Of a stretch of DNA of 64,000 nt, positions 1 through 64,000 are shown in pieces. Every line of letters begins with the position of its first letter. Position 1 is the first letter of the stretch. The DNA lies in the NCBI RefSeq assembly GCF_000745185.1, contig NZ_JQNJ01000001.1, forward strand, positions 4,074,501-4,138,500, in the 5' to 3' direction. A model generated the notes under the pieces. It was not told the origin of the DNA. It saw nothing but the letters and a program-made list of their open reading frames with translations, and did not search any database. The DNA is from Muricauda sp. MAR_2010_75 (GTDB lineage Bacteria > Bacteroidota > Bacteroidia > Flavobacteriales > Flavobacteriaceae). The position numbers and the translations under genes are program-made.

Positions 1-1089
1 CAACTTGGCTATCTGATCGGCATTGTGCAAAGAGGCGCGCTTTACCGTTGTTCCAGCCAAGAGCACGGGCTCCAAGTTGGCCACTGGGGTAATGGCCCCG
101 GTACGCCCCACTTGGTAGGTGATTTCGTTCAACACCGTAGTTGCCTGTTCTGCCTTGAACTTATAGGCCATTGCCCATCGGGGTGACTTGGCTGTATAGC
201 CCAACTCCTCTTGATGCTGAATACTGTTTACCTTTACCACAACCCCATCGGTTTCAAAGGCCATATTATGGCGATGGACGTCCCAATAATCCGCAAACTG
301 CATCACCTCTTCCATACTCTTGCAAAGTTTGGCCACGGATGGAACCTTAAAACCCCACGAGCGTGCTTTCTCCAAGACTTCAAATTGGGAGGAAATCCCC
401 AAATTATTTCCAGCAATACTGTATAGCAGACACTCCAAGGGACGCTGGGCCACCAAGGCACTGTCCTGCAATTTTAAACTTCCGGATGCCGTGTTTCTGG
501 GGTTCATATAGGGGTCTTCCCCAGCTTCAATTCGCTCTTGGTTCATTTTGGCAAAACCTTCCAAGGTTAAAATAATTTCCCCACGGATATCAAATTTTGG
601 TGGGTAGTCCCCTTTCAATTGCAAGGGAACGGATTTTATGGTTTTAATATTGTTGGTCACATCATCTCCCTGAAAGCCATCGCCACGGGTAACCGCTCGC
701 ACCAGTTGTCCATCTTCATAGGTGAGACTGATGGAAGCGCCATCGTATTTCAACTCACATGTGAATTCCACGGCAACATCACCCAAAATACGTTGGATAC
801 GTTTTTCCCAATCCTCCAAATCTTCCTTGGAATATGAGTTTTCCAAAGAGTACATGCGGTGTTCATGCGCCACCGTCTCAAAGTTCTTGGTCACCATGCC
901 ACCCACGCGCAAAGTCGGCGATGTGGGGTCGTAAAATTCAGGGTGTTCTGCCTCCAATTTCTGAAGCTCCTTGAGTTTCATATCAAACTCAAAATCTGTT
1001 ATTGAAGGCTGGTCCAGCACATAATATTTATAGTTGTGCTCCCGAAGTTCATCCCGCAGGGATTCTATTTTTTCTTTGATGTTGGTCAT
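1..1089 (-). CDS. ligA: NAD-dependent DNA ligase LigA, N-terminal part (runs off the window)
   Basis: Seals nicks in replication and repair using NAD+. Reading back from the ATG at 1089 there are 363 open codons to the window edge, so the C-terminus (zinc finger, HhH, BRCT) is outside. The protein opens MTNIKEKIESLRDEL, the usual Ia-domain start, and carries the adenylation motif CELKYDGASISL, whose lysine accepts AMP, followed by TRGDG and later TDGVVVKV and YQVGRTGAITP, all typical of the NAD-ligase nucleotidyltransferase and OB domains. It starts 3 bases after the stop of the LOG-family gene and is probably the last gene of the GNAT-prmC-LOG-ligA transcript. Identity is certain; only completeness is unknown. 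Confidence 0.97.
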   Translation of the reverse strand, partial: MTNIKEKIESLRDELREHNYKYYVLDQPSITDFEFDMKLKELQKLEAEHPEFYDPTSPTLRVGGMVTKNFETVAHEHRMYSLENSYSKEDLEDWEKRIQRILGDVAVEFTCELKYDGASISLTYEDGQLVRAVTRGDGFQGDDVTNNIKTIKSVPLQLKGDYPPKFDIRGEIILTLEGFAKMNQERIEAGEDPYMNPRNTASGSLKLQDSALVAQRPLECLLYSIAGNNLGISSQFEVLEKARSWGFKVPSVAKLCKSMEEVMQFADYWDVHRHNMAFETDGVVVKVNSIQHQEELGYTAKSPRWAMAYKFKAEQATTVLNEITYQVGRTGAITPVANLEPVLLAGTTVKRASLHNADQIAKL

Positions 1090-1092
1090 CTA

Positions 1093-1674
1093 TCAGGTAT
1101 GTTCTTTTTTAATCCATTTTGGAGTTGTTACTGGTCGATAGGATTCCATTTGTTCCAACAGCCCCCTGCACGAGTCATCAACCAGAAGCATATTTCGGTT
1201 TTCAATTTTAAGGAGTTCCCTGACGACCATGGTGTCCAAGAAAGCCAATAATTCATCATAAAAACCATTCACATTTAATATGCCCATTGGTTTCTGATGC
1301 AATCCAAGCTGTCCCCAGGTAATGATCTCAAACAATTCTTCCAATGTGCCAAAACCTCCCGGAAGTGCAATTATCCCATCCGAGAGCTCATACATTTTCA
1401 TTTTGCGCTCATGCATACTGTCCACTATGATCATTTCCGGTACGCGATCATGCACGATTTCTTTGGATTTTAAAAAATTGGGAAGCACACCTATCACCTT
1501 TCCGTTGTTATCCAGTGCTCCATTGGCCACTTTTCCCATTAAACCCAATTTGGAACCACCATAAACCAGAGTTCTATCCTGTTTTGCCAAAGTTTTTCCC
1601 AATTCATAAGCCCTGTCAACAATTTGAATGTCGTTTCCTTCGCTACTTGCACAAAAAACTACTATACTTTTCAT
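1093..1674 (-). CDS. LOG-family (TIGR00730) Rossmann-fold protein
   Basis: 193 residues, normal for the LOG / lysine-decarboxylase-like family. The diagnostic PGGFGTLEELFE motif (PGGxGTxxE) sits in the middle and an N-terminal VVFCASSEG glycine/serine loop begins the Rossmann fold. Characterised relatives are cytokinin riboside 5'-monophosphate phosphoribohydrolases, releasing a base from a nucleoside monophosphate; the bacterial substrate here cannot be read from sequence, and a general nucleotide house-cleaning role is an inference. It lies 3 bases downstream of prmC and 3 bases upstream of ligA. Cytoplasmic, no signal peptide. Confidence 0.85.
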   Translation of the reverse strand: MKSIVVFCASSEGNDIQIVDRAYELGKTLAKQDRTLVYGGSKLGLMGKVANGALDNNGKVIGVLPNFLKSKEIVHDRVPEMIIVDSMHERKMKMYELSDGIIALPGGFGTLEELFEIITWGQLGLHQKPMGILNVNGFYDELLAFLDTMVVRELLKIENRNMLLVDDSCRGLLEQMESYRPVTTPKWIKKEHT

Positions 1675-1677
1675 TTA

Positions 1678-2580
1678 CTACATTTTGCACTTAAGCATCC
1701 GATCATTGCCAAAAATATCCTTTCTGAGTTCAATTTCCGAAAAATTATGGGCTTTCAAAAGGGCTTTGGTTTCCGCTCCCAAATATTGGTTGATTTCCAG
1801 ATACAAGCTCCCCTTTTTCTCTAAGTTGGCTTTGGAAAATTGGGCTATGGCACGATAAAACAACAAAGGGTCCTCGTCAGGTACGAAAAGCGCCGTACCA
1901 GGTTCGTATTTTTTTACATTTTTTTTGATTTTTTCCTTTTCCAATTCCCTCACATAGGGTGGATTGGAGACGATGATATCAAAATCAAGTTCAGGACCAA
2001 GTTCAGGACCAAGTTCAGGACCAAGTTCAAGGATATCTTGTTGGATGAAAGTGATGTCTACTTGATTACTTTTGGCATTTTCCTGAGCCACTTCCAAGGC
2101 ATTTTTGGAAACATCCAGCGCGAACACTTTTGCTTGCGGAAGATGCTTGGCCAATGCGATGGCTATACAGCCGCTTCCTGTACCGATGTCCAAGATTTTC
2201 AAGTTGTGGTCATTGAACGGAGTCGAAATGACGCTTCGGCTGCGCTCAGCGTCGACATCATCCAAAATCCATTGCACCAATTCCTCGGTTTCGGGTCTGG
2301 GAATCAATACGCTTTCATTGACCTTTAATTCCAAATCCATAAAATGGGCCTCCCCTAAAATATATTGTAGGGGTCGTTCTTGTTTTAATTGGGAGAGTGC
2401 CTCAAACAAAGGTTGCTCCTCATCCTTGCTCAAAGTGAGTTCGGGTTGCACCACCAAAACAAACCGTTCCAGTTTTAAGTTGTGTTCCACACATCGGTAA
2501 AAAAAGGCATCGACCTCCTCTTTTGGAAACAAAGTATCCAGCTCCTTATGGAATATATTCTTGATTTCCCTTAGCAGCAT
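1678..2580 (-). CDS. prmC: Release factor glutamine methyltransferase PrmC (HemK), with repeat-derived insertions
   Basis: Methylates the GGQ glutamine of peptide-chain release factors with SAM. The protein shows LIPRPETEELV, the SAM-binding ILDIGTGSGCIAIALA and the catalytic IVSNPPYV (NPPY). At 300 residues it is longer than the about 277 of E. coli PrmC, and the excess is in two places. One follows LVQWILDDV (residues about DAERSRSVISTPFND, DNA 2209-2257). The other precedes DFDIIVSNPPY and is a tandem ELGPELGPELGPEL (DNA 1985-2033). Both DNA segments match repeat families found between genes elsewhere in the window. Start ATG overlaps the upstream GNAT stop as TAATG, suggesting translational coupling. 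Probably still functional, since all motifs are intact. Confidence 0.95.
   Translation of the reverse strand: MLLREIKNIFHKELDTLFPKEEVDAFFYRCVEHNLKLERFVLVVQPELTLSKDEEQPLFEALSQLKQERPLQYILGEAHFMDLELKVNESVLIPRPETEELVQWILDDVDAERSRSVISTPFNDHNLKILDIGTGSGCIAIALAKHLPQAKVFALDVSKNALEVAQENAKSNQVDITFIQQDILELGPELGPELGPELDFDIIVSNPPYVRELEKEKIKKNVKKYEPGTALFVPDEDPLLFYRAIAQFSKANLEKKGSLYLEINQYLGAETKALLKAHNFSEIELRKDIFGNDRMLKCKM
1985..2033. repeat. Hexamer-based tandem repeat inside prmC
   Basis: On the plus strand CAAGTT and CAGGAC alternate: the 12-base unit AAGTTCAGGACC is repeated three times and a fourth copy degenerates. It is in frame in prmC and encodes ELGP repeats. The same CAAGNN hexamers occur between genes at 6343-6398, 30853-30885, 42504-42545, 42647-42690 and 43211-43252. 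Confidence 0.85.
2209..2257. repeat. Palindromic repeat element inside prmC
   Basis: GTCATT at 2209-2214 and AATGAC at 2227-2232 are inverted ends around a TCGAA-type core, followed by a CTTCGGCTGCGCTCAGC tail. The same GTCATT...AATGAC design occurs between genes at 28493-28599 and 30689-30765. Here it is read through as protein. Confidence 0.7.
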
Positions 2581-3065
2581 TATAATTTTTTAAGCATCCA
2601 AACCGGACAAGAATAATGCCCTGTGTTTCCCATGGGCGCATCTATATAGTCAAAACCGTTTTTTTGATAGAGCTTTTGGGCGGCCTTCATATAGGGCATG
2701 GTTTCCAGATAACAAGCCTCAAAACCATATTCCTTGGCTTTTTCCAAACAGACGGTAATCATCTGTGACCCCAAACCCTTGCCTCGAGCTTCTTCCAAAA
2801 AATACATTTTTTGCAGTTCACAGACATTGCCTTCATAGTTCTGTAATTGGGCAATTCCTGCACAGCCAATGATTCGCCCTTGGTGTTCCACCACAAAATA
2901 GGTGGCTTTGGGCACATCATAAGCCGTGTACATATCATCCAAGGCTTTATCAGCATAGGCCGTCCCCACTTTGGCTATGCCCATATCTTCAAAAACTTTT
3001 CGAATCACTTGGGCCACTTGGACGTTGTCCTCAGGTGTGATTTCACGAATCACCATATCCTTCAT
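2580..3065 (-). CDS. GNAT-family N-acetyltransferase
   Basis: 161 residues, standard for a single GNAT domain. It shows a VREITPEDNVQVAQVIR type beta1, the motif A signature EARGKGLGSQMI (R/Q-x-x-G-x-G/A acetyl-CoA loop) and the C-terminal YQKNGFDYIDAP. It would transfer acetyl from acetyl-CoA to an unknown amine. Its stop overlaps the prmC start by one base (TAATG), so it is the first gene of the prmC-LOG-ligA run. An ATG four codons in (MVIREI) is an alternative start. Divergent to ribD, whose promoter box begins 17 bases away. Confidence 0.8.
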   Translation of the reverse strand: MKDMVIREITPEDNVQVAQVIRKVFEDMGIAKVGTAYADKALDDMYTAYDVPKATYFVVEHQGRIIGCAGIAQLQNYEGNVCELQKMYFLEEARGKGLGSQMITVCLEKAKEYGFEACYLETMPYMKAAQKLYQKNGFDYIDAPMGNTGHYSCPVWMLKKL

Positions 3066-3081
3066 GTTGCGTTTATTGTTC

Positions 3082-3089
3082 TATTTTTG
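3082..3089 (+). promoter_or_regulatory. TAnnTTTG promoter box for ribD
   Basis: TATTTTTG, an exact match to the Bacteroidota -7 box, lies four bases before the GTG chosen for ribD, so the transcript would begin at or next to the start codon. Confidence 0.55.
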
Positions 3090-3093
3090 CGGG

Positions 3094-4146
3094 GTGAATA
3101 TACATCAAAAATACATCCTCAGAAGCATTGAACTGGGCAAAAAGGGGCTCGGCACAACCGCTCCCAATCCCATGGTGGGCTGCGTAATTGTTCACAACGA
3201 AAAAATTGTTGGCGAAGGGTTTACCAGTCCATACGGTGGCCCGCATGCCGAGGTAAATGCCATCAATTCGGTGCAGGATAAAGGTTTATTGAATGAAGCT
3301 ACCTTATATGTTACCTTGGAACCGTGTTCACATTTTGGCAAGACACCGCCTTGTGCTGATTTGATCATCAAAAACAATATTCCTGAAGTGGTCATTGGCA
3401 TTAAGGACCCACATGATAAGGTGGCCGGAAAGGGTATAGAAAAACTGGAAGCGGCAGGGTGCAAAGTCACAGTGGGTGTTCTTGAGGATGAATGCCGAAA
3501 CCATTTAAAACGATTTTTAACCTTTCAAGAAAAAAAGCGCCCATACATTATATTAAAATGGGCCGAGACCGAGGATGGATTTATCGCCCCAGACCCAAAA
3601 ATAAGAAAATCCAACCCTGAGCCCTTTTGGATCAGCAACCCCTACTCCAAACAACTGGTGCACCAATGGCGGAGTCAAGAACAAGCCATTTTAGTGGGTA
3701 CCCAAACTGTGCTGGAAGACAACCCAAAGTTGAACACTCGAGATTGGGCAGGTAAAAATCCTATTCGTGTGGTTCTGGACAAAGACCTAAAAATTGGTTC
3801 TCATTTTTATGTGATGGACGGGTCTGTCAAGACATTGATTTTGACCCAAACAAGGGACGCATCAAAATATGTGGATGGTGTTGATTACGAAGTAATCGAT
3901 TTTGCAAAACCAGTGGCCGTACAAATCTGTGAGGTGCTGCGCAAGCATTCCATCACCAGTGTACTTGTTGAGGGAGGTTCGCGGATGCTTCAAACCTTTA
4001 TTGATGAAGATCTATGGGATGAAGCCCGAATTTTCAAGGCGCAAATTTTTTTTGAAAAAGGCATCATTGCTCCCCATATCCAAGCAAAGCTTCAGAGCAA
4101 ACAATCAATTTTATCGGACACGTTATCCATCTATACCCATGATTAA
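3094..4146 (+). CDS. ribD: Bifunctional diaminohydroxyphosphoribosylaminopyrimidine deaminase / reductase RibD
   Basis: Catalyses the second and third steps of riboflavin synthesis: deamination of the pyrimidine, then NADPH reduction of the ribose. The N-terminal deaminase has NPMVGCVIV, the zinc/proton motif GGPHAEVNAI and PCSHFGKTPPCADLI with its two zinc cysteines. The C-terminal reductase has ILKWAETEDG and LVEGGSRMLQTFID. I chose the GTG at 3094, giving (M)NIHQKYILRSIELG, which is where family members begin. An in-frame ATG at 3064 would add MLRLLFYFCG, which looks non-native and overlaps the promoter. 350 residues. The next gene overlaps its end by 8 bases. Confidence 0.95.
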   Translation: MNIHQKYILRSIELGKKGLGTTAPNPMVGCVIVHNEKIVGEGFTSPYGGPHAEVNAINSVQDKGLLNEATLYVTLEPCSHFGKTPPCADLIIKNNIPEVVIGIKDPHDKVAGKGIEKLEAAGCKVTVGVLEDECRNHLKRFLTFQEKKRPYIILKWAETEDGFIAPDPKIRKSNPEPFWISNPYSKQLVHQWRSQEQAILVGTQTVLEDNPKLNTRDWAGKNPIRVVLDKDLKIGSHFYVMDGSVKTLILTQTRDASKYVDGVDYEVIDFAKPVAVQICEVLRKHSITSVLVEGGSRMLQTFIDEDLWDEARIFKAQIFFEKGIIAPHIQAKLQSKQSILSDTLSIYTHD

Positions 4147-4741
4147 AAACATTATTCTGGATTTTGGCGATGTACTCATCAATTTGGACAAACCGGCCAC
4201 AGCTCGGGAAATGCTGAAATTTGGGTTTACCGGGATTACCCCAGAATTGGATAGTTTGTTTAAAGAATACGAAAAGGGATTGGTGACCTCCGAACATTTT
4301 TTAGATCTGGTATCGCTTCAATTTCCCATGGCCCAGAAAGCGGATTTGATGAACGCTTGGAATGCTATTCTGCTCGATTTCCCGGAAGAGCGGTTGACCT
4401 TTCTTGAAAATCTGGCGAAAGAAAATGAATACAGACTCTTTTTGCTCAGCAATACCAATGACCTCCATATAGAATATGTAAAAGAGCAGATGGGAATGCA
4501 ACGGTTCAATCGGTTTAAAAATGCGTTTGAGATGTTTTATCTTTCCTATGAAATGGGCATGCGAAAACCTGATGCTGAGATTTTTGAATTTGTATTGGAA
4601 CAAAACCAACTATCCGCCCATGAAACCTTGTTTGTGGATGATGTAAAAGACAATACTGATGCCGCCGCCAGTTTGGGAATCCATGTTTGGAACCTTCAAG
4701 TGGGTCAAGAAGATGTTATGCAACTTAATCGATTTCTATAA
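4139..4741 (+). CDS. HAD-superfamily phosphatase (YihX-like)
   Basis: 200 residues starting MIKNIILDFGDVLINLDK, where the first aspartate is the HAD nucleophile; motif II is LFLLSNTND, motif III GMRKPDAEIF, and motif IV LFVDDVKDNTDAA. The position of the second motif I aspartate is part of FGD, as in the YihX / epoxide-hydrolase-N-like subgroup that dephosphorylates sugar phosphates such as glucose-1-phosphate. Substrate unproven. Starts inside the end of ribD and abuts the transporter gene, so the three are probably co-transcribed. A role as the missing riboflavin-pathway phosphatase is possible from context but not shown. Confidence 0.85.
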   Translation: MIKNIILDFGDVLINLDKPATAREMLKFGFTGITPELDSLFKEYEKGLVTSEHFLDLVSLQFPMAQKADLMNAWNAILLDFPEERLTFLENLAKENEYRLFLLSNTNDLHIEYVKEQMGMQRFNRFKNAFEMFYLSYEMGMRKPDAEIFEFVLEQNQLSAHETLFVDDVKDNTDAAASLGIHVWNLQVGQEDVMQLNRFL

Positions 4742-5605
4742 ATGATAGCCCTGGCCCTTAGCGTTCTTAGTTCCACCCTAATTTTTGTAGTCTTTAAACT
4801 GTACGATGTATACAAGGTGCAAACGCTATATGCCATTGTCGTCAATTATATGGTGGCCTGCATCACTGGTTTTTTCCTCTATGAAGGTTCTGTAGAAGTA
4901 CGTCAATTGGTGAACACCTCATGGTTTTGGGGGCCTATTTTAATGGGGGTTCTTTTTATTACGATTTTCAACCTTATGGCCAAGACCGCCCAAGTGGCAG
5001 GAGTTTCAGTGGCCTCGGTGGCCACTAAAATGTCTTTGGTAATCCCAGTGATTTTTGGAATCTGGTTGTATAATGAAAGTTTAACCTGGATTCAGGTAAT
5101 CGGGATTACATTAGCTTTGGTGGCTGTGTACTTGGCTTCATTAAAAGAAAAACATATCGTCATTAATCGAAAAGACCTGTTGCTTCCCTTTTTGGTGTTT
5201 CTGGGTTCGGGGATTATTGACACCAGCATCAAATATTTTGAGGAGCTGCACTTGACGGATGAGGATGTTCCCATTTTTTCATCCATGATTTTTGGTTGTG
5301 CTGCGTTATCGGGAGTTCTATTTATAGGTATACGTTCCAAAAAAAAACCGCTCAAAATCAACTTTAAGAACATTTTGGGCGGGATTGCATTAGGAGTTCC
5401 CAATTATTTTTCCATCTATTTTATTATTCGCGCCTTGCGTTCAGATTTGTTGAGCAGTGCGGCTATTTTTACCTTGAACAATGTGGCCATTGTCATGTTA
5501 TCCACCCTAATGGGCATTTTGCTTTTTAAGGAAAAATTGAGTCCGAAAAACTGGGGCGGAGTGGCTTTGGCTATTTTGAGCATCATATTGGTAGCGCTAT
5601 TCTAA
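4742..5605 (+). CDS. EamA/DMT-family transporter
   Basis: 287 residues and about ten hydrophobic segments arranged as two five-helix halves, the drug/metabolite transporter layout. Segments such as SWFWGPILMGVLFITIF and WGGVALAILSIILVALF are typical helices; the second half has the usual AAIFTLNNVAIVMLSTLMG followed by LLFKEKLSPKNW. Inner membrane; substrate unknown. The ATG directly follows the HAD stop (TAAATG) with no gap, so it belongs to the ribD transcript. Confidence 0.85.
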   Translation: MIALALSVLSSTLIFVVFKLYDVYKVQTLYAIVVNYMVACITGFFLYEGSVEVRQLVNTSWFWGPILMGVLFITIFNLMAKTAQVAGVSVASVATKMSLVIPVIFGIWLYNESLTWIQVIGITLALVAVYLASLKEKHIVINRKDLLLPFLVFLGSGIIDTSIKYFEELHLTDEDVPIFSSMIFGCAALSGVLFIGIRSKKKPLKINFKNILGGIALGVPNYFSIYFIIRALRSDLLSSAAIFTLNNVAIVMLSTLMGILLFKEKLSPKNWGGVALAILSIILVALF

Positions 5606-5621
5606 TACCAATTGACAATAA
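5606..5621 (+). repeat. Short dispersed motif TACCAATTGAYAATAA, copy 1
   Basis: Begins immediately after the transporter stop codon. 15 of 16 bases recur at 35558-35573, again just after a plus-strand gene. Function unknown. Confidence 0.4.
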
Positions 5622-5710
5622 ATAATTATCGCTAATCAATAATATTATCTGAGTTCTTACCCCTGACTTCCGATTTATATACAGACATCACATATCTCAA
5701 TCTGAATAGG

Positions 5711-5718
5711 TAGTTTTG
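5711..5718 (+). promoter_or_regulatory. TAnnTTTG promoter box for the IMPACT-family gene
   Basis: TAGTTTTG exactly matches the consensus and ends five bases before the ATG at 5724, predicting a leaderless mRNA. Confidence 0.6.
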
Positions 5719-5723
5719 TCTTG

Positions 5724-6341
5724 ATGCAAAAAGAAGATGTCTATAAAACCATTGTTAAACCTTCAGAAGAAATCCTGTACAAGGACCGGAAAAGTAAATT
5801 CTTCGCCCAAGCCTTTCCCATTGCTTCAGAGGAAGAGGTAAAACCAATTGTTGAAGAACTTCGGAAGAAACACCATACCGCCAACCATGTCTGCTATGCT
5901 TGGCAGTTGGGGGAACAAGATCGTTCCTACCGCGCCAATGATGATGGGGAGCCCAACAATTCGGCTGGAATGCCCATTTATGGGCAAATTCAATCTTTTG
6001 ATGTGACGAATGTACTGGTAACCGTTACCCGAATCTTTGGTGGTACCAAATTAGGGGTCGGCGGCCTGATTCAGGCCTACCGTACTGCGGCCCAAATGGC
6101 CTTCGAAGATGCCAAGATTGTGGAACGAGTAGTTGAATCCCGATTCAAACTTCAATTTGGATATCCAGAAATGGACAAGGTGATGCGAACGATCAAACAA
6201 AAAAATTTGAACATCATATCCCAAAAAATGGAAATGGATTGTGAGTTGGTCATTTCGGTACGGTTAAGCGAAGCAGTTGAGACGCATCAATTGTTTGAGG
6301 AAATGCAGGATGTAGGTATTATGAAGAAAGGGAATGGGTGA
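5724..6341 (+). CDS. IMPACT / YigZ family protein
   Basis: 205 residues. The N-terminal UPF0029 domain shows KSKFFAQAFPI, HHTANHVCYAW, the signature RANDDGEPNNSAGMPI and VLVTVTRIFGGTKLGVGGL; the C-terminal DUF1949-like ferredoxin fold follows. Eukaryotic IMPACT regulates translation via GCN2; bacterial YigZ function is not settled. ATG 5724 is preferred over a TTG one codon upstream. Monocistronic, with a promoter box directly before the start. The hexamer repeat begins directly after its stop, so the 3' end may have been reshaped by the repeat. Confidence 0.9.
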   Translation: MQKEDVYKTIVKPSEEILYKDRKSKFFAQAFPIASEEEVKPIVEELRKKHHTANHVCYAWQLGEQDRSYRANDDGEPNNSAGMPIYGQIQSFDVTNVLVTVTRIFGGTKLGVGGLIQAYRTAAQMAFEDAKIVERVVESRFKLQFGYPEMDKVMRTIKQKNLNIISQKMEMDCELVISVRLSEAVETHQLFEEMQDVGIMKKGNG

Positions 6342-6342
6342 A

Positions 6343-6398
6343 GGACAAGGGCAAGGGCAAGGGCAAGCTCAAACTCAAGCTCAAGCTCAAGTTCAGGT
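6343..6398. repeat. Intergenic CAAGNN hexamer repeat
   Basis: About nine contiguous hexamers of the form CAAGGG, CAAGCT, CAAACT and CAAGTT, sitting between two convergent genes. Same family as the repeat inside prmC. Confidence 0.8.
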
Positions 6399-6475
6399 TT
6401 AAAACCAAAAAACAGTGAGCAATTAGGGAGAGACGGGTGGCAATACCCCCGTAACTGAAATCTGACCACTGACTA

Positions 6476-6874
6476 CTAAGAATCCAGCTTTTCCAAAATA
6501 TAATCTGGGCAACGAATAGGTTTATTGGTTTTTTTATCCATGAAGGCCAAAACCGTGTGGGCTGTAGCCAAAAGTTCTTTGGATTCGTTATAAATTTTAT
6601 AATCGAACTCAATTTTGACCATTGGTTTATTTTTTAACTGGGTTTCCACGGTTATCAAATCATCATATAGTGCAGACTTTTTGTAGTCAATGTGCAACGA
6701 TATTACGGGCAGCATAACCCCATTATCTTCCATGCTCTTGTAAGTGACTCCCAAGGCCCGTAACCACTCTACCCTGCCCATTTCCAAGTATTGTGCATAA
6801 TTACCATGGTAAACCACACCCATTTGGTCGGTTTCTGCATAACGCACACGAAAAGAATATGAATTTAGATCCAA
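6476..6874 (-). CDS. Acyl-CoA thioesterase, YbgC / 4-hydroxybenzoyl-CoA thioesterase type
   Basis: 132 residues, a single hot-dog fold. The N-terminal FRVRYAETDQMGVVYHGNY carries the catalytic aspartate and the GxVYHxNY motif that define the YbgC group; EFDYKIYNESKELL follows on the central strands. It hydrolyses short-chain acyl-CoA or acyl-ACP thioesters in the cytoplasm. YbgC often lies with tol-pal genes, but not here: it is divergent from dnaA with 202 bases between the two starts. Confidence 0.9.
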   Translation of the reverse strand: MDLNSYSFRVRYAETDQMGVVYHGNYAQYLEMGRVEWLRALGVTYKSMEDNGVMLPVISLHIDYKKSALYDDLITVETQLKNKPMVKIEFDYKIYNESKELLATAHTVLAFMDKKTNKPIRCPDYILEKLDS

Positions 6875-7076
6875 TTTTTAACTGAAAAATTATATATTTA
6901 ATGTCCTGGTTGAAATACAGACAACATGCGAAAAAAAAACAGAACATTCAATGGCAAATTGATTTTTTTTTTAAAAGATTTGTTCACATATTTGTCGCAT
7001 CCAATAGGCATCTGTATACCCCCTGGATGTTTAATCTAAAACGTTGACCTAACCAACAAAAACAAGGAAAAACTTC

Positions 7077-8501
7077 ATGAGTGTTACTGCTAATTCCGTA
7101 TGGAACAACTGTTTGGCTTTTATCCAGGATAACATCCAACCGCAGGCATTCAAAACGTGGTTTGAACCTATCAAGCCCATCAAGTTAACAGACAAAGCGC
7201 TCAGCATTCAGGTGCCCAGCAAGTTTTTTTACGAGTGGCTTGAAGAGCATTATGTAAAACTTTTAAAGGTGGCCTTGACCCGGGAATTGGGAAACAATGC
7301 CAAACTCATTTATATTATAAAAATGGAAAATAAGTACGGGAACAAGGAACCGTTCACAGAGCAGATTCCAAGCTCTAACCGTACCGCTGTAGGACCTCAG
7401 GAATTGGATGTACCCATTACCTCCAAAAGTCCCGAGCTAAAAAATCCCTTTGTGATTCCTGGTATTCGAAACATTAAAATTGAATCCCAGTTAAATCCCA
7501 ATTATAATTTTGACAATTTTTTGGAAGGAGACTCCAACCGATTGGCCCGTTCTGCTGGAATGGCGGTGGCCAACAAACCGGGCGGAACATCCTTTAATCC
7601 GCTGTTGGTATTTGGAGGCGTTGGTCTTGGAAAGACACACTTGGCACATGCCATTGGGGTGGAAATCAAAGATAAATATCCTGAAAAAACGGTGCTCTAT
7701 ATCTCTGCGGAGAAGTTCACCCAACAATATATAGAATCGGTAAAGAAGAATACCCGTAACGATTTCATCCATTTTTACCAATTGATAGATGTGCTCATTA
7801 TTGATGATGTGCAGTTCCTGTCCGGTAAGTCTGGAACCCAGGATGTGTTCTTCCACATTTTTAACCATCTGCACCAAAATGGCAAGCAAGTTATTTTGAC
7901 CTCGGACAAAGCTCCGGTGGATATGCAGGATATTGAACAGCGATTACTATCACGATTCAAATGGGGGCTTTCCGCCGAATTGCAAAGCCCTGATTATGAG
8001 ACCCGTGTTTCCATTTTGAAGAACAAATTGTATCGGGATGGTGTGGAAATGCCCGAAGATATTATTGACCATGTGGCCAAGAACATCAAGACCAACATTC
8101 GCGAACTGGAAGGTGCCATTATCTCATTGATTGCACAATCTTCGTTCAACAAGCGTGAGGTTACCCTGGAATTGGCACAGCAAGTAGTCGAAAAGTTTGT
8201 GAAGAACACCAAGCGTGAGGTTTCCATAGACTACATTCAAAAAGTGGTTTCTGACTATTTTGAGATGGATGTGGCAACCCTTCAATCCAAAACCCGTAAG
8301 CGACATATTGTACAGGCCAGACAGTTGGCCATGTTCTTTGCCAAAAAATTTACCAAGGCCTCATTGGCCAGTATTGGTTCACAGATTGGAAAGCGTGATC
8401 ACGCTACGGTGCTTCATGCCTGCAAAACGGTGGACAATCTTGCTGAAACCGATAAACAATTCAGAAAATATATAGAGGACCTCAACAAAAAGTTCTCTTA
8501 A
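7077..8501 (+). CDS. dnaA: Chromosomal replication initiator DnaA
   Basis: 474 residues, full length. Domain I is at the start (SVWNNCLAFIQDNIQPQAFKTW); the AAA+ domain III has Walker A VFGGVGLGKTHLAHAIG, Walker B VLIIDDVQFLSGK, the arginine-finger region QRLLSRFKWGL and KTNIRELEGA; domain IV ends with the DNA-binding signature GSQIGKRDHATVLHACKT. It binds DnaA boxes and opens oriC. dnaN is not adjacent; instead a phosphatase and a methylase follow. The 200-base upstream gap has only one near-match to a DnaA box (TTGTTCACA, 6980-6988), so an origin here is not supported. Confidence 0.99.
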   Translation: MSVTANSVWNNCLAFIQDNIQPQAFKTWFEPIKPIKLTDKALSIQVPSKFFYEWLEEHYVKLLKVALTRELGNNAKLIYIIKMENKYGNKEPFTEQIPSSNRTAVGPQELDVPITSKSPELKNPFVIPGIRNIKIESQLNPNYNFDNFLEGDSNRLARSAGMAVANKPGGTSFNPLLVFGGVGLGKTHLAHAIGVEIKDKYPEKTVLYISAEKFTQQYIESVKKNTRNDFIHFYQLIDVLIIDDVQFLSGKSGTQDVFFHIFNHLHQNGKQVILTSDKAPVDMQDIEQRLLSRFKWGLSAELQSPDYETRVSILKNKLYRDGVEMPEDIIDHVAKNIKTNIRELEGAIISLIAQSSFNKREVTLELAQQVVEKFVKNTKREVSIDYIQKVVSDYFEMDVATLQSKTRKRHIVQARQLAMFFAKKFTKASLASIGSQIGKRDHATVLHACKTVDNLAETDKQFRKYIEDLNKKFS

Positions 8502-8513
8502 CCCCTCTTTTTA

Positions 8514-8966
8514 ATGAAAACCAAAGTTTTGATGGTCTGCTTGGGCAATATTTGCAGGTCACCATTGGCCGAGGGTATTCTACAATCCAAAGTGGATTCC
8601 GATATCGTTTTTGTGGATTCCGCTGGCACTGCGGGGTATCATGTAGGGAATCCTCCCGACCCAAGATCGGTTGCCGTGGCACGAAAACACGGATTGGATA
8701 TTAGCTTTCAAAAGTGCCGACGGTTCTCCCGAGCGGATTTTAGGGAGTTTGATTTGATCTACGTGATGGACCGGAGCAACTTTTCGGACATCGCCAATTT
8801 GGCCCACAACCAACAAGAAGCTGAGAAAATAAAGCTTTTATTGAGCGAAGTCAATGTCGGCATTCAAGAAGTTCCTGACCCCTACCATGGTGGAACGAAA
8901 GGTTTTGAAGATGTGTATCAAATGATCGATCTAGCTTGTGAGGCAATTGCGAAAAAACTAAATTGA
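8514..8966 (+). CDS. Low-molecular-weight protein-tyrosine phosphatase
   Basis: 150 residues. The P-loop VCLGNICRSPLAEGIL near the N-terminus matches CX5R(S) with the nucleophilic cysteine, and EVPDPYHGG carries the general-acid aspartate (DPY). It removes phosphate from phosphotyrosine or similar substrates in the cytoplasm. It begins 12 bases after dnaA and ends four bases before the methylase start, so the three genes probably share a transcript. Confidence 0.93.
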   Translation: MKTKVLMVCLGNICRSPLAEGILQSKVDSDIVFVDSAGTAGYHVGNPPDPRSVAVARKHGLDISFQKCRRFSRADFREFDLIYVMDRSNFSDIANLAHNQQEAEKIKLLLSEVNVGIQEVPDPYHGGTKGFEDVYQMIDLACEAIAKKLN

Positions 8967-8970
8967 CCCT

Positions 8971-9711
8971 ATGGAAGAAACGCAGGAACAAGCTAAACCT
9001 GGTTTGGTGGTGGGGAAATTGTACTTGATTCCCACAACATTGGGCGACAATGCTCCCTTGGAGGTATTGCCCATTTCCCTTAAGGGAACCATTGAAAAGA
9101 TTGACCACTATATTGTGGAAAATGAAAAGACTGCGCGCCGTTTCATCAAAAAAGTAAGTCCTAGCAAGCCACAGCCCAGCCTGCACATTCAAAGCTTGAA
9201 CAAATACACCAAACCAGAGGTCATCCCCTCTTTTTTGGACCCCTGCATTCACGGATTTGATATTGGTGTGCTTTCTGAAGCGGGTTGTCCAGGTATTGCC
9301 GATCCCGGAGCTTCAGTGGTTCGGGTGGCCCATGAAAAAAGAATACAGGTGGTTCCGCTCGTTGGCCCCTCCTCCATTTTAATGGCCATGATGGCCAGCG
9401 GAATGAACGGTCAAAACTTTGCGTTCAACGGGTATCTGCCCATCGACAATAAGGAACGTAAGGCGATGATAAAAAATCTGGAGCTACTTTCACGGGAAAA
9501 GGGACAGTCACAAATATTTATGGAGACCCCTTACCGAAACAATAAATTGCTCAAGGAACTCATAAAAACATTGCACAAAAGTACCCGATTGTGTATTGCT
9601 TGCGATATTACGCTGCCTACCGAATTTATTCAGACGAAAAGTGCCCACGAATGGAGTGAAATCCAAATCGATTTGGACAAAAGACCGACCATCTATATCA
9701 TTCAGGCATAA
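8971..9711 (+). CDS. RsmI-like SAM-dependent (tetrapyrrole-methylase family) methyltransferase
   Basis: 246 residues. GKLYLIPTTLGDN corresponds to the first strand, GVLSEAGCPGIADPGASVV is the conserved centre of RsmI-type enzymes, and VVPLVGPSSILMAMMASGM, FNGYLP and IFMETPYRN follow. RsmI 2'-O-methylates C1402 of 16S rRNA. The glycine motif at the N-terminus (TTLGD in place of TPIGNLGD) differs from the proteobacterial enzyme, so it may be the Bacteroidota variant or a paralogue with another target. Last gene after dnaA, ended by a strong terminator. Confidence 0.8.
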   Translation: MEETQEQAKPGLVVGKLYLIPTTLGDNAPLEVLPISLKGTIEKIDHYIVENEKTARRFIKKVSPSKPQPSLHIQSLNKYTKPEVIPSFLDPCIHGFDIGVLSEAGCPGIADPGASVVRVAHEKRIQVVPLVGPSSILMAMMASGMNGQNFAFNGYLPIDNKERKAMIKNLELLSREKGQSQIFMETPYRNNKLLKELIKTLHKSTRLCIACDITLPTEFIQTKSAHEWSEIQIDLDKRPTIYIIQA

Positions 9712-9740
9712 AAAAACCCAGAACTGAATTCTGGGTTTTT
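9711..9740 (+). terminator. Bidirectional rho-independent terminator
   Basis: AAAACCCAGAA pairs with TTCTGGGTTTT around a 5-base loop, with an A-run before and a T-run after, so it can serve both the methylase (plus) and the convergent lysozyme-like gene (minus). Confidence 0.85.
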
Positions 9741-9760
9741 AGCTAACTTTTACCTTGCCA

Positions 9761-10414
9761 CTATATTTTTGGATTCTTCCGTTGTTGGATTTTGGAAGTA
9801 TCGTAACCCGCGAATTTTTTCATGTAGTATGAAATGCTACTTCCGTAGGCATCGGCAACATCTTCCTGCCCATAGGATCGCAAGTACTTCTTCACATTTC
9901 CGGCTCCGGCCAAATGGGCGGCAGCCAAAATACCTGATTCTGTAATTTCAACACCCCCAATGCGTTTTCCCGTAAAACGTTTGATATCCCTTCGCAAAAT
10001 CCATTTGTTTCGGGCAACGTTCACATCAAAAGCTTTTTCCTGGAGTATCGGGTCATTCAAAAAAGTGTCCACATCATAAACCCCCATCAAATTCAGGGTG
10101 TTTCCCCCAAACTGATATTTTCCCAAATAGCCCAATGTGTTCACCACATGGTATTTTCCTTGGGATTCTTTAAAAGCCAGGGCATCTTTAAAACCGTTAT
10201 AGGCTTTTCCCAAAAAGGGAGGGGTAATCTGTGCTTCACCAGAGAATGCAGGGGAATCCTTGGGAGCGGGTGTTTCAAAGTCCGTAGTCACCTTTAAGGA
10301 ATCTGGAATTTCCACATTCACTTTTTTCATTACGGTGTACGTACCAAAACTCGTCAAAACTACAATCATGGCAAGATGTAGTATAAAACCTATCCATCTT
10401 TTCATAATGTTCAT
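9761..10414 (-). CDS. Lysozyme-like / SLT-fold peptidoglycan-acting protein
   Basis: 217 residues. An N-terminal membrane anchor or uncleaved signal (about residues 5-27, IGFILHLAMIVVLTSFGTY) precedes a Pro-rich linker and a C-terminal domain. That domain has DALAFKESQGKYHVVN with a candidate catalytic glutamate, then GKYQFG, ILAAAHLAGAGNVKKYL and a closing DAYGSSISYYMKKFAGYD. The pattern is that of goose-lysozyme/SLT-like flavobacterial proteins often labelled LysM/peptidoglycan-binding. Likely envelope-facing; muralytic activity is inferred. Own promoter box at 10462. Confidence 0.65.
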   Translation of the reverse strand: MNIMKRWIGFILHLAMIVVLTSFGTYTVMKKVNVEIPDSLKVTTDFETPAPKDSPAFSGEAQITPPFLGKAYNGFKDALAFKESQGKYHVVNTLGYLGKYQFGGNTLNLMGVYDVDTFLNDPILQEKAFDVNVARNKWILRRDIKRFTGKRIGGVEITESGILAAAHLAGAGNVKKYLRSYGQEDVADAYGSSISYYMKKFAGYDTSKIQQRKNPKI

Positions 10415-10461
10415 ATTTGTGATCTCGATACTATATACGTATCAAAAATCAATTTGGCCGG

Positions 10462-10469
10462 CAAATATA
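10462..10469 (-). promoter_or_regulatory. TAnnTTTG promoter box (minus) for the lysozyme-like gene
   Basis: CAAATATA on the plus strand reads TATATTTG on the minus strand, 47 bases upstream of the start at 10414. Confidence 0.5.
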
Positions 10470-10565
10470 GGGGGAGTTATGTTAACGGTTAGTTTAAAGC
10501 TCCTAAGATTTTCTTAAATAAGGCCTAAAATCCGTTAAAGTGCTGAAAATTAACGGTAAAGGGTA

Positions 10566-11609
10566 TTATCTAAGAACCTTTTGGGAATTCAACCATTGGA
10601 TGTACTGTACCTTATTTCGGTTGTGCTGCGCCAAGGTCTTGGCGAATTTATGGTAACCAAAGTTGGAAACATCTGCCACAAAATAGAGATAATCGTGCTT
10701 TTCTGGGTTCAAAACGGCTTCTATCGATGAAATATCGGGCATGGTAATTGGGCCTGGTGGCACACCCGCATATTTATAGGTATTATATGGGGAATCCATC
10801 TCCAAATCCCTGTACAGAACGCGTTTGATAATTGTATCATAATTTCCCGTCTGCTTTTTAATGGCGAAAATGACGGTTGGGTCTGCTTGCAGTAAAATAC
10901 CTTTCCTTATTCTGTTGAGATATACCCCGGCAACACGCGGACGTTCATCCACTTTTGCGGTTTCTTTTTGCACCACTGCCGCCAAGGCAATGACTTGTGA
11001 AGGTGTTAAATCCAGGCTTTTTGCTTTTTGCAACCGCTCTTCATTCCAATACCTCTGGTACTCCTTCAACATACGTTCCCTGAACTCCTCTGCATTGGTG
11101 TTCCAAAAGAATTCATACGTATTGGGTAGGTACATCCCCAATTTGGAATCCTCATCAAAGTTTGTTTCATTTAAAAACCCAGGATCATTGAACGCTTCCA
11201 ACAATGAAATACTATCCGCTTCAATTTGTTCGGAGACACGCCCGGCCAATAGTGCCAGGGATTCTTGATTGTTGAAAGACACATCAACCGGTAAATTGGC
11301 ACTACGCAGGGTGTTGATGATCTCATTGTTGTTCATCCCTTTCTTAATGGCATATTTCCCTGCTTTAATATTGGTGATATAGCCTTTCCGCTGGGCCACG
11401 GCTTCAAAAGTGGACAAATCTTTCAACAAAGGCTCCAAAGAATCCTTAACTTCAGAAAAAGTAGCATCTGAAGTGATGTACACAAAAGCTTCGTCATTAT
11501 TGAATTGGGTGTTGGGACTAAAAATGGCGCTGTAAATCTGGTAGGCAATGAACCCACAGATCAAAAGCCCCAAAATAGCGGTTGCCCAAAGTACTTTCTT
11601 AAGATACAT
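10566..11609 (-). CDS. mltG: Endolytic transglycosylase MltG (YceG)
   Basis: 347 residues: one N-terminal membrane helix (about 8-28), a LysM-like subdomain, then the YceG domain with VIALAAVVQKETAKVDERP holding the catalytic glutamate and VAGVYLNRIRKGILLQADPTV, followed by PYNTYKYAGVPPGPITMP. It cuts nascent peptidoglycan strands, probably terminating glycan elongation at the inner membrane. It overlaps the upstream GNAT gene by 11 bases and appears to be the last gene of dapF-GNAT-mltG. Confidence 0.95.
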   Translation of the reverse strand: MYLKKVLWATAILGLLICGFIAYQIYSAIFSPNTQFNNDEAFVYITSDATFSEVKDSLEPLLKDLSTFEAVAQRKGYITNIKAGKYAIKKGMNNNEIINTLRSANLPVDVSFNNQESLALLAGRVSEQIEADSISLLEAFNDPGFLNETNFDEDSKLGMYLPNTYEFFWNTNAEEFRERMLKEYQRYWNEERLQKAKSLDLTPSQVIALAAVVQKETAKVDERPRVAGVYLNRIRKGILLQADPTVIFAIKKQTGNYDTIIKRVLYRDLEMDSPYNTYKYAGVPPGPITMPDISSIEAVLNPEKHDYLYFVADVSNFGYHKFAKTLAQHNRNKVQYIQWLNSQKVLR

Positions 11610-12132
11610 TCGTATTTATCTTTTGAAACATGATTTCATTCTTGAATCCCGTGCTGGTGCGTATCCATTCTTTTTTCACCCCAACTTTTTCAAACCCCAT
11701 TTTTTCAAACAAATGGATGCTGGCTTTGTTTTTTTCCAAAATATTGGCGTACAACTGATGCAGATTCAGCGTAGAGAAAGCGTAATCACACATGAGTTTT
11801 ATGGCCTCCGCCCCTACTCCTTTGTTCCGATCCTCTGGATTGGCAATTACAATCCCCATCCCGGCCCTGCCATGTTTTGGATCAAAATCGAACAAGTCAA
11901 TTAACCCAATGCATTCATCAGAAGCATTACAGATGCACAAACGAAGCTGTTTTACCTCGTAAATATCCCTGTGGGTATTCTCCAAATACAGTTTCAAAAC
12001 TTTTTTGGAATATGGTTTTAAAGTACCACTGATTTCCCAAATGGAAGTGTCATTTTCCAGTTGGTATAGAAATTCCAAGTCAGTGGGCTCCAGAGCCCTA
12101 AGATTTATTTGTTCTCCTTTTAGGGTCAGCAT
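11599..12132 (-). CDS. GNAT-family acetyltransferase (RimJ/RimL/SpeG type)
   Basis: 177 residues. LKGEQINLRALEPTDLEFLY is the classic opening of the Acetyltransf_3 subgroup; GMGIVIANPEDRNKGVGAEAI contains the acetyl-CoA loop and LYANILEKNKASIHLFEKMGF is the motif B end. Relatives acetylate ribosomal-protein N-termini or polyamines. Overlaps dapF by 7 bases and mltG by 11, so translation is likely coupled. Substrate unknown. Confidence 0.85.
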   Translation of the reverse strand: MLTLKGEQINLRALEPTDLEFLYQLENDTSIWEISGTLKPYSKKVLKLYLENTHRDIYEVKQLRLCICNASDECIGLIDLFDFDPKHGRAGMGIVIANPEDRNKGVGAEAIKLMCDYAFSTLNLHQLYANILEKNKASIHLFEKMGFEKVGVKKEWIRTSTGFKNEIMFQKINTNVS

Positions 12133-12902
12133 TCTATTTCTCCTTTATAGACCTGAATGGCCGGTCCCTTTAAATAGATATTGGTATAGTGCTCATTTTT
12201 TTGTTCAAAACTGATGGACAAATCCCCTCCGGGCGTACTGATCTTTACGGTATTGGCTTCGGTTTTTCCTGATTTATGCATGGCGATGGCCACCGCAGTG
12301 ACCCCTGTGCCACAAGAAAAGGTCTCATCTTCCACGCCTCTTTCATAGGTTCGCACCTGAAAGGTATCCGCATTTTGTTGCTCCACAAAGTTGATATTGC
12401 TCCCAGCTTTTCCATATAGCCCGTAACGCAGTTTTTCACCTTCCTTAAAAACATCGAAATTCTTTAGATCTTGAACAAGTTGTACATGGTGGGGAGACCC
12501 CGTATCCAAAAAAATATAGGCTGGTTTTTCGCGGATTTCATCCACGTCCACCATTCTTAGGTTGACCAAATCACCATTAATAGTAGCTTCGTGCAATCCA
12601 TCCACAGCGGTAAAAGTGGTTTTGTTTCCAATCACTCCCAAAAAATGGGCAAAGGCCACCAAACATCGTCCACCGTTGCCACACATGGTACTTTCGCCGC
12701 CATCTGCATTGTAGTAGACCATCTTAAAATCCGACATTTTGTCATTTTCGAGTAGAATCAGACCGTCAGCACCCACTCCAAAACGCCTATCACACAGTTG
12801 GGCGACCAATTTGGTATTGTTTTTGGGAAATATATTTTGGCGATTGTCGATAATCACAAAATCGTTCCCCGTTCCTTGATATTTAAAAAACTGCAGTTTC
12901 AT
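12126..12902 (-). CDS. dapF: Diaminopimelate epimerase DapF
   Basis: 258 residues. Converts LL- to meso-diaminopimelate for peptidoglycan and lysine. Both catalytic cysteines are visible: TMCGNGGRCLVAFA and DETFSCGTGVTAVA; the N-terminal FFKYQGTGNDFVIIDN is typical. First gene of a cell-wall-oriented unit with mltG. A promoter box lies 16 bases upstream. Confidence 0.97.
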   Translation of the reverse strand: MKLQFFKYQGTGNDFVIIDNRQNIFPKNNTKLVAQLCDRRFGVGADGLILLENDKMSDFKMVYYNADGGESTMCGNGGRCLVAFAHFLGVIGNKTTFTAVDGLHEATINGDLVNLRMVDVDEIREKPAYIFLDTGSPHHVQLVQDLKNFDVFKEGEKLRYGLYGKAGSNINFVEQQNADTFQVRTYERGVEDETFSCGTGVTAVAIAMHKSGKTEANTVKISTPGGDLSISFEQKNEHYTNIYLKGPAIQVYKGEIEC

Positions 12903-12918
12903 AATCGCTACAAAGGAA

Positions 12919-12926
12919 CAAATATA
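12919..12926 (-). promoter_or_regulatory. TAnnTTTG promoter box (minus) for dapF
   Basis: Plus-strand CAAATATA, read as TATATTTG, ends 16 bases before the dapF start. Confidence 0.55.
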
Positions 12927-12996
12927 GCGTATTCTTTAAGGAATTTTTTGCAGTTAAAAGGGAGTTAAACCGACAAAGCCAGAAAATGAATTCTTT

Positions 12997-13004
12997 TAAT
13001 TTTG
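12997..13004 (+). promoter_or_regulatory. TAnnTTTG promoter box for the HtrA protease gene
   Basis: TAATTTTG ends 31 bases before the ATG at 13036. Confidence 0.5.
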
Positions 13005-13035
13005 TTTAAACTGATTGTTAAAAAAATATCGAATT

Positions 13036-14424
13036 ATGAAGAGAATAGCCAGTTTGCTCCTAGTGTCCGTATTTGCAGGCGCAATTACACTGGGGTCGTA
13101 CAAATTATTTTTTGAAAAAGACAACTATAAATTGGTGACCACCGAACAGGAAACCCCATTCATTACCACAAGTAATCTGCCAACTTCGGCCAGTGGGGCT
13201 GGCATTAATGAGGTTGACTTTACATTGGCAGCTGAAAAAACGGTAAACTCCGTGGTTCACGTAAAGAACCTGACCATTAGTAAAGGACCAAGTAGCCTAT
13301 CTGATTTCTTCTACGGATTTGAACGCCAACAAACTCCTCAAGTAGGGTCAGGGTCTGGTGTTATCATCTCTCCTGATGGTTATATTGTGACCAACAACCA
13401 TGTGATTGCCAACTCAAGTCAATTGCAGGTTACCTTGAACAATAATAAAACGTATGATGCAGAAGTCATTGGTTCTGATTCGGAATCTGATATTGCTCTA
13501 TTAAAGATTGATGCAGAGGACGCCCTTCCGTATTTAGCCTTCGGCGATTCTGATAATGCCAAGATCGGGGAATGGGTGCTGGCTGTTGGGAATCCCTTCA
13601 ATTTGACATCAACCGTTACCGCAGGAATTGTAAGTGCCAAGGCAAGATCTTTGGGCAGAAGTCAATCCTTTATCCAGACCGATGCTGCCGTAAACCCAGG
13701 CAACAGTGGCGGAGCCTTGGTCAATACCAATGGAGACTTGATTGGAATCAACACCGCCATCACTTCCCAGACCGGGTCTTATGTGGGTTATGCCTTTGCC
13801 GTTCCTAGCAACACCGCCAAAAAAGTGGTGGAAGACATCATGGAATACGGAAACGTCCAAAAAGGGCTTTTAGGAATTAGAGGTGGTGACCTTAACCCCG
13901 AAGTGGCCAATGAACTTGGCGTTGATGACCTGGAAGGAGTATATGTATCGGACGTAACCGAGGAATCAGGGGCCGAGGATGCCGGATTGCAGTCTGGGGA
14001 TATCATCAAGCAAGTGGACAACATCACAGTGCATAAATTCTCTGAATTGTCCGGCTATCTTTCTTCCAAAAGACCTGGAGATATAGTAAAAGTCATTATA
14101 GACAGGGACGGCAAGAACATGACAAAAAATGTTACCCTTAAAAAGCAAATGACCGTTCTCCTACCCGCAACAGGATTTTTGGTGAAAAACCTTTCCAAAG
14201 AGGACAAGAAAAAATTTGGAGTTTCCAAAGGAGTAAAGATCATTGATGTTCCAGAGCGCTACAGTCGATATGATTTGCGCAACAAGGTCATTATTAAGGT
14301 AAATGACACTGACATAGACAACATTGAAGATGCAGAAGAGCAATTCGGAAAAGTTTCACAATACGGAAGAACCAGTTTTACCATGATCAATGAAAATGGT
14401 GAAAAAGAGCACATAATCTTCTAA
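13036..14424 (+). CDS. Periplasmic serine protease of the DegP/HtrA family
   Basis: 462 residues from ATG 13036, which begins MKRIASLLLVSVFAGAITL, a signal or anchor helix; an upstream in-frame TTG would only add MLKKYRI. The trypsin-like triad is complete: VTNNHVIAN (His), SDSESDIALLKI (Asp) and NPGNSGGALVN (Ser). A PDZ domain follows (QKGLLGIRGGDLNPE, ESGAEDAGLQSGDIIKQVD) and a degenerate second PDZ closes the protein. Degrades or refolds misfolded envelope proteins. Single-gene unit bounded by its own promoter box and a strong terminator. Confidence 0.95.
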   Translation: MKRIASLLLVSVFAGAITLGSYKLFFEKDNYKLVTTEQETPFITTSNLPTSASGAGINEVDFTLAAEKTVNSVVHVKNLTISKGPSSLSDFFYGFERQQTPQVGSGSGVIISPDGYIVTNNHVIANSSQLQVTLNNNKTYDAEVIGSDSESDIALLKIDAEDALPYLAFGDSDNAKIGEWVLAVGNPFNLTSTVTAGIVSAKARSLGRSQSFIQTDAAVNPGNSGGALVNTNGDLIGINTAITSQTGSYVGYAFAVPSNTAKKVVEDIMEYGNVQKGLLGIRGGDLNPEVANELGVDDLEGVYVSDVTEESGAEDAGLQSGDIIKQVDNITVHKFSELSGYLSSKRPGDIVKVIIDRDGKNMTKNVTLKKQMTVLLPATGFLVKNLSKEDKKKFGVSKGVKIIDVPERYSRYDLRNKVIIKVNDTDIDNIEDAEEQFGKVSQYGRTSFTMINENGEKEHIIF

Positions 14425-14446
14425 TAAAAGTGACAAAAACACACTT

Positions 14447-14474
14447 AAAAACACCCTTCCCTGGGTGTTTTTTT
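14447..14474 (+). terminator. Rho-independent terminator after the HtrA gene
   Basis: AAAACACCC pairs with GGGTGTTTT across a 6-base loop and is followed by a T-run. Confidence 0.9.
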
Positions 14475-14555
14475 GTGCCCATAATCTTTTACGAAAACGT
14501 TTGAAAATAGCTAATTTAGCCCTAACTACAACTAAACAAATTCAAATAAACAACT

Positions 14556-16004
14556 ATGGGAGATATTAAATCCTATGAGAAAGAGCTTGCTTTTCAAGCT
14601 GATAGAAGAAAGGCAACTACAGAATTCATCAAAATCATCAGTGATCTATGGTATGATAAAGCCATTGAGGTGGTACTTTTCAAAAATCAAATCATTGATA
14701 AAAATGTCAGTGACATCATAAATCTGCACGAGTACGCCGGGGAGTTTGTGCAAAAACCCATTTCCATTTTTGATTCCGTTGAGATTTTAAGGGCTATAAG
14801 CGATATTAATCTGCCACCTGCCAAGTTGGATATTGGAAAGTTGACCTACGAATACCATTCCGACGACAACAACCACCTTAACGTAAAGGCTTTTGTTGTG
14901 GATAAGCTCAAAGATGCGCAGCAGACCAAGGAAATAAAACCCAAGGATGTGGTGCTCTATGGTTTTGGGCGTATAGGCCGATTGGTGGCAAGGGAGCTTA
15001 TGGCCAAAACGGGAAGGGGTAGTCAATTGCGTCTTCGGGCTGTTGTGGTGAGAGGGGAATTGAACCAAGAGGTTTTGGAAAAACGCGCCGCCCTACTAAA
15101 AACCGACTCCGTTCACGGTCAGTTTTTGGGAACAGTGGATGTGGATGCCAAAAACAATGCTCTGATTATAAACGGTACAACGGTAAAATTTATCAGCGCC
15201 AACAAACCCGAAGACATTGATTATACAAAATTCGGGATCTATAGCGCCTTGATCATTGATAATACCGGAGCATTTAGGGACAAAGAATCACTTTCCAAAC
15301 ATTTGGAATCCAAAGGGGCCAGCAAGGTGTTGCTTACGGCTCCCGGGAAAGAGGTTCCCAATATAGTGCATGGTGTAAACCATACGGAGTTTGACCCTGA
15401 CAAGACCAAAATCTATTCCGCAGCTTCGTGTACCACCAATGCCATCACTCCCATTCTAAAAGTTGTTGAGGATTCCCTCGGGATAAAAAAAGGGCACTTG
15501 GAAACCATTCATGCCTATACCAATGATCAAAATTTGGTAGACAACATGCACAAAAAATACCGAAGAGGCAGAGCAGCGGCTCTGAACATGGTTGTTACCG
15601 AAACCGGTGCCGGTTCAGCCGTTGCCAAGGCACTGCCAGCACTTAAAGGCAAACTAACCTCCAATGCCATTCGTGTACCCGTGCCCAATGGTTCTTTGGC
15701 CATTCTTCATTTAGAAGTGAAGAATAAGACCTCAAAAGAGAGCATCAACACCATTCTAAAGAAATATGCCCTGGAAGGCGACCTGGTGGAGCAGATAAAG
15801 TACTCGTTGAGCAATGAGCTGGTTTCTACAGATATTGTAGGCACCTCTGCCCCTTCCATTTATGACAGCAAGGCTACTATTGTTTCCTCAGATGGAAAAA
15901 GTGTTGTCCTTTATATATGGTACGATAATGAATATGGCTATTCGCATCAGGTCATAAGATTGGCGAAATATATAGCCAAGGTTAGGCGTTATACCTATTA
16001 TTAA
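14556..16004 (+). CDS. Glyceraldehyde-3-phosphate dehydrogenase, long form
   Basis: 482 residues, about 140 more than classical GAPDH. Residues 1 to about 128 form an N-terminal extension without a recognised motif. Then come the Rossmann start VVLYGFGRIGRLVAREL, the active site SAASCTTNAITP with the catalytic cysteine, ETIHAYTNDQ, and the closing WYDNEYGYSHQVIRLAKY. The long form occurs in Bacteroidota and some other groups; whether it prefers NADP or works in gluconeogenesis cannot be read here. Monocistronic between the HtrA terminator and the next gene. Confidence 0.93.
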   Translation: MGDIKSYEKELAFQADRRKATTEFIKIISDLWYDKAIEVVLFKNQIIDKNVSDIINLHEYAGEFVQKPISIFDSVEILRAISDINLPPAKLDIGKLTYEYHSDDNNHLNVKAFVVDKLKDAQQTKEIKPKDVVLYGFGRIGRLVARELMAKTGRGSQLRLRAVVVRGELNQEVLEKRAALLKTDSVHGQFLGTVDVDAKNNALIINGTTVKFISANKPEDIDYTKFGIYSALIIDNTGAFRDKESLSKHLESKGASKVLLTAPGKEVPNIVHGVNHTEFDPDKTKIYSAASCTTNAITPILKVVEDSLGIKKGHLETIHAYTNDQNLVDNMHKKYRRGRAAALNMVVTETGAGSAVAKALPALKGKLTSNAIRVPVPNGSLAILHLEVKNKTSKESINTILKKYALEGDLVEQIKYSLSNELVSTDIVGTSAPSIYDSKATIVSSDGKSVVLYIWYDNEYGYSHQVIRLAKYIAKVRRYTYY

Positions 16005-16121
16005 TGATTTGGGAAAAGCGGGAACACGTATCCAGTAAATAGGTTTTTCTTTTGATTTTAGGTTTATTGGTGTAATTTCGCCCTACCCTTAATCTAAATT
16101 AGTTACGAGAATATATTGACC

Positions 16122-16727
16122 ATGAAGCATTTACGATTTTTCATTGCACTAGCCCTATTTGCACCCTACTTTTCATCCTTTGCACAAGAGGAAACTGAAG
16201 AAAATAAGGACATGACCATAAAAGGTCAGTTTGAGGAAATGGAACGGAAGTCCACCAATTACAGGTCGGGAAATGGTGTGCCTTATGAAGTGATACGACT
16301 AGCCAGTCTCAATGAAGTCAAGAGCAATATCTTTGACACCATCAATACCGCCTACGAATCCATAAAGGACCTATCGGCTACTATTGCTGCCAATAAGGCT
16401 GAAATAGAGGATCTGAACACCAAGTTACAGGATACTACCAATAAGTTGAACACGGTTACCGAAGAGAAGGACAGTATTTCCTTTTTTGGCGCCTTGGTCA
16501 GCAAAGGCACCTACAATTTTATTCTATGGTCCATCATTTTTGCGCTATTGTTGTTCCTGCTGTTCTTTATCTACCGATTTAGAAACAGTAATTTCTTGAC
16601 GCAACAGGCAAAAACGGCCTTAGCTGATTTGGAACAGGAATATGAACAGCACAGACGAAGGGCATTGGAGCGTGAGCAAAAGATTAGCCGCCAGTTACAG
16701 GACGAATTGAACAAACAGAAAAAGTAA
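16122..16727 (+). CDS. Signal-peptide protein with coiled coils and one membrane helix, unknown function
   Basis: 201 residues from ATG 16122; a TTG two codons upstream is less likely. MKHLRFFIALALFAPYFSSFAQ is a clear signal peptide. Residues about 75-120 are a coiled coil (ATIAANKAEIEDLNTKLQ); a membrane helix follows (YNFILWSIIFALLLFLLFF), then a charged C-terminal coiled coil (LEQEYEQHRRRALEREQK). No enzymatic motif. It lies two genes upstream of trmD, so any database label of tRNA methyltransferase would be neighbour transfer, as no SPOUT motif is present. Probably an envelope structural protein. Confidence 0.8.
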   Translation: MKHLRFFIALALFAPYFSSFAQEETEENKDMTIKGQFEEMERKSTNYRSGNGVPYEVIRLASLNEVKSNIFDTINTAYESIKDLSATIAANKAEIEDLNTKLQDTTNKLNTVTEEKDSISFFGALVSKGTYNFILWSIIFALLLFLLFFIYRFRNSNFLTQQAKTALADLEQEYEQHRRRALEREQKISRQLQDELNKQKK

Positions 16728-16731
16728 AGCC

Positions 16732-16756
16732 AAGGCTTCCGAAAGGGAGCCTTTTA
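16732..16756 (+). terminator. Weak rho-independent terminator
   Basis: AAGGCTTCC pairs with GGGAGCCTT (one mismatch) around a GAAA tetraloop, followed by only four T before A-rich sequence. Confidence 0.6.
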
Positions 16757-16769
16757 AAATTCAAACCCC

Positions 16770-17216
16770 ATGACCATCAAAAAGGCAACCGTTTCAGATT
16801 TGGAACTCATTGTTCCACTTTTTGATGCCTATCGGGTGTTCTACAAACAGGGTTCAGAACCTACCGCAGCTCGTGAATTTTTAAAAGAGCGGTTTTTACG
16901 CAATGAAACAGTGATTTTTATCGCACTGGAAAATGAAGAACCCGTGGGATTCACCCAACTGTATACTACCTTTTCATCCGTATCCCTCCAACCTTCTTAT
17001 ATTCTGAACGATTTATACGTATCTCCGAACCATCGAAAAAAAGGCGTTGGGGAAGCACTACTGAATCAAGCCAAATCCCATTGTCAGGAAAATGGCTTTA
17101 AGGGATTGGCCTTGGAAACGGCAATCGACAATCCGGCACAAAAATTATACGAGCGTTTGGATTGGAAAAACGATACGGACTACATTCACTACTTTTGGAG
17201 AAATTCAAAAGCCTAA
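16770..17216 (+). CDS. GNAT-family N-acetyltransferase
   Basis: 148 residues. The N-terminal strand is TIKKATVSDLELIVPLFDAY; the acetyl-CoA loop is NHRKKGVGEALL within LNDLYVSPNHRKKGVG, and motif B is ALETAIDNPAQKLYERLDW. A small stand-alone cytoplasmic acetyltransferase with unknown substrate. It begins shortly after a weak terminator and 18 bases separate it from trmD, so it likely shares the trmD transcript. Confidence 0.85.
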   Translation: MTIKKATVSDLELIVPLFDAYRVFYKQGSEPTAAREFLKERFLRNETVIFIALENEEPVGFTQLYTTFSSVSLQPSYILNDLYVSPNHRKKGVGEALLNQAKSHCQENGFKGLALETAIDNPAQKLYERLDWKNDTDYIHYFWRNSKA

Positions 17217-17234
17217 GCCTTTTCATCAACGCCC

Positions 17235-17909
17235 ATGCGGATAGATATCATTACAGTACTGCCCGAACTTTTGACAAGTCCTTTTGAGGCCTCCATTTTA
17301 AAACGAGCCATTGAAAAGGATTTGGTCGAGGTACACCTGCACAACCTCAGGGATTATTCCAAAGGAAACTACAAACAGGTGGATGACTACCAATTTGGCG
17401 GTGGCGCCGGGATGGTGCTTATGGTAGAGCCCATTGATAAATGTATTTCCCAACTCAAGGCAGAACGTGAGTATGACGAGATAATTTATATGACCCCTGA
17501 TGGTGAAACCCTGAAACAAGGCATCGCCAATCAGATTTCATTAAAAAAGAATCTTATTATTTTATGCGGACATTATAAAGGTGTGGACCAACGGGTACGG
17601 GACATGCATGTAACTCGAGAGGTTTCCATTGGGGATTACGTGCTCTCTGGGGGAGAGTTGGCCGCCGCCGTTTTGTGTGACGCTGTAATTCGTTTACTTC
17701 CCGGAGTACTGAATGATGAAACCTCAGCCCTTACCGATACCTTCCAAGATAACTTATTGGCCCCGCCCGTATATACACGACCTTCGGAATACAAAGGAAT
17801 GGAAGTCCCTAAAATCTTATTGAGCGGTGATTTCCCGAAAATCGAGAAATGGCGTGAAGAGCAAGCCTTGGAACGTACCCAGAAAAGAAGACCGGACCTA
17901 CTAAAATAA
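17235..17909 (+). CDS. trmD: tRNA (guanine37-N1)-methyltransferase TrmD
   Basis: 224 residues. Methylates G37 of tRNAs with a CNN codon partner, preventing frameshifts. SPOUT trefoil-knot signatures are all present: [13 protein letters not shown] at the start, [33 protein letters not shown] and [17 protein letters not shown]. rplS lies downstream with only one small gene between, an echo of the rpsP-rimM-trmD-rplS order common in bacteria. Confidence 0.98.
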
Positions 17910-17914
17910 ATCCT

Positions 17915-18238
17915 ATGGAAAACTACGAAGCCTATTTTATGATTGGAGGCGGCTTGACCTCTTTGGGAAAACTGATCGCTGTACTGGCCAGTGGAATCCT
18001 ACTCGCAAAACAACGGAATTGGAGCACTATACTCATGTTTTTGGGAAGTGTACTCTCAATTATAGTCTCACTTGGATTTCTATTGTTGACCACTTTCTCT
18101 GCCCAAGAAGGACCGGAATCAGTTGTCAAGGTCAATGCTTTGGGCAGTATTATAACACCACTCCCCTACATCCTTTTTGTCATTGGATTGTTGTTGTTTG
18201 CCACAAAGCAGGTAAAAAAACAGCAACAAGGGAATTAA
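17915..18238 (+). CDS. Small three-helix membrane protein, unknown function
   Basis: 107 residues with three hydrophobic stretches: LGKLIAVLASGILLA, ILMFLGSVLSIIVSLGFLLL and IITPLPYILFVIGLLLFA, ending in a basic tail KQVKKQQQGN. No recognised family. It starts five bases after trmD, so it is likely translated from the same transcript. It is separate from rplS, which has its own promoter box. Confidence 0.7.
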   Translation: MENYEAYFMIGGGLTSLGKLIAVLASGILLAKQRNWSTILMFLGSVLSIIVSLGFLLLTTFSAQEGPESVVKVNALGSIITPLPYILFVIGLLLFATKQVKKQQQGN

Positions 18239-18284
18239 GCTGTTCAAAAAACAAAAAACACCTTGCTATTTCTAAATATTGCAT

Positions 18285-18292
18285 TACTTTTG
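18285..18292 (+). promoter_or_regulatory. TAnnTTTG promoter box for rplS
   Basis: TACTTTTG with an upstream TTG at 18263-18265, spacer 19 bases, fits the full -33/-7 pattern. The leader to the ATG at 18360 is about 65 bases. Confidence 0.65.
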
Positions 18293-18359
18293 CAATCTCA
18301 AAATCAACCTCTGACGAGATACGTGAAAGTTGGTCTTGCTAAACATTAAAAAATAAACC

Positions 18360-18710
18360 ATGGAATCCCTAATAAAATTTGTTGAAGACGAATTTGTTCC
18401 AAAAAAAGAATTTCCAAAATTTTCATCAGGAGACACTATCACTGTCTACTATGAAATCAAGGAAGGTGAAAAAACCCGTACCCAGTTCTTTAAAGGAGTT
18501 GTAATCCAAAGAAGAGGTAGCGGCGCCACTGAAACGTTCACCATTCGTAAAATGTCCGGTACCGTTGGGGTAGAAAGAATTTTCCCTATCAACATGCCCG
18601 CATTACAGCGAATCGAAGTAAACAAAAAAGGTAAAGTACGTAGATCCAGAATCTTTTACTTTAGAGGTCTTACCGGTAAAAAGGCCCGTATCAAAGAAGT
18701 TAGGGGATAA
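18360..18710 (+). CDS. rplS: 50S ribosomal protein L19
   Basis: 116 residues. FSSGDTITVYYEIKEGEKTRTQ, FKGVVIQRRGSGATETFTIRK and VGVERIFPINMPALQRIEV are the L19 core, followed by the basic KGKVRRSRIFYFRGLTGK. L19 sits at the 30S-50S interface. Own promoter and a strong terminator make it a single-gene unit. Confidence 0.98.
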   Translation: MESLIKFVEDEFVPKKEFPKFSSGDTITVYYEIKEGEKTRTQFFKGVVIQRRGSGATETFTIRKMSGTVGVERIFPINMPALQRIEVNKKGKVRRSRIFYFRGLTGKKARIKEVRG

Positions 18711-18731
18711 TTCCATTCCCAGAAACAGAAC

Positions 18732-18762
18732 AAAAAAGCATCTCGATCGAGGTGCTTTTTTT
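18732..18762 (+). terminator. Rho-independent terminator after rplS
   Basis: AAAAAGCATCTCGATCGAGGTGCTTTTT folds on itself as a long hairpin with one G-U pair and ends in a run of T. Confidence 0.9.
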
Positions 18763-18861
18763 ATGAACAATTGTTAATAACATCGGTTCATACATTGTTG
18801 ATTTTTAATCGGTTATAAAATTTGTTTTTCTCATTCTTTGAAGTACTTTAGTAGAAGAAAT

Positions 18862-18900
18862 ATGAAAATGATGCAAGTCAAGTCCATGTTTCGGTTTTAA
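18862..18900 (+). other. Possible 12-codon leader ORF upstream of the structured RNA
   Basis: ATG AAA ATG ATG opens a 12-residue peptide (MKMMQVKSMFRF) ended by TAA. It is preceded by a TACTTTAG sequence one base off the promoter consensus. Too short for any coding statistics; noted only for its position directly before the hairpins. Confidence 0.15.
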
Positions 18901-18914
18901 AGTTGACGTTCTTT

Positions 18915-19247
18915 AAAAACTGAAAATTTCCCTTTTAATTGGTAACACTACTGATCACAAAAGGAATTTCAAATTGAGGAGACGCTTAGGCGGGCCTCAA
19001 GGAGAATTCGTAAATTTTATGTGCGAATGGGAGAGCAATTTCCCGTTTTGATAAGATTTAGGAAATTATCAGGACACTTTGCGAGATAGAGTTTGGTTGT
19101 ATAATTGAATGAATCGAGTAGAGTAAACGTCTAAAGGGCAACAGATGCAATCTTCGGATTGCGGTTTTGTAGCAACACAAAACAAGTCTTTTAGTCCTTT
19201 ATAGAAAGCCATATCAATGTTCGCACATGGATATGGCTTTTGTTTTT
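18915..19247 (+). ncRNA. Candidate structured non-coding RNA between rplS and icd
   Basis: No gene fits the 584 bases after the rplS terminator, but consecutive hairpins do. CCTTTT 18931-18936 pairs with AAAAGG 18959-18964. TTGAGG 18974-18979 pairs with CCTCAA 18995-19000, enclosing CGC-TTAG-GCG 18983-18992. ATTCG 19006-19010 pairs with CGAAT 19024-19028. AATTTCC 19037-19043 pairs with GGAAATT 19061-19067. GCAATC-TTCG-GATTGC is at 19147-19162, and GTTTTGT/ACAAAAC at 19164-19183. A terminator closes it at 19205-19247. It does not show the RNase P, tmRNA or SRP conserved cores I know. A 6S-like or lineage-specific RNA is possible. The 5' end is uncertain; no exact promoter box was found. Confidence 0.55.
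19205..19247 (+). terminator. Rho-independent terminator ending the candidate RNA
   Basis: AAAGCCATATC at 19205-19215 pairs with GATATGGCTTT at 19230-19240; the loop contains a further ATGT-TCGC-ACAT stem. A T-rich tract follows. Since no protein gene precedes it, it implies a transcript ending here. Confidence 0.85.
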
Positions 19248-19314
19248 TAGAAATTCTTCAAGTATTGCCACTTACTTTTGAAAAATTCGTTATAAGTACA
19301 CCGTCCATAAATTG

Positions 19315-19322
19315 TATATTTG
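19315..19322 (+). promoter_or_regulatory. TAnnTTTG promoter box for icd
   Basis: TATATTTG ends 24 bases before the icd ATG at 19347. Confidence 0.55.
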
Positions 19323-19346
19323 CACCGCTCAAACAAATACACATAA

Positions 19347-21569
<2,223 letters not shown>

Positions 21570-21578
21570 GAGGACATA

Positions 21579-21616
21579 AACCCAGTACTGTTAAATTTAT
21601 GGTACTGGGTGTTTTT
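21579..21616 (+). terminator. Rho-independent terminator after icd
   Basis: CCCAGTAC pairs with GTACTGGG around a 14-base AT loop, followed by TGTTTTT. Confidence 0.85.
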
Positions 21617-21637
21617 AGGTTTTCCAAGAAGCATTTA

Positions 21638-24064
21638 ATGAGTATTTTTAGGAAAATCCAAAAAATGCCGAATAGACATTTTGTCCTAAACCTTAGTCTA
21701 CTCCTTTTCGGTATTTTTGCCCAAGCCCAGCAAAAGTTTACGCTTAGTGGCACCATTTCAGAAGCCAACAGTAATGAGACCTTGATTGGGGTCACCATTG
21801 CGTTTCCTGATATAAATACCGGGGTTACCACCAACGAATACGGGTTTTATTCCATTACCCTTCCTGAAGGAGAATATACCGTGGTGGTAAGCTATTTGGG
21901 ATTTCAGGATGTTCGAGAAACCATCAATCTAAATTCAAACACCAAACGGGATTTCAGTATGCTGGAAGGAGCCGAGGAACTGGAAGAGGTTGTGGTCACC
22001 GATGATGTGGAACGTCTGGATATCCGAAAACCACAGATGAGTGTCAACACTATGGCTGTCCAGACCATCAAACAGATTCCAGTGGTGTTGGGAGAATCCG
22101 ATGTTATTAAATCCCTCTTGCTTTTGCCCGGTGTCTCCAATGCTGGTGAAGCCTCATCGGGATTTAATGTCCGTGGTGGCGCTGCCGACCAGAACCTTAT
22201 TCTTTTGGATGAGGCCACCGTTTTTAACTCATCGCATTTATTTGGATTTTTTTCCGTTTTCAATCCAGATGCCATTAAGGACGTAAAACTCTTCAAAGGA
22301 GGTATTCCTGCGAGGTACGGGGGACGGGTTTCCTCTGTGCTTGAAATATTTCAAAAAGAGGGCAACAGCAAAGATTTTAAAGTGAACGGTGGTATAGGAG
22401 CCGTTGCAAGTAGACTGCTATTGGAAGGCCCTATCTTAAAGGATAGAACCGCCTTTTTGATAGGTGGGAGGGCGTCTTACGCCCACTTGTTCCTTCCCCT
22501 ATTTGATGTGGACAATAAGGCCTATTTCTATGATCTCAATGCCAAGGTCAACCATAAAATCAATGAGCGAAACAGTATTTTCCTTTCAGGATACTTTGGA
22601 CGCGACCTGTTCAGTATAAGTGACAGATTCGTGAACACCTATGGAAACGCTGTTGGGAATTTTAGATGGAACCATCTATTTTCAGATAGATTGTTTTCCA
22701 ACCTATCGGTTATCTATTCCGATTATTTTTATGGCTTGGAGCTTGATTTTGTGGGATTTGAATGGGATTCTGGAATCCAAAACTTCAACCTAAAATATGA
22801 CCTGAAGCATTACATCAACAATAAATTTCAACTGAATTACGGATTAAACAACACCTATTACGTCTTCAATCCTGGGAGAATAAAGCCCAATAGTCCCGAT
22901 TCAGGTATTCTGCAAGAACAGCTTACCAAAAAATACGCCAATGAAAATGCCATCTATGTTGATATTGAACATCAAGTATCAGAAAACCTAAGTCTGGAGT
23001 ATGGGTTAAGGGTCAGTCAATTTAATAGATTTGGGCAAGAGGAGTTCTATGTGTATGAAAATGATAACCCTGTTGTGTTCGACCCTTATGCGCTAGTTTA
23101 TAAGAAAGCGGAACCCATAGACACCATTAATCCGGCAAGAAACCAAACCTTAAAAAAATTTCTCAATTTAGAACCAAGGATATCCGCCTCTTATAATTTT
23201 AAGGGCCAAAGTTCCATTAAGGCCAGTTATACACGCTTGGCGCAATACCTCCATTTATTGTCCAATACCAGTTCGCCAACCCCTTTGGATGTTTGGACTC
23301 CCAGCGGCCCATTTGTAAAACCACAGTTACTGGACCAATATGCCGTGGGGTATTTCAGAAATATCAAGGAGGGTGATTATAGCTTTGAAACTGAAGCTTT
23401 TTATAAGGATATCAAAAATCGGATAGATTATATTGATGGGGCCAATCTCATTGCAAATAATGCCATAGAACAGGTCATTTTAAATGGTGAGGCCAGAGCC
23501 TATGGATTGGAGTTTCTAATCCGGAAAAATGAGGGTCGGTTAAAAGGTTGGTTGGCCTATACCTGGTCAAAATCGGAACAACGGACTCCTGGAAGAAATT
23601 TAGGCATTGACACAGGCCGTTCAGACCTTGAAACAGGCATCAATCAAGGGCAATGGTACAACACACCTTACGATAAAAGGCATGACCTATCCGTTTATGG
23701 AAGTTATGACCTAAACGAGAAATGGAGTTTTAATGCCAATTTTATCTATCAGACAGGACAGCCCACCAACTATCCAGTAGGGCAATTTGAGTTTGAAGGA
23801 ATCACAGTGCCCTATTATGGCCTTCGGAATAAAGAACGGCTTCCGGACTACCATAGATTGGATGTTTCAGCCATATTGACCCCAAAACGGAACCAACGCA
23901 AAAAAGTGCAGTCAGAATGGGTGTTCAGTATCTACAATCTGTACAACAGAAAAAATGCGGCATCCATCAACTTTAGGGAAAATGAGGATACCGGAAGAAA
24001 CGAGGCCATCCGTACATCTATTTTTGGAATTATTCCAGCCATAACCTATAATTTTAGATTCTAG
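21638..24064 (+). CDS. TonB-dependent outer-membrane receptor with carboxypeptidase-regulatory domain
   Basis: 808 residues from ATG 21638; the ATG at 21665 (MPNRHFVLNLSLLLFGIFAQA) gives a tidier signal peptide and is an equally good start. After the signal come a CarboxypepD_reg-like beta-sandwich (FTLSGTISEANSNETLIGVTI), a linker, the plug (VLGESDVIKSLLLLPGVS, GFNVRGGAADQNLILLDEA) and a beta-barrel ending in an aromatic residue (AITYNFRF). It imports an unknown ligand using TonB energy. The next gene, a DUF4249 lipoprotein, starts three bases later, so the two probably act together at the outer membrane. Confidence 0.92.
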   Translation: MSIFRKIQKMPNRHFVLNLSLLLFGIFAQAQQKFTLSGTISEANSNETLIGVTIAFPDINTGVTTNEYGFYSITLPEGEYTVVVSYLGFQDVRETINLNSNTKRDFSMLEGAEELEEVVVTDDVERLDIRKPQMSVNTMAVQTIKQIPVVLGESDVIKSLLLLPGVSNAGEASSGFNVRGGAADQNLILLDEATVFNSSHLFGFFSVFNPDAIKDVKLFKGGIPARYGGRVSSVLEIFQKEGNSKDFKVNGGIGAVASRLLLEGPILKDRTAFLIGGRASYAHLFLPLFDVDNKAYFYDLNAKVNHKINERNSIFLSGYFGRDLFSISDRFVNTYGNAVGNFRWNHLFSDRLFSNLSVIYSDYFYGLELDFVGFEWDSGIQNFNLKYDLKHYINNKFQLNYGLNNTYYVFNPGRIKPNSPDSGILQEQLTKKYANENAIYVDIEHQVSENLSLEYGLRVSQFNRFGQEEFYVYENDNPVVFDPYALVYKKAEPIDTINPARNQTLKKFLNLEPRISASYNFKGQSSIKASYTRLAQYLHLLSNTSSPTPLDVWTPSGPFVKPQLLDQYAVGYFRNIKEGDYSFETEAFYKDIKNRIDYIDGANLIANNAIEQVILNGEARAYGLEFLIRKNEGRLKGWLAYTWSKSEQRTPGRNLGIDTGRSDLETGINQGQWYNTPYDKRHDLSVYGSYDLNEKWSFNANFIYQTGQPTNYPVGQFEFEGITVPYYGLRNKERLPDYHRLDVSAILTPKRNQRKKVQSEWVFSIYNLYNRKNAASINFRENEDTGRNEAIRTSIFGIIPAITYNFRF

Positions 24065-24067
24065 CGA

Positions 24068-24961
24068 ATGAAAAAAGTAATCTTTATCATAGGAACCTTT
24101 TTTTTCTTCACATCGTGTGAAGATGTTGTGGATGTGGATTTACCGGAAACTGAGCCTAGACTAATCGTGGACGGACTTATAAGGGTGGACAAAAGCCAAG
24201 AATTCATTGATGTTAGAATACGCATGCGGGAAACAAGTAACTTTTTTGAGGATAACCCACCCACCCAAGTTGAAAGTGCCGTTATTACTTATGGTGTTCC
24301 CAACGAATTTGGGGAATTTGTAAACTTTGCCTCTTCCTCATTGGCTGAGGAGGCGCCAGGTACCGGAGTATATGTCCCCGACTCCAATTTTTCCTCAGAC
24401 CAACGCATCAGAACCGAAAGCGCAAAGCCAGGGACTATATTTGTTCTCCAGATTTCACATCAGGATAAATTTTACTATGCCCGCACAGAATATGCGCCTA
24501 CAGTTCCCATAGATAATTTACAACAAGGAGATGACACCCTGTTCAATGAAGATGAAACAGAGGTGATCGTAACTTTTACTGACCCCTTTGGACAAAATAA
24601 TTACTATGTCTTTGATTTTGGTTTCGGCAATTTTCAAGCTGTTGAAGACCAATTTTTCCAAGGGCAGCAGTTTGAGTTTTCCTATTTCTATGATGATAAC
24701 CTTGGTACAGGACAGGACATCAACGTAAGCATTTTGGGTGCAAATCAGGATTTTTATAACTATATGGACCTGTTGGTGGAGCAAACCATGGAAGATGGAG
24801 GCGTGTTTGAGACACCTGTTGCCACAGTTCGAGGCAATGTACTTGACATTACAGGGCAGGACGACATTGATATTTTTGACAATGTTGAACCACCCAACGA
24901 CTACGCACTGGGTTATTTTGCCGTAGTACAGGAATTTACAAGGGGTCTTACCATTGAATAA
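24068..24961 (+). CDS. DUF4249-type lipoprotein
   Basis: 297 residues. MKKVIFIIGTFFFFTSCEDVVDV is a lipoprotein signal with the lipobox cysteine near position 17. The start of the mature part, VDLPETEPRLIVDGLI, is the DUF4249 hallmark. The rest is beta-rich and acidic, without catalytic motifs. Members are commonly encoded directly after a TonB receptor, as here with a 3-base gap, so a surface lid or ligand-capture role is an inference from SusC/SusD-like pairing. Ends 7 bases before the convergent GntP permease. Confidence 0.8.
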   Translation: MKKVIFIIGTFFFFTSCEDVVDVDLPETEPRLIVDGLIRVDKSQEFIDVRIRMRETSNFFEDNPPTQVESAVITYGVPNEFGEFVNFASSSLAEEAPGTGVYVPDSNFSSDQRIRTESAKPGTIFVLQISHQDKFYYARTEYAPTVPIDNLQQGDDTLFNEDETEVIVTFTDPFGQNNYYVFDFGFGNFQAVEDQFFQGQQFEFSYFYDDNLGTGQDINVSILGANQDFYNYMDLLVEQTMEDGGVFETPVATVRGNVLDITGQDDIDIFDNVEPPNDYALGYFAVVQEFTRGLTIE

Positions 24962-24968
24962 CCTTTGG

Positions 24969-26291
24969 TCATGATGTCACAAAATAAAGCAACAGAATCA
25001 TCAAAATACCGGTAATACCCTGTAAAAGTGTCCCCAAAGTATGTCCTCGCAATGCAGTTTTCACATTGATATTGGAAAATTGCGACACCACCCAAAAATA
25101 ACTGTCATTGATATGTGAAACGGTCATGGCTCCGGCACCTACGGCCAAAACTGCTAACGCCTTATCAGTGATAGAAAGCAACCCGAAGGTTTCCAACAAG
25201 GGAGCAATAATGGCCGATGTAGTTATGATGGCCACTGTGGAAGAACCTTGGGCCGTTTTTAAGACTGCCGCTATCAGAAAAGCAATCAAAAGGCCACCTA
25301 CACCTGAACTGGATTCCAAATCAATAATGGAAGCAATATCAATGGTCCGTAAAATGGCACCAAAGGCACCTCCCGCTCCCGTAATCAACACAATGGCACC
25401 CGCTTGCTTAAAAGCTTCCGCCACCCATCCCTGTTTTTCTTTGGAAGGTGTTTTCCTGCCCAATGAAAAAGCAAAGAATACGCCAACCAGCAAGGCAATA
25501 ATAGGGCTTCCCAAGAAATCAAAAATCTTGAACATCATTCCATCTCCCAAAGGATAGGTGGGATAATTAACCAGTGATTTCATAGCTATCAAAATAATGG
25601 GAACAAGTAAGGGCAAAAATGCTTGGAAGGGTTTGACCGTGGAAGGGATTTCTTCCTTTTCTTCCCTAACTTCAGCCGTTTCATCCTCTTTTAGGGATTT
25701 GCCAATAAAACGGGCCCAAAAATACCCGGAAATGGATACTGGAATGGCGACCAAAAGCCCTAAGGTCATCACCAGTCCCAAATCGGCTTCCACAATGGCT
25801 GCCGCCGCCAAAGGTCCCGGTGTAGGGGGCACAAATACATGCGCTGAATATAATCCAGTGGCCAAAGCAATGGCAAAAACTGTTGCCGGTATACCCGTTC
25901 TTTTGCTGATGGCCTTGTTCAAGGAAGAAAGGATAATAAACCCTGAATCGCAATACACAGGAATGGAAATTACGAACCCAGCTAAATTAATGGCCAACGG
26001 AGAGCGTTTCAAACCAATCACTTTTAAAATACTATTGGCCAACACTTGCGTGCTTCCTGTTTTCTCCAAATAGATTCCGATTACGGTTCCAAAAGCAATG
26101 ACCAATCCAATTCCCGAAAGTGTTTTGCCAAACCCTTCAACAATTGTGGTCATAATGTCTTGAGGAGTAAGTCCCAGAAGAAACCCTGAAGCCACAGCGG
26201 CCAAAGTCAGGGAAAAAACCGGGTGCATTTTAAACTTTACCGTAGCAATGATGATAAAAAGCACCACCACGCCCAAAACGAGTAGTTCCAT
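24969..26291 (-). CDS. GntP-family gluconate/organic-acid permease
   Basis: 440 residues from ATG 26291 (a TTG two codons earlier is unlikely). About 12-14 hydrophobic helices; family features include HPVFSLTLAAVASGFLLGL near the N-terminus, PGPLAAAAIVEADLG in the middle, GAGGAFGAILR and the C-terminal TAQGSSTVAIITTSAII and HINDSYFWVVSQF. Imports gluconate or related acids with protons. No gluconate kinase or dehydratase gene is adjacent, so the substrate is open. Convergent with the DUF4249 gene. Confidence 0.9.
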   Translation of the reverse strand: MELLVLGVVVLFIIIATVKFKMHPVFSLTLAAVASGFLLGLTPQDIMTTIVEGFGKTLSGIGLVIAFGTVIGIYLEKTGSTQVLANSILKVIGLKRSPLAINLAGFVISIPVYCDSGFIILSSLNKAISKRTGIPATVFAIALATGLYSAHVFVPPTPGPLAAAAIVEADLGLVMTLGLLVAIPVSISGYFWARFIGKSLKEDETAEVREEKEEIPSTVKPFQAFLPLLVPIILIAMKSLVNYPTYPLGDGMMFKIFDFLGSPIIALLVGVFFAFSLGRKTPSKEKQGWVAEAFKQAGAIVLITGAGGAFGAILRTIDIASIIDLESSSGVGGLLIAFLIAAVLKTAQGSSTVAIITTSAIIAPLLETFGLLSITDKALAVLAVGAGAMTVSHINDSYFWVVSQFSNINVKTALRGHTLGTLLQGITGILMILLLYFVTS

Positions 26292-26347
26292 GGTCAATTT
26301 TTATGCGATATCCTCTAAATATAAGCTAATATTCCTACTTTGGTCCC

Positions 26348-26584
26348 ATGAGGCGGACAGATAAGGAACTTTTGGTAAAAGGATTGAAATCGTTTGGTTA
26401 CACCGTGGCGGCTATGTTTTTAGGGCCATTTTTAATTTACCAGGCCTTCAAAAATGAAGAGCATTTTCTTTATATCCCTGTTTTGATTTTGGGTATCTTC
26501 TTTGCCGGTTTGGCCATCTATTTAGGCTTTCGGTCCGTGAACATTGTAATGGATGCGGTGTTTGGAAAAAAATCCAAGGACTAA
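26348..26584 (+). CDS. Small two-helix membrane protein (DUF6095-like)
   Basis: 78 residues: a basic start MRRTDKELLVKGLKSFGYT, helix 1 AAMFLGPFLIYQAF, a short loop KNEEHFLYI, helix 2 VLILGIFFAGLAIYLGF and a C-terminal amphipathic stretch. This layout matches flavobacterial DUF6095 proteins. Function unknown. The stop overlaps the convergent DUF4294 gene by four bases. Confidence 0.7.
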   Translation: MRRTDKELLVKGLKSFGYTVAAMFLGPFLIYQAFKNEEHFLYIPVLILGIFFAGLAIYLGFRSVNIVMDAVFGKKSKD

Positions 26585-27294
26585 TTTTTGGACTCTGGAG
26601 AAGCATTTTTCCATTTGTTGCTCAACTGGGCATAGTCGTAATCCAGCACGGATTTCTGTCGCTCCAACTGATTGGCCGCAAAGGCTCGCTGGAGAATATC
26701 TTCAATGAGGTAATCTTCATGGATGCTTTCAGGATGAAATTCTTCCTTAAGGCTAATTTTAAATAAACTTGCTGTGGTATTGTACCAAAAGGCCCGCCAA
26801 CCACTTCGCAGTTCTTTTACCAAATCAAATGCAGTTGTTCCCGTTTGGCGATAAATCAACTTCACCAAAATCTGACCTTCGGTACGGGTTAATTTTTTAA
26901 GCTCTTCTGAAAATTCCTCCTCAATAAATTTTTGCACCTTTCGGGTATATCGGCGTTGATGTCGTCTTTTTTTAATGTGATCCAAACTATCGTTCAGTTC
27001 CACCAAACGTTCTGCGGCCAATTTGGCATACGGATACACTTTTAAGGTTTTTCTGCGTAGTATAAAGTATCGAAGCCGCTCATTCCTATCAGCAAAATCC
27101 AGCTTACCAAAGAGGTAGACCTCTTCCAGTTCAATGGAGCTGTGAAGAATGGAATCTCCTTCAAACCGAACGTAATAATCTGTAATGGAATCGTTGGGGT
27201 TCAGCACAGAATCATTTTCAATTTCCTGTGAAAATCCCAATGCATAAAATGCCAAAAAAATAACAAGAAAGCATGTACGGCTCATCCGGTTCAT
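26581..27294 (-). CDS. DUF4294-type secreted protein
   Basis: 237 residues. MSRTCFLVIFLAFYALGFSQ is a signal peptide (the ATG at 27294 adds three residues). The mature protein contains ELEEVYLFGKLDFADRNERLRYFILRRKTLKVYPYAKLAAERL and EGQILVKLIYRQTGTTAFDLVKELRSGWRAFWYN, which define DUF4294 in Bacteroidota. Rich in charged residues, no catalytic motif seen. Probably periplasmic. Divergent from the M42 peptidase. Confidence 0.8.
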   Translation of the reverse strand: MNRMSRTCFLVIFLAFYALGFSQEIENDSVLNPNDSITDYYVRFEGDSILHSSIELEEVYLFGKLDFADRNERLRYFILRRKTLKVYPYAKLAAERLVELNDSLDHIKKRRHQRRYTRKVQKFIEEEFSEELKKLTRTEGQILVKLIYRQTGTTAFDLVKELRSGWRAFWYNTTASLFKISLKEEFHPESIHEDYLIEDILQRAFAANQLERQKSVLDYDYAQLSNKWKNASPESKN

Positions 27295-27362
27295 TTCTCA
27301 AAAGTCTTGCCAAATGTAAAGATAAAGGTAAGATTTGGTTATTAAATAAAAGTGAATATTAG

Positions 27363-27370
27363 TATGTTTG
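27363..27370 (+). promoter_or_regulatory. TAnnTTTG promoter box for the M42 peptidase gene
   Basis: TATGTTTG ends 17 bases before the ATG at 27388. Confidence 0.55.
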
Positions 27371-27387
27371 TGGACTAAATTAATCAC

Positions 27388-28476
27388 ATGGCAGCAGGAA
27401 AAATTATCAATGAGAAATCGCTTACGTTCCTTGAAAAATATTTAAACAATGCCTCCCCAACGGGTTATGAATGGGAAGGACAGAAAATTTGGATGGAGTA
27501 CCTAAAACCGTATGTGGATGACTTCATTACGGACACCTACGGAACCGCGGTTGCTGTTATCAATCCTGAGGCAAAATACAAAGTGGTTATTGAGGGGCAT
27601 TCCGATGAGATTTCTTGGTACGTCAATTATATTACTGACAATGGTTTGCTCTATGTTATTAGAAATGGAGGTAGTGATCATCAAATTGCACCTTCCAAAT
27701 GGGTGAACATCCATACCAAAAATGGCATTGTTAAGGGTGTCTTTGGGTGGCCGGCTATCCATACTAGGGACAAGGCCAAGGAGGAAACCCCAAAAATTGA
27801 GAATATTTTTATCGATATAGGAGCCAAGGACAAGGAAGAGGTGGAGAAAATGGGCGTTCATGTAGGCTGTGTAATTACCTACCCTGATGAATTCCATGTG
27901 TTGAACAAGGACAAATTCGTTTGCCGTGCACTGGACAACCGGGTTGGTGGCTTTATGATTGCCGAAGTGGCCCGTTTGCTGCATGAAAACAAAAAAGAGT
28001 TGCCATTTGGGCTATACATTACCAATTCAGTACAGGAGGAAATTGGATTGCGAGGTGCCGAGATGATTACCCAGACCATAAAGCCCAATGTGGCCATCGT
28101 AACAGATGTGTGCCATGACACTACCACCCCAATGATCGACAAAAAGAAAGAAGGTGAGACCATGATTGGGTCGGGGCCCGTAGTTTCTTATGCTCCAGCG
28201 GTACAGAACAAGCTTCGTGAACGCATTTTGGAAACCGCCGAGGCCAAAAAAATACCATTCCAGCGTTTGGCAGCTTCCCGCTATACAGGTACAGACACCG
28301 ATGCCTTCGCCTACAGCAATGGTGGTGTGGCCTCTGCCCTGATTTCCCTACCGTTACGTTATATGCATACTACGGTTGAGACAGTACACAAGGATGATGT
28401 TGAAAATGTGATCCGTTTGATCTACGAAACACTTTTGACGATCAAAGAGGGTGAGACGTTCAGTTATTTTGATTAA
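27388..28476 (+). CDS. M42-family metallo-aminopeptidase
   Basis: 362 residues. Two-metal aminopeptidase with the expected ligands: VVIEGHSDEISW (first His/Asp), CRALDNRVGGFM (bridging Asp), NSVQEEIGLRGA (catalytic and metal Glu) and VTDVCHDTT (Asp). It closes with the HTTVETVHKDDVENVIRL region containing the last His. Members trim peptides as large tetrahedral assemblies in the cytoplasm; the older name is glutamyl aminopeptidase/endoglucanase M. Repeat elements fill the gap to the Nudix gene. Confidence 0.93.
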   Translation: MAAGKIINEKSLTFLEKYLNNASPTGYEWEGQKIWMEYLKPYVDDFITDTYGTAVAVINPEAKYKVVIEGHSDEISWYVNYITDNGLLYVIRNGGSDHQIAPSKWVNIHTKNGIVKGVFGWPAIHTRDKAKEETPKIENIFIDIGAKDKEEVEKMGVHVGCVITYPDEFHVLNKDKFVCRALDNRVGGFMIAEVARLLHENKKELPFGLYITNSVQEEIGLRGAEMITQTIKPNVAIVTDVCHDTTTPMIDKKKEGETMIGSGPVVSYAPAVQNKLRERILETAEAKKIPFQRLAASRYTGTDTDAFAYSNGGVASALISLPLRYMHTTVETVHKDDVENVIRLIYETLLTIKEGETFSYFD

Positions 28477-28492
28477 AAATATCCGTTCAATC

Positions 28493-28599
28493 TGTCATTT
28501 CGAAGGAATTTGTGACTGAGAAATCTGAACCCATATTGAGTACATCTTAATTTTTTTAGATTTCTCAATCGATACTTCGTATCTCATTTCGAAATGACA
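28493..28599. repeat. Palindromic intergenic element, type A
   Basis: Perfect 12-base inverted ends TGTCATTTCGAA (28493-28504) and TTCGAAATGACA (28588-28599), with nested GAGAAATCT (28518-28526) and AGATTTCTC (28558-28566). The whole 107 bases can fold as one long hairpin. Related copies at 30689-30765 and, reduced, inside prmC. Confidence 0.85.
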
Positions 28600-28612
28600 A
28601 TACGTAAAACTT

Positions 28613-28688
28613 GTCATGCTGAACCTGTTTCAGCATCTCATACCTATTTTCCAAAATTAATGGGACCCTGAATCAAGTTCAGGGTGAC
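28613..28688. repeat. Palindromic intergenic element, type B
   Basis: Starts GTCATGCTGAAC and ends in TTCAGGGTGAC; CCCTGAA and TTCAGGG form a hairpin at 28665-28685. The same GTCATGCTGAAC start occurs at 30780, again directly after a type A element. Confidence 0.75.
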
Positions 28689-28695
28689 GAATTGC

Positions 28696-28703
28696 TATTT
28701 TTG
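28696..28703 (+). promoter_or_regulatory. TAnnTTTG promoter box for the Nudix gene
   Basis: TATTTTTG ends four bases before the ATG at 28708, predicting a leaderless mRNA. It lies 7 bases after the type B repeat. Confidence 0.6.
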
Positions 28704-28707
28704 TGTT

Positions 28708-29256
28708 ATGGATGAATGGGTAGACATTTTGGATGCAAACGGAAAACCAACAGGAGAATCCTGTTTAAAATCCGAAGCGCACCAAAAAGGGCTGTTACAT
28801 CCTACCGTTCATGTTTGGCTGTATACCAAAGACGGCAGGGTACTCATTCAACAACGTGGAAAGCACAAAGATACGCATCCATCCCTTTGGGATGTTTCCG
28901 TAGCGGGACATGTGTCATCGGGAGAGGATATAAAAACCGCTGCAGTACGCGAAGTTGAAGAGGAGGTTGGGCTGGCCATTTCCGAACAGGATTTGGAACC
29001 CATCGCCACTTTTAAGGCAATACATAAGATTTCCGAAGACTTTACCGATGCCGAATTTCACCATGTGTTTTTAAGTGAATTGAAAGAGCCCTTAAATCGT
29101 TTGACAAAACAAGACTCTGAAGTGGATGCCTTGGATTTGGTTCCCCTACTCCAATTTGCTGAAGAAACCTGGGGCATGGCAAATACCGGGAAATACGTTC
29201 CCCACGGTGTTGATTACTACAAAACCATCATCAAAGAAATTAAAAAGCGGCTTTAA
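28708..29256 (+). CDS. Nudix hydrolase (YfcD / IPP-isomerase-like group)
   Basis: 182 residues from ATG 28708. Residues about 3-20 (EWVDILDANGKPTGES) are the start of the group that includes YfcD and isopentenyl-diphosphate isomerase. The Nudix box GHVSSGEDIKTAAVREVEEE continuing VGL matches GX5EX7REUXEEXGU exactly. HPTVHVWLYTKDGRVLIQQR is the usual strand before it. Hydrolase of a nucleoside diphosphate linked to an unknown group; isomerase activity cannot be excluded. Overlaps the convergent hisS gene by 17 bases. Confidence 0.88.
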   Translation: MDEWVDILDANGKPTGESCLKSEAHQKGLLHPTVHVWLYTKDGRVLIQQRGKHKDTHPSLWDVSVAGHVSSGEDIKTAAVREVEEEVGLAISEQDLEPIATFKAIHKISEDFTDAEFHHVFLSELKEPLNRLTKQDSEVDALDLVPLLQFAEETWGMANTGKYVPHGVDYYKTIIKEIKKRL

Positions 29257-30628
29257 CGGTTTCGGCGAACTGTTCGGCTTCATCCAAGTTGTAGGCTTTT
29301 TGGTCTCCCGTTTTCATGTTTTTCACCACAAAAATACCTTGGGAAAGCTCTTGTTCCCCTAAAAGAATTACGTAAGGCACTCCCCTCTTATCGGCATATT
29401 TAAACTGCTTCTGCACTTTGGTATCCGTAGGATACAAATCGGCACGAAGCCCAGTTTTTCTTAGGGATGACACCAATTTGAGACCGGCCAAACCTTCTCC
29501 TTTCCCGAAATTAAGACAAAGTACGTCCAAAGATGTATCCAGACTGTCAGGAAACAAGTTCAATTCCTCCAAGACCAGATAGATTCGGTCCAACCCGAAG
29601 GAAATACCAACACCACTCACATCTTTCAAGCCAAAAATACCGGTAAGGTCATCGTAACGACCACCGCCACCAATGGAACCCATACTAACACCTTCTGGTG
29701 CAGACACCTCAAAAATGGCCCCTGTGTAGTAGTTGAGGCCTCGGGCCAAAGTTACATCCAATTGCAAGCTTGTGGATTGTAATCCAACCGCTTCCACCGT
29801 AGTAATGATTTCTTCCAAATCGGCCACTCCTTGTTGCCCGATTTCAGAATCGGAGAGTAATATTTTTAATTCCGCCAGTTGTTCAGAAGCCGAACCTGAC
29901 ATGGAAAACAGGGGCTGGGCCTTGGCGATGGCAGTTTCAGATATGCCCTTTTCCAACATTTCGGCCTTAACCTTCTCCTCTCCTATTTTATCAAGTTTGT
30001 CCAAAGCGACAGTGAAATCTATTAAGAGATGCTTGGCACCGATGACTTCAGCAATGCCGGAAAGAATTTTTCGGTTATTGATTTTGATGGTGGCACCCTT
30101 CAGACCCAAATCGGTGAAGACGGCATCGTACAGTTGTACAAATTCCACTTCTTGTAATAGGGAATCCGCCCCAACCACATCGGCATCACATTGGTAAAAC
30201 TCACGAAAACGCCCTTTTTGCGGCCGGTCTGCCCGCCAAACGGGTTGTATTTGATAACGTTTAAAGGGAAAATCAATCTCATTCTGGTGCATTACCACAT
30301 AGCGCGCAAAAGGAACCGTAAGATCGTAACGGAGTGCCTTTTCGGAAATTTTAGGAGTCAGTGAAGCAGAATTTTTGGAGCTATAAGTCACATCATCCAC
30401 TTTAGAAATAAAATCCCCAGAATTCAAGATCTTAAAAATCAAGCGGTCTCCCTCATCCCCATATTTTCCCATCAACGTCTCCGAATTTTCAAAAGACGGG
30501 GTCTCTATCGGCTGGAAACCATAGGCTTCAAAATGCTTTTTTATGGTCTGGATGATATAGTTGCGCTTGGCCACTTCTGCTGGCGAAAAGTCTCGGGTTC
30601 CTTTGGGTATGGATGGTTTCTGTGCCAT
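29240..30628 (-). CDS. hisS: Histidyl-tRNA synthetase
   Basis: 462 residues. Class II motifs are in order: motif 1 region KGTRDFSPAE through FQPIETPSFENSE; motif 2 FKRYQIQPVWRADRPQKGRFREFYQCD; the histidine signature LARGLNYYTGAIFEV; motif 3 GVGISFGLDRIYLVLEE; and a C-terminal anticodon-binding domain. Charges tRNA-His. The ATG at 30628 gives the usual MAQKPSIPKGTRDF start. Repeat elements lie just upstream of its promoter box. Confidence 0.98.
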   Translation of the reverse strand: MAQKPSIPKGTRDFSPAEVAKRNYIIQTIKKHFEAYGFQPIETPSFENSETLMGKYGDEGDRLIFKILNSGDFISKVDDVTYSSKNSASLTPKISEKALRYDLTVPFARYVVMHQNEIDFPFKRYQIQPVWRADRPQKGRFREFYQCDADVVGADSLLQEVEFVQLYDAVFTDLGLKGATIKINNRKILSGIAEVIGAKHLLIDFTVALDKLDKIGEEKVKAEMLEKGISETAIAKAQPLFSMSGSASEQLAELKILLSDSEIGQQGVADLEEIITTVEAVGLQSTSLQLDVTLARGLNYYTGAIFEVSAPEGVSMGSIGGGGRYDDLTGIFGLKDVSGVGISFGLDRIYLVLEELNLFPDSLDTSLDVLCLNFGKGEGLAGLKLVSSLRKTGLRADLYPTDTKVQKQFKYADKRGVPYVILLGEQELSQGIFVVKNMKTGDQKAYNLDEAEQFAETVKAAF

Positions 30629-30647
30629 GAAATCTTAAATTCTCGTG

Positions 30648-30655
30648 CAAATATA
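30648..30655 (-). promoter_or_regulatory. TAnnTTTG promoter box (minus) for hisS
   Basis: Plus-strand CAAATATA, read as TATATTTG, ends 19 bases before the hisS ATG. Confidence 0.55.
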
Positions 30656-30688
30656 AGGGGTTTGTTAATTGTATTAAGTGAGGTAGCT

Positions 30689-30765
30689 GTCATTTCGAAC
30701 GAATGTGAGAAATCTGTTCGAATTTGAGATTTCTCGTCGCTCATACTTCGCTCTGTCTAAATGAC
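30689..30765. repeat. Palindromic intergenic element, type A, second copy
   Basis: GTCATTT start and AAATGAC end, with GAGAAATC and GATTTCTC nested inside. Same design as 28493-28599 but 30 bases shorter. Confidence 0.8.
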
Positions 30766-30778
30766 TAGGATTGATAGA

Positions 30779-30850
30779 TGTCATGCTGAACGAAGTGAAG
30801 CATCTCAAAAAAATTAGATTCTTCAATCGAAGTGCTCTTTCAGAATGACA
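30779..30850. repeat. Palindromic intergenic element, type B, second copy
   Basis: TGTCATGCTGAACGAAGTG opens and TTTCAGAATGACA closes; AAGCATCT and AGATTCTT lie between. Follows the type A element in the same order as at 28493-28688. Confidence 0.75.
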
Positions 30851-30852
30851 TT

Positions 30853-30885
30853 TTGTACTTGAACTTGTTCTTAAACTTGAGTTTT
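30853..30885. repeat. CAAGNN-family hexamer repeat (reverse orientation)
   Basis: ACTTGAACTTGTTCTTAAAC followed by TTGAG; on the minus strand CTCAAG, AAGAAC and CAAGTTCAAG units. Adjacent to the type B element and the end of the DUF6495-like gene. Confidence 0.6.
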
Positions 30886-30887
30886 TA

Positions 30888-31358
30888 TCACTCCATAATC
30901 TGCTCAAACCACTGGTAGAGCTCTCCTTTGGTAATGACCGCACCTTGTTTGATGATTTCAAACTTGTCTGCATTCTTATCCTCTCCATAGGCCTTTGAAG
31001 CGGTGAGGTATTCCACAAAATCAGACTGGAAATTCCGTTTGAACCAGTCAAACCCCACTTTGGTGCGCAGGTCAATCTCCGGGTTCATCACTTTAACGGA
31101 TAGCAGTTTCATTTCTTTATCGGTCAAGTGAAAAAGGTGCATGTGCCGTTCGGAAACATTTTCCAGATATTCCACTTTGGAAAGTACGCCTTCCCAAATC
31201 AAATCGCTAAACACGTCAATCTCCTCTTCGGCCACTTCGGGCTTTTCTTGTTTGATGGTTTTCCACTCCGCTGCGGTGATGGACTGTGTGGCCAAAAAAT
31301 TAATGAATTCGGGATGTAACTCCTCCAACTGTTCTTTAGAAAGCCTTTTGTATTTCAT
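30888..31358 (-). CDS. DUF6495-like protein
   Basis: 156 residues from ATG 31358 (MKYKRLSKEQLEELHPEF); an ATG seven codons upstream adds MKNRIQQ. Highly charged, predicted helical, with LATQSITAAEWKTIKQEKP, DVFSDLIWEGVLSKVEYL and EIIKQGAVITKGELYQWFE. No signal peptide or membrane helix. It resembles a flavobacterial family of unknown function I associate with DUF6495. The promoter box upstream at 31444 suggests an independent unit. Confidence 0.7.
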   Translation of the reverse strand: MKYKRLSKEQLEELHPEFINFLATQSITAAEWKTIKQEKPEVAEEEIDVFSDLIWEGVLSKVEYLENVSERHMHLFHLTDKEMKLLSVKVMNPEIDLRTKVGFDWFKRNFQSDFVEYLTASKAYGEDKNADKFEIIKQGAVITKGELYQWFEQIME

Positions 31359-31443
31359 CTGCTGTATTCTATTTTTCAAAGGTCAGATGTAATTCGCTCA
31401 AAATTCATATCAAGCTCATATTCCTCTGGCTCATTTCATGCTG

Positions 31444-31451
31444 CAAAAATA
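31444..31451 (-). promoter_or_regulatory. TAnnTTTG promoter box (minus) for the DUF6495-like gene
   Basis: Plus-strand CAAAAATA, read as TATTTTTG, lies 85 bases upstream of the start and just after the receptor terminator. Confidence 0.5.
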
Positions 31452-31453
31452 AA

Positions 31454-31480
31454 AAAGGCAGTGCTTATGCACCGCCTTTA
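31454..31480 (-). terminator. Rho-independent terminator of the Oar-like receptor gene
   Basis: AAAGGCAGTGC pairs with GCACCGCCTTT (one mismatch) over a TTAT loop; an A-run on the plus strand becomes the U-tract for minus transcription. Confidence 0.85.
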
Positions 31481-31499
31481 TTCATTTTTTTGTCCCAAA

Positions 31500-34400
31500 C
31501 TAGTTGAAGATATAACGTACACCAAATTGTGCTTGCCATCTGGACAATAAACTGGTGTCCGAACTAAAAGTTTCCGTTAAGTTGGGGTCAAATGTATAGG
31601 TTGGATTATTATTGTCATCCACAGTAACCCCCAAAACCTGTTGGTTGGTGGGAATATCGATCACACCCCAATCCGAGCTGATTAAATTTCCCACATTCAA
31701 CACATCCAAACTCAATTGTAAGGTGTTCTTTGGGGCCAGTTTTATATCCTGAAGTACTTTTAAATCCCACCGACCACGCCAAGGAGCCAACGCACCATAA
31801 CGTTCAGCATACTCTCCTCTATGATCACTTAAATAATCATCTTGTTGGATGAACGCTTCAAAGGCCTCCGCCTGTCCGGCGCCACTAAAGGTCATTTGAC
31901 CAACTTCAGCAGCAGTGGGAATGTAAAGCAAATCGTTGATACTGGATCCATCACCATTGATGTCACCCCCATACAAATAGTTGAATCGACCTCCTTGCGC
32001 ATATTCAAAAAAGGTGGAAACGGTGGTTCCTGTTTTAAAGACTTTGGAAATTACCCCAATAAATCGATGCGTATCGCCATATCTGGAATAGGAAAGCACA
32101 TCATCATTGGCATTGGCCGAAACGGCATTGGCCGCAAAGGCATCGCCCGTAATCTCCGCTTCAATGGAGTTTACATCCTTTGAATTTAAGTAACTGTATG
32201 CCAGACTTGCATAAAGCCCATTATCCCAAGTTTTTTGACCCTTGAACACAGCATTCCATATTCTTCCTTTGTCCGAGTTGGAAAACACATAGGCATTATT
32301 GATCAAATCATCAGCGGCATAAATGGGTCTGTTGTCCACCCCTTGCAACGTTTCCGAGGGAGGTAAAAGTCCCCAGTTTTGCACATGCGGACCGTTTACA
32401 TCTTTGGAATAGGACAAATCTGTGGTGATTATAATCCCATTTTCCATACGATAATCGGCCCCTAAACTACTTCTCCAAACCTGCGGCCATTTAAAATTAG
32501 GATCAACCACTTGATAAAAGAACACATTGGGATTGGCAATTTGATTTCCAAGCCATACAAATGGGAAGCGTCCCGTAAAGATACCGGAACCACCTCGTAA
32601 TTGGAATGAATTGTCGCCATGAACATCCCAGTTGAATCCAACTCTGGGTGAAATCAACCAATCGTCTGTAGGCATTTTAGTGGAATCAAAGAAGACTGTT
32701 TCGCCATTATTAGGGTTCTGATAGGGAATATCTGGTACGTAGGCGGGAGCCACATCGATAACGTCTTGGGCCTTATCCGAAGAATCAAAATACAACGGTT
32801 TGTCAACTCGAATTCCATAGGTGAGCTTAAAATTTTCCGTGGCATTCCATTCGTCCTGTACATAAAAGGCGAGCTGACCTACATTGGTCTCCGCCAAGGC
32901 CCATCCTCCCAGGTTTCCTTCCCCGGCTGTATTTAAAGCATTGTCTGCAGCGATTGCAGCATCAAAAGCATCTTGATAAAAGGCTACTAGACTAGCTTCG
33001 TTATTGGGGTCTCTGAAATCAGCAATGGAACCCGTTGGAAAAAACACCCCTTGTGCTCCGTAAGCCCCTAAGTTGAAGGAGTTGTCAAACTCGAACTTTT
33101 CAAATGAGAATCCTACAGTGAAGGTATGGTCCCCTTTAAAAAAGTTAAGGTTATTGGTCAACTGAAATACTTTCTGGTCCAACCGGTTGTGGATAGAGAA
33201 AGGTTCGTGACCCGCTATGATGTAATTGGAACTTCCATTTTCATCCAATAAGGTTATGGTTGGTGCTGGGCTTGACTTTGGATTTCTGAAATCGTCAAAA
33301 TGGGTATAGCCCACCTGTAGTTTGTTAATGGCCTCATCGGAAAGTGTTGAGTTCAATTCCAACTGAACGGACTGAATCTTGTTGTTGATCTCATATCCTG
33401 CATTTTCAAACTGAAGGGTGGACAGATTAGGCCCTCTAAAGCCCAATGCGGTTGGGTGGGCTGGTTTTTCTTTGGATGCATCCAAAAAATTATAGATGAT
33501 GGCCAATCTGTTATTTTCATTGATGTTCCAATCCAACTTGAAGATACCTTTGGTGGATTCTTGGTCAAAATTGAAACCTTCATACCTTCCAGGGTTGTAA
33601 AATTGCCCATCTCCGATGGAAACTTGACTCAAAATATTGGAGACTAGTTCAAAATCCGAGGCCAGGACCCTAGATTCGTTAATACTGCCGGTTCCTCTGT
33701 TGGGCACAAACCCTGCGCTTCCCAAATCGGTTCGGTCATCTTTTTCAAAGTTGGCAAAGAAGAACAATTTGTTCTTTACAATAGGCCCTCCAATACTGAT
33801 ACCGTATTGGGTTTGGCTCAAATCTGCCTTGAATACATCATCACCCTTTATTTTACCTCCAGTAAGGTCTTCGTTTCTATAAAAACCATACACCGTTCCA
33901 TAGAATTCATTGGTACCACTTTTAGTAACGGCGTTTACAGAAGCCCCCGTAAAACCAGATTGGGTAACATCATATGGTGCCGTGGTCACTTGAATCTGGT
34001 CAATGGCATCTATGGAAATGGGGTTGGCATCCGTCTGTCCTCCGGGTTGGGCGGCATCCAATCCAAATGGGTTATTGAAGATGGCTCCGTCCAGAGAGAA
34101 ATTATTGAATTGATCATTTCGTCCTCCAAATGATCCATTGCTTGCCGTGGGTTCCAAACGTGTAAAATCATTGGTAGACCTGGTAATTGTAGGCAACCGG
34201 GTCAATTCTCTGCGACCAACACTGGTCTCAGCACCTGTGCGGTCACTGCCAAAGGTGCCGGACTGATCGGAAACGACCACCACTTCATCCAGTTGTTGAC
34301 TGTCCGAAACCAAGACCACATCAAAATTGAAAGTTTTCCCCAATGTGAGGAAAATATCATTTTGGGTATTGGTTTTAAATCCCACATAAGATATGGTAAC

Positions 34401-34631
34401 TTCATAAGGGCCACCTACTCTCAAGTTCAATAGATTATAGCGGCCTTCTTCGTTGGTAATGGCACCATACCGCGTTCCGGTTGGAGTGTGTACCGCCACT
34501 ACATTGGCCCCCAATAATGGTTCTTGTTGGTCATCAAGTACTGTACCCCTAATGTTTGAGGTAGTAACTTGTGAAATTGCAGAAGTAAGTGCCATAAAGA
34601 GCAGCACTCCCAAGATTAAGAATTTCTTCAT
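31500..34631 (-). CDS. Oar-like TonB-dependent outer-membrane protein
   Basis: 1043 residues from ATG 34631, which starts MKKFLILGVLLFMALTSAISQ, a signal peptide; an ATG 20 codons upstream adds sequence without signal character. A carboxypeptidase-regulatory-like domain (TSNIRGTVLDDQQEPLLGANV) is followed by a plug (RRELTRLPTITRSTNDFTRL, QIQVTTAPYDVTQSGFTGASV, VTKSGTNEFYGTVYGFYRNE) and a long beta-barrel ending WQAQFGVRYIFN. This matches Oar/OmpA-related receptors implicated in surface adhesion and protein secretion in Myxococcus and Bacteroidota. Ligand unknown. Upstream lies the rplI pseudogene. Confidence 0.9.
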   Translation of the reverse strand: MKKFLILGVLLFMALTSAISQVTTSNIRGTVLDDQQEPLLGANVVAVHTPTGTRYGAITNEEGRYNLLNLRVGGPYEVTISYVGFKTNTQNDIFLTLGKTFNFDVVLVSDSQQLDEVVVVSDQSGTFGSDRTGAETSVGRRELTRLPTITRSTNDFTRLEPTASNGSFGGRNDQFNNFSLDGAIFNNPFGLDAAQPGGQTDANPISIDAIDQIQVTTAPYDVTQSGFTGASVNAVTKSGTNEFYGTVYGFYRNEDLTGGKIKGDDVFKADLSQTQYGISIGGPIVKNKLFFFANFEKDDRTDLGSAGFVPNRGTGSINESRVLASDFELVSNILSQVSIGDGQFYNPGRYEGFNFDQESTKGIFKLDWNINENNRLAIIYNFLDASKEKPAHPTALGFRGPNLSTLQFENAGYEINNKIQSVQLELNSTLSDEAINKLQVGYTHFDDFRNPKSSPAPTITLLDENGSSNYIIAGHEPFSIHNRLDQKVFQLTNNLNFFKGDHTFTVGFSFEKFEFDNSFNLGAYGAQGVFFPTGSIADFRDPNNEASLVAFYQDAFDAAIAADNALNTAGEGNLGGWALAETNVGQLAFYVQDEWNATENFKLTYGIRVDKPLYFDSSDKAQDVIDVAPAYVPDIPYQNPNNGETVFFDSTKMPTDDWLISPRVGFNWDVHGDNSFQLRGGSGIFTGRFPFVWLGNQIANPNVFFYQVVDPNFKWPQVWRSSLGADYRMENGIIITTDLSYSKDVNGPHVQNWGLLPPSETLQGVDNRPIYAADDLINNAYVFSNSDKGRIWNAVFKGQKTWDNGLYASLAYSYLNSKDVNSIEAEITGDAFAANAVSANANDDVLSYSRYGDTHRFIGVISKVFKTGTTVSTFFEYAQGGRFNYLYGGDINGDGSSINDLLYIPTAAEVGQMTFSGAGQAEAFEAFIQQDDYLSDHRGEYAERYGALAPWRGRWDLKVLQDIKLAPKNTLQLSLDVLNVGNLISSDWGVIDIPTNQQVLGVTVDDNNNPTYTFDPNLTETFSSDTSLLSRWQAQFGVRYIFN

Positions 34632-34679
34632 ACGTGTTGAGTTTAAGTTGTTTGAGTGCTGACAATATAGACAAAAAAA

Positions 34680-34701
34680 AGAGCTATGCACGCATAGCTC
34701 T
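34680..34701 (-). terminator. Duplicated terminator of the rplI pseudogene
   Basis: AGAGCTATG-CACG-CATAGCTCT, a perfect hairpin, with an A-run on its left that is the U-tract for minus transcription. It resembles the terminator of intact rplI at 35572-35608 in stem sequence and position. Confidence 0.75.
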
Positions 34702-34729
34702 TAACAAGTTATTAACGGAAAAATAATGT

Positions 34730-34985
34730 TTATTTCGCTTCGGCAATCACCTCAAAAGGAAATTCAACAACTACTTCTCTGTGAAGTCTGATGATGGCCC
34801 CACCTTTACTATTGATAAACTTTCTATCAATTTAGTGTCCCTCTTTATCCAAAGAGGCAGCAAGGTCGATTGTGGTTACGGAGCCAAACAATTTATCACC
34901 TGCACCAACCTTGGCTGGGATACGGCTTTCCACCAAAACCTTTTTCGCAGAAGGGGTGGCCCAAGAGGCCAAACGGTAGAATCCA
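34730..34985 (-). pseudogene. Decayed second copy of rplI (ribosomal protein L9)
   Basis: Minus-strand DNA here aligns with rplI at 35633-36085. Over the longest block (about 127 bases) I count seven differences. The C-terminus still reads IIRLHREVVVEFPFEVIAEAK-like sequence ending at the TAA at 34730. Damage: an in-frame 27-base deletion removing the KRVGPYEA part; a CAA-to-TAA nonsense codon at 34832-34834 (the glutamine before IDRK); a deletion of roughly 90 bases joining KKVL to RIPAKV; and a lost or scrambled N-terminus around LASWATPSAKK. It cannot make L9. The DUF4168 gene now separates it from intact rplI. Confidence 0.9.
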
Positions 34986-35083
34986 TACTGTTTTCATTAA
35001 GGTACAGTTAACAGCCATATTTTGGGAAGCGCCTTAATTTATTGTAGTTTCGGAAAATAACATTTACGAAAAACACATATAGA

Positions 35084-35542
35084 ATGAGATTTTTGAAACC
35101 AATTAAAACACTGTTTGTTTGTCTTTTAACCCTTGGCGTGAGTCTATTTTCATCACTTAATGCCCAAGAACAAGTTGAAGTGACCGATGCCGAATTGAAC
35201 AAGATTGCGTCTGCTTTTCAGGATATCCAAAAAGTGAACATGGAGGCTCAAGAAAAAGTAATGGAAATGGTTAAAAATAACGGTTTTCAAGTAGAGAGGT
35301 TCAATGAAATGTACCAAGCTTCAGCGTCACCAGAAAAAACTGTAGATGCCACAGACGATGAAAAGAAAAGATTTGGAAAACTAATCAGCGAAATACAGGA
35401 GTTGCAAGTTGGCTTCACTGAGCAAATCGAGGAAATCATCAGCAATGAAGGCATGAGCATTGAACGCTACCAGGCCATAGCCATGGCATTGCAGACCGAC
35501 AGTGAACTTCAGGGCCGTTTGAAAAATAAATTAGAGCAATAA
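35084..35542 (+). CDS. DUF4168-type secreted protein
   Basis: 152 residues. MRFLKPIKTLFVCLLTLGVSLFSSLNAQ is a signal peptide. The mature part is helical and acidic (VTDAELNKIASAFQDIQK, VEMVKNNGFQVERFNEMYQ-like and ISNEGMSIERYQAIAMALQ), the two-repeat pattern of DUF4168. Probably periplasmic, role unknown. It lies between the pseudogene and intact rplI, on the opposite strand, suggesting it was caught in or inserted after the duplication. Confidence 0.8.
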   Translation: MRFLKPIKTLFVCLLTLGVSLFSSLNAQEQVEVTDAELNKIASAFQDIQKVNMEAQEKVMEMVKNNGFQVERFNEMYQASASPEKTVDATDDEKKRFGKLISEIQELQVGFTEQIEEIISNEGMSIERYQAIAMALQTDSELQGRLKNKLEQ

Positions 35543-35557
35543 ATAACAGCAATAATA

Positions 35558-35573
35558 TACCAATTGATAATAA
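35558..35573 (+). repeat. Short dispersed motif TACCAATTGAYAATAA, copy 2
   Basis: Differs from 5606-5621 at one base. Lies directly between the DUF4168 stop and the shared terminator. Confidence 0.4.
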
Positions 35574-35608
35574 AAAAAGAGCCATGCAAAAGCATGGCTC
35601 TTTTTTTA
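35572..35608. terminator. Bidirectional terminator between the DUF4168 gene and rplI
   Basis: AAAAGAGCCATGC pairs with GCATGGCTCTTTT around an AAAA loop, with A- and T-runs on both sides; it can serve convergent transcription. Confidence 0.92.
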
Positions 35609-35632
35609 TTCTTAGCTGAAAAGACCTAAAAT

Positions 35633-36085
35633 TTATTTGGCCTCAGCGATAACTTCAAAAGGAAATTCAACAACTACTTCTCTGTGAAGCCTGATGATGG
35701 CCTCATAAGGTCCTACCCTTTTAATGGCCCCACCTTTAATATTGATAAACTTTCTATCAATTTGGTGTCCTTCTTTGTCCAAAGCGGCGGCAAGGTCGAT
35801 TGTGGTTACGGAACCAAACAATTTATCACCTGCACCAACCTTGGCTGGGATACGGATTTCCAATTGTTTTAGGGCTTCCGCTGTTTTAGTGGCCGCATCA
35901 ATGATTTTCTTCTCTTTGTGGGCTCTTTGCTTTAGGTTTTCCGCCAAAACCTTTTTGGCAGATGGCGTGGCCAAAGTGGCCAAACCTTGAGGGATCAAAA
36001 AGTTTCTGCCGTAACCGTTTTTTACGGAAACGATATCATCTTTAAATCCCAAATCCTGTACATCTTCTTTTAGAATAAGTTCCAT
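35633..36085 (-). CDS. rplI: 50S ribosomal protein L9
   Basis: 150 residues. MELILKEDVQDLGFKDDIVSVKNGYGRNFLIPQGLA is the N-domain RNA-binding signature; a long central helix (AENLKQRAHKEKKIIDAATK) leads to the C-domain GDKLFGSVTTIDLAAAL. Binds 23S rRNA near L1 and limits frameshifting. Last gene of rpsF-rpsR-rplI. Confidence 0.98.
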   Translation of the reverse strand: MELILKEDVQDLGFKDDIVSVKNGYGRNFLIPQGLATLATPSAKKVLAENLKQRAHKEKKIIDAATKTAEALKQLEIRIPAKVGAGDKLFGSVTTIDLAAALDKEGHQIDRKFINIKGGAIKRVGPYEAIIRLHREVVVEFPFEVIAEAK

Positions 36086-36099
36086 TCTTCGGTATTTTT

Positions 36100-36396
36100 T
36101 TATTTTAACATATCGCCAACGTACGGCATTAACGCTAGGTGGCGTGCACGCTTAACGGCCTGTGCCACTTTTCTTTGGTATTTCAAGGAAGTTCCCGTAA
36201 GTCTTCTGGGAAGCAATTTTCCTTGCTCGTTTACCAACTTCATCAAGAAGTCTGGGTCTTTATAATCAATATACTTGATACCAGATTTTTTGAACCTGCA
36301 ATACTTTTTTTGCTTGCTGGTCTCTATGTTAAGCGGGGTCAAATATCTGATTTCCCCGTCTTTTTTTGACTTTGCTTGTTGTTCAATAGATGCCAT
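36100..36396 (-). CDS. rpsR: 30S ribosomal protein S18
   Basis: 98 residues with [53 protein letters not shown], the S18 core that partners S6 on the 30S platform. The N-terminus has about 20 more residues than E. coli S18. Four bases separate it from rpsF. Confidence 0.98.
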
Positions 36397-36400
36397 AACC

Positions 36401-36739
36401 CTATGCGTTTGCTTTTAATTTGGTTCTTCTCTTTTCTGCCCAAGCAATTGCATGCTTGTCCAACTTAACGGTCAAGAAACGCATAACGCGCTCATCTCTC
36501 CTAAACTCCAACTCGTATGGACCAATGGCCTCACCGGGAGCTTGAAATTCAAATAAGTGGTAAAAACCACTTTTTTTGTGCTGAATGGGATAGGCCAACT
36601 TTTTAAGTCCCCAATCTTCCTTGGAGACCATTTTGGCACCATTCTTAATCAAGAAATCCTCAAATTTCTTGACTGTTTCCTCTATCTGCGTTTCAGACAG
36701 AACGGGATTTAAAATGAAAACAGTTTCGTAATGGTTCAT
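36401..36739 (-). CDS. rpsF: 30S ribosomal protein S6
   Basis: 112 residues from ATG 36739 ([16 protein letters not shown], the family start); an in-frame upstream ATG at 36784 would cross the promoter box and is rejected. [23 protein letters not shown] and [18 protein letters not shown] are typical. First gene of the operon; in many bacteria the S6:S18 complex autoregulates through the leader, but a leader of about 20 bases leaves little room for that here. Confidence 0.97.
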
Positions 36740-36760
36740 ATTATATATTTTAAAGGAGCG

Positions 36761-36768
36761 CAAAATTA
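36761..36768 (-). promoter_or_regulatory. TAnnTTTG promoter box (minus) for rpsF-rpsR-rplI
   Basis: Plus-strand CAAAATTA, read as TAATTTTG, with TTG (CAA at 36789-36791) 20 bases further upstream, a full -33/-7 pattern. Confidence 0.65.
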
Positions 36769-36861
36769 GTGATATTTCTTTCACCCTGCAAGAAAACCAA
36801 AAAAACTTCGTTTAAAGTACAGGAGTTATTAACAAAAGTGAACCCTTTAAACGTACATATC

Positions 36862-36877
36862 GTATATGGCAATATAC
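36862..36877. promoter_or_regulatory. Small inverted repeat upstream of the LytTR gene
   Basis: GTATAT-GGCA-ATATAC, a 6-base inverted repeat in the intergenic gap between rpsF and the LytTR regulator. An operator is possible; LytTR proteins normally use direct repeats. Confidence 0.25.
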
Positions 36878-36974
36878 ACAACAAAATAGACCATGTTTAC
36901 ATCTTTTGTTGCTGTTAAACGTCTTTTTTATGTAATTTGCCGATGATTTAAAACCCTACAAATCACCCCATTCT

Positions 36975-37667
36975 ATGAAATTAAAAAGTATAATTGTAGA
37001 CGATTCCTCCATGCAGCGTATGGCCGTTGCAAAATTGGTCAACAATCATCCACATCTTGCTTTGGTTGCTGAGTACAGCAACGCCATTGAAGCTAAAAAT
37101 GGCCTAAAGAACCATGAAGTCGATTTGATTTTCTTGGATGTTGAAATGCCCATTATCAGTGGGTTTGACCTTTTAGAGGCCCTAGAGAACCCACCACAGG
37201 TGATCCTAATTACAGGTAAACCTGACTATGCACTTAAAGCCTTTGACTACGACGTAACCGATTACCTTCACAAACCCATCACTTTAGCCCGCTTTGAAGC
37301 CTCTGTAAAAAGAGCTGTGGCCAAATACGAGCAAATGAATCGTGTTGATGAGGATGAAGAGCACATTTTTGTAAAGAGCAACCTTAAAAAACGCAAGGTT
37401 ATCTTAAACGATATTAAATGGATTGAGGCATTGGGAGATTATATTAAGTTGGTGACAGACGAGGCCAACATTGTAATCCTTTCCACCATGAAATCTTTCG
37501 AAAAGCAATTGCCGGCCGATAAATTTCTACGTATCCATAAATCTTATATTGTGAATCTGGAGAAGATTGAGAAATTCAACAGTAAAAATGTTGAAGTAGG
37601 GGGAAGACAGATTCCATTGAGTAGAAACAAGAAGACTGAGTTGGCCGAAGCATTGGCCAATGTATAA
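36975..37667 (+). CDS. LytTR-family response regulator
   Basis: 230 residues. The receiver domain has the acidic pair D9/D10 (IIVDDSS), phosphoacceptor D55 in IFLDVEMP, T80 and K100 (LHKPI). The C-terminal LytTR DNA-binding domain (about 123-228) has HIFVKSNLKKRKVILNDIKWIEALGDYIKLV and FLRIHKSYIVNLEKIEKF. It regulates transcription when phosphorylated. No histidine kinase is adjacent, so its partner is elsewhere. Confidence 0.93.
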   Translation: MKLKSIIVDDSSMQRMAVAKLVNNHPHLALVAEYSNAIEAKNGLKNHEVDLIFLDVEMPIISGFDLLEALENPPQVILITGKPDYALKAFDYDVTDYLHKPITLARFEASVKRAVAKYEQMNRVDEDEEHIFVKSNLKKRKVILNDIKWIEALGDYIKLVTDEANIVILSTMKSFEKQLPADKFLRIHKSYIVNLEKIEKFNSKNVEVGGRQIPLSRNKKTELAEALANV

Positions 37668-40124
37668 TTAAATGTGGTCCACATTGTAGACCAGTCTTAC
37701 ACTTTTATACTTGGAAATAGCATTAAAGGATTTCTCAATCCGTTTAATGCTATTTTTTGTTTGTGCCAATGATTGTTGCTTCGGTATCTTAATCAATATG
37801 TTCTTGAGGTAATCCCTCCGAATTCTGGCAATAGGGGGATATTCGGGGCCTAAAACAGGTATTCGCAATACATTCCGCAATGAGCCGGCCATCCATTGGG
37901 CAGCTTCGTTCAATGTATTGAAATCCCTAGCCTTCAAAGTCACTTTAATAATGCGCACCACAGGTGGATATTTAAATTGTTCCCGTTCGTAAACCTGCTC
38001 GGCAAACATTTTTCCGTAATTGTTCGTAGTAACCTGTTGCAATATTTGATGGTGCGGATTGTAGGTCTGAATAAGTACCTTACCCCTCTTTTGGGTACGC
38101 CCTGCCCTACCCGCCACCTGGGTCAACATTTGAAAACTGCGTTCATGCGCCCGGTAATCCGGAAAATTCAACATGGAGTCTGCATTCATGATACCCACTA
38201 GACTCACATTCCTAAAGTCCAATCCCTTAGTGACCATTTGCGTACCCACCAAAATATCCATCTCTTGGTTTTCAAAGGCTGAAATGATTTTTTCATAGGC
38301 ATATTTCCCTCGGGTGGTGTCCAAATCCATCCGGCCCACCGATACTTTAGGAAAAAGTTGGTTCAGTTCCTCCTGAATCTGTTCCGTTCCAAATCCTTTA
38401 TTGTCCAAAGTGGCACTCCCACAGGCCAAACAAGCTTGTTGCAGGGCCATATGATAACCGCAGTAATGACATCGCAGTTGATTTCTCTGTTGATGGAATG
38501 TCAAACTAACATCACAATTGGGACATTGGGCCACATGTCCACAGGTGGTACACTCGACCACGGGGGCAAATCCCCTTCTGTTTTGAAAAAGAATCACTTG
38601 CTCCCCTTCTTCCAAAGCCTCTTCGATAGCCTTGAGTAGAATTTCTGAAAAATGACCTTTCATGCGCTTTTTTCGTGTGGCCTCTTTAATATCGACCAAA
38701 TTGATGTCCGGCATCAGCACATCTCCATACCTATGTTGAATGGACGCATACCCATATTTGCCTTTTTTGGCATTGTCCATGCTTTCTATGCTGGGGGTAG
38801 CCGAGCCCAGAATTACATCAGCCTTATGCAGGGAAGCCAAAACAATGGCCGCATCCCGGGCATGATACCTTGGTGCTGGGTCAAATTGTTTGAAGGAACC
38901 TTCGTGTTCCTCATCCACCACCACCAACCCCAAATTGGAAAAAGGCAAGAACAGGGAAGAACGGGCACCAATGACAATCTGGGCCTTTTCGGCCTGCGCC
39001 AAAACGTTGTTCCAGACCTCCACCCGTTCATGAATACTGTATTTTGAGTGATACACCGATACCTTATGCCCAAAATAAAGCCGAAGTCGATTGATCAATT
39101 GGGAGGTCAGTGCAATTTCAGGCAGTAGGTAAAGGGCCTGCTTCCCCTCCTCCAAGCACTGCTGAATGAGTTTTACATACACCTCGGTCTTCCCTGACGA
39201 AGTGACGCCATGCAGTAGCACGGGTCTGTTCTGTTCAAATCCAGAGGTGATATCTTCAAGCGCTTTGGTTTGATGTTCGTTTAAACCAATGTTCTCTGAT
39301 GCTGAGGATTCTTCTTGATAATCAACCCGATCCTTTCTAATCTGATATTCCTCAAGAATATCTTTATCAATAAGTGCCTTGATCACGGCTCTGGAAGCAC
39401 CGCTTTCTCTTTCAAGGTCTTCAATGGGAATGGGTTTGTTGTTTTTAGTCCGTATCTGAAAAAGGGAAAGTACTACTTGACTTTGTTTCGGCGCTCGGGA
39501 AAGCTCATTGAGCAGTGCTTCCAGTTGGGCCTCATCATCATACACTTCAGAAAGCTTTACGTATCGAACCAGTTTGGGTTTGTACTGCTCGTACAGTTCC
39601 TCTTTTTGGTTCACCACCCCTTTTTGCACCAATCGGTTGATCAAGGAGAGTACATGTTTTTTATCGACAATGTCACTGATTTCCCCAATCTTCAATGCGG
39701 TTTGGTGCTGAAGGGCCTCATAGACCAAAAACTCATCGTCTTTCAGCTCCATTTCATCAACCTCAACTTCTTTGTTGGGCATTACCAAGGTTTCACTTTC
39801 CAATAGAAAGGCACTGGGCAGGGCACTCCGAATCACCTCGCCTAAAGTGCACATATAATAGTGGGCAATCCATTCCCAATGTTTTAGCTGAAAAGGATTT
39901 ACAAGAGGTGTTTCATCCAAAATCTGATAAATCTCCTTGGCCTCGTAAGCTGTTGGGGCATTGCTATGGACTTTATGCACCAAAGCGGTGTAAATCTTGG
40001 ATTTACCGAAGGGAACAGCCACACGCATTCCGGGCTGTAAAAAAACTGCTTCCTGTGAGGTAATGCTGTACGTGAAAAGGCGTTCCAGTGGAATAGGCAG
40101 TACAACATCCAGAAAATAATCCAT
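37668..40124 (-). CDS. priA: Primosomal protein N' / replication-restart helicase PriA
   Basis: 818 residues. N-terminal 3'BD (FLDVVLPIPLERLFTYSI), winged helix, then Walker A LLHGVTSSGKTEVYVKL, Walker B VVDEEHEGSFKQFD, GSATPSIES, and the paired zinc-binding cysteines (VVECTTCGHVAQCPNCDVSL, LRCHYCGYHMALQQACLACG), followed by GTEQIQEEL and MVTKGLDFRNVSLVG. Reloads the replisome at stalled forks. Last gene of nadC-yihY-DUF2147-priA, beginning 4 bases after the DUF2147 stop. Confidence 0.98.
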   Translation of the reverse strand: MDYFLDVVLPIPLERLFTYSITSQEAVFLQPGMRVAVPFGKSKIYTALVHKVHSNAPTAYEAKEIYQILDETPLVNPFQLKHWEWIAHYYMCTLGEVIRSALPSAFLLESETLVMPNKEVEVDEMELKDDEFLVYEALQHQTALKIGEISDIVDKKHVLSLINRLVQKGVVNQKEELYEQYKPKLVRYVKLSEVYDDEAQLEALLNELSRAPKQSQVVLSLFQIRTKNNKPIPIEDLERESGASRAVIKALIDKDILEEYQIRKDRVDYQEESSASENIGLNEHQTKALEDITSGFEQNRPVLLHGVTSSGKTEVYVKLIQQCLEEGKQALYLLPEIALTSQLINRLRLYFGHKVSVYHSKYSIHERVEVWNNVLAQAEKAQIVIGARSSLFLPFSNLGLVVVDEEHEGSFKQFDPAPRYHARDAAIVLASLHKADVILGSATPSIESMDNAKKGKYGYASIQHRYGDVLMPDINLVDIKEATRKKRMKGHFSEILLKAIEEALEEGEQVILFQNRRGFAPVVECTTCGHVAQCPNCDVSLTFHQQRNQLRCHYCGYHMALQQACLACGSATLDNKGFGTEQIQEELNQLFPKVSVGRMDLDTTRGKYAYEKIISAFENQEMDILVGTQMVTKGLDFRNVSLVGIMNADSMLNFPDYRAHERSFQMLTQVAGRAGRTQKRGKVLIQTYNPHHQILQQVTTNNYGKMFAEQVYEREQFKYPPVVRIIKVTLKARDFNTLNEAAQWMAGSLRNVLRIPVLGPEYPPIARIRRDYLKNILIKIPKQQSLAQTKNSIKRIEKSFNAISKYKSVRLVYNVDHI

Positions 40125-40128
40125 AGTA

Positions 40129-40578
40129 TTACTCCTTAACTCGGTACCACGTTTGCGTGCGGTACAAAAAAACCAAATAGCCTCGGACCTTCAATTGGTT
40201 GTCGTTATCAGGATCCAACCATATTTTGCCCCTGAATTTTATACCATTTTCCGGGTCCAACATCTCATTACCCTTGTATTCATTTTTGTTATTTTTCTTA
40301 AGGTCTTGAAAAATATGCAGCCCCAAAATAGGCTTATCCTTGAATTCATCATCACATTTTGAGCAAATGGCGTCTTCCTTACCTTTTTCCAAGATTTTCA
40401 CTATTCTCCCCTGCAATAATCCATCTTCCTTATAGATGTGGACAATAGCCTTTTCTATTCCGCTTCGGTCATCCACCGTTTTCCATTTTCCGACCACAGT
40501 TTGACCAAATGCAATCTGAATAAACAGGATAGATATGGGCAACAAAAACCGTTTATTGAACATCTTGCCTTTTTTCAT
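40129..40578 (-). CDS. DUF2147-type secreted protein
   Basis: 149 residues, or 144 from the second ATG at 40563 (MFNKRFLLPISILFIQIAFGQ, a clean signal peptide). The mature part has VVGKWKTVDDRSGIEKAIVHIY, GLLQGRIVKIL, a CSKC pair, PILGLHIFQDLKKNN and RGKIWLDPDNDNQLKVRGY, which define DUF2147, a lipocalin-like fold. Role unknown. The 5' end overlaps yihY. Confidence 0.85.
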   Translation of the reverse strand: MKKGKMFNKRFLLPISILFIQIAFGQTVVGKWKTVDDRSGIEKAIVHIYKEDGLLQGRIVKILEKGKEDAICSKCDDEFKDKPILGLHIFQDLKKNNKNEYKGNEMLDPENGIKFRGKIWLDPDNDNQLKVRGYLVFLYRTQTWYRVKE

Positions 40579-41533
40579 GCTGTTTTTTTAAAGAATTAAG
40601 GGTTGCATTGAGCTCAAATCCCAATAGGAGAATATTGGAATTCAACCAAATGAAAACCATCAAAATCAACAATCCCCCCAAGGCTCCATAAAGTTCGTTA
40701 TATCTGGCAAACTTTTCCACATAGATCCCAAAGAGATATGAGGTCAGCAAAAACAAAAGTGTTGTCATCAGTGCACCTGCAGAAAAGAACCGTGCCTTTC
40801 TGCCTTCAGCGGTCCCAAAATAATACAAGATGGCCGTGGTAAAATAGGAGAGGCACATAAAGAAGGCCACTTTGGCTATCTGGATACCGAGGGTGTCCCC
40901 TTTTTCCACATCATACCCAAAGGTATTTCCAAGGTATTCGTTCGTATAGCCAACAATATAAAACTCAAAATAAACAAAAGCCACGGCTCCAACAATCAAG
41001 AGGATGGAAAGAATCAATCCCACCATAAAAGCATAAGCATATTGACGAAAAAAATTCCGGGTGAGTTCTACATGGTATGAGTTTTCAAACCCTCCAAAAA
41101 TGGCATTTACGCCATTGGCCATTAAAAAAATGGAAACCAGAAAGGCTGATGATAACAACCCTCCTTGTTTTTGATCTTTGATCTGTTGGTAAATATCCCC
41201 AAAATAATCTCCTGTAGCGGATGGCAAAAACGATTCTAAAAACACCAGGAATTGGGCGTCAAAATTCTCATTTCCAACCCGAACATAAGGAATCACAAAC
41301 GGAATCATGGTTACCAAAAAAATCAGTAGAGGAAACAGTGCCATAAACAAGCTGAAAGCAATGGAACTGGCCCGAGTGGACAAGGCTCCGCGAAAAATCC
41401 CCAATAGATACATTTCTATCAAATCATATAGAGAGAGCCCTTCAAAAGCTTTGAGCTTTACCTTTTTCATCAACCGTACCATCCAATTGATGACCGGTAT
41501 CTTTTCCAACTGGTCTTCTATAACTTTGGACAT
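40553..41533 (-). CDS. YihY / BrkB-family inner-membrane protein
   Basis: 326 residues from ATG 41533; a start 26 codons upstream lies inside nadC and is rejected. About six membrane segments, with RASSIAFSLFMALFPLLIFLV, NGVNAIFGGFENSYHVE, ILYYFGTAEGRKARFFSAGA and the C-terminal LNSNILLLGFELNATL typical of the UPF0761 family, formerly mislabelled RNase BN. Function unresolved. The ATG overlaps the nadC stop as TAATG. Confidence 0.88.
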   Translation of the reverse strand: MSKVIEDQLEKIPVINWMVRLMKKVKLKAFEGLSLYDLIEMYLLGIFRGALSTRASSIAFSLFMALFPLLIFLVTMIPFVIPYVRVGNENFDAQFLVFLESFLPSATGDYFGDIYQQIKDQKQGGLLSSAFLVSIFLMANGVNAIFGGFENSYHVELTRNFFRQYAYAFMVGLILSILLIVGAVAFVYFEFYIVGYTNEYLGNTFGYDVEKGDTLGIQIAKVAFFMCLSYFTTAILYYFGTAEGRKARFFSAGALMTTLLFLLTSYLFGIYVEKFARYNELYGALGGLLILMVFIWLNSNILLLGFELNATLNSLKKQHEKRQDVQ

Positions 41534-42390
41534 TATACCGCTTTTAAACTTAGGTCCATATTGTGTACGGAATGTGTTAGCGCTCCAGAAGAAATGTAAT
41601 CCACCCCACACTCTGCATATTTCCGTATGGTATCTTCATTAATCCCTCCTGATGACTCCGTAAGGCATTGGTTACCTATCATCTTAACCGCTTTTCTGGT
41701 ATCGTCATAATTAAAATTGTCCAACAAAATCCGGTATACCCCTTGGGATTGCAGAATTTCTTGAACTTCATCCAAATTCCGTGCTTCAACGATAATTTTT
41801 AGGTTTTTTTGTTGGTCTTTCAAGTATTGTTGGGTCTTTTGGATAGCCTTGGTGATACCTCCTGCAAAGTCAATATGATTGTCCTTGAGCATGATCATAT
41901 CGTACAGTGCGAATCGGTGGTTCTCCCCTCCTCCAATCTTTACGGCCCATTTCTCCAATGCCCTTATGCCGGGTGTGGTTTTTCGGGTGTCCAATATTTT
42001 TGTCTCTGTTCCTTCCAAAAGATTCACGTATTGTTTGGTCTTGGTGGCAATGGCACTCATCCTTTGCATGGCATTTAAGACTAATCGTTCGGCTTTTAAA
42101 ATACTTTGGGAACTTCCTGCCACATAAAAAACAATATCTCCGTATTTGACTGGACTTCCATCAGAAATGAGCACTTCTACATCTAGTTCTGGGTCTACAT
42201 TATGAAACACTTGCTTTGCAAATGCAACACCAGCGATTATGCCATCGTCTTTGACCAACAGTTTTGCCTTTCCGGTTGCTGAGGCAGGAATACAGGCCAA
42301 GGAGCTATGATCGCCGTCACCAACATCTTCTCGAATAGCGTTGGCAATAATCAAATCAAGTTCGTTTTGAAATTGTTCTTCGGATATCAT
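41533..42390 (-). CDS. nadC: Nicotinate-nucleotide pyrophosphorylase (carboxylating)
   Basis: 285 residues. Converts quinolinate and PRPP to nicotinate mononucleotide in NAD synthesis. Conserved blocks: AIREDVGDGDHSSLACIP, ERLVLNAMQRMSAIAT, ILDTRKTTPGIRALEKWAVKIGGG, LYDMIMLKDNHI, IVEARNLDEV, TESSGGINEDTIRKYAECGVDYIS. First gene of the unit to priA; no nadA/nadB nearby. The 342 bases upstream hold hexamer repeats. Confidence 0.97.
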   Translation of the reverse strand: MISEEQFQNELDLIIANAIREDVGDGDHSSLACIPASATGKAKLLVKDDGIIAGVAFAKQVFHNVDPELDVEVLISDGSPVKYGDIVFYVAGSSQSILKAERLVLNAMQRMSAIATKTKQYVNLLEGTETKILDTRKTTPGIRALEKWAVKIGGGENHRFALYDMIMLKDNHIDFAGGITKAIQKTQQYLKDQQKNLKIIVEARNLDEVQEILQSQGVYRILLDNFNYDDTRKAVKMIGNQCLTESSGGINEDTIRKYAECGVDYISSGALTHSVHNMDLSLKAV

Positions 42391-42503
42391 CCACTTGGGG
42401 TTTTAACGAAAATAGTAAAAACAATACTGTTGTTCGGTAATTTAGTTACTGAGTTATTGAGGTGTTTGAATATGACGCATAGTGGTCAAAGTTAACTGAC
42501 TCA

Positions 42504-42545
42504 ATGCCAAGTTCAAACACAATTTTCAAGTTCAAACACATTCGA
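42504..42545. repeat. CAAGNN-family hexamer repeat
   Basis: CAAGTTCAAACACA occurs twice, 14 bases apart (CAAGTTCAAACACAATTT and CAAGTTCAAACACATTC). Confidence 0.6.
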
Positions 42546-42646
42546 TGAGATGGGTGCACTTACTGCGAGCAGTAGGATGATGTTTCAGTTAAATGTTTGA
42601 TAATAAGACAAAAGATTAAATATTTTCAACTGTTTAATTACTTTGT

Positions 42647-42690
42647 TCCTTGTTCTTGGACTTGAGTCTGAACTTGAACTTACGGACTTA
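42647..42690. repeat. CAAGNN-family hexamer repeat (reverse orientation)
   Basis: CTTGTTCTTGGACTTGAG and CTGAACTTGAACTTACGG; read on the minus strand these are CAAG-led hexamers as elsewhere. Confidence 0.6.
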
Positions 42691-42721
42691 CTTCTGGCTT
42701 CCCTTTTTCAATATAATACTC

Positions 42722-42729
42722 TATTTTTG
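42722..42729 (+). promoter_or_regulatory. TAnnTTTG promoter box for rlmH
   Basis: TATTTTTG ends three bases before the ATG at 42733, predicting a leaderless mRNA. Confidence 0.6.
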
Positions 42730-42732
42730 AAC

Positions 42733-43206
42733 ATGCAGATTACCTTGATTGCCATTGGAAAAACGGATAGTGTTGATCTAGAACAACTTATCTCGATTTA
42801 CGAGAAGCGGCTGCAACATTATATAAAGTTCCAGTTTCAAATTATTCCCGATATTAAAAACAGTAAAAATCTTTCCGAAACCCAACAAAAGGATAAGGAA
42901 GGTGAACTGATTTTGGCCCAACTCCAACCTTCGGACGCCCTAATTCTTCTTGATGAAAAAGGAAAACAATACACTTCAGTTGAATTTTCCCAATTCCTGC
43001 AAAAAAAGATGAATAGTGGTATCAAAAACCTGGTTTTGGCGATTGGAGGGCCGTATGGTTTCAGTGAAGCGGTATACGAAAGGGCCAACGGAAAAATAAG
43101 CCTTTCCAAAATGACTTTTTCCCATCAAATGGTACGTTTGTTTCTTGTGGAACAGCTCTACCGGGGGTTCACCATTTTACGGAACGAACCGTATCATCAC
43201 GAATGA
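42733..43206 (+). CDS. rlmH: 23S rRNA pseudouridine1915-N3 methyltransferase RlmH
   Basis: 157 residues from ATG 42733 (MQITLIAIGKTDSVDLEQL), the family start; upstream in-frame starts run into the hexamer repeat and the promoter. The SPOUT knot is clear: LILLDEKGKQYTSVEFSQFL, LVLAIGGPYGFSEAVYERA, ISLSKMTFSHQMVRLFLVEQ and the terminal RGFTILRNEPYHHE. Methylates the pseudouridine in helix 69. Confidence 0.97.
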   Translation: MQITLIAIGKTDSVDLEQLISIYEKRLQHYIKFQFQIIPDIKNSKNLSETQQKDKEGELILAQLQPSDALILLDEKGKQYTSVEFSQFLQKKMNSGIKNLVLAIGGPYGFSEAVYERANGKISLSKMTFSHQMVRLFLVEQLYRGFTILRNEPYHHE

Positions 43207-43210
43207 TGAT

Positions 43211-43252
43211 GTTCAAGTTCAAGAGCGCTTCGCTTAAAGATTCAAGAACATG
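43211..43252. repeat. CAAGNN-family repeat after rlmH
   Basis: GTTCAAGTTCAAGAGCGCTTCGCTTAAAG then ATTCAAGAAC; combines the hexamer with a CGCTTCGC palindrome. Sits between convergent rlmH and serA. Confidence 0.5.
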
Positions 43253-43287
43253 GAGCAAAGACTTGACTCTTGACAATTGATTCTTGT

Positions 43288-45186
43288 CTAATAAAGTACT
43301 CTAAACTTAATGGTGTTTTCCACATTTTTAAGGGCCTTGACCACCTCTTTGTCATATTCCTTGTCCAAATCGGTGATCACATAACCTACATCAGGGTCTG
43401 TGGATAAGTATTGTCCTGAAATGTTTAAACCGTATTTGGCCAACACTTCATTGATCTTGGCCATGATACCAGGAACATTCTTATGGATATGCAAGAAGCG
43501 ATGCGCCTTGTTTTGTTTTGGCAACCTGATATTTGGGAAATTCACGGCATCAACTGTATTTCCAGAGTTGATGTAATCCATAATCTTATTGGGAACAAAG
43601 TCTGCAATGTCTCGCTGGGCCTCTTCAGTGCTTCCACCAATGTGCGGTGTTAGAATCACATTGGACAAACCTTGCAACGGGGTTGAAAATTCGCCATTGC
43701 TTCGTGGTTCGGATGGATATACGTCTACCGCGGCACCGCCCAATTTTCCACTCTTTAAAGCAGCAGCCAAAGCATCAATGTCCACTACAAACCCTCTGGA
43801 AAGGTTAATGAGCATGGCACCATCCTTCATTTGGTTGATTTCCCGCTCACCAATAAAGTTCTTATTGGCTTTATTATCATCAATATGTAATGTAACCACA
43901 TCCGAAATGGAAAGCAAATCTTCCAAAGTGCTGCATTTAACCGCATTACCCAAGGCTAGCTGGTCGGCTACGTCATAATAGTAGACCCGCATACCCATGG
44001 CTTCGGCCAAAACGGACATTTGTTTTCCGATATTACCGTACCCTACAATACCCAAGTTTTTACCACGCACTTCTCGGGAATTGGCAGCAGTTTTGTTCCA
44101 TTCTCCGTTGTGAATCTCAGTGCTTCGCGTAAAAATATTACGCATGAGCATAATAATTTGTCCTATGGCGAGCTCCACCACAGAACGAGTATTACTATAA
44201 GGCGCATTAAAGACCACGACGCCCTTTTTCTTGCTGTATTCTAAATCGATTTGGGTGGTTCCAATACAAAACGCACCAACCACCATCAATTTATTGGCAG
44301 CGTCCAAAACCTTTTGGGTTACTAGGGTCTTGGAACGGATGCCCAAAACATGCACGCCCTTGATACGCTCAATGAGCTCTTCTTCGGGAAGGCTGTGTTT
44401 TACAAGTTCAACAGAAAAGCCTTCTTCCGATAGATTTTCAAAAGCGGCTGGGTGTACATTCTCAAGTAAAAGGATCTTGATCCTATTTTTAGGGTAGGAA
44501 AGGTTTCTTGGCAAATCGTTCACAAATAAAAATTCATCTAAGTTAGGTGCAACATGGTCGGCATTGTTTGTGGCCTTTTCACGGTGCACATTTTCAGTGT
44601 AAGCAAAAAACTTATGGGCAATTCCCGCTTCGCGCATTACATAATCGCTGTAGCCATCGCCGATGACCTGGACCTCACCATCGAGGTCAAGTCGTTTTAA
44701 GCATTCTATTTTTCCGTTGTGGGAAGCTAAAACATTGGTCTCATCAAATCCAGTGATGTTTCCCGTTTCATCAAAAGTAAATGTATTGGCATAAACGCGA
44801 TTCGAAGGAATATTGTACTCCGCAACAATGGGGTCGATAAATTCCTTAAAACCACAGGATATCACATAAATATCATCGGAAAATTCATGGAAGAACTCCT
44901 TGTTCGAGGCAATGGATTTGGATATTTTTTGACGGAGTTCCACCACTAAATTGTCCAAATCACTTTTGTTGGCGTTCAACAGACGGATTCTCCTCTCAAG
45001 GGATTCCGTAAAAGAAATGTCACCATCAATACCCAAATTGGTAATATGCTGAATTTCAGCAACAATTTCCTCTCGTTTGGGATTTCCCTGAAGGGTCATC
45101 TCGGCCAATACATCCAACGCCTCTACCCGGGTAAGGGTGCTGTCAAAATCAAAAACATATTTTCGACCCGTTTCCACCATTGACAT
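43288..45186 (-). CDS. serA: Fused phosphoserine phosphatase / D-3-phosphoglycerate dehydrogenase (SerB-SerA)
   Basis: 632 residues, about 220 longer than E. coli SerA. Residues 1 to about 215 are a SerB-type HAD phosphatase: nucleophile D13 and acid D15 in FDFDSTLTRVEALDVLAE, motif II VISCGFKEFI, lysine in HNGKIECLKRL, motif IV VIGDGYSDYVM. A dehydrogenase follows with the NAD fold LGIVGYGNIGKQMSVLAEAMG, catalytic arginine in INLSRGFVVD, glutamate region VDVYPSEPR, and histidine LTPHIGGSTEEA. A C-terminal ACT domain (VPGIMAKINEVLAKYGLN) may sense serine. It would cover steps 1 and 3 of serine synthesis; serC is not in the window. ATG 45186 or 45180 can start it. Confidence 0.93.
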   Translation of the reverse strand: MSMVETGRKYVFDFDSTLTRVEALDVLAEMTLQGNPKREEIVAEIQHITNLGIDGDISFTESLERRIRLLNANKSDLDNLVVELRQKISKSIASNKEFFHEFSDDIYVISCGFKEFIDPIVAEYNIPSNRVYANTFTFDETGNITGFDETNVLASHNGKIECLKRLDLDGEVQVIGDGYSDYVMREAGIAHKFFAYTENVHREKATNNADHVAPNLDEFLFVNDLPRNLSYPKNRIKILLLENVHPAAFENLSEEGFSVELVKHSLPEEELIERIKGVHVLGIRSKTLVTQKVLDAANKLMVVGAFCIGTTQIDLEYSKKKGVVVFNAPYSNTRSVVELAIGQIIMLMRNIFTRSTEIHNGEWNKTAANSREVRGKNLGIVGYGNIGKQMSVLAEAMGMRVYYYDVADQLALGNAVKCSTLEDLLSISDVVTLHIDDNKANKNFIGEREINQMKDGAMLINLSRGFVVDIDALAAALKSGKLGGAAVDVYPSEPRSNGEFSTPLQGLSNVILTPHIGGSTEEAQRDIADFVPNKIMDYINSGNTVDAVNFPNIRLPKQNKAHRFLHIHKNVPGIMAKINEVLAKYGLNISGQYLSTDPDVGYVITDLDKEYDKEVVKALKNVENTIKFRVLY

Positions 45187-45337
45187 CTTCAAAAAATTAA
45201 GGTGTAAAATTAAACATAAATTCCATCCTTATAATCGGAACTTATCAAAAACCTTACACATTTGCGGATAAATCAAAAATCCATTACGATTTGTTTCAAA
45301 TGGTACCCAAAAAGTGGATTTTTAAAATCGAAGTAGT

Positions 45338-45790
45338 TTAAAACCACCTTCGTGTGAGCTTGCAGTAAATGCTATATTCCTTGCCGAACTTTTCCAACAA
45401 CACCTCTTCTTCCGGTTTGATCTGAAAATGGTTCATCCAATATACAAAACCAGCCGCCAATAACGTGTTAAAGGCATTTCCCAGCTTTAGACCAAAGGCC
45501 AACAGAAAAAGAAGCATTCCCAAATACATAGGGTTTCGTGTGAAGTTATAAATGCCGGTGGTCACCAATTTTCTTGTTTTACCAAGGTTCAATGGGTCGA
45601 CAGTGGTTTTTGTGACAAAAAATTGGATTACGGATATTAAAATAACCAAAAATCCAAGTCCAAACAGAAACATGGCGAGTTCTTGTTTCCCGAAGAATTC
45701 GAACTCACCTACAGGTAAAAATCGGTCCAAAACATACATTAACCCTCCAAAAATCAGCATTATTACCGCTGGTGGCACTTTCATTTTCAT
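45338..45790 (-). CDS. Isoprenylcysteine carboxyl methyltransferase-family (ICMT/PEMT-like) membrane protein
   Basis: 150 residues and four hydrophobic segments. TTGIYNFTRNPMYLGMLLFLLAFGL is the RHPxY-like SAM-binding signature of the ICMT/PEMT family, and EEEVLLEKFGKEYSIYCKLTRRWF closes with the conserved E-E/Y-x-x-Y pattern. Methyl donor SAM; acceptor unknown in bacteria. Divergent from rdgB. Confidence 0.88.
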   Translation of the reverse strand: MKMKVPPAVIMLIFGGLMYVLDRFLPVGEFEFFGKQELAMFLFGLGFLVILISVIQFFVTKTTVDPLNLGKTRKLVTTGIYNFTRNPMYLGMLLFLLAFGLKLGNAFNTLLAAGFVYWMNHFQIKPEEEVLLEKFGKEYSIYCKLTRRWF

Positions 45791-45816
45791 GGAAATCGCT
45801 TAAAGTCCGAAATTAC

Positions 45817-45824
45817 TACTTTTG
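45817..45824 (+). promoter_or_regulatory. TAnnTTTG promoter box for rdgB
   Basis: TACTTTTG ends 25 bases before the TTG start at 45850. Confidence 0.5.
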
Positions 45825-45849
45825 AAACTCAAATAGAACCCTTTTCCAC

Positions 45850-46431
45850 TTGAAACTAGTTTTTGCCACCCATAACGACCACAAGCTGAAGGAAGTTCAG
45901 CAGCTACTTCCTAAATCCATTGAACTACTTTCCTTAAAAGACATTCAATGTTTTGATGAAATCCCAGAAACTGGAGAAACTTTGGAGGAAAACGCCAAAA
46001 TAAAGGCAGACTTTGTGACCCAAACTTATGGTTTGGATTGTTTTTCGGATGATACTGGACTCTTGGTGGACGCCCTGGATGGAAATCCCGGGGTCTACTC
46101 GGCCCGCTATGCCGGGGAACAAAAGAATGCCGAGGACAACATGACCAAGCTATTATCGGAATTGGAGGGGAAGGAAAACCGACAAGCTCATTTCAAAACA
46201 GCCATCCATCTCAACTTTGAGGGCGAAAGTTATGTGTTTGATGGCATTGTGAAAGGAAACATTACCACCGGAAAACGCGGTTCGGGAGGATTCGGCTATG
46301 ACCCCATTTTTAAACCCGAAGGGTTTACCCAAACGTTTGGGGAACTCCCGCCGAACACCAAGAATGCTATAAGCCACAGAGGCAGGGCCATTGAGAAATT
46401 GGCAAACTTTTTAAAAAACAAGACTTTATAG
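45850..46431 (+). CDS. rdgB: XTP/dITP diphosphatase (RdgB/HAM1)
   Basis: 193 residues. Removes non-canonical purine nucleotides. The start codon is TTG, because [19 protein letters not shown] (the family N-terminus, T-x-N-x-x-K) follows it directly and no closer ATG exists. [42 protein letters not shown] and [16 protein letters not shown] are diagnostic. Own promoter box upstream. Confidence 0.96.
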
Positions 46432-46453
46432 CAGCCACCCTATAAATTTAGCG

Positions 46454-46461
46454 TACATTTG
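46454..46461 (+). promoter_or_regulatory. TAnnTTTG promoter box for the DEAD-box helicase gene
   Basis: TACATTTG, 110 bases before the ATG at 46572, giving an unusually long leader for this window. Confidence 0.5.
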
Positions 46462-46492
46462 CCGCTTTATTAACGCCGCCGGTATGGGCAAG

Positions 46493-46540
46493 GTGTTGCG
46501 ATGGGCTCAAAGGTTATACAGGAATCGCTCTATGCAACAC
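46493..46540 (+). promoter_or_regulatory. Hairpin in the leader of the DEAD-box helicase gene
   Basis: GTGTTGC (46493-46499) pairs with GCAACAC (46534-46540), enclosing further short pairing. Long structured leaders on DEAD-box helicases often mediate cold-shock or self-control; that is inference. Confidence 0.4.
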
Positions 46541-46571
46541 AACATATTTGCGATTTAAGGTATACACCGCT

Positions 46572-48320
46572 ATGACAAAATTTGAAGCCTTGGGGTTAGA
46601 TCAACCCCTATTGGATGCTATTTCCGATCTTGGATTTGAAACCCCATCAGAAGTACAGGAAAAATCAATCCCCATTTTATTGGAACAAGACACCGATTTG
46701 GTGGCCTTGGCCCAAACAGGAACTGGAAAAACCGCTGCTTTTGGTTTTCCCATGATTCAAAAAATTCAGGCAGATAGTCGAACCACACAAGGTTTGATCC
46801 TCTCTCCTACCCGTGAACTGTGTTTGCAGATCACCAACGAACTCAAACTCTATTCCAAATACGTAAAGGGACTGAACACTGTGGCCATTTATGGCGGCGC
46901 GAGCATTTCTGAACAAGCCAACCAAATTAAACGAGGTGCACAGATTGTTGTGGCCACTCCTGGCCGGATGAAAGATATGATCGGTCGAAGGATGGTGGAC
47001 ATCTCCAAGATTGATTATTGTGTTTTGGACGAGGCTGATGAAATGTTGAACATGGGCTTCTTTGAGGACATCAAAGATATTTTGTCCAACACGCCCAAAG
47101 AAAAGCTAACCTGGTTGTTTTCGGCAACTATGCCCAAAGAAGTGGCTACTATAGCCAAAAAGTTCATGCACCAGCCGGTTGAGATTACTGTCGGGACAAA
47201 GAATGCCGGTGCTTCAACGGTCCAACACGAATATTATGTGGTAGGTGGTCGTGATCGTTACTCGGCCCTAAAACGTTTGGCCGATGCCAATCCCGGTATT
47301 TTTTCAGTGGTTTTTTGTAGAACCAAGCGCGATACACAGCGTGTAGCTGAAAAATTAATTGAGGATGGCTACAACGCTGGTGCTCTTCATGGCGATTTAA
47401 GCCAAAACCAGCGCGATTTGGTAATGAACGCGTTCCGAAAAAAACAAGTGCAAATGTTGGTGGCAACAGATGTTGCGGCCAGAGGTATTGATGTGGACGA
47501 CATTACCCACGTGATCAACTACCAACTTCCTGATGAAATTGAAACCTACACCCACCGTAGTGGTCGTACGGGTAGAGCAGGAAAATCTGGGATTTCCATG
47601 GTCATTGTTACCCGTTCCGAACTACGGAAAATCAAGACCATTGAAAAAATCGTAAAGCAGGAATTTGTGGCTAAAAAGATTCCTACGGGCATTGAAATCT
47701 GCGAAATACAATTGTACCACTTGGCCAATAAGATCAAAGAAACCAAAATCAATAAGGAAATTGACGCCTATTTGCCTGCCATCAATGATGTATTGGAAGG
47801 CATCGATAGGGATGAGCTTATCAAAAAAATGGTTTCTGTGGAGTTTACCCAGTTTTCCAATTACTACAGCAAGACCAAGGACCTTAATACATCGGAAAGT
47901 GGTCGAGAAAGTGGATATAACGATAATGCCGATTCGGACAACAGTGGTTCCGTACGTTATTTTATCAACATCGGGGAAAGGGACGGTTACGATTGGATGT
48001 CGCTCAAAGATTTCCTTCGAGATACCTTGAACCTTGAGAAAGAGGATATTTATAATGTAGATACCAAGGATAGTTTCTCCTTCTTCAACTCAGATGCACA
48101 GCTTACAGATATTATTCTTCAGACCTTTACGGAATTTAAGGTGGACGGGCGATTCATCAATGTGGAAGTCTCCAAAAATCCTGGAGGTTCAGGAAAAGGA
48201 GGGCGTAAAAGAGACCGTAAGCGAGGTAACCGAAAAAGTGGCGGTAACAAATCATTCAAAGGAGGCAAAAAAGGAGGTTACATTAAAAAAGGAGGCAAAA
48301 AGAGACAGGGTTTCTATTAG
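46572..48320 (+). CDS. DEAD-box ATP-dependent RNA helicase
   Basis: 582 residues from ATG 46572 (MTKFEALGLDQPLLDAI); eight upstream in-frame codons lack family character. Motifs in order: Q motif, AQTGTGKTAAFGFP, SPTRELCLQ, VVATPGRMKDM, VLDEADEMLNMGF, LFSATMP, FCRTKRDTQRVAEKL, VATDVAARGIDVDD, THRSGRTGRAGKSG. Residues about 465-540 are a DbpA-like RNA-binding domain (RYFINIGERDGYDWMSLKDF). The tail from about 548 is very basic and glycine-rich. Probably CsdA/DeaD-like, in ribosome assembly or RNA decay. Confidence 0.96.
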   Translation: MTKFEALGLDQPLLDAISDLGFETPSEVQEKSIPILLEQDTDLVALAQTGTGKTAAFGFPMIQKIQADSRTTQGLILSPTRELCLQITNELKLYSKYVKGLNTVAIYGGASISEQANQIKRGAQIVVATPGRMKDMIGRRMVDISKIDYCVLDEADEMLNMGFFEDIKDILSNTPKEKLTWLFSATMPKEVATIAKKFMHQPVEITVGTKNAGASTVQHEYYVVGGRDRYSALKRLADANPGIFSVVFCRTKRDTQRVAEKLIEDGYNAGALHGDLSQNQRDLVMNAFRKKQVQMLVATDVAARGIDVDDITHVINYQLPDEIETYTHRSGRTGRAGKSGISMVIVTRSELRKIKTIEKIVKQEFVAKKIPTGIEICEIQLYHLANKIKETKINKEIDAYLPAINDVLEGIDRDELIKKMVSVEFTQFSNYYSKTKDLNTSESGRESGYNDNADSDNSGSVRYFINIGERDGYDWMSLKDFLRDTLNLEKEDIYNVDTKDSFSFFNSDAQLTDIILQTFTEFKVDGRFINVEVSKNPGGSGKGGRKRDRKRGNRKSGGNKSFKGGKKGGYIKKGGKKRQGFY

Positions 48321-48395
48321 TTAATTCTATATTAAATGGTAAGGGGCTCCTATTTATTTTTCTTTGTTTAGTACTTTTATACCTACAAAGATTGC

Positions 48396-49172
48396 ATGAG
48401 AAGAATTCTACTTACACTTTTTGCCACTATCCCTTTGTTGTGCTTGGCCCAGAACGAGGATGAAGCTCCCGCTTTGGAAGAACTGACCGTTACTGTGGTC
48501 AACGCACAGACCGATTTTCCTTTGGAAAGTGTGCACGTCATTAACCTGAACCAGGTTATAGGCACCATCACAAACCAAAAAGGGCAATTTACCATTGAGG
48601 CAGCGGTGAACGACACCCTTTATCTGAGTTATCTGGGTTTTAAATCACAAAAAGTGCGGGTAACCAATGATATGTTCAAGATCAAGGATACCAAAATAGC
48701 GTTGACCGAATTGGCCTATGCTTTGGAAGAAGTGATCGTGACTCCCTATCAGCTTACCGGTTATCTGGAAATTGATGTAAAGAACCTTCCTGTCAACAAT
48801 GCCTATCAGTATAGCATTTCAGGGTTAAATACCAGTTATGAAGCAGGGAACAAAAGCCCCAGCGCCGTGACCAAGGTGTTGGGCGCCATCTTGAACCCGG
48901 CCGACCTTTTACGGAACCTCTTTGGCAAAAAACCGAGACAGTTGCGGAAATTGCAACAAATGAAAGCAGATGATGAGATCAGAAACCTTCTTGCTTCCAA
49001 ATTTGACCGTGAGGTCCTTACCGAACTGCTGCAGTTGGAAAAAGTGGATATTGAAGACATCCTTAACAACTGCAATTATTCCAAATCCTTTATCAACACA
49101 GCCAATGATCTCCAGATTTTGGATGCCATCTCAAGCTGTTATGAAGAGTATAAAGTACTCAATAGAAATTAA
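48396..49172 (+). CDS. Secreted protein with carboxypeptidase-regulatory-like domain
   Basis: 258 residues. MRRILLTLFATIPLLCLAQ is a signal peptide. Residues about 28-110 are the beta-sandwich usually found at the front of TonB receptors (LTVTVVNAQTDFPLESVHVI, INQVIGTITNQKGQFTIEA-like, DTLYLSYLGFKSQKV), but no plug or barrel follows; instead a helical C-terminal half (LRNLFGKKPRQLRKLQQMK, DREVLTELLQLEKVDIEDIL). Periplasmic or outer-membrane associated, role unknown. Confidence 0.85.
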   Translation: MRRILLTLFATIPLLCLAQNEDEAPALEELTVTVVNAQTDFPLESVHVINLNQVIGTITNQKGQFTIEAAVNDTLYLSYLGFKSQKVRVTNDMFKIKDTKIALTELAYALEEVIVTPYQLTGYLEIDVKNLPVNNAYQYSISGLNTSYEAGNKSPSAVTKVLGAILNPADLLRNLFGKKPRQLRKLQQMKADDEIRNLLASKFDREVLTELLQLEKVDIEDILNNCNYSKSFINTANDLQILDAISSCYEEYKVLNRN

Positions 49173-49269
49173 ACCTTGACCATTCCAATTTTGGGCCAAT
49201 GTCCTGAGGCGCTAAATAAATTTTAGAATTTCGTATTCATTTTATAGCTTTAGACAAAATCCCAAATAC

Positions 49270-50955
49270 ATGAAAAAACTACTTGTTATCATGTCTATAC
49301 TACCCTTTTTTATAGGCTGTAGGGAGGTTAAAAAAAAACAGCAGAAGGCAGAGCAGGTAGTTGAGCAGGAGGTGCCTAAAAAAGAGGTGCCCTTTGTTTG
49401 GGAAGGTGCCAATATCTATTTTCTCTTAACGGACCGCTTTAACAACGGAAATCCCGATAACGATGTTAATTTTGAAAGAACCGAGGAAACCGGCGTACTT
49501 CGCGGGTTTGAAGGTGGAGACATTGTGGGCGTTACCCAGAAAATTGAAGCAGGTTATTTTACCGAATTGGGCATAAATGCCATTTGGCTCACCCCTTTGG
49601 TGGAACAAGTGCACGGTGCCACCAATGAAGGAACAGGCAACACCTATGGATACCACGGCTATTGGACCAAGGATTGGACCTCACTTGACCCCAATTTTGG
49701 TACCCGGGCTGATTTGGAGAACTTGGTAAAAGCTGCCCATGCCAAAGGCATCAGAATCCTCTTGGATGTAGTACTGAACCATACAGGCCCTGTTACGGAC
49801 AAAGACTCTGTATGGCCCGAAAATTGGGTGCGGACAGGCCCCACATGCGAGTTCACCACGTATGAAAACACCACCGCATGCACTTTGGTGGAAAACTTAC
49901 CAGATATTCTTACTGAATCTGATGAAAATGTGGAGCTTCCAGACGCTCTATTGGCCAAATGGAAAGATGAAGGTCGTTTGAGCAAGGAATTGGACGAGTT
50001 ACAGCTCTTCTTTGAACGTACCGGATATCCCAGGGCACCCCGATACTACATCATCAAATGGTTAACGGATTACATCAATGATTATGGTGTGGATGGATTT
50101 CGGGTGGATACCGTAAAGCACGTTAACGAAAATGCATGGGAAGACCTGCACAAAGAGGCAAACTATGCCTTTGAAACCTGGAAGAAAAAACACCAAAACC
50201 AAATTTTGGACAACAATCCTTTTTATATGGTCGGGGAAGTCTACAATTACGGTATTTCAGGAGGTCGAGATTTTGATTTTGGTGATAAAAAGGTAGATTT
50301 CTTCGATTACGGTTTTAAAAGCCTTATCAATTTTGAGTTGAAAACCGATGCTGACAAAAGCTACGAAACCATATTCAAAAAATACAGTGGGTTGCTGCAC
50401 ACCAAATTAAAAGACAAAAGTGTTCTGAATTATTTGACTTCACATGATGATGGCTCACCCTATGACAAGGAACGGAAAAAACCTTATCGCGCGGCAAATG
50501 TACTGCTCTTGACCCCTGGTGCCTCACAGGTGTATTATGGTGATGAGACCTCTCGAAATCTTGTCATTGAAGGTGCTCAAGGAGATGCCACACTCCGTTC
50601 TTTTATGAACTGGGAAGAACTGGATAGCGTTCCTGAAATCCAAAAAATCCATAAACACTGGCAAAAATTGGGGAAATTCCGGCGAGATCACCCTGCTATT
50701 GGTGCTGGAAAACACAAACGTTTGGCCAAATCGCCCTACGTGTTCTCCAGAACGTATGATACTGGTGACTATCGGGATAAAGTGGTGGTTGGCCTCAACT
50801 TACCTAAAGGTAAAAAGTCACTTTGGGTAAAGGGATTCTTTGGCGATGGCACCAAATTGTACGACACCTATTCCGAAACCGAAGTCACCGTTGCCAACGG
50901 AAAGGTCATTTTGGAAAATGACTTTGATATAGCACTGTTGGAGTTGGTGGAATAA
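49270..50955 (+). CDS. GH13 alpha-amylase-family lipoprotein
   Basis: 561 residues. MKKLLVIMSILPFFIGCREV is a lipoprotein signal with the lipobox cysteine. GH13 regions: NIYFLLTDRFNNGNPDND, region I ILLDVVLNHTGP, region II YGVDGFRVDTVKHVN with the nucleophile aspartate, region III FYMVGEVYNYG with the acid glutamate, region IV YLTSHDDGSPYD. A beta-sandwich C-domain closes it. It hydrolyses alpha-1,4 glucans at the cell envelope. No susC/susD partner is adjacent, so it is not in a classical starch locus. Confidence 0.95.
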   Translation: MKKLLVIMSILPFFIGCREVKKKQQKAEQVVEQEVPKKEVPFVWEGANIYFLLTDRFNNGNPDNDVNFERTEETGVLRGFEGGDIVGVTQKIEAGYFTELGINAIWLTPLVEQVHGATNEGTGNTYGYHGYWTKDWTSLDPNFGTRADLENLVKAAHAKGIRILLDVVLNHTGPVTDKDSVWPENWVRTGPTCEFTTYENTTACTLVENLPDILTESDENVELPDALLAKWKDEGRLSKELDELQLFFERTGYPRAPRYYIIKWLTDYINDYGVDGFRVDTVKHVNENAWEDLHKEANYAFETWKKKHQNQILDNNPFYMVGEVYNYGISGGRDFDFGDKKVDFFDYGFKSLINFELKTDADKSYETIFKKYSGLLHTKLKDKSVLNYLTSHDDGSPYDKERKKPYRAANVLLLTPGASQVYYGDETSRNLVIEGAQGDATLRSFMNWEELDSVPEIQKIHKHWQKLGKFRRDHPAIGAGKHKRLAKSPYVFSRTYDTGDYRDKVVVGLNLPKGKKSLWVKGFFGDGTKLYDTYSETEVTVANGKVILENDFDIALLELVE

Positions 50956-50965
50956 AGTGCCAAGC

Positions 50966-51493
50966 TTATTTTTCCAATAGTTCCTTAAGACTGGCAAGAC
51001 CTTCCTCAAAATCTTTTCCAACGGCCTTGTCCATGTTCATAAACAGCATCATAATACTCATGGGAAACTTGTTTTTTCCCGAGAAACCCCACGTCACCTT
51101 GGTGGTGCTTGCATCTACTTCTTCAGTAACGATATAGGCGTCCGAAGTGGACTTCCAAGGTTTTAAAAATCGAAGTTCGGATTCGATACGTTCACCATCC
51201 ACAATATTTGTAATTTCCTGTTCTCCTTCTCCTACTTCTTTGTTGCCATTCCAATAGTTCATGGAGCCCACCTCACCATCCGTTCCCGTAAATTTTTGCT
51301 CCATATTGGGGTCTCTTTTGCCCCAAGGAGACCATTCGCCCTGTTTTTTAAGCGACCTTAAATACGTAAAAACAGTGGATTTGGGCTTGGCAATTTCAAT
51401 GGAGCGGGAAACATTATAGGTCTTTGGCGCAATAACGGCCAAAATAAGTATCAGCAGTACAATCCCTACTAAAATATAAAGTGTTGTTGTCAT
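50966..51493 (-). CDS. SRPBCC-fold protein with N-terminal membrane anchor
   Basis: 175 residues from ATG 51493 (MTTTLYILVGIVLLILILAVI, a membrane helix); an ATG 48 codons upstream overlaps the TrmH gene. The rest, ISRSIEIAKPKSTVFTYLRSL-like start, SPWGKRDPNMEQKFTGTDGEVGS, TKVTWGFSGKNKFPMSIMM and DKAVGKDFEEGLASLKELL, is the polyketide_cyc2/START-like pocket. Ligand unknown. Confidence 0.85.
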   Translation of the reverse strand: MTTTLYILVGIVLLILILAVIAPKTYNVSRSIEIAKPKSTVFTYLRSLKKQGEWSPWGKRDPNMEQKFTGTDGEVGSMNYWNGNKEVGEGEQEITNIVDGERIESELRFLKPWKSTSDAYIVTEEVDASTTKVTWGFSGKNKFPMSIMMLFMNMDKAVGKDFEEGLASLKELLEK

Positions 51494-51534
51494 GGTTGTA
51501 AATGATTGGTTACCAGTTAAAAATACAAAAAAGT

Positions 51535-52188
51535 TTAATCGCTCAAATACCTTTTGATGATGCCCTTCACATTTTTGATGGACTTTTTGGTCCAGTCCAA
51601 TCGTTTCTCTAAAATCTCGATGTCGGATAAATGCCAATCCAATGAAGAAGCCCTCACCTTTTGGGCCAACTCTTGAATAATGATGGCCGCGGAAACGGAA
51701 ACATTCAAACTTTCGGAAAAACCCACCATGGGAATTTTTAGGAACCCATCGGCCCGTTGCATCACTTCCTCGCTCAACCCTTCCTTCTCGGTACCGAAAA
51801 AGAGGGCAGTTTTGGTCTTAGGGCAAAAATCAGGTAACAATTGGGAATCATCATGGGGTGTGGTGGCTATGATTTGGTAGCCATCACTTTTTAGTTTATC
51901 GATACATTCGGACGTAGTCCGATAACGATACACATCCACCCACTGCTCTGCTCCCACGGCTATATTTTTGTCCAACCGTTTACCAAAACGGTCTTCCACC
52001 ACATGCACATCTTGAATGCCAAACACATCACAGCTTCGGATAATGGCACTGGTATTGTGCATTTGGAAAACATCTTCAATGGCTACGGTAAGCAGTCGAG
52101 TGCGGTTTTGCAGTACGTCCAAAAAACGCTGTTTCCGTTCTTCAGTAAGGTAGGTTTCCAAATAAGTGAGCAGGTCATCATCGAACAT
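51535..52188 (-). CDS. TrmH-type tRNA/rRNA 2'-O-methyltransferase
   Basis: 217 residues. SpoU motifs: VAIEDVFQMHNTSAIIRSCDVFGI (motif 1, with N and R), ALFFGTEKEGLSEEVM (motif 2) and IPMVGFSESLNVSVSAAIII (motif 3). N- and C-terminal helical extensions match TrmH, which methylates G18 of tRNA. Likely function tRNA (Gm18); an rRNA target cannot be excluded. 41 bases upstream of the SRPBCC gene. Confidence 0.9.
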   Translation of the reverse strand: MFDDDLLTYLETYLTEERKQRFLDVLQNRTRLLTVAIEDVFQMHNTSAIIRSCDVFGIQDVHVVEDRFGKRLDKNIAVGAEQWVDVYRYRTTSECIDKLKSDGYQIIATTPHDDSQLLPDFCPKTKTALFFGTEKEGLSEEVMQRADGFLKIPMVGFSESLNVSVSAAIIIQELAQKVRASSLDWHLSDIEILEKRLDWTKKSIKNVKGIIKRYLSD

Positions 52189-52275
52189 GAAAACAAGATA
52201 GGAAAATTTAAAAATGGGAAGCCTTGAAAAATGGATTTGCTATCTTAGGGCTGCATCCAATAAAAGCACCTAACA

Positions 52276-53154
52276 ATGATAAGACAGGGAACTAACCATA
52301 AAAAAGTGATAGCTTTTAAAATAGCTGTATCCATTGGTGTAATGGCTGTTTTTCTTTCTTTCACAACTAAACCCGTTCATGTTGATGATTCGGAAAAGTC
52401 TGGCTTCAATTTTGAAAAAGATTTGTTATTGGCACAATTTGACTGCAAGACCGATGTGGATGATTTACATACGGTTGCCGCTTTTGCCACCCTATTGACC
52501 GATTCAAGCTTTAGTAAAGTCAATTACCACGCAGTAGCTGGCACCTACGGTATACAAGAGGGGCTCTACGTTCCTCCAAATAACTTATTTGAACTCGCCT
52601 TTGGAGAGAATTGGACAGATGCACACGAGAATATACATCCTGCCGTTGAACGTGTCAAAACCATACTCAAGTCAACCTTTGACAAACAAGGTGATATTTG
52701 GATTGCAGAGGCAGGCCAATCAGACTTCACTGCAGAACTAATTAAGGCCGTTCATACCGATTTCCCTGAAATAACTACATCAGAACGAATTCATGTAGTC
52801 CAACACAGCAATTGGAATGAAGAATCAACCTCTCCCGAAAGTCTTGAATTTGTCAAAAAACATTCAGATTACATAAAAATTCCTGATGGCAATGTAGTTG
52901 GAAATGGATCTCCGGGATTTAGGGATGCTGAGTATACCAATTGGAACAAGAATATGACCAATCCTAAAGTGATTGAAACTTGGGAACTTGCGATTGAAAT
53001 ATCCAACACCTACAATGGCAAAGAAGGACGATACAACAACCAAGCTATTTCGGCAGGAGGATTGGACTTCTCTGATTTATCTGAAGTTTGTTGGATTCTG
53101 AACATACAAAATATTAGGGACGCTACAGAGTTTTTCAACCTTTATTCCAATTAA
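52276..53154 (+). CDS. Nucleoside-hydrolase-like secreted protein
   Basis: 292 residues. Residues about 12-31 (IAFKIAVSIGVMAVFLSFT) are a signal or anchor. LLLAQFDCKTDVDDLHTVAAFATLL resembles the calcium-binding DxDxGxDD start of inosine-uridine hydrolases and DUF1593 proteins, but lacks the PG; NYHAVAGTYGIQ, IWIAEAGQSDFTAELIKAV and IHVVQHSNWNE follow at positions expected for that fold. A periplasmic hydrolase of nucleosides or sugars is inferred. Promoter not clear (TATCTTAG at about 52232). Confidence 0.45.
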   Translation: MIRQGTNHKKVIAFKIAVSIGVMAVFLSFTTKPVHVDDSEKSGFNFEKDLLLAQFDCKTDVDDLHTVAAFATLLTDSSFSKVNYHAVAGTYGIQEGLYVPPNNLFELAFGENWTDAHENIHPAVERVKTILKSTFDKQGDIWIAEAGQSDFTAELIKAVHTDFPEITTSERIHVVQHSNWNEESTSPESLEFVKKHSDYIKIPDGNVVGNGSPGFRDAEYTNWNKNMTNPKVIETWELAIEISNTYNGKEGRYNNQAISAGGLDFSDLSEVCWILNIQNIRDATEFFNLYSN

Positions 53155-53370
53155 GCAGTCTTTACCTTGAAATAGAAAATTAAACCTATTTATGGCCTTA
53201 AAACATAATCTTTTTTACCATAAATGGATTACCTAATATAATTGCCAAGCCAAAAACAGTTGTACTTACTGAGCCGTTATAAGCACCTGAACATTTTTTG
53301 CCGCATCATTTTAGAGCACTCTCAGAATCCCCTGCCCTTTTCCTATATTTATCGGAACAAACCCAACACC

Positions 53371-54873
53371 ATGAAAAAAATACATGTTCTCTTGGTCAGC
53401 TTGCTGATGGTAGTGCCTGTTTTCGCGCAGAAAACAGAAAAAGATTCGCTTTCCGTACCGGAGCCAAAGTCTTTTGAAAGCACCCACCAGATTACCAATG
53501 GCGGTAAATTGATCAAATACAAGGCCATTGCCTCCGAAACCTTTCTGAAAAATGAATCCGGGGAATCCGTAGCTTCCCTGTGGTCGGTGGCGTATGTGCA
53601 AACCGGCACTGTTGATGTCGCAAAACGACCCGTCACTTTTGTGTTCAACGGTGGGCCTGGGTCAGCATCGGTTTGGTTGCATATGGGCATGTTTGGTCCG
53701 CAATTGGTCAAAGTGGATTCCGATGCCACTGTGGACGATGGAGCTGCTCCGTACACCCTCATCAACAATACTAATGGCATTTTGGACCTTACCGATTTGG
53801 TTTTTATTGATCCCGTGGGTACCGGTTACAGTAAAGTGATTGGAAAGGGCAAGGTTGAGGATTTTTGGGGGCTAACCGCAGATGCCAATTCCGTTGCGCA
53901 ATTTATGCGGCAATGGATCAATGACAACAACCGCTGGATTTCCCCAAAATACATCATTGGAGAAAGTTTTGGAACCACCAGAGCTGCAGGAGTGGCCAAC
54001 GCCTTGGAAGGCAACGGTCAGGATATGGCCCTAAACGGCCTGATTTTAATTTCACAGGCACTGGATTATGCAGGTTCCACATCGGTTCATAATAACATTA
54101 CTTCCTATCTCACCTATCTGCCCAGTATGGCCGCCACAGCCTGGTACCACAAAAAGGCGGGGCAAGACAAATCCTTGGAGGCCTTTGTGGATGAATGTCG
54201 AGATTTCACCTACAACACCTATGCTCCTGCACTCTACAAAGGTTCCCTCCTAACAGATGCTGAAAAAAATAAGATTGCCGACCAACTTGGCTATTTTATG
54301 GGCTTGGACAAAGCGTATATCCTAAAATCTAACCTAAGGGTTTTGGTGCCTCGTTTCCAAAAACAACTCTTGTCTGATGAAGGCCTTACCGTGGGTCGTT
54401 TGGATGGACGCTTTATGGGCGACGAAGTCGATAAACTATCGGACGGGCCACATCTTGGTGATCCCGCCAGCTATCAGATAAGCTCGGCCTATACAGCTGC
54501 CCTCAACCATTATTTTGCCACAACACTCCATGTGAAAATGGACAGGCCTTACTTGACCGGCAATGATGCTATTTACGACAAATGGAACTGGAAACCAGTA
54601 GCCAAGGAAAAGGGTTGGGAACCTTCGTATGTAAATGTGTCCCAAAAACTGGGCGAGACCATGCGAAGAAATACGGGTATGAAGGTGATGGTAGCCAGTG
54701 GCTATTACGATTTGATTTGTCCGTTTTTTGATGCAGAATATACCTTTTCCCGAAACGGTATTGAACGAGACAAAATACAGATGTTCTATTACGAGGCAGG
54801 TCATATGATGTATACCCATGAGCCCGACCTTGTAAAATTGGCGCAGGATGTCCGAACCTTTTTGTCGAATTAA
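53371..54873 (+). CDS. S10-family serine carboxypeptidase
   Basis: 500 residues from ATG 53371 (MKKIHVLLVSLLMVVPVFAQ, signal peptide); the reading frame is open 43 codons further upstream but without signal character. VTFVFNGGPGSASVWLHMG is the oxyanion region, YIIGESFGTTRAAGVANAL holds the nucleophile serine (GESxG), VASGYYDLICPF the aspartate and YYEAGHMMYTHEPDL the histidine. Removes C-terminal amino acids in the periplasm. Preceded by a 216-base gap with no other gene. Confidence 0.93.
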   Translation: MKKIHVLLVSLLMVVPVFAQKTEKDSLSVPEPKSFESTHQITNGGKLIKYKAIASETFLKNESGESVASLWSVAYVQTGTVDVAKRPVTFVFNGGPGSASVWLHMGMFGPQLVKVDSDATVDDGAAPYTLINNTNGILDLTDLVFIDPVGTGYSKVIGKGKVEDFWGLTADANSVAQFMRQWINDNNRWISPKYIIGESFGTTRAAGVANALEGNGQDMALNGLILISQALDYAGSTSVHNNITSYLTYLPSMAATAWYHKKAGQDKSLEAFVDECRDFTYNTYAPALYKGSLLTDAEKNKIADQLGYFMGLDKAYILKSNLRVLVPRFQKQLLSDEGLTVGRLDGRFMGDEVDKLSDGPHLGDPASYQISSAYTAALNHYFATTLHVKMDRPYLTGNDAIYDKWNWKPVAKEKGWEPSYVNVSQKLGETMRRNTGMKVMVASGYYDLICPFFDAEYTFSRNGIERDKIQMFYYEAGHMMYTHEPDLVKLAQDVRTFLSN

Positions 54874-54898
54874 ATGAATACTTTAAAAACCCAATAAC

Positions 54899-55597
54899 AT
54901 GCCCAAAAAGAAAGTCGTTGTCCTTACCGGAGCTGGAATGAGTGCCGAAAGTGGTCTAAAGACCTTTAGGGATGCCGATGGACTTTGGGAAGGTCATGAT
55001 GTTATGGAAGTGGCTTCACCTCAAGGTTTTGCCTGGAATCCAGAGTTGGTATTGGATTTTTACAACCAGCGGAGACGGCAGTTGTTGGAAGTTAGTCCCA
55101 ATGCAGGGCATTTGGCGTTGGCCACATTGGAACAGCATTTTGATGTAAGCATCGTCACACAAAATGTGGACAACCTCCACGAACAAGCAGGTAGTTCGCA
55201 TGTAGTGCACCTCCATGGCGAGCTGTTTAAGGTGCGCAGCACCCGCGATGAAACCTATATTTTGGATTGGAACACGGATTTGGTCCTGGGTGACGTGGAT
55301 AAAGATGGGCATCAACTACGTCCCCATATTGTTTGGTTCGGGGAAATGGTTCCGATGATGGAAACTGCGGCCCATATTACCCAACAAGCCGATATTTTGA
55401 TTATTATAGGAACTTCCATGCAGGTATATCCAGCCGCTGGATTGGTTCACTACGCACCAAAACAAATCCCAATCCATTTTGTGGACCCCAAACCCACGGT
55501 GCGTTCAACGGATTTTGCCAATCTTACGGTACGGGCAGAAACCGCCGCGAAAGGTGTTCCTATTCTTGTTGAAGAGCTGATTCGTAGTTGGACCTAG
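54899..55597 (+). CDS. Sirtuin-family NAD-dependent deacylase without zinc cysteines
   Basis: 232 residues. VVVLTGAGMSAESGLKTFRD binds NAD, TQNVDNLHEQAGSSHVVHLHG includes catalytic H106, IVWFGEMVP and IIIGTSMQVYPAAGLV follow. Y55 and R58 in FYNQRRRQL form the YxxR pair of SIRT5-like desuccinylases/demalonylases. The zinc knuckle is missing: between VHLHGELFKVRS and LRPHIVWFGEM there is no cysteine, and none in the whole protein. The fold probably holds without zinc. Overlaps the convergent haem-binding gene by 38 bases. Confidence 0.9.
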   Translation: MPKKKVVVLTGAGMSAESGLKTFRDADGLWEGHDVMEVASPQGFAWNPELVLDFYNQRRRQLLEVSPNAGHLALATLEQHFDVSIVTQNVDNLHEQAGSSHVVHLHGELFKVRSTRDETYILDWNTDLVLGDVDKDGHQLRPHIVWFGEMVPMMETAAHITQQADILIIIGTSMQVYPAAGLVHYAPKQIPIHFVDPKPTVRSTDFANLTVRAETAAKGVPILVEELIRSWT

Positions 55598-56033
55598 CCG
55601 CTTTGGCCCAGTCCATCAACGCATTTTTCTGGGATTCATCCAAGCGCGCGTCGTAGTGGGTCCAGGTGTATTCCTTTAAAGGCATTTCGCCTTCCTCAAC
55701 CTCCTCAACCAGTTCTTCCAACTTATGGTCTTTCTTTTTTATGGTATAGTTTTCCCAATCCGAAAAGTTCAAATGCTCCTTGCCTTCCTCTATATGGTCG
55801 GCCAACCAATAGGAAACGGGCGCAATGTTATTGTACCAAGGATAAACGGTATTGGCGCTATGGCAATCATAACAAGCACTTTTTAAAATGCTTTTTACCT
55901 CGGTATTGGGTTGGGTTTCCGTTTCAAAAGCAGCCACAAAATCCCCTTCCGCCTGGTTTTTTTCAGGTCTAAAAAACTGCATTCCGATAAAAATTACCAG
56001 CAATGCAATTGCTATTTTTTTTACTATTTTCAT
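55560..56033 (-). CDS. Haem-binding-domain (Haem_bd) membrane-anchored protein
   Basis: 157 residues from ATG 56033 (MKIVKKIAIALLVIFIGMQFF, membrane anchor). SILKSACYDCHSANTVYPWYNNIAPVSYWLADHI carries a CxxCH c-type haem motif with the family's WYNxIAPVSYWLADHI; EEGEMPLKEYTWTHYDARL follows. Periplasmic, single haem; partner enzymes unknown. Its 3' end overlaps the sirtuin gene on the other strand by 38 bases. Confidence 0.9.
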   Translation of the reverse strand: MKIVKKIAIALLVIFIGMQFFRPEKNQAEGDFVAAFETETQPNTEVKSILKSACYDCHSANTVYPWYNNIAPVSYWLADHIEEGKEHLNFSDWENYTIKKKDHKLEELVEEVEEGEMPLKEYTWTHYDARLDESQKNALMDWAKAARSNYESALQQE

Positions 56034-56064
56034 CGCACAAGATTTCCCATAAAGATACGCCATT

Positions 56065-56637
56065 GTGACCAAAAATGAGCTACATATTTACCTTCACTCG
56101 GGAAGACTTTCCAAGGCCGATGTGGACCAACTCGTTGCCAAACTTACACTTCAGCCCGACTTGGTCGGGCCGCTTCTAAAAGAGATTCTGATAGAAGAAA
56201 AAGAAGGTACCTATAATGCCAGCTGGACGTTTCGGCATCTTATGCAGACGAAATTGGATTATTTATTGCCTTTTTTGAACGAATTCACTGAAATGTTGGG
56301 CAACTTAACGTCCGAAGCGACCATCCGTGCCATGGCTTGTGTTTGTGAGATGGTGTGCGTGGCGTATTTCAAAAAGAAAGATCTGACCTTCCTCAAGAAT
56401 TGTAGTGATGAGCAACTGGATAAAATCATGACGGCCTGTTTTGATTGGCTCATCAGTGACATGAACATGGCTCCAAAGGTCTTTTCCATGACCAGTCTCT
56501 ATTATTTGGGGCTAAAATTCGATTGGGTCCACCCTGAGTTACGACAGATTCTGGAAGACACCTACGCCTCTGGTACCACGGGCTATCAAAACCGGGCCAA
56601 AAAAACCCTGGACAAGTTGGCCCAAATAGGCCGTTAA
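56065..56637 (+). CDS. Helical, HEAT-like cytoplasmic protein of unknown function
   Basis: 190 residues from a GTG at 56065; no ATG start is available. Entirely helical in appearance, with repeats about 40 residues long such as NASWTFRHLMQTKLDYLLPFL, SEATIRAMACVCEMVCVAYF and APKVFSMTSLYYLGLKF. No catalytic motif. It directly precedes purB; flavobacterial relatives may be mislabelled adenylosuccinate lyase because of that neighbour. Divergent from the haem-binding gene (31 bases). Confidence 0.75.
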   Translation: MTKNELHIYLHSGRLSKADVDQLVAKLTLQPDLVGPLLKEILIEEKEGTYNASWTFRHLMQTKLDYLLPFLNEFTEMLGNLTSEATIRAMACVCEMVCVAYFKKKDLTFLKNCSDEQLDKIMTACFDWLISDMNMAPKVFSMTSLYYLGLKFDWVHPELRQILEDTYASGTTGYQNRAKKTLDKLAQIGR

Positions 56638-56652
56638 CTCTTGGAGTTTAAG

Positions 56653-56660
56653 TATCTTTG
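56653..56660 (+). promoter_or_regulatory. TAnnTTTG promoter box for purB
   Basis: TATCTTTG ends 24 bases before the ATG at 56685. Confidence 0.55.
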
Positions 56661-56684
56661 CAACTTTCAAAATTGTTCGCAAAA

Positions 56685-58028
56685 ATGTCCCTAACACAAC
56701 TCAACGCCATTTCACCCATTGATGGCCGATATAGAAACAAGACCAAAAGCCTGAAGGATTATTTTTCTGAAGAGGCGCTTATCAAGTACCGTGTTCAGGT
56801 TGAAATTGAATATTTCATCGCGCTTTGTGAAATTCCACTGCCCCAATTGGCGGATTTTGATACGAAGAAATTCCCCGAACTGCAGAATATCTACAGGAGT
56901 TTTTCATCGGAAGATGCGCAATCCATCAAAGTGATTGAAAAAGTTACCAATCATGATGTAAAGGCAGTTGAGTATTTCATCAAACAGCAATTTGATGCGT
57001 TGGGATTGGAAAAACATAAGGAGTTCATCCATTTTGGGCTGACTTCACAGGACATCAACAACACCGCCATTCCGCTTTCCATCAAAGAGGCGATGAATGA
57101 GGTGTATGTCCCTTCCTATTTTGAGGTGTTTGAAAAATTAAAGAAACTGGCCAGCGAATGGGAGAACATCCCCATGTTGGCACGTACACATGGGCAACCC
57201 GCCTCCCCCACTCGTTTGGGCAAAGAGATTGAGGTGTTTGTGGAACGGTTCAAAGAGCAGTTCAATTTATTGAACGATATTCCGAGTGCAGCTAAATTTG
57301 GGGGTGCTACCGGAAATTACAACGCCCACAAGGTTGCCTATCCCCAAACGGATTGGAAAGCTTTTGGAAAACAATTTGTTCAAGAGAAATTGGGCTTGCA
57401 CCACTCCTTTCCTACCACCCAGATTGAGCATTACGATCACATGGCTGCGCTTTTTGATACTTTAAAACGCATCAATACCATCCTTATTGATTTGGACCGG
57501 GACTTCTGGACCTATATTTCCATGGATTACTTTAAGCAGAAAATCAAAAAAGGGGAAGTCGGTTCCTCAGCGATGCCGCATAAGGTAAACCCTATCGATT
57601 TTGAAAATTCTGAAGGAAATTTGGGATTGGCCAATGCCATTTTTGAGCATTTATCCGCCAAACTGCCCATTTCCAGATTGCAACGCGATTTAACGGACAG
57701 TACCGTATTGCGAAATGTGGGCGTTCCTTTTGCGCATACCTTGGTTGGATTTCAATCTACGTTAAAAGGGTTGAACAAATTGGTGTTGAACCAAAACAAG
57801 TTTGAACAGGATTTGGAAAACAATTGGGCCGTAGTGGCGGAGGCCATCCAGACCATTTTGCGTCGTGAAGGCTATCCCAATCCCTACGAAGCCCTAAAAG
57901 GCTTGACCCGCACCAATGAGAAAATCACCCAAAAGTCCATTGCGGATTTTATTGAAACCTTGGAGGTTTCTAATGCCATTAAATCAGAATTAAAGCAAAT
58001 TACTCCTGCGAATTATACGGGGGTGTAG
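56685..58028 (+). CDS. purB: Adenylosuccinate lyase
   Basis: 447 residues from ATG 56685 (MSLTQLNAISPIDGRYRNKT); an upstream TTG adding nine codons lies inside the promoter spacing. EKVTNHDVKAVEYFI, HFGLTSQDINNTAIPL, MLARTHGQPASPTRLGKE and the signature GSSAMPHKVNPIDFENSEGN are all present. Catalyses two steps of purine synthesis. Independent unit with its own promoter box. Confidence 0.98.
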   Translation: MSLTQLNAISPIDGRYRNKTKSLKDYFSEEALIKYRVQVEIEYFIALCEIPLPQLADFDTKKFPELQNIYRSFSSEDAQSIKVIEKVTNHDVKAVEYFIKQQFDALGLEKHKEFIHFGLTSQDINNTAIPLSIKEAMNEVYVPSYFEVFEKLKKLASEWENIPMLARTHGQPASPTRLGKEIEVFVERFKEQFNLLNDIPSAAKFGGATGNYNAHKVAYPQTDWKAFGKQFVQEKLGLHHSFPTTQIEHYDHMAALFDTLKRINTILIDLDRDFWTYISMDYFKQKIKKGEVGSSAMPHKVNPIDFENSEGNLGLANAIFEHLSAKLPISRLQRDLTDSTVLRNVGVPFAHTLVGFQSTLKGLNKLVLNQNKFEQDLENNWAVVAEAIQTILRREGYPNPYEALKGLTRTNEKITQKSIADFIETLEVSNAIKSELKQITPANYTGV

Positions 58029-58035
58029 GTTGGCT

Positions 58036-59565
58036 TTATTTCTTTAATTGCTCCAATCGGTTGATGGCATTTTGATTTTGAGGATTTAACGCTAACGACT
58101 TTTTAAAACTTTCAATTGCCTTTTCTTTGTCACCCATAAACAAATATCCTTCTGCCAAACTATCATAAAGATTCCACGAATTCGGATACAGTTTTGTTGC
58201 CAATAAAAACACTTGTATTCCTTGCGATGCAGTATTAGGATTAAAGACCAGTTGTAGTCCAAGTACGTTTAAATTGCCCTCCGGTATCTTGAAAGAAGGA
58301 TAGCTCTCAATTGTTGCATCGTATAACTGGAAGAGGTTTTGATAGTTCTGGCTGGAGGCCAAGTCATTAAAATCCTGAAAACTGAAAGCACTCTGCTCCG
58401 GTTGTTTGATGCTTTGGCTTACTAACCCATTTCCATCTCCATTTCCTGAAGAATCATCTTCAATGAAATTTAATGCGCTTTCATTCTTGTTCAAAGTAGC
58501 TTCTAAAAAATTCAATGTGTACGTCGCCACCCATTTATAGGATTCCATGATTTCCGAATCACTTTTGTCCTGCCTTTTGTCCCTATTTTCGAAGAGCGCG
58601 CCCAATGTACTGAAATAGCTATGCGTAAGGTTTTGGAATTTCAAGCGATACGACCTGGCATTTGTTATACTGTCATACAATTGGAACTTCGTATTGAGCT
58701 CAGCGTCAATCTTGTCTTCTCTTAAGACGATTTCAGGAATATCCTTCTGCGCCATATGAATATATGGAACATCTATTTTTTGGGGATCAAAAAACGCAGA
58801 TTGACTAAGCAGTCCATATTGGTATCTTTCTGTTCCATCAAGGCTGACAATCGCTTTAACCTTATCATTCCGATTTTGCACAATAATATTTGACAAACCA
58901 CCAAAGCTAAAGCCCATAATCGCAATTTTATCAAAATCCACAATTGGAAATTTCCCCGCCTCTTTCATCAAAAACTCTACATCCCTGGCCTGCGTCTCAA
59001 TCTCCTTTGCACTGTTGTTGGTGAACCAACGCGTTTCGGTTCCCCGACTTGGGCTTGACACCACCACAAAACCGTGACTTGCCAAATATTCGCAAAGGGC
59101 AAAGTTCTCGATGGATGATGCTTGGAAACTTGGCGTATAGACAATTACCGGATATTTTTCTTTTCCGAATTCTGCATTGGCATAAGCTGTTGTTTGTTCA
59201 ATAAGGTGTTTTTGATTTTCAGGCGTATTGGAATAATTAAACCAATTTAATATTTGTTCATTGGGCAAATATTCCCATTCCTCTTCTTCTTTGAGAATCT
59301 CAAGGTAATCTAAAACCGTCAACGACTCTTTGTCTACCAAATTTCTCTCAGAAGGATACCAAATACTTACAGGAATTGGTCTGGCCATCTTTTTGTTTGA
59401 ATAATCAAGTATTCTGCTGTACGTTCTGGTACTATCTGAAGTTGTGTAATGCTTAAATCCAACATTATATTTTCCATTTTCGAGGTCGATTTCCTTGAGC
59501 GAGGTTTGTGCGGCAATACGATTGATTTGAAAAAGTATCAATACCAGAAGAATCGTTAATCTCAT
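58036..59565 (-). CDS. Secreted alpha/beta-hydrolase with C-terminal TPR
   Basis: 509 residues. MRLTILLVLILFQINRIAAQ is a signal peptide. A platelet-activating-factor-acetylhydrolase/dienelactone-hydrolase-like core follows: VSIWYPSERN, PVIVYTPSFQASSIENFALCEYLASHGFVVVSSPSRG, IAIMGFSFGGLSNIIVQ with the serine elbow, and a late histidine in NLTHSYF. The last 50 residues are a TPR (YDSLAEGYLFMGDKEKAIESFKKSLALNPQNQ). Substrate unknown. Convergent with purB (7 bases). Confidence 0.8.
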   Translation of the reverse strand: MRLTILLVLILFQINRIAAQTSLKEIDLENGKYNVGFKHYTTSDSTRTYSRILDYSNKKMARPIPVSIWYPSERNLVDKESLTVLDYLEILKEEEEWEYLPNEQILNWFNYSNTPENQKHLIEQTTAYANAEFGKEKYPVIVYTPSFQASSIENFALCEYLASHGFVVVSSPSRGTETRWFTNNSAKEIETQARDVEFLMKEAGKFPIVDFDKIAIMGFSFGGLSNIIVQNRNDKVKAIVSLDGTERYQYGLLSQSAFFDPQKIDVPYIHMAQKDIPEIVLREDKIDAELNTKFQLYDSITNARSYRLKFQNLTHSYFSTLGALFENRDKRQDKSDSEIMESYKWVATYTLNFLEATLNKNESALNFIEDDSSGNGDGNGLVSQSIKQPEQSAFSFQDFNDLASSQNYQNLFQLYDATIESYPSFKIPEGNLNVLGLQLVFNPNTASQGIQVFLLATKLYPNSWNLYDSLAEGYLFMGDKEKAIESFKKSLALNPQNQNAINRLEQLKK

Positions 59566-59614
59566 AACAATTTAGTTAGTGTTTACTTTCAAAGATTCAA
59601 TTATTCATTAATTG

Positions 59615-60430
59615 TTACTCCTTCCGCTCAATGTTTATGCGATGTGGGTATGGAATCTCAATTCCGGCTTTATCTAAGGCCAGTTTGCAATTTTCATAGG
59701 TAGTAAAATAGACATCCCAATAATCTTGGGGCTGGCAAAAGGGACGTACCGCAAAATTCACGGAGCTATCTGCCAATTCCAATACGTTTACGGAGGGTGC
59801 TGGCTCTTGTAACACCTTTGGGTTGTCGGTCAACACCTTCAGCAACACCTCTTTGGTCTTTTTAATGTCTTCCCCATACCCTACTCCAATTACAGTGTCT
59901 ACGCGCATGCGTCCCTCGGCGGTATAGTTGATGATATTTCCATTGGCCATGGCTCCGTTGGGAACAATGGCCAGTTTATTTTGTGGTGTGACCAATTTGG
60001 TGGTAAAAATCTCTATCCCTTTGACCACACCTAATACCCCTTGGGCCTCAATCAGGTCTCCAATACGGTAGGGTTTAAACATCATAAGTAAGACCCCTCC
60101 TGCAAAGTTGGACAACGACCCTTGAAGTGCCAAGCCCACTGCCAAACCTGCAGCAGCTATTACCGCGGCAAAAGTGGTGACATCGACCCCTAATCGGGAA
60201 ATCACGATAATGATCAAGAAAATCTTGAGTGCCCACGAGAACAAATTCAATAAAAACCGTTGCAAGGATTCGTCATATTTGCTTTTGGACATTACTTTTC
60301 GAGTGCCTCCCACGATTCTTTTGATTATCCACATCCCAACTATGTAGATGAGGATGGCTGTGATGAGTTTTGGGCCAAATTCCTTGGCTAGGTCTAAACC
60401 GTAGTTCATCCATTCTTCTGCTTTTTCCAT
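59615..60430 (-). CDS. MscS-family small mechanosensitive channel
   Basis: 271 residues. Three N-terminal helices; TM3 contains FAAVIAAAGLAVGLALQGSLSNFAGGVLLMMFKPYRIGD with the alternating glycine/alanine pore motif and GxxxxxGG. The beta-domain follows (VKGIEIFTTKLVTPQNKLAIVPNG) and an alpha/beta C-domain (VDTVIGVGYGEDIKKTKEVL). Releases solutes under hypo-osmotic shock. Divided from the DUF4252 gene by a terminator. Confidence 0.95.
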   Translation of the reverse strand: MEKAEEWMNYGLDLAKEFGPKLITAILIYIVGMWIIKRIVGGTRKVMSKSKYDESLQRFLLNLFSWALKIFLIIIVISRLGVDVTTFAAVIAAAGLAVGLALQGSLSNFAGGVLLMMFKPYRIGDLIEAQGVLGVVKGIEIFTTKLVTPQNKLAIVPNGAMANGNIINYTAEGRMRVDTVIGVGYGEDIKKTKEVLLKVLTDNPKVLQEPAPSVNVLELADSSVNFAVRPFCQPQDYWDVYFTTYENCKLALDKAGIEIPYPHRINIERKE

Positions 60431-60489
60431 GACGTTGGTGATTTGTTAGTGTTCTTATAATGAGACACTAAGATAAAAATAAGGTCACA

Positions 60490-60519
60490 AAAAAAGGGCA
60501 ACTGTTGTTGCCCTTTTTA
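60490..60519 (-). terminator. Rho-independent terminator of the DUF4252 transcript
   Basis: AAAAAGGGCAAC pairs with GTTGCCCTTTTT around TGTT; A-run on the left is the U-tract for minus transcription. Ends the ECF-DUF4252 unit. Confidence 0.9.
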
Positions 60520-60542
60520 TCGTTTATTGATTGATGTATTTT

Positions 60543-61085
60543 TTAACCTTTCAAGAAATCGCCTATTTCCCCCAGGCCTTCTCCTTTATAATCTGATTTT
60601 TGAATGGCTTGCATAAGTTGCACAATATGGGCTGGGTTCATGTCCTTACCCAAAACCCGTACTAAGGCAAAGCCTTTATCATCGCTATCGCCATAAATAA
60701 TGACCTCATCTATGGCATCTTCATCTCCCAAATACTTGATCACGCCTTTACCATATTTGGAATTGATCTTCATTAACTCTACAAAGTCATCACCCTTTAA
60801 AATTTCACGTACCTTCTTCCGTTCCACTTCGTACTCCATTGCATTGTCAGAATTCTTTTTAAAGGCCAACAGGTTGAACTTTCGCAAGGATTCCACCGCC
60901 TCTTTTTGGGTAGCATTCAAATCCACCGCATCCATTTTAAGGATGCTGGCCGGAAGGTCTATGGAAATGAAATTAGGATTCTCCGAATTGTCCACATAAT
61001 ATTCTTGCAGACTCTGTTGCGAGGAACAGGAAGCCAAAAGTATGGCTCCTAGTACCAAAACGCTTTTTAAAATATGTTTCATCAT
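60543..61085 (-). CDS. DUF4252-type lipoprotein
   Basis: 180 residues from ATG 61085 (MMKHILKSVLVLGAILLASC, a lipoprotein signal). SIDLPASILKMDAVDL, QKEAVESLRKFNLLAF and the C-terminal DKGFALVRVLGKDMNPAHIVQLMQ match DUF4252. Beta/alpha fold without catalytic motifs. Last gene of the ECF cluster; the paralogue at 61193 lies upstream. Confidence 0.82.
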   Translation of the reverse strand: MMKHILKSVLVLGAILLASCSSQQSLQEYYVDNSENPNFISIDLPASILKMDAVDLNATQKEAVESLRKFNLLAFKKNSDNAMEYEVERKKVREILKGDDFVELMKINSKYGKGVIKYLGDEDAIDEVIIYGDSDDKGFALVRVLGKDMNPAHIVQLMQAIQKSDYKGEGLGEIGDFLKG

Positions 61086-61192
61086 GTTCTTTTTTTGATT
61101 GATTGCTTTACTGCAAATCGGCTGACAGTAATTGGTAGCTGTTTGATGTATTTTGTTACATCGCAACCGATCACTGTCAACCGTTACACCTC

Positions 61193-61732
61193 TTAGTTGT
61201 TCTTTCCTGCTTTGTTCAACTCTTCAGGAAGGTTCATTTTCTTGGTCAACGAATTGATCTTGTTCAAATCAATATCCCCGGTAAGGGAGAGCAACACGGT
61301 CTCTATTTTTCGTCCGTCGGCCTCAATCTCTTTAATATCACTGACCAACATCAAAAGTTCACTCACATGATTGTCATCCCTGCCTTGTTTAATGTAGAAC
61401 TTCACATTGGCATCTTTGTCCTTCACACGCATAAGCTCTTCCATTTTTGAAGATTTCAAGTAACTGTTCACGGAAGACTTCATATCCGAGCCTATACTTT
61501 CATTATCGGTGGTGAACACCTTCAAACTTTGCAGGCTACTGGCTATGTCCATAAAATCTCTGGCTTCAGGGTCGTCCACTTCCACATCTATTTTTGCCAA
61601 AAGGTTGAACATGCTTTTGTTCACTACCACTGAGGTTACGTCGTCCATGTCCTCAAATCTGTCAAACAAGGACTGTGAGAATCCCGATAAGGGCAGAACG
61701 GCGATTAAAACGATTAAAATATTTCTTTTCAT
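61193..61732 (-). CDS. DUF4252-type secreted protein
   Basis: 179 residues. MKRNILIVLIAVLPLSGFSQ is a signal peptide without lipobox, so it is soluble periplasmic unlike the next gene's product. DDVTSVVVNKSMFNLLAKI, SLQSLKVFTTDNESIGSDM and DNHVSELLMLVSDIKEI are the DUF4252 features. 10 bases after the anti-sigma gene. Confidence 0.82.
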   Translation of the reverse strand: MKRNILIVLIAVLPLSGFSQSLFDRFEDMDDVTSVVVNKSMFNLLAKIDVEVDDPEARDFMDIASSLQSLKVFTTDNESIGSDMKSSVNSYLKSSKMEELMRVKDKDANVKFYIKQGRDDNHVSELLMLVSDIKEIEADGRKIETVLLSLTGDIDLNKINSLTKKMNLPEELNKAGKNN

Positions 61733-61742
61733 TTTTTACGAT

Positions 61743-62162
61743 TTAATTGTTGTTGTAAATTTTTTGTTTTGCTTCTTCAAACTCCTTCAAATACGCTACT
61801 TTTTCTGTGCCTCGGTTAAAGTTCTCCGCCAAGAGTTCAAAAGCCTTTTTGGTTTCTTCGTAAGCGTACTCTGCTTTCTTTTTTTCTTGGTATTGATTAC
61901 CAAAATAGATGCCAAAGGTCAACACGGCCACCGCAGCAACGGAAATCCACTTGTAATAGTTTACGCTAGGTTTTAATGGAACCTGCTTGGTGTAGCGTTC
62001 TTCCTTGGCCATGGAAAAGTAATTGAACATGGGTTTATATTGCTCAAGATGTGTGGCCACTTTCTCTTGAGAGAAATACGCCCGGAGCTGTTCCTCCTCG
62101 GCCACCGTTGTATTGGCCTCAAAGTACTTTTCCACTAATTTTTCTATGTTATCCAATTCCAT
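61743..62162 (-). CDS. Probable membrane anti-sigma factor
   Basis: 139 residues. The N-terminal cytoplasmic part LDNIEKLVEKYFEANTTVAEEEQLRAYF is the zinc-free anti-sigma helix bundle common in Bacteroidota, then a single membrane helix (ISVAAVAVLTFGIYFG) and a coiled periplasmic tail (AEYAYEETKKAFELLAENF). Overlaps the sigma gene by 14 bases, which couples the two products. Binding to the sigma factor is inferred. Confidence 0.75.
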   Translation of the reverse strand: MELDNIEKLVEKYFEANTTVAEEEQLRAYFSQEKVATHLEQYKPMFNYFSMAKEERYTKQVPLKPSVNYYKWISVAAVAVLTFGIYFGNQYQEKKKAEYAYEETKKAFELLAENFNRGTEKVAYLKEFEEAKQKIYNNN

Positions 62163-62658
62163 AGCTATGCTTTTTTATCAATTCTTCACGTACTGTTTTT
62201 CGTGCCCTGGACAGTGTCACCCTTACTGCGGTGGGTTTCATGTCCAATAGATCACATATTTCGTCAAACTCGTATTGTTCCACATCGCGCAGTTGCAATA
62301 CCATTTTCTGCTGTTCCGGTAATTCTTCCATGATGCGCTCCATCCAACTTACACTATCTTCTGCCTCTAATTGGCGTTGTAACGAAGTGCTTTCATCACT
62401 GTAATTGCTGTGCACTAACTTTAGGTTCCCGGCCTGTTTGGATTTTAATCGGTCCAAACAAAAATTCTTGGTCATGGTCATGGCAAAGGCTTCCACATTA
62501 TTGTAGGTTTCCATCACCTCGTTTTTAGACCATAGTTTCAGCAAAATCTCCTGTGTGGCATCCTCCGCTTCTTCCCGAGATACCAACAGGCGCTTTGCCA
62601 GTCGGTAGAGCTTATCCTTAAAGGGCATTACCACATTTAAAAATTCAGCTTGTTTCAT
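62149..62658 (-). CDS. ECF-family RNA polymerase sigma factor
   Basis: 169 residues from ATG 62658 (MKQAEFLNVVMPFKDKLY); seven upstream codons (MKQRKQP) are optional. Region 2 is EEAEDATQEILLKLW with AFAMTMTKNFCLDRLKSK; region 4 is ELPEQQKMVLQLRDVEQYEFDEICDLLDMKPTAVRVTLSRARKTV with a helix-turn-helix. Directs RNA polymerase to an envelope- or stress-related regulon; the promoter it recognises is not visible. First of sigma, anti-sigma, DUF4252 x2. Confidence 0.95.
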   Translation of the reverse strand: MKQAEFLNVVMPFKDKLYRLAKRLLVSREEAEDATQEILLKLWSKNEVMETYNNVEAFAMTMTKNFCLDRLKSKQAGNLKLVHSNYSDESTSLQRQLEAEDSVSWMERIMEELPEQQKMVLQLRDVEQYEFDEICDLLDMKPTAVRVTLSRARKTVREELIKKHSYGIG

Positions 62659-62867
62659 TGGTTGTTTTCGTTGTTTCAAGTCGCATTTATCGACCTACAC
62701 TATCACGACGACGCATATCGAAATTTGTTACAAAAAATTTGTAATCTGCGTTTATGTGCCTATTTTGTAGCACAAATTCGTAAGAATTTTTAAAATCGCC
62801 GCCTAACTTACCAACCTCTTTTGTTTATAATGGAATGAAAATTGAGGAGTTCCGTAAAAACTTAGCT

Positions 62868-64000
62868 ATGAAAAAATATGTTCTTCTGTTTTTGGGGCTA
62901 TCATTGCTCGTAACAGCGTGTAGTGATGATGACAACCAAATCAAAAATGGGGAGACCCCCAAATTACTTGCAGGTTCTGATGCCATAACCCAACATTTTA
63001 TGTGGCAGGCCATGAACCTCTGGTATTTTTGGCAAGGCGATGTTGATGTTTTGTCCGATACCCGATTTTCTTCGGATGCACAATACACCGAATTTTTAGA
63101 GCAAACTCCAAATCCTGCTGATTTTTATTATGATGTTCTTCTCTTTGGCGAAGACCGATTCAGTTTTTTGAACGACGACTATACCGAACTGGTCAATAAT
63201 CTTTCGGGTGTATCCCGAAGCAATGGCCTGGAATTTAATCTGGTACAGTTTTCCGAAGGTGATGGTGTCTTTGGATATGTGCTATACATTGTTCCTGATT
63301 CTGATGCTTCAACCAAAAATATTCAAAGAGGGGATGTTTTTACCCGTGTGGACGGTCAACAACTTACTATCGACAACTACATTAGTCTATTATATGGAAG
63401 CAATACCACCTACACCTTAGGTATGGCAGATGTGGTGGGCGATCAAATTGTGGACAACGATACTGAGGTAACTTTGACCAAGATTGAAAACCAAGTGGAA
63501 GACCCTATTTTGGTGGCTGAAACCTTGGATGTCAATGGCACTAAAGTTGCCTATTTAATGTACAACCGATTCCTGAGCAATTTTAATGAACAGCTCAATG
63601 CTGCTTTTGGTGAATTTGTTGCCGATGGTGCCACCGAACTCGTTTTGGATATGCGCTACAACCCCGGTGGTTCTGTTAACACCTCGCGTCTTTTGGCAAG
63701 TATGGTCTATGGCACCAATACGAGTGACCTATATATTAGACAGCGATGGAATGCCAAAGTTCAGGAACAGCTAAGTGATGACCAATTGGAGGATTATTTT
63801 GCCAATTCCACGGGTGCCAGTGCCATCAACTCACTTAATTTAAGCAGGGTTTTTGTTATCGCCACCAACGATTCGGCCTCTGCCAGTGAGTTGGTCATGA
63901 ACGGTCTGGCTCCTTATGTTGAGGTAATTCACATAGGGGAAACCACTAGAGGGAAAAATGAGTTCTCCATCACCTTGGTTGATGACCCTGGAAATGGTTT
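62868..64000 (+). CDS. S41-family peptidase lipoprotein, N-terminal part (runs off the window)
   Basis: 377 codons before the edge. MKKYVLLFLGLSLLVTACSDDD is a lipoprotein signal; an in-frame ATG at 62835 adds MKIEEFRKNLA and is less fitting. A tail-specific-protease N-region (HFMWQAMNLWYFWQGDVDVL) and PDZ (DASTKNIQRGDVFTRVDGQQL) lead to the S41 core: ELVLDMRYNPGGSVNTSRLL and ATNDSASASELVMNGL with the catalytic serine. The lysine lies beyond or near the edge. Processes envelope proteins. Confidence 0.92.
   Translation, partial: MKKYVLLFLGLSLLVTACSDDDNQIKNGETPKLLAGSDAITQHFMWQAMNLWYFWQGDVDVLSDTRFSSDAQYTEFLEQTPNPADFYYDVLLFGEDRFSFLNDDYTELVNNLSGVSRSNGLEFNLVQFSEGDGVFGYVLYIVPDSDASTKNIQRGDVFTRVDGQQLTIDNYISLLYGSNTTYTLGMADVVGDQIVDNDTEVTLTKIENQVEDPILVAETLDVNGTKVAYLMYNRFLSNFNEQLNAAFGEFVADGATELVLDMRYNPGGSVNTSRLLASMVYGTNTSDLYIRQRWNAKVQEQLSDDQLEDYFANSTGASAINSLNLSRVFVIATNDSASASELVMNGLAPYVEVIHIGETTRGKNEFSITLVDDPGNG

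Follow-up and report, generated by a model that had tools for sequence, protein, structure and literature searches.

Within the window, by which we mean the whole 64,000-nucleotide stretch of DNA analysed, the ORF list places no gene-like ORF between the stop of rplS (18710) and the start (19347) of a 740-aa ORF that was named icd from the first reading of the sequence and that we take to encode isocitrate dehydrogenase. About 583 nt of this gap remain after the rplS terminator, bearing out the gene-free stretch that an earlier, sequence-only reading had described there. The features assigned to the region, in coordinates of the window, are as follows.

18360-18710, + strand: rplS (ribosomal protein L19), the upstream neighbour, for context
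18732-18762, + strand: rplS terminator hairpin and T-run, seen in the sequence and aligned among congeners, for context
18761-18780, no strand assigned: palindrome TTATGAACAATTGTTAATAA, a probable operator that occurs once in the genome
18786-18802, + strand: second part of the probable operator, two further half-sites (GTTYAYANNNTGTTGAT), present in 48 of 48 operators read
18821-18851, + strand: predicted promoter of Bacteroidetes type, with TTTG (18821-18824), a 19-nt spacer and TACTTTAG (18844-18851)
18857-19246, + strand: predicted structured non-coding RNA, about 390 nt, its inferred start accurate to about ±3 nt
18859-18890, + strand: P1, the 5′ hairpin; outer helix of eight pairs on alignment A1, seven with two-sided changes, 86.4% of cells paired
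18896-18917, + strand: P2 hairpin, UUUAAAG[UUGACGUU]CUUUAAA, 97.9% of cells paired
18904-18910, + strand: pseudoknot strand 1 (UGACGUU), 99.2% of cells paired, two-sided change at two pairs
18920-19072, + strand: P3 domain, closing helices and three arms (helices 5-13)
19077-19123, + strand: P4 hairpin (helices 14-15)
19126-19132, + strand: pseudoknot strand 2 (AACGUCU), pairing with strand 1, from covariation
19133-19200, + strand: P5 domain (helices 16-18), helix 16 being weaker with 84.6% of cells paired
19204-19247, + strand: intrinsic terminator GAAAGCCAUAUC...GAUAUGGCUUUU, eight of 11 pairs invariant in the genus
19315-19322, + strand: TATATTTG, predicted as the -7 element of icd's own promoter, conserved in the congener alignment, for context
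19347-21569, + strand: icd, the presumed 740-aa isocitrate dehydrogenase, the downstream neighbour, for context

The start of the RNA near 18857 was inferred from the position of the promoter at 18821-18851, and the predicted RNA gene is accordingly larger than the interval 18915-19247 that had been marked originally. The 3′ end of that interval holds, but its 5′ end was set about 60 nt too far downstream, so that P1 and the 5′ half of the hairpin holding the pseudoknot strand fall outside it. The order rplS-RNA-icd is kept in all 34 congeneric genomes in which BLAST found the RNA.

The pairing of TTTG with TACTTTAG was typed as a Bacteroidetes promoter on the strength of the TTTG...TANNTTTG consensus, which we assume to apply here. 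Promoter-like matches precede 85 of 93 RNA loci, compared with 320 of 1860 shuffled upstream sequences, and a stricter pattern gave 76 of 93 against 150 of 1860; the shuffles in these tests, as in those for the palindrome and boxA below, keep base composition only. The promoter and palindrome counts cover the 93 loci (82 distinct copies) caught by a motif-plus-terminator pattern among the 104 given to it, the 11 that it did not catch being L011, L058, L076-L078, L081, L089, L093, L097, L181 and L182. At the other end, the terminator that the sequence-only reading had placed at 19205-19247 is present at 19204-19247, with the eight invariant pairs holding throughout the 34 congeneric sequences; in a set of 25 sequences drawn from several genera, eight pairs are the same in all 25. 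By eye, the neighbouring rplS terminator varies between genera, and the terminator of the RNA looks as if it were conserved beyond the needs of termination. A simple terminator scan did not include the hairpin at 19204 among those that it listed. Further downstream, the icd promoter region TATATTTGCACCGCT (19315-19335) resembles the TATATTTGCACCCGCTT of the rRNA operons; the likeness extends into the first bases transcribed and seems odd for a metabolic gene.

A small protein or mRNA was considered and rejected, for none of the four ORFs of at least 20 aa on the two strands of the window's copy is intact in more than three of the 34 sequences. A promoter and terminator of its own, a covarying fold and the lack of a conserved ORF together qualify the sequence, computationally, as an independent non-coding RNA gene, and the conserved promoter and terminator with no conserved ORF lend the same kind of support to the earlier claim of a separate transcript unit.

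The folding of the rplS-icd gap exceeds chance: positions 18852-19250 fold to -120.8 kcal/mol, compared with -85.1 ± 4.8 kcal/mol for dinucleotide shuffles (z = -7.5), none of the 100 shuffles folding as well. Mean pairwise identity in the genus is 74% over the RNA, 71% upstream and 66% downstream, and the variation within the RNA is therefore sufficient for a test of structure. RNAalifold, applied to the 34 congeneric sequences aligned with MAFFT (alignment A1), gave 79 pairs, 36 of which show at least one two-sided compensatory change. We also assembled a composite structure of 122 pairs by joining the results of four sub-alignments to the P2 hairpin, the terminator and the long-range helix. 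With the pseudoknot included, 93.5% of 4093 cells are paired across the 34 sequences. Two-sided changes occur in 54 of the 122 pairs, against 27.6 ± 2.8 for shuffles that do not preserve the relatedness of the sequences and 26-35 for slid versions, a control that flatters the composite because the sequences counted were also those used to build the structure. The covariation score was 0.238, compared with 0.162 for the control, and none of 500 shuffles reached any of the five values. The search for compensatory changes in related rplS-icd gaps, proposed in the sequence-only reading as a check, thus came out in favour of the fold. The weaker helices are helix 10 (77.9% paired), helix 16 and helix 1 (84.6% and 86.4%, as listed), and the middle domain changes strongly between genera, the fold statistics given here covering the 34 congeners.

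The consensus includes a pseudoknot, the 5′ strand of which lies in the loop of P2. Its helix (helix 4, seven pairs) covaries in two different sequences, with C-G replaced by U-A in L039 and G-C by A-U in L027, and a diverged copy in G003 retains, by eye, the strands UUAACGU and ACGUUAA. The three arms of P3 consist of a CCUUUU/AAAAGG helix with a GGUAACACUACUGAUC hairpin, an arm with a UUAG loop and a long UAAAUUUUAU/AUAAGAUUUA arm; P5 has a UUCG-loop hairpin (19147-19162) and a UUUGUA/CACAAA hairpin (19166-19181). The two tetraloops noticed in the DNA as TTAG and TTCG were confirmed as UUAG at 18986-18989 (CGC-UUAG-GCG) and UUCG at 19153-19156. The consecutive hairpins reported with them are likewise real, but the consensus has nine rather than six.

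The distribution of the RNA was followed at several depths. BLAST with 18850-19250 found a match in 34 of 36 congeneric genomes, our own included, and in none of 23 genomes of other families. Of the two congeners that it missed, G003 proved by eye to carry the diverged copy, which is shorter and lies in the same gap, and in G014, a genome of 75% completeness, not even rplS gave a match; the conservation in relatives that had been named as a check was thus found in 34 of 36 congeners by BLAST, with a thirty-fifth by eye. For more distant genomes we used two covariance models, R1 of the 5′ and middle part and R2 of the 3′ domain. R1 matched in 23 of 397 family genomes at E ≤ 0.1, and icd adjoins 18 of the 23 loci, including weak ones down to E 0.07; the matches that do not adjoin it (L054 and L059-L062) were counted as chance. 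R2 matched in 63 of the 397 at E ≤ 1e-8 and in 224 at E ≤ 0.01, the latter being an upper figure because two matches of 44-45 bits in genus g147 (L101 and L103) are false. All 34 fetched R2 loci above 100 bits adjoin rplS, icd or both, and seven of the nine family loci checked below 66 bits lie at rplS. From the 5′ motif to the end of the terminator, the 82 distinct copies measure 242 to 530 nt (median 336 nt). One short, odd copy beside rplS and icd (L058, from G214), excluded from A4 as such, keeps the 5′ motif and the terminator, with the middle domain largely gone.

Beyond the family, R2 at E ≤ 0.1 gave matches in 20 genomes of other families among 395 phylum genomes, and the loci of 18 of the 20 were covered by our check, G579 and G675 lying outside it. 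Ten of the loci (L098, L105, L106, L108, L109, L112-L115 and L119) are, by eye, terminators of protein genes or unrelated sequences; the other eight (L110, L111, L116-L118 and L120-L122) all lack both the 5′ motif and the palindrome, and seven of them follow an open frame. The single outside match among 296 order genomes at E ≤ 0.001 (L292) is a terminator behind an open frame. All 19 outside-family matches checked thus looked false or unrelated on their sequences.

The neighbouring gene offered a second approach. Of 80 icd loci taken from named genomes, a plus-strand R2 match lies upstream of icd in 22; 21 of these belong, by title or by genus, to Flavobacteriaceae, and the remaining match is a weak one on a Vicingaceae contig (L211, 27 bits). 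The positive loci come from Flagellimonas, Maribacter, Arenibacter, Muriicola, Robiginitalea, Sinomicrobium, Gelidibacter, Algibacter, Flaviramulus, Leptobacterium, Winogradskyella, Lutibacter, Aequorivita, Salegentibacter and MAGs, and 18 of the 21 in Flavobacteriaceae also have the 5′ motif or the palindrome, neither being found in L170, L173 and L175. Seven icd loci that we take for Flavobacteriaceae (L184, L187, L200, L212, L215, L216 and, from Flavobacterium hydatis, L236) have no R2 match, 5′ motif or palindrome upstream of icd, and among them L212 alone has a terminator of the type; in the six other than F. hydatis the RNA could sit elsewhere in the genome. In all four g147 genomes the rplS-icd gap is about 250-300 nt long and is without the RNA, the 5′ motif, the terminator and the palindrome. 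This genus is probably Flavobacterium, since it is the commonest genus listed in the phylum and order searches and since F. hydatis gave the result just described. Because the RNA is missing from the gap in four of four g147 genomes and without trace upstream of icd in seven of the 28 icd loci that we take for Flavobacteriaceae, it appears to be dispensable in parts of Flavobacteriaceae; judged from these searches, the RNA family is widespread in Flavobacteriaceae, not universal, and its absence in one large genus offers a natural comparison.

Upstream of the promoter, the palindrome sits about 80-100 bp before the inferred start and is followed by GTTCATACATTGTTGAT at 18786-18802; the pattern TTATNAACANNTGTTNATAA has one site in the whole of its own genome. 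With at most one mismatch, the palindrome is present at 91 of the 93 RNA loci (80 of 82 distinct copies), and none of the 1860 composition-shuffled upstream sequences came below two mismatches. Searching with the pattern TTATNAACAATTGTTNATAA alone found it in 33 of 149 family genomes, at one site each (two in G135), and the reversed control gave 0. Thirty sites from these 33 genomes were fetched, of which 29 adjoin rplS or icd and 26 precede a terminator of the RNA type; the sole exact palindrome of the 30 that adjoins neither gene is at G183:C1:3512952 (L267). Positions 5 and 16 of the palindrome vary, by eye, without preserving base pairs, and it therefore resembles a DNA site read by a protein rather than an RNA hairpin. 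It is probably a dedicated operator of the RNA gene.

The half-site of the palindrome is one letter off TTATNCACA, the canonical DnaA box, and dnaA itself lies in the window at 7077-8501, about 10 kb upstream of the RNA; the DNA-binding end of this DnaA looks, we presume, ordinary. A replication origin at the locus, suggested by this likeness and by the nearby dnaA, was considered and rejected, for neither GC skew nor the direction of the rRNA operons places the origin there. The lowest skew in our own genome falls at the edge of the stretch read, the skew minimum of G426 is without a cluster of this kind, and the skew sampled in the two genomes (G000 and G426), with the rRNA direction, suggests that the locus is well away from the minimum and more towards the terminus. 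The distance between the RNA and the contig start is 10-16 kb in several single-contig genomes, which may reflect numbering from dnaA; our comparison of the vicinity of dnaA covered the window (7077-8501) and G000, G426, G430 and G212. The second operator part recurs once in the 1.26 Mb read of our own genome, at C1:1532329, and was not found besides the RNA locus in 0.6 Mb of G426 that included the skew minimum. The recurrence (G000:C1:1532329; L295:12329) is an intergenic cluster in which TGTTCATAAGGTGTTGATAA and TTATCAACA stand about 130 bp apart; it has the second operator part in common with the RNA gene and is possibly an origin or a further target of the operator's protein. Another DnaA-box-like cluster, at G000:C1:1939551 (L313/L314), has TGTTGATAA-CCC-TGTGGATAA and a third TGTTGATAA within about 120 bp, and lies about 100-200 bp before an ORF that by eye resembles a ribonucleotide reductase ATP-cone protein.

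The sequence comparisons show a conserved promoter, a palindrome, a covarying, pseudoknotted, multi-domain fold, a terminator, no conserved ORF and a fixed locus. We think it probable that a large structured RNA of about 390 nt is encoded here by a gene of its own and founds a trans-acting RNA family, which within the genomes searched is limited to Flavobacteriaceae. Transcription would be controlled by a protein bound to the palindrome DNA (about -96 to -77), and the terminator of the RNA would set the transcript free. The fold would be locked by pairing between the P2 loop and the segment before P5, a step that would have to wait for synthesis of the 3′ part. Conservation over several domains, the internal use of the P2 loop and a neighbourhood that is fixed without being functionally obligatory all suggest that it is the folded RNA that would then act in trans, most likely within a ribonucleoprotein (RNP) or as a regulator that binds protein; these roles seem likelier than that of a short base-pairing sRNA or of an icd leader. 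To our knowledge, RNA genes this large and this strongly covarying, with no relative in Rfam, are rare, and this one belongs to common marine bacteria, in which it has a fixed locus, a delimited promoter and a unique palindrome. Some earlier orphan large RNAs proved to be ribonucleoproteins or ribozymes, and a bolder and distinctly tentative version of the same reading is that the RNA represents a new class of large RNA working as an RNP or even catalytically, with its synthesis possibly tied to the cell cycle through the DnaA-box-like operator half-sites (TTATNAACA); if true, it would be the operator, some 10 kb from dnaA, that could make this tie.

The strongest rival to the independent, trans-acting folded RNA is an sRNA, also encoded in trans, that would act mainly by pairing its single-stranded loops with mRNAs, its fold serving as no more than a scaffold. 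The invariant stretches in the GGUAACACUACUGAUC hairpin and the UUGACGUU loop would suit such a role, and a transcriptome study of Flavobacterium psychrophilum reports a conserved structured sRNA, Rfp18, that is needed for protease expression (PMC9723704). However, the size of the RNA and the number of its covarying helices go beyond what pairing requires, and the internal, covarying pseudoknot already occupies seven of the eight bases of the P2 loop; we consider a pairing sRNA unlikely.

Much less can be said for a cis-acting leader or attenuator of icd, the terminator of which would be opened or closed by a signal. The RNA does lie upstream of icd in 18 of the 23 R1 loci, eight of them without rplS in the fetched stretch, but a separate, conserved icd promoter follows the terminator of the RNA, and the g147 genomes retain icd without the RNA in four of four cases. 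In G183 an ORF of 1256 aa on the opposite strand separates the RNA from icd, and ORFs of 190-234 aa intervene in L172, L178, L183 and L188, these being reading frames only and the R2 scores of the five copies modest (28-57 bits). Because ORFs intervene in five relatives, once on the opposite strand, we reject the leader as very improbable; a riboswitch or leader co-directional and contiguous with icd in all members is not what these five loci and g147 present. Derivation from the 3′-UTR of the rplS transcript is a most improbable alternative: although the RNA directly follows rplS in all 34 congeners, the rplS terminator precedes the palindrome, the RNA has a conserved promoter of its own, and it is kept in eight loci with no rplS within about 1.5 kb.

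A missed member of one of the housekeeping families (6S, RNase P, tmRNA or SRP RNA), to which a similar size and vertical inheritance might point, can be given next to no credence, because the genome has a 6S-Flavo RNA (L032, 96 bits) and an RNase P RNA (RF00010; G000:C1:2867270-2867573, 202.7 bits) elsewhere, refuting the locus as the sole copy of either, and ARAGORN found no tmRNA or tRNA gene in the window. Neither 6S model (RF00013 or RF01685) nor that of RNase P matches at the locus, and no Rfam SRP match was found at the locus, in the window or at the homologue loci, in agreement with the earlier statement that RNase P, tmRNA and SRP core sequences are not seen there. The architecture differs too, 6S RNA being a long hairpin with a central bubble like an open promoter, and the present consensus being multi-branched, with nine hairpins and a pseudoknot. 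Of the two options that the sequence-only reading had offered, a 6S-type RNA is rejected, with its copy elsewhere, and a lineage-specific RNA remains, its part as a regulator being our inference.

Over the whole window, the only Rfam match at gathering score is the L19-Flavobacteria leader (18305-18332), and a relaxed scan of 18711-19350 gave 15 matches, none of which reaches its gathering score and each of which overlaps the hairpin of one or the other terminator. No family in Rfam 15 reaches gathering score over the RNA, either in the window or at 14 diverged homologue loci, so that in the covariance search, another of the proposed checks, the word 'undescribed' stands, and the earlier interpretation as an undescribed structured RNA is supported by covariation, conservation, Rfam and ORF tests alike. 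The motif ACGUUCUUUA in the RNA resembles the Nus-factor boxA of rRNA leaders, which in five genomes reads AGTTC[AT]T...ACATATTG; a boxA matrix had its best match on ACGUUCUUUA in 12 of 24 RNAs, mononucleotide shuffles being as good in 6 of 200 cases at the lowest and mostly far more often; the likeness to boxA is kept as a lead. Elsewhere in the genome, a second 16S rRNA match (G000:C1:2766638-2767527) spans only 890 bases, with the model reportedly covered from end to end; it is either a 16S gene that has lost a large part, an error of assembly or an artefact of the search.

Among the matches listed in our literature searches, no title or start of an abstract describes this RNA; its novelty is judged from those listed titles and abstract starts and from Rfam 15, and we know of no family under which it could be filed. 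The nearest published work in the family is the transcriptome study of Flavobacterium psychrophilum that describes structured Rfp sRNAs, of which Rfp11, 13, 15 and 18 are reported to be conserved in other species; these are likewise new structured RNAs in Flavobacteriaceae (PMC9723704). Since the rplS-icd gap of g147, probably Flavobacterium, is without the RNA in four of four genomes, the rplS-icd RNA is probably none of the Rfp sRNAs. Closer at hand, the L19-Flavobacteria leader (RF03130) lies next door, a leader of 29 positions upstream of rplS that has no overlap with the RNA. The 6S-Flavo RNA (RF01685) is also an independent structured non-coding RNA of Flavobacteria, but its model has 108 positions, whereas the rplS-icd RNA is over three times longer and lies at another place in the same genome. 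The orphan large structured bacterial RNAs OLE, GOLLD, ROOL and HEARO, compared here for their general character only, are likewise long, multi-domain, pseudoknotted and covarying, with functions that do not follow from homology. In contrast to these, the rplS-icd RNA is shorter, has a fixed chromosomal locus and an associated palindrome, and gives no match at Rfam gathering score; as a broad kind, that of the orphan large structured RNA, it nevertheless has company.
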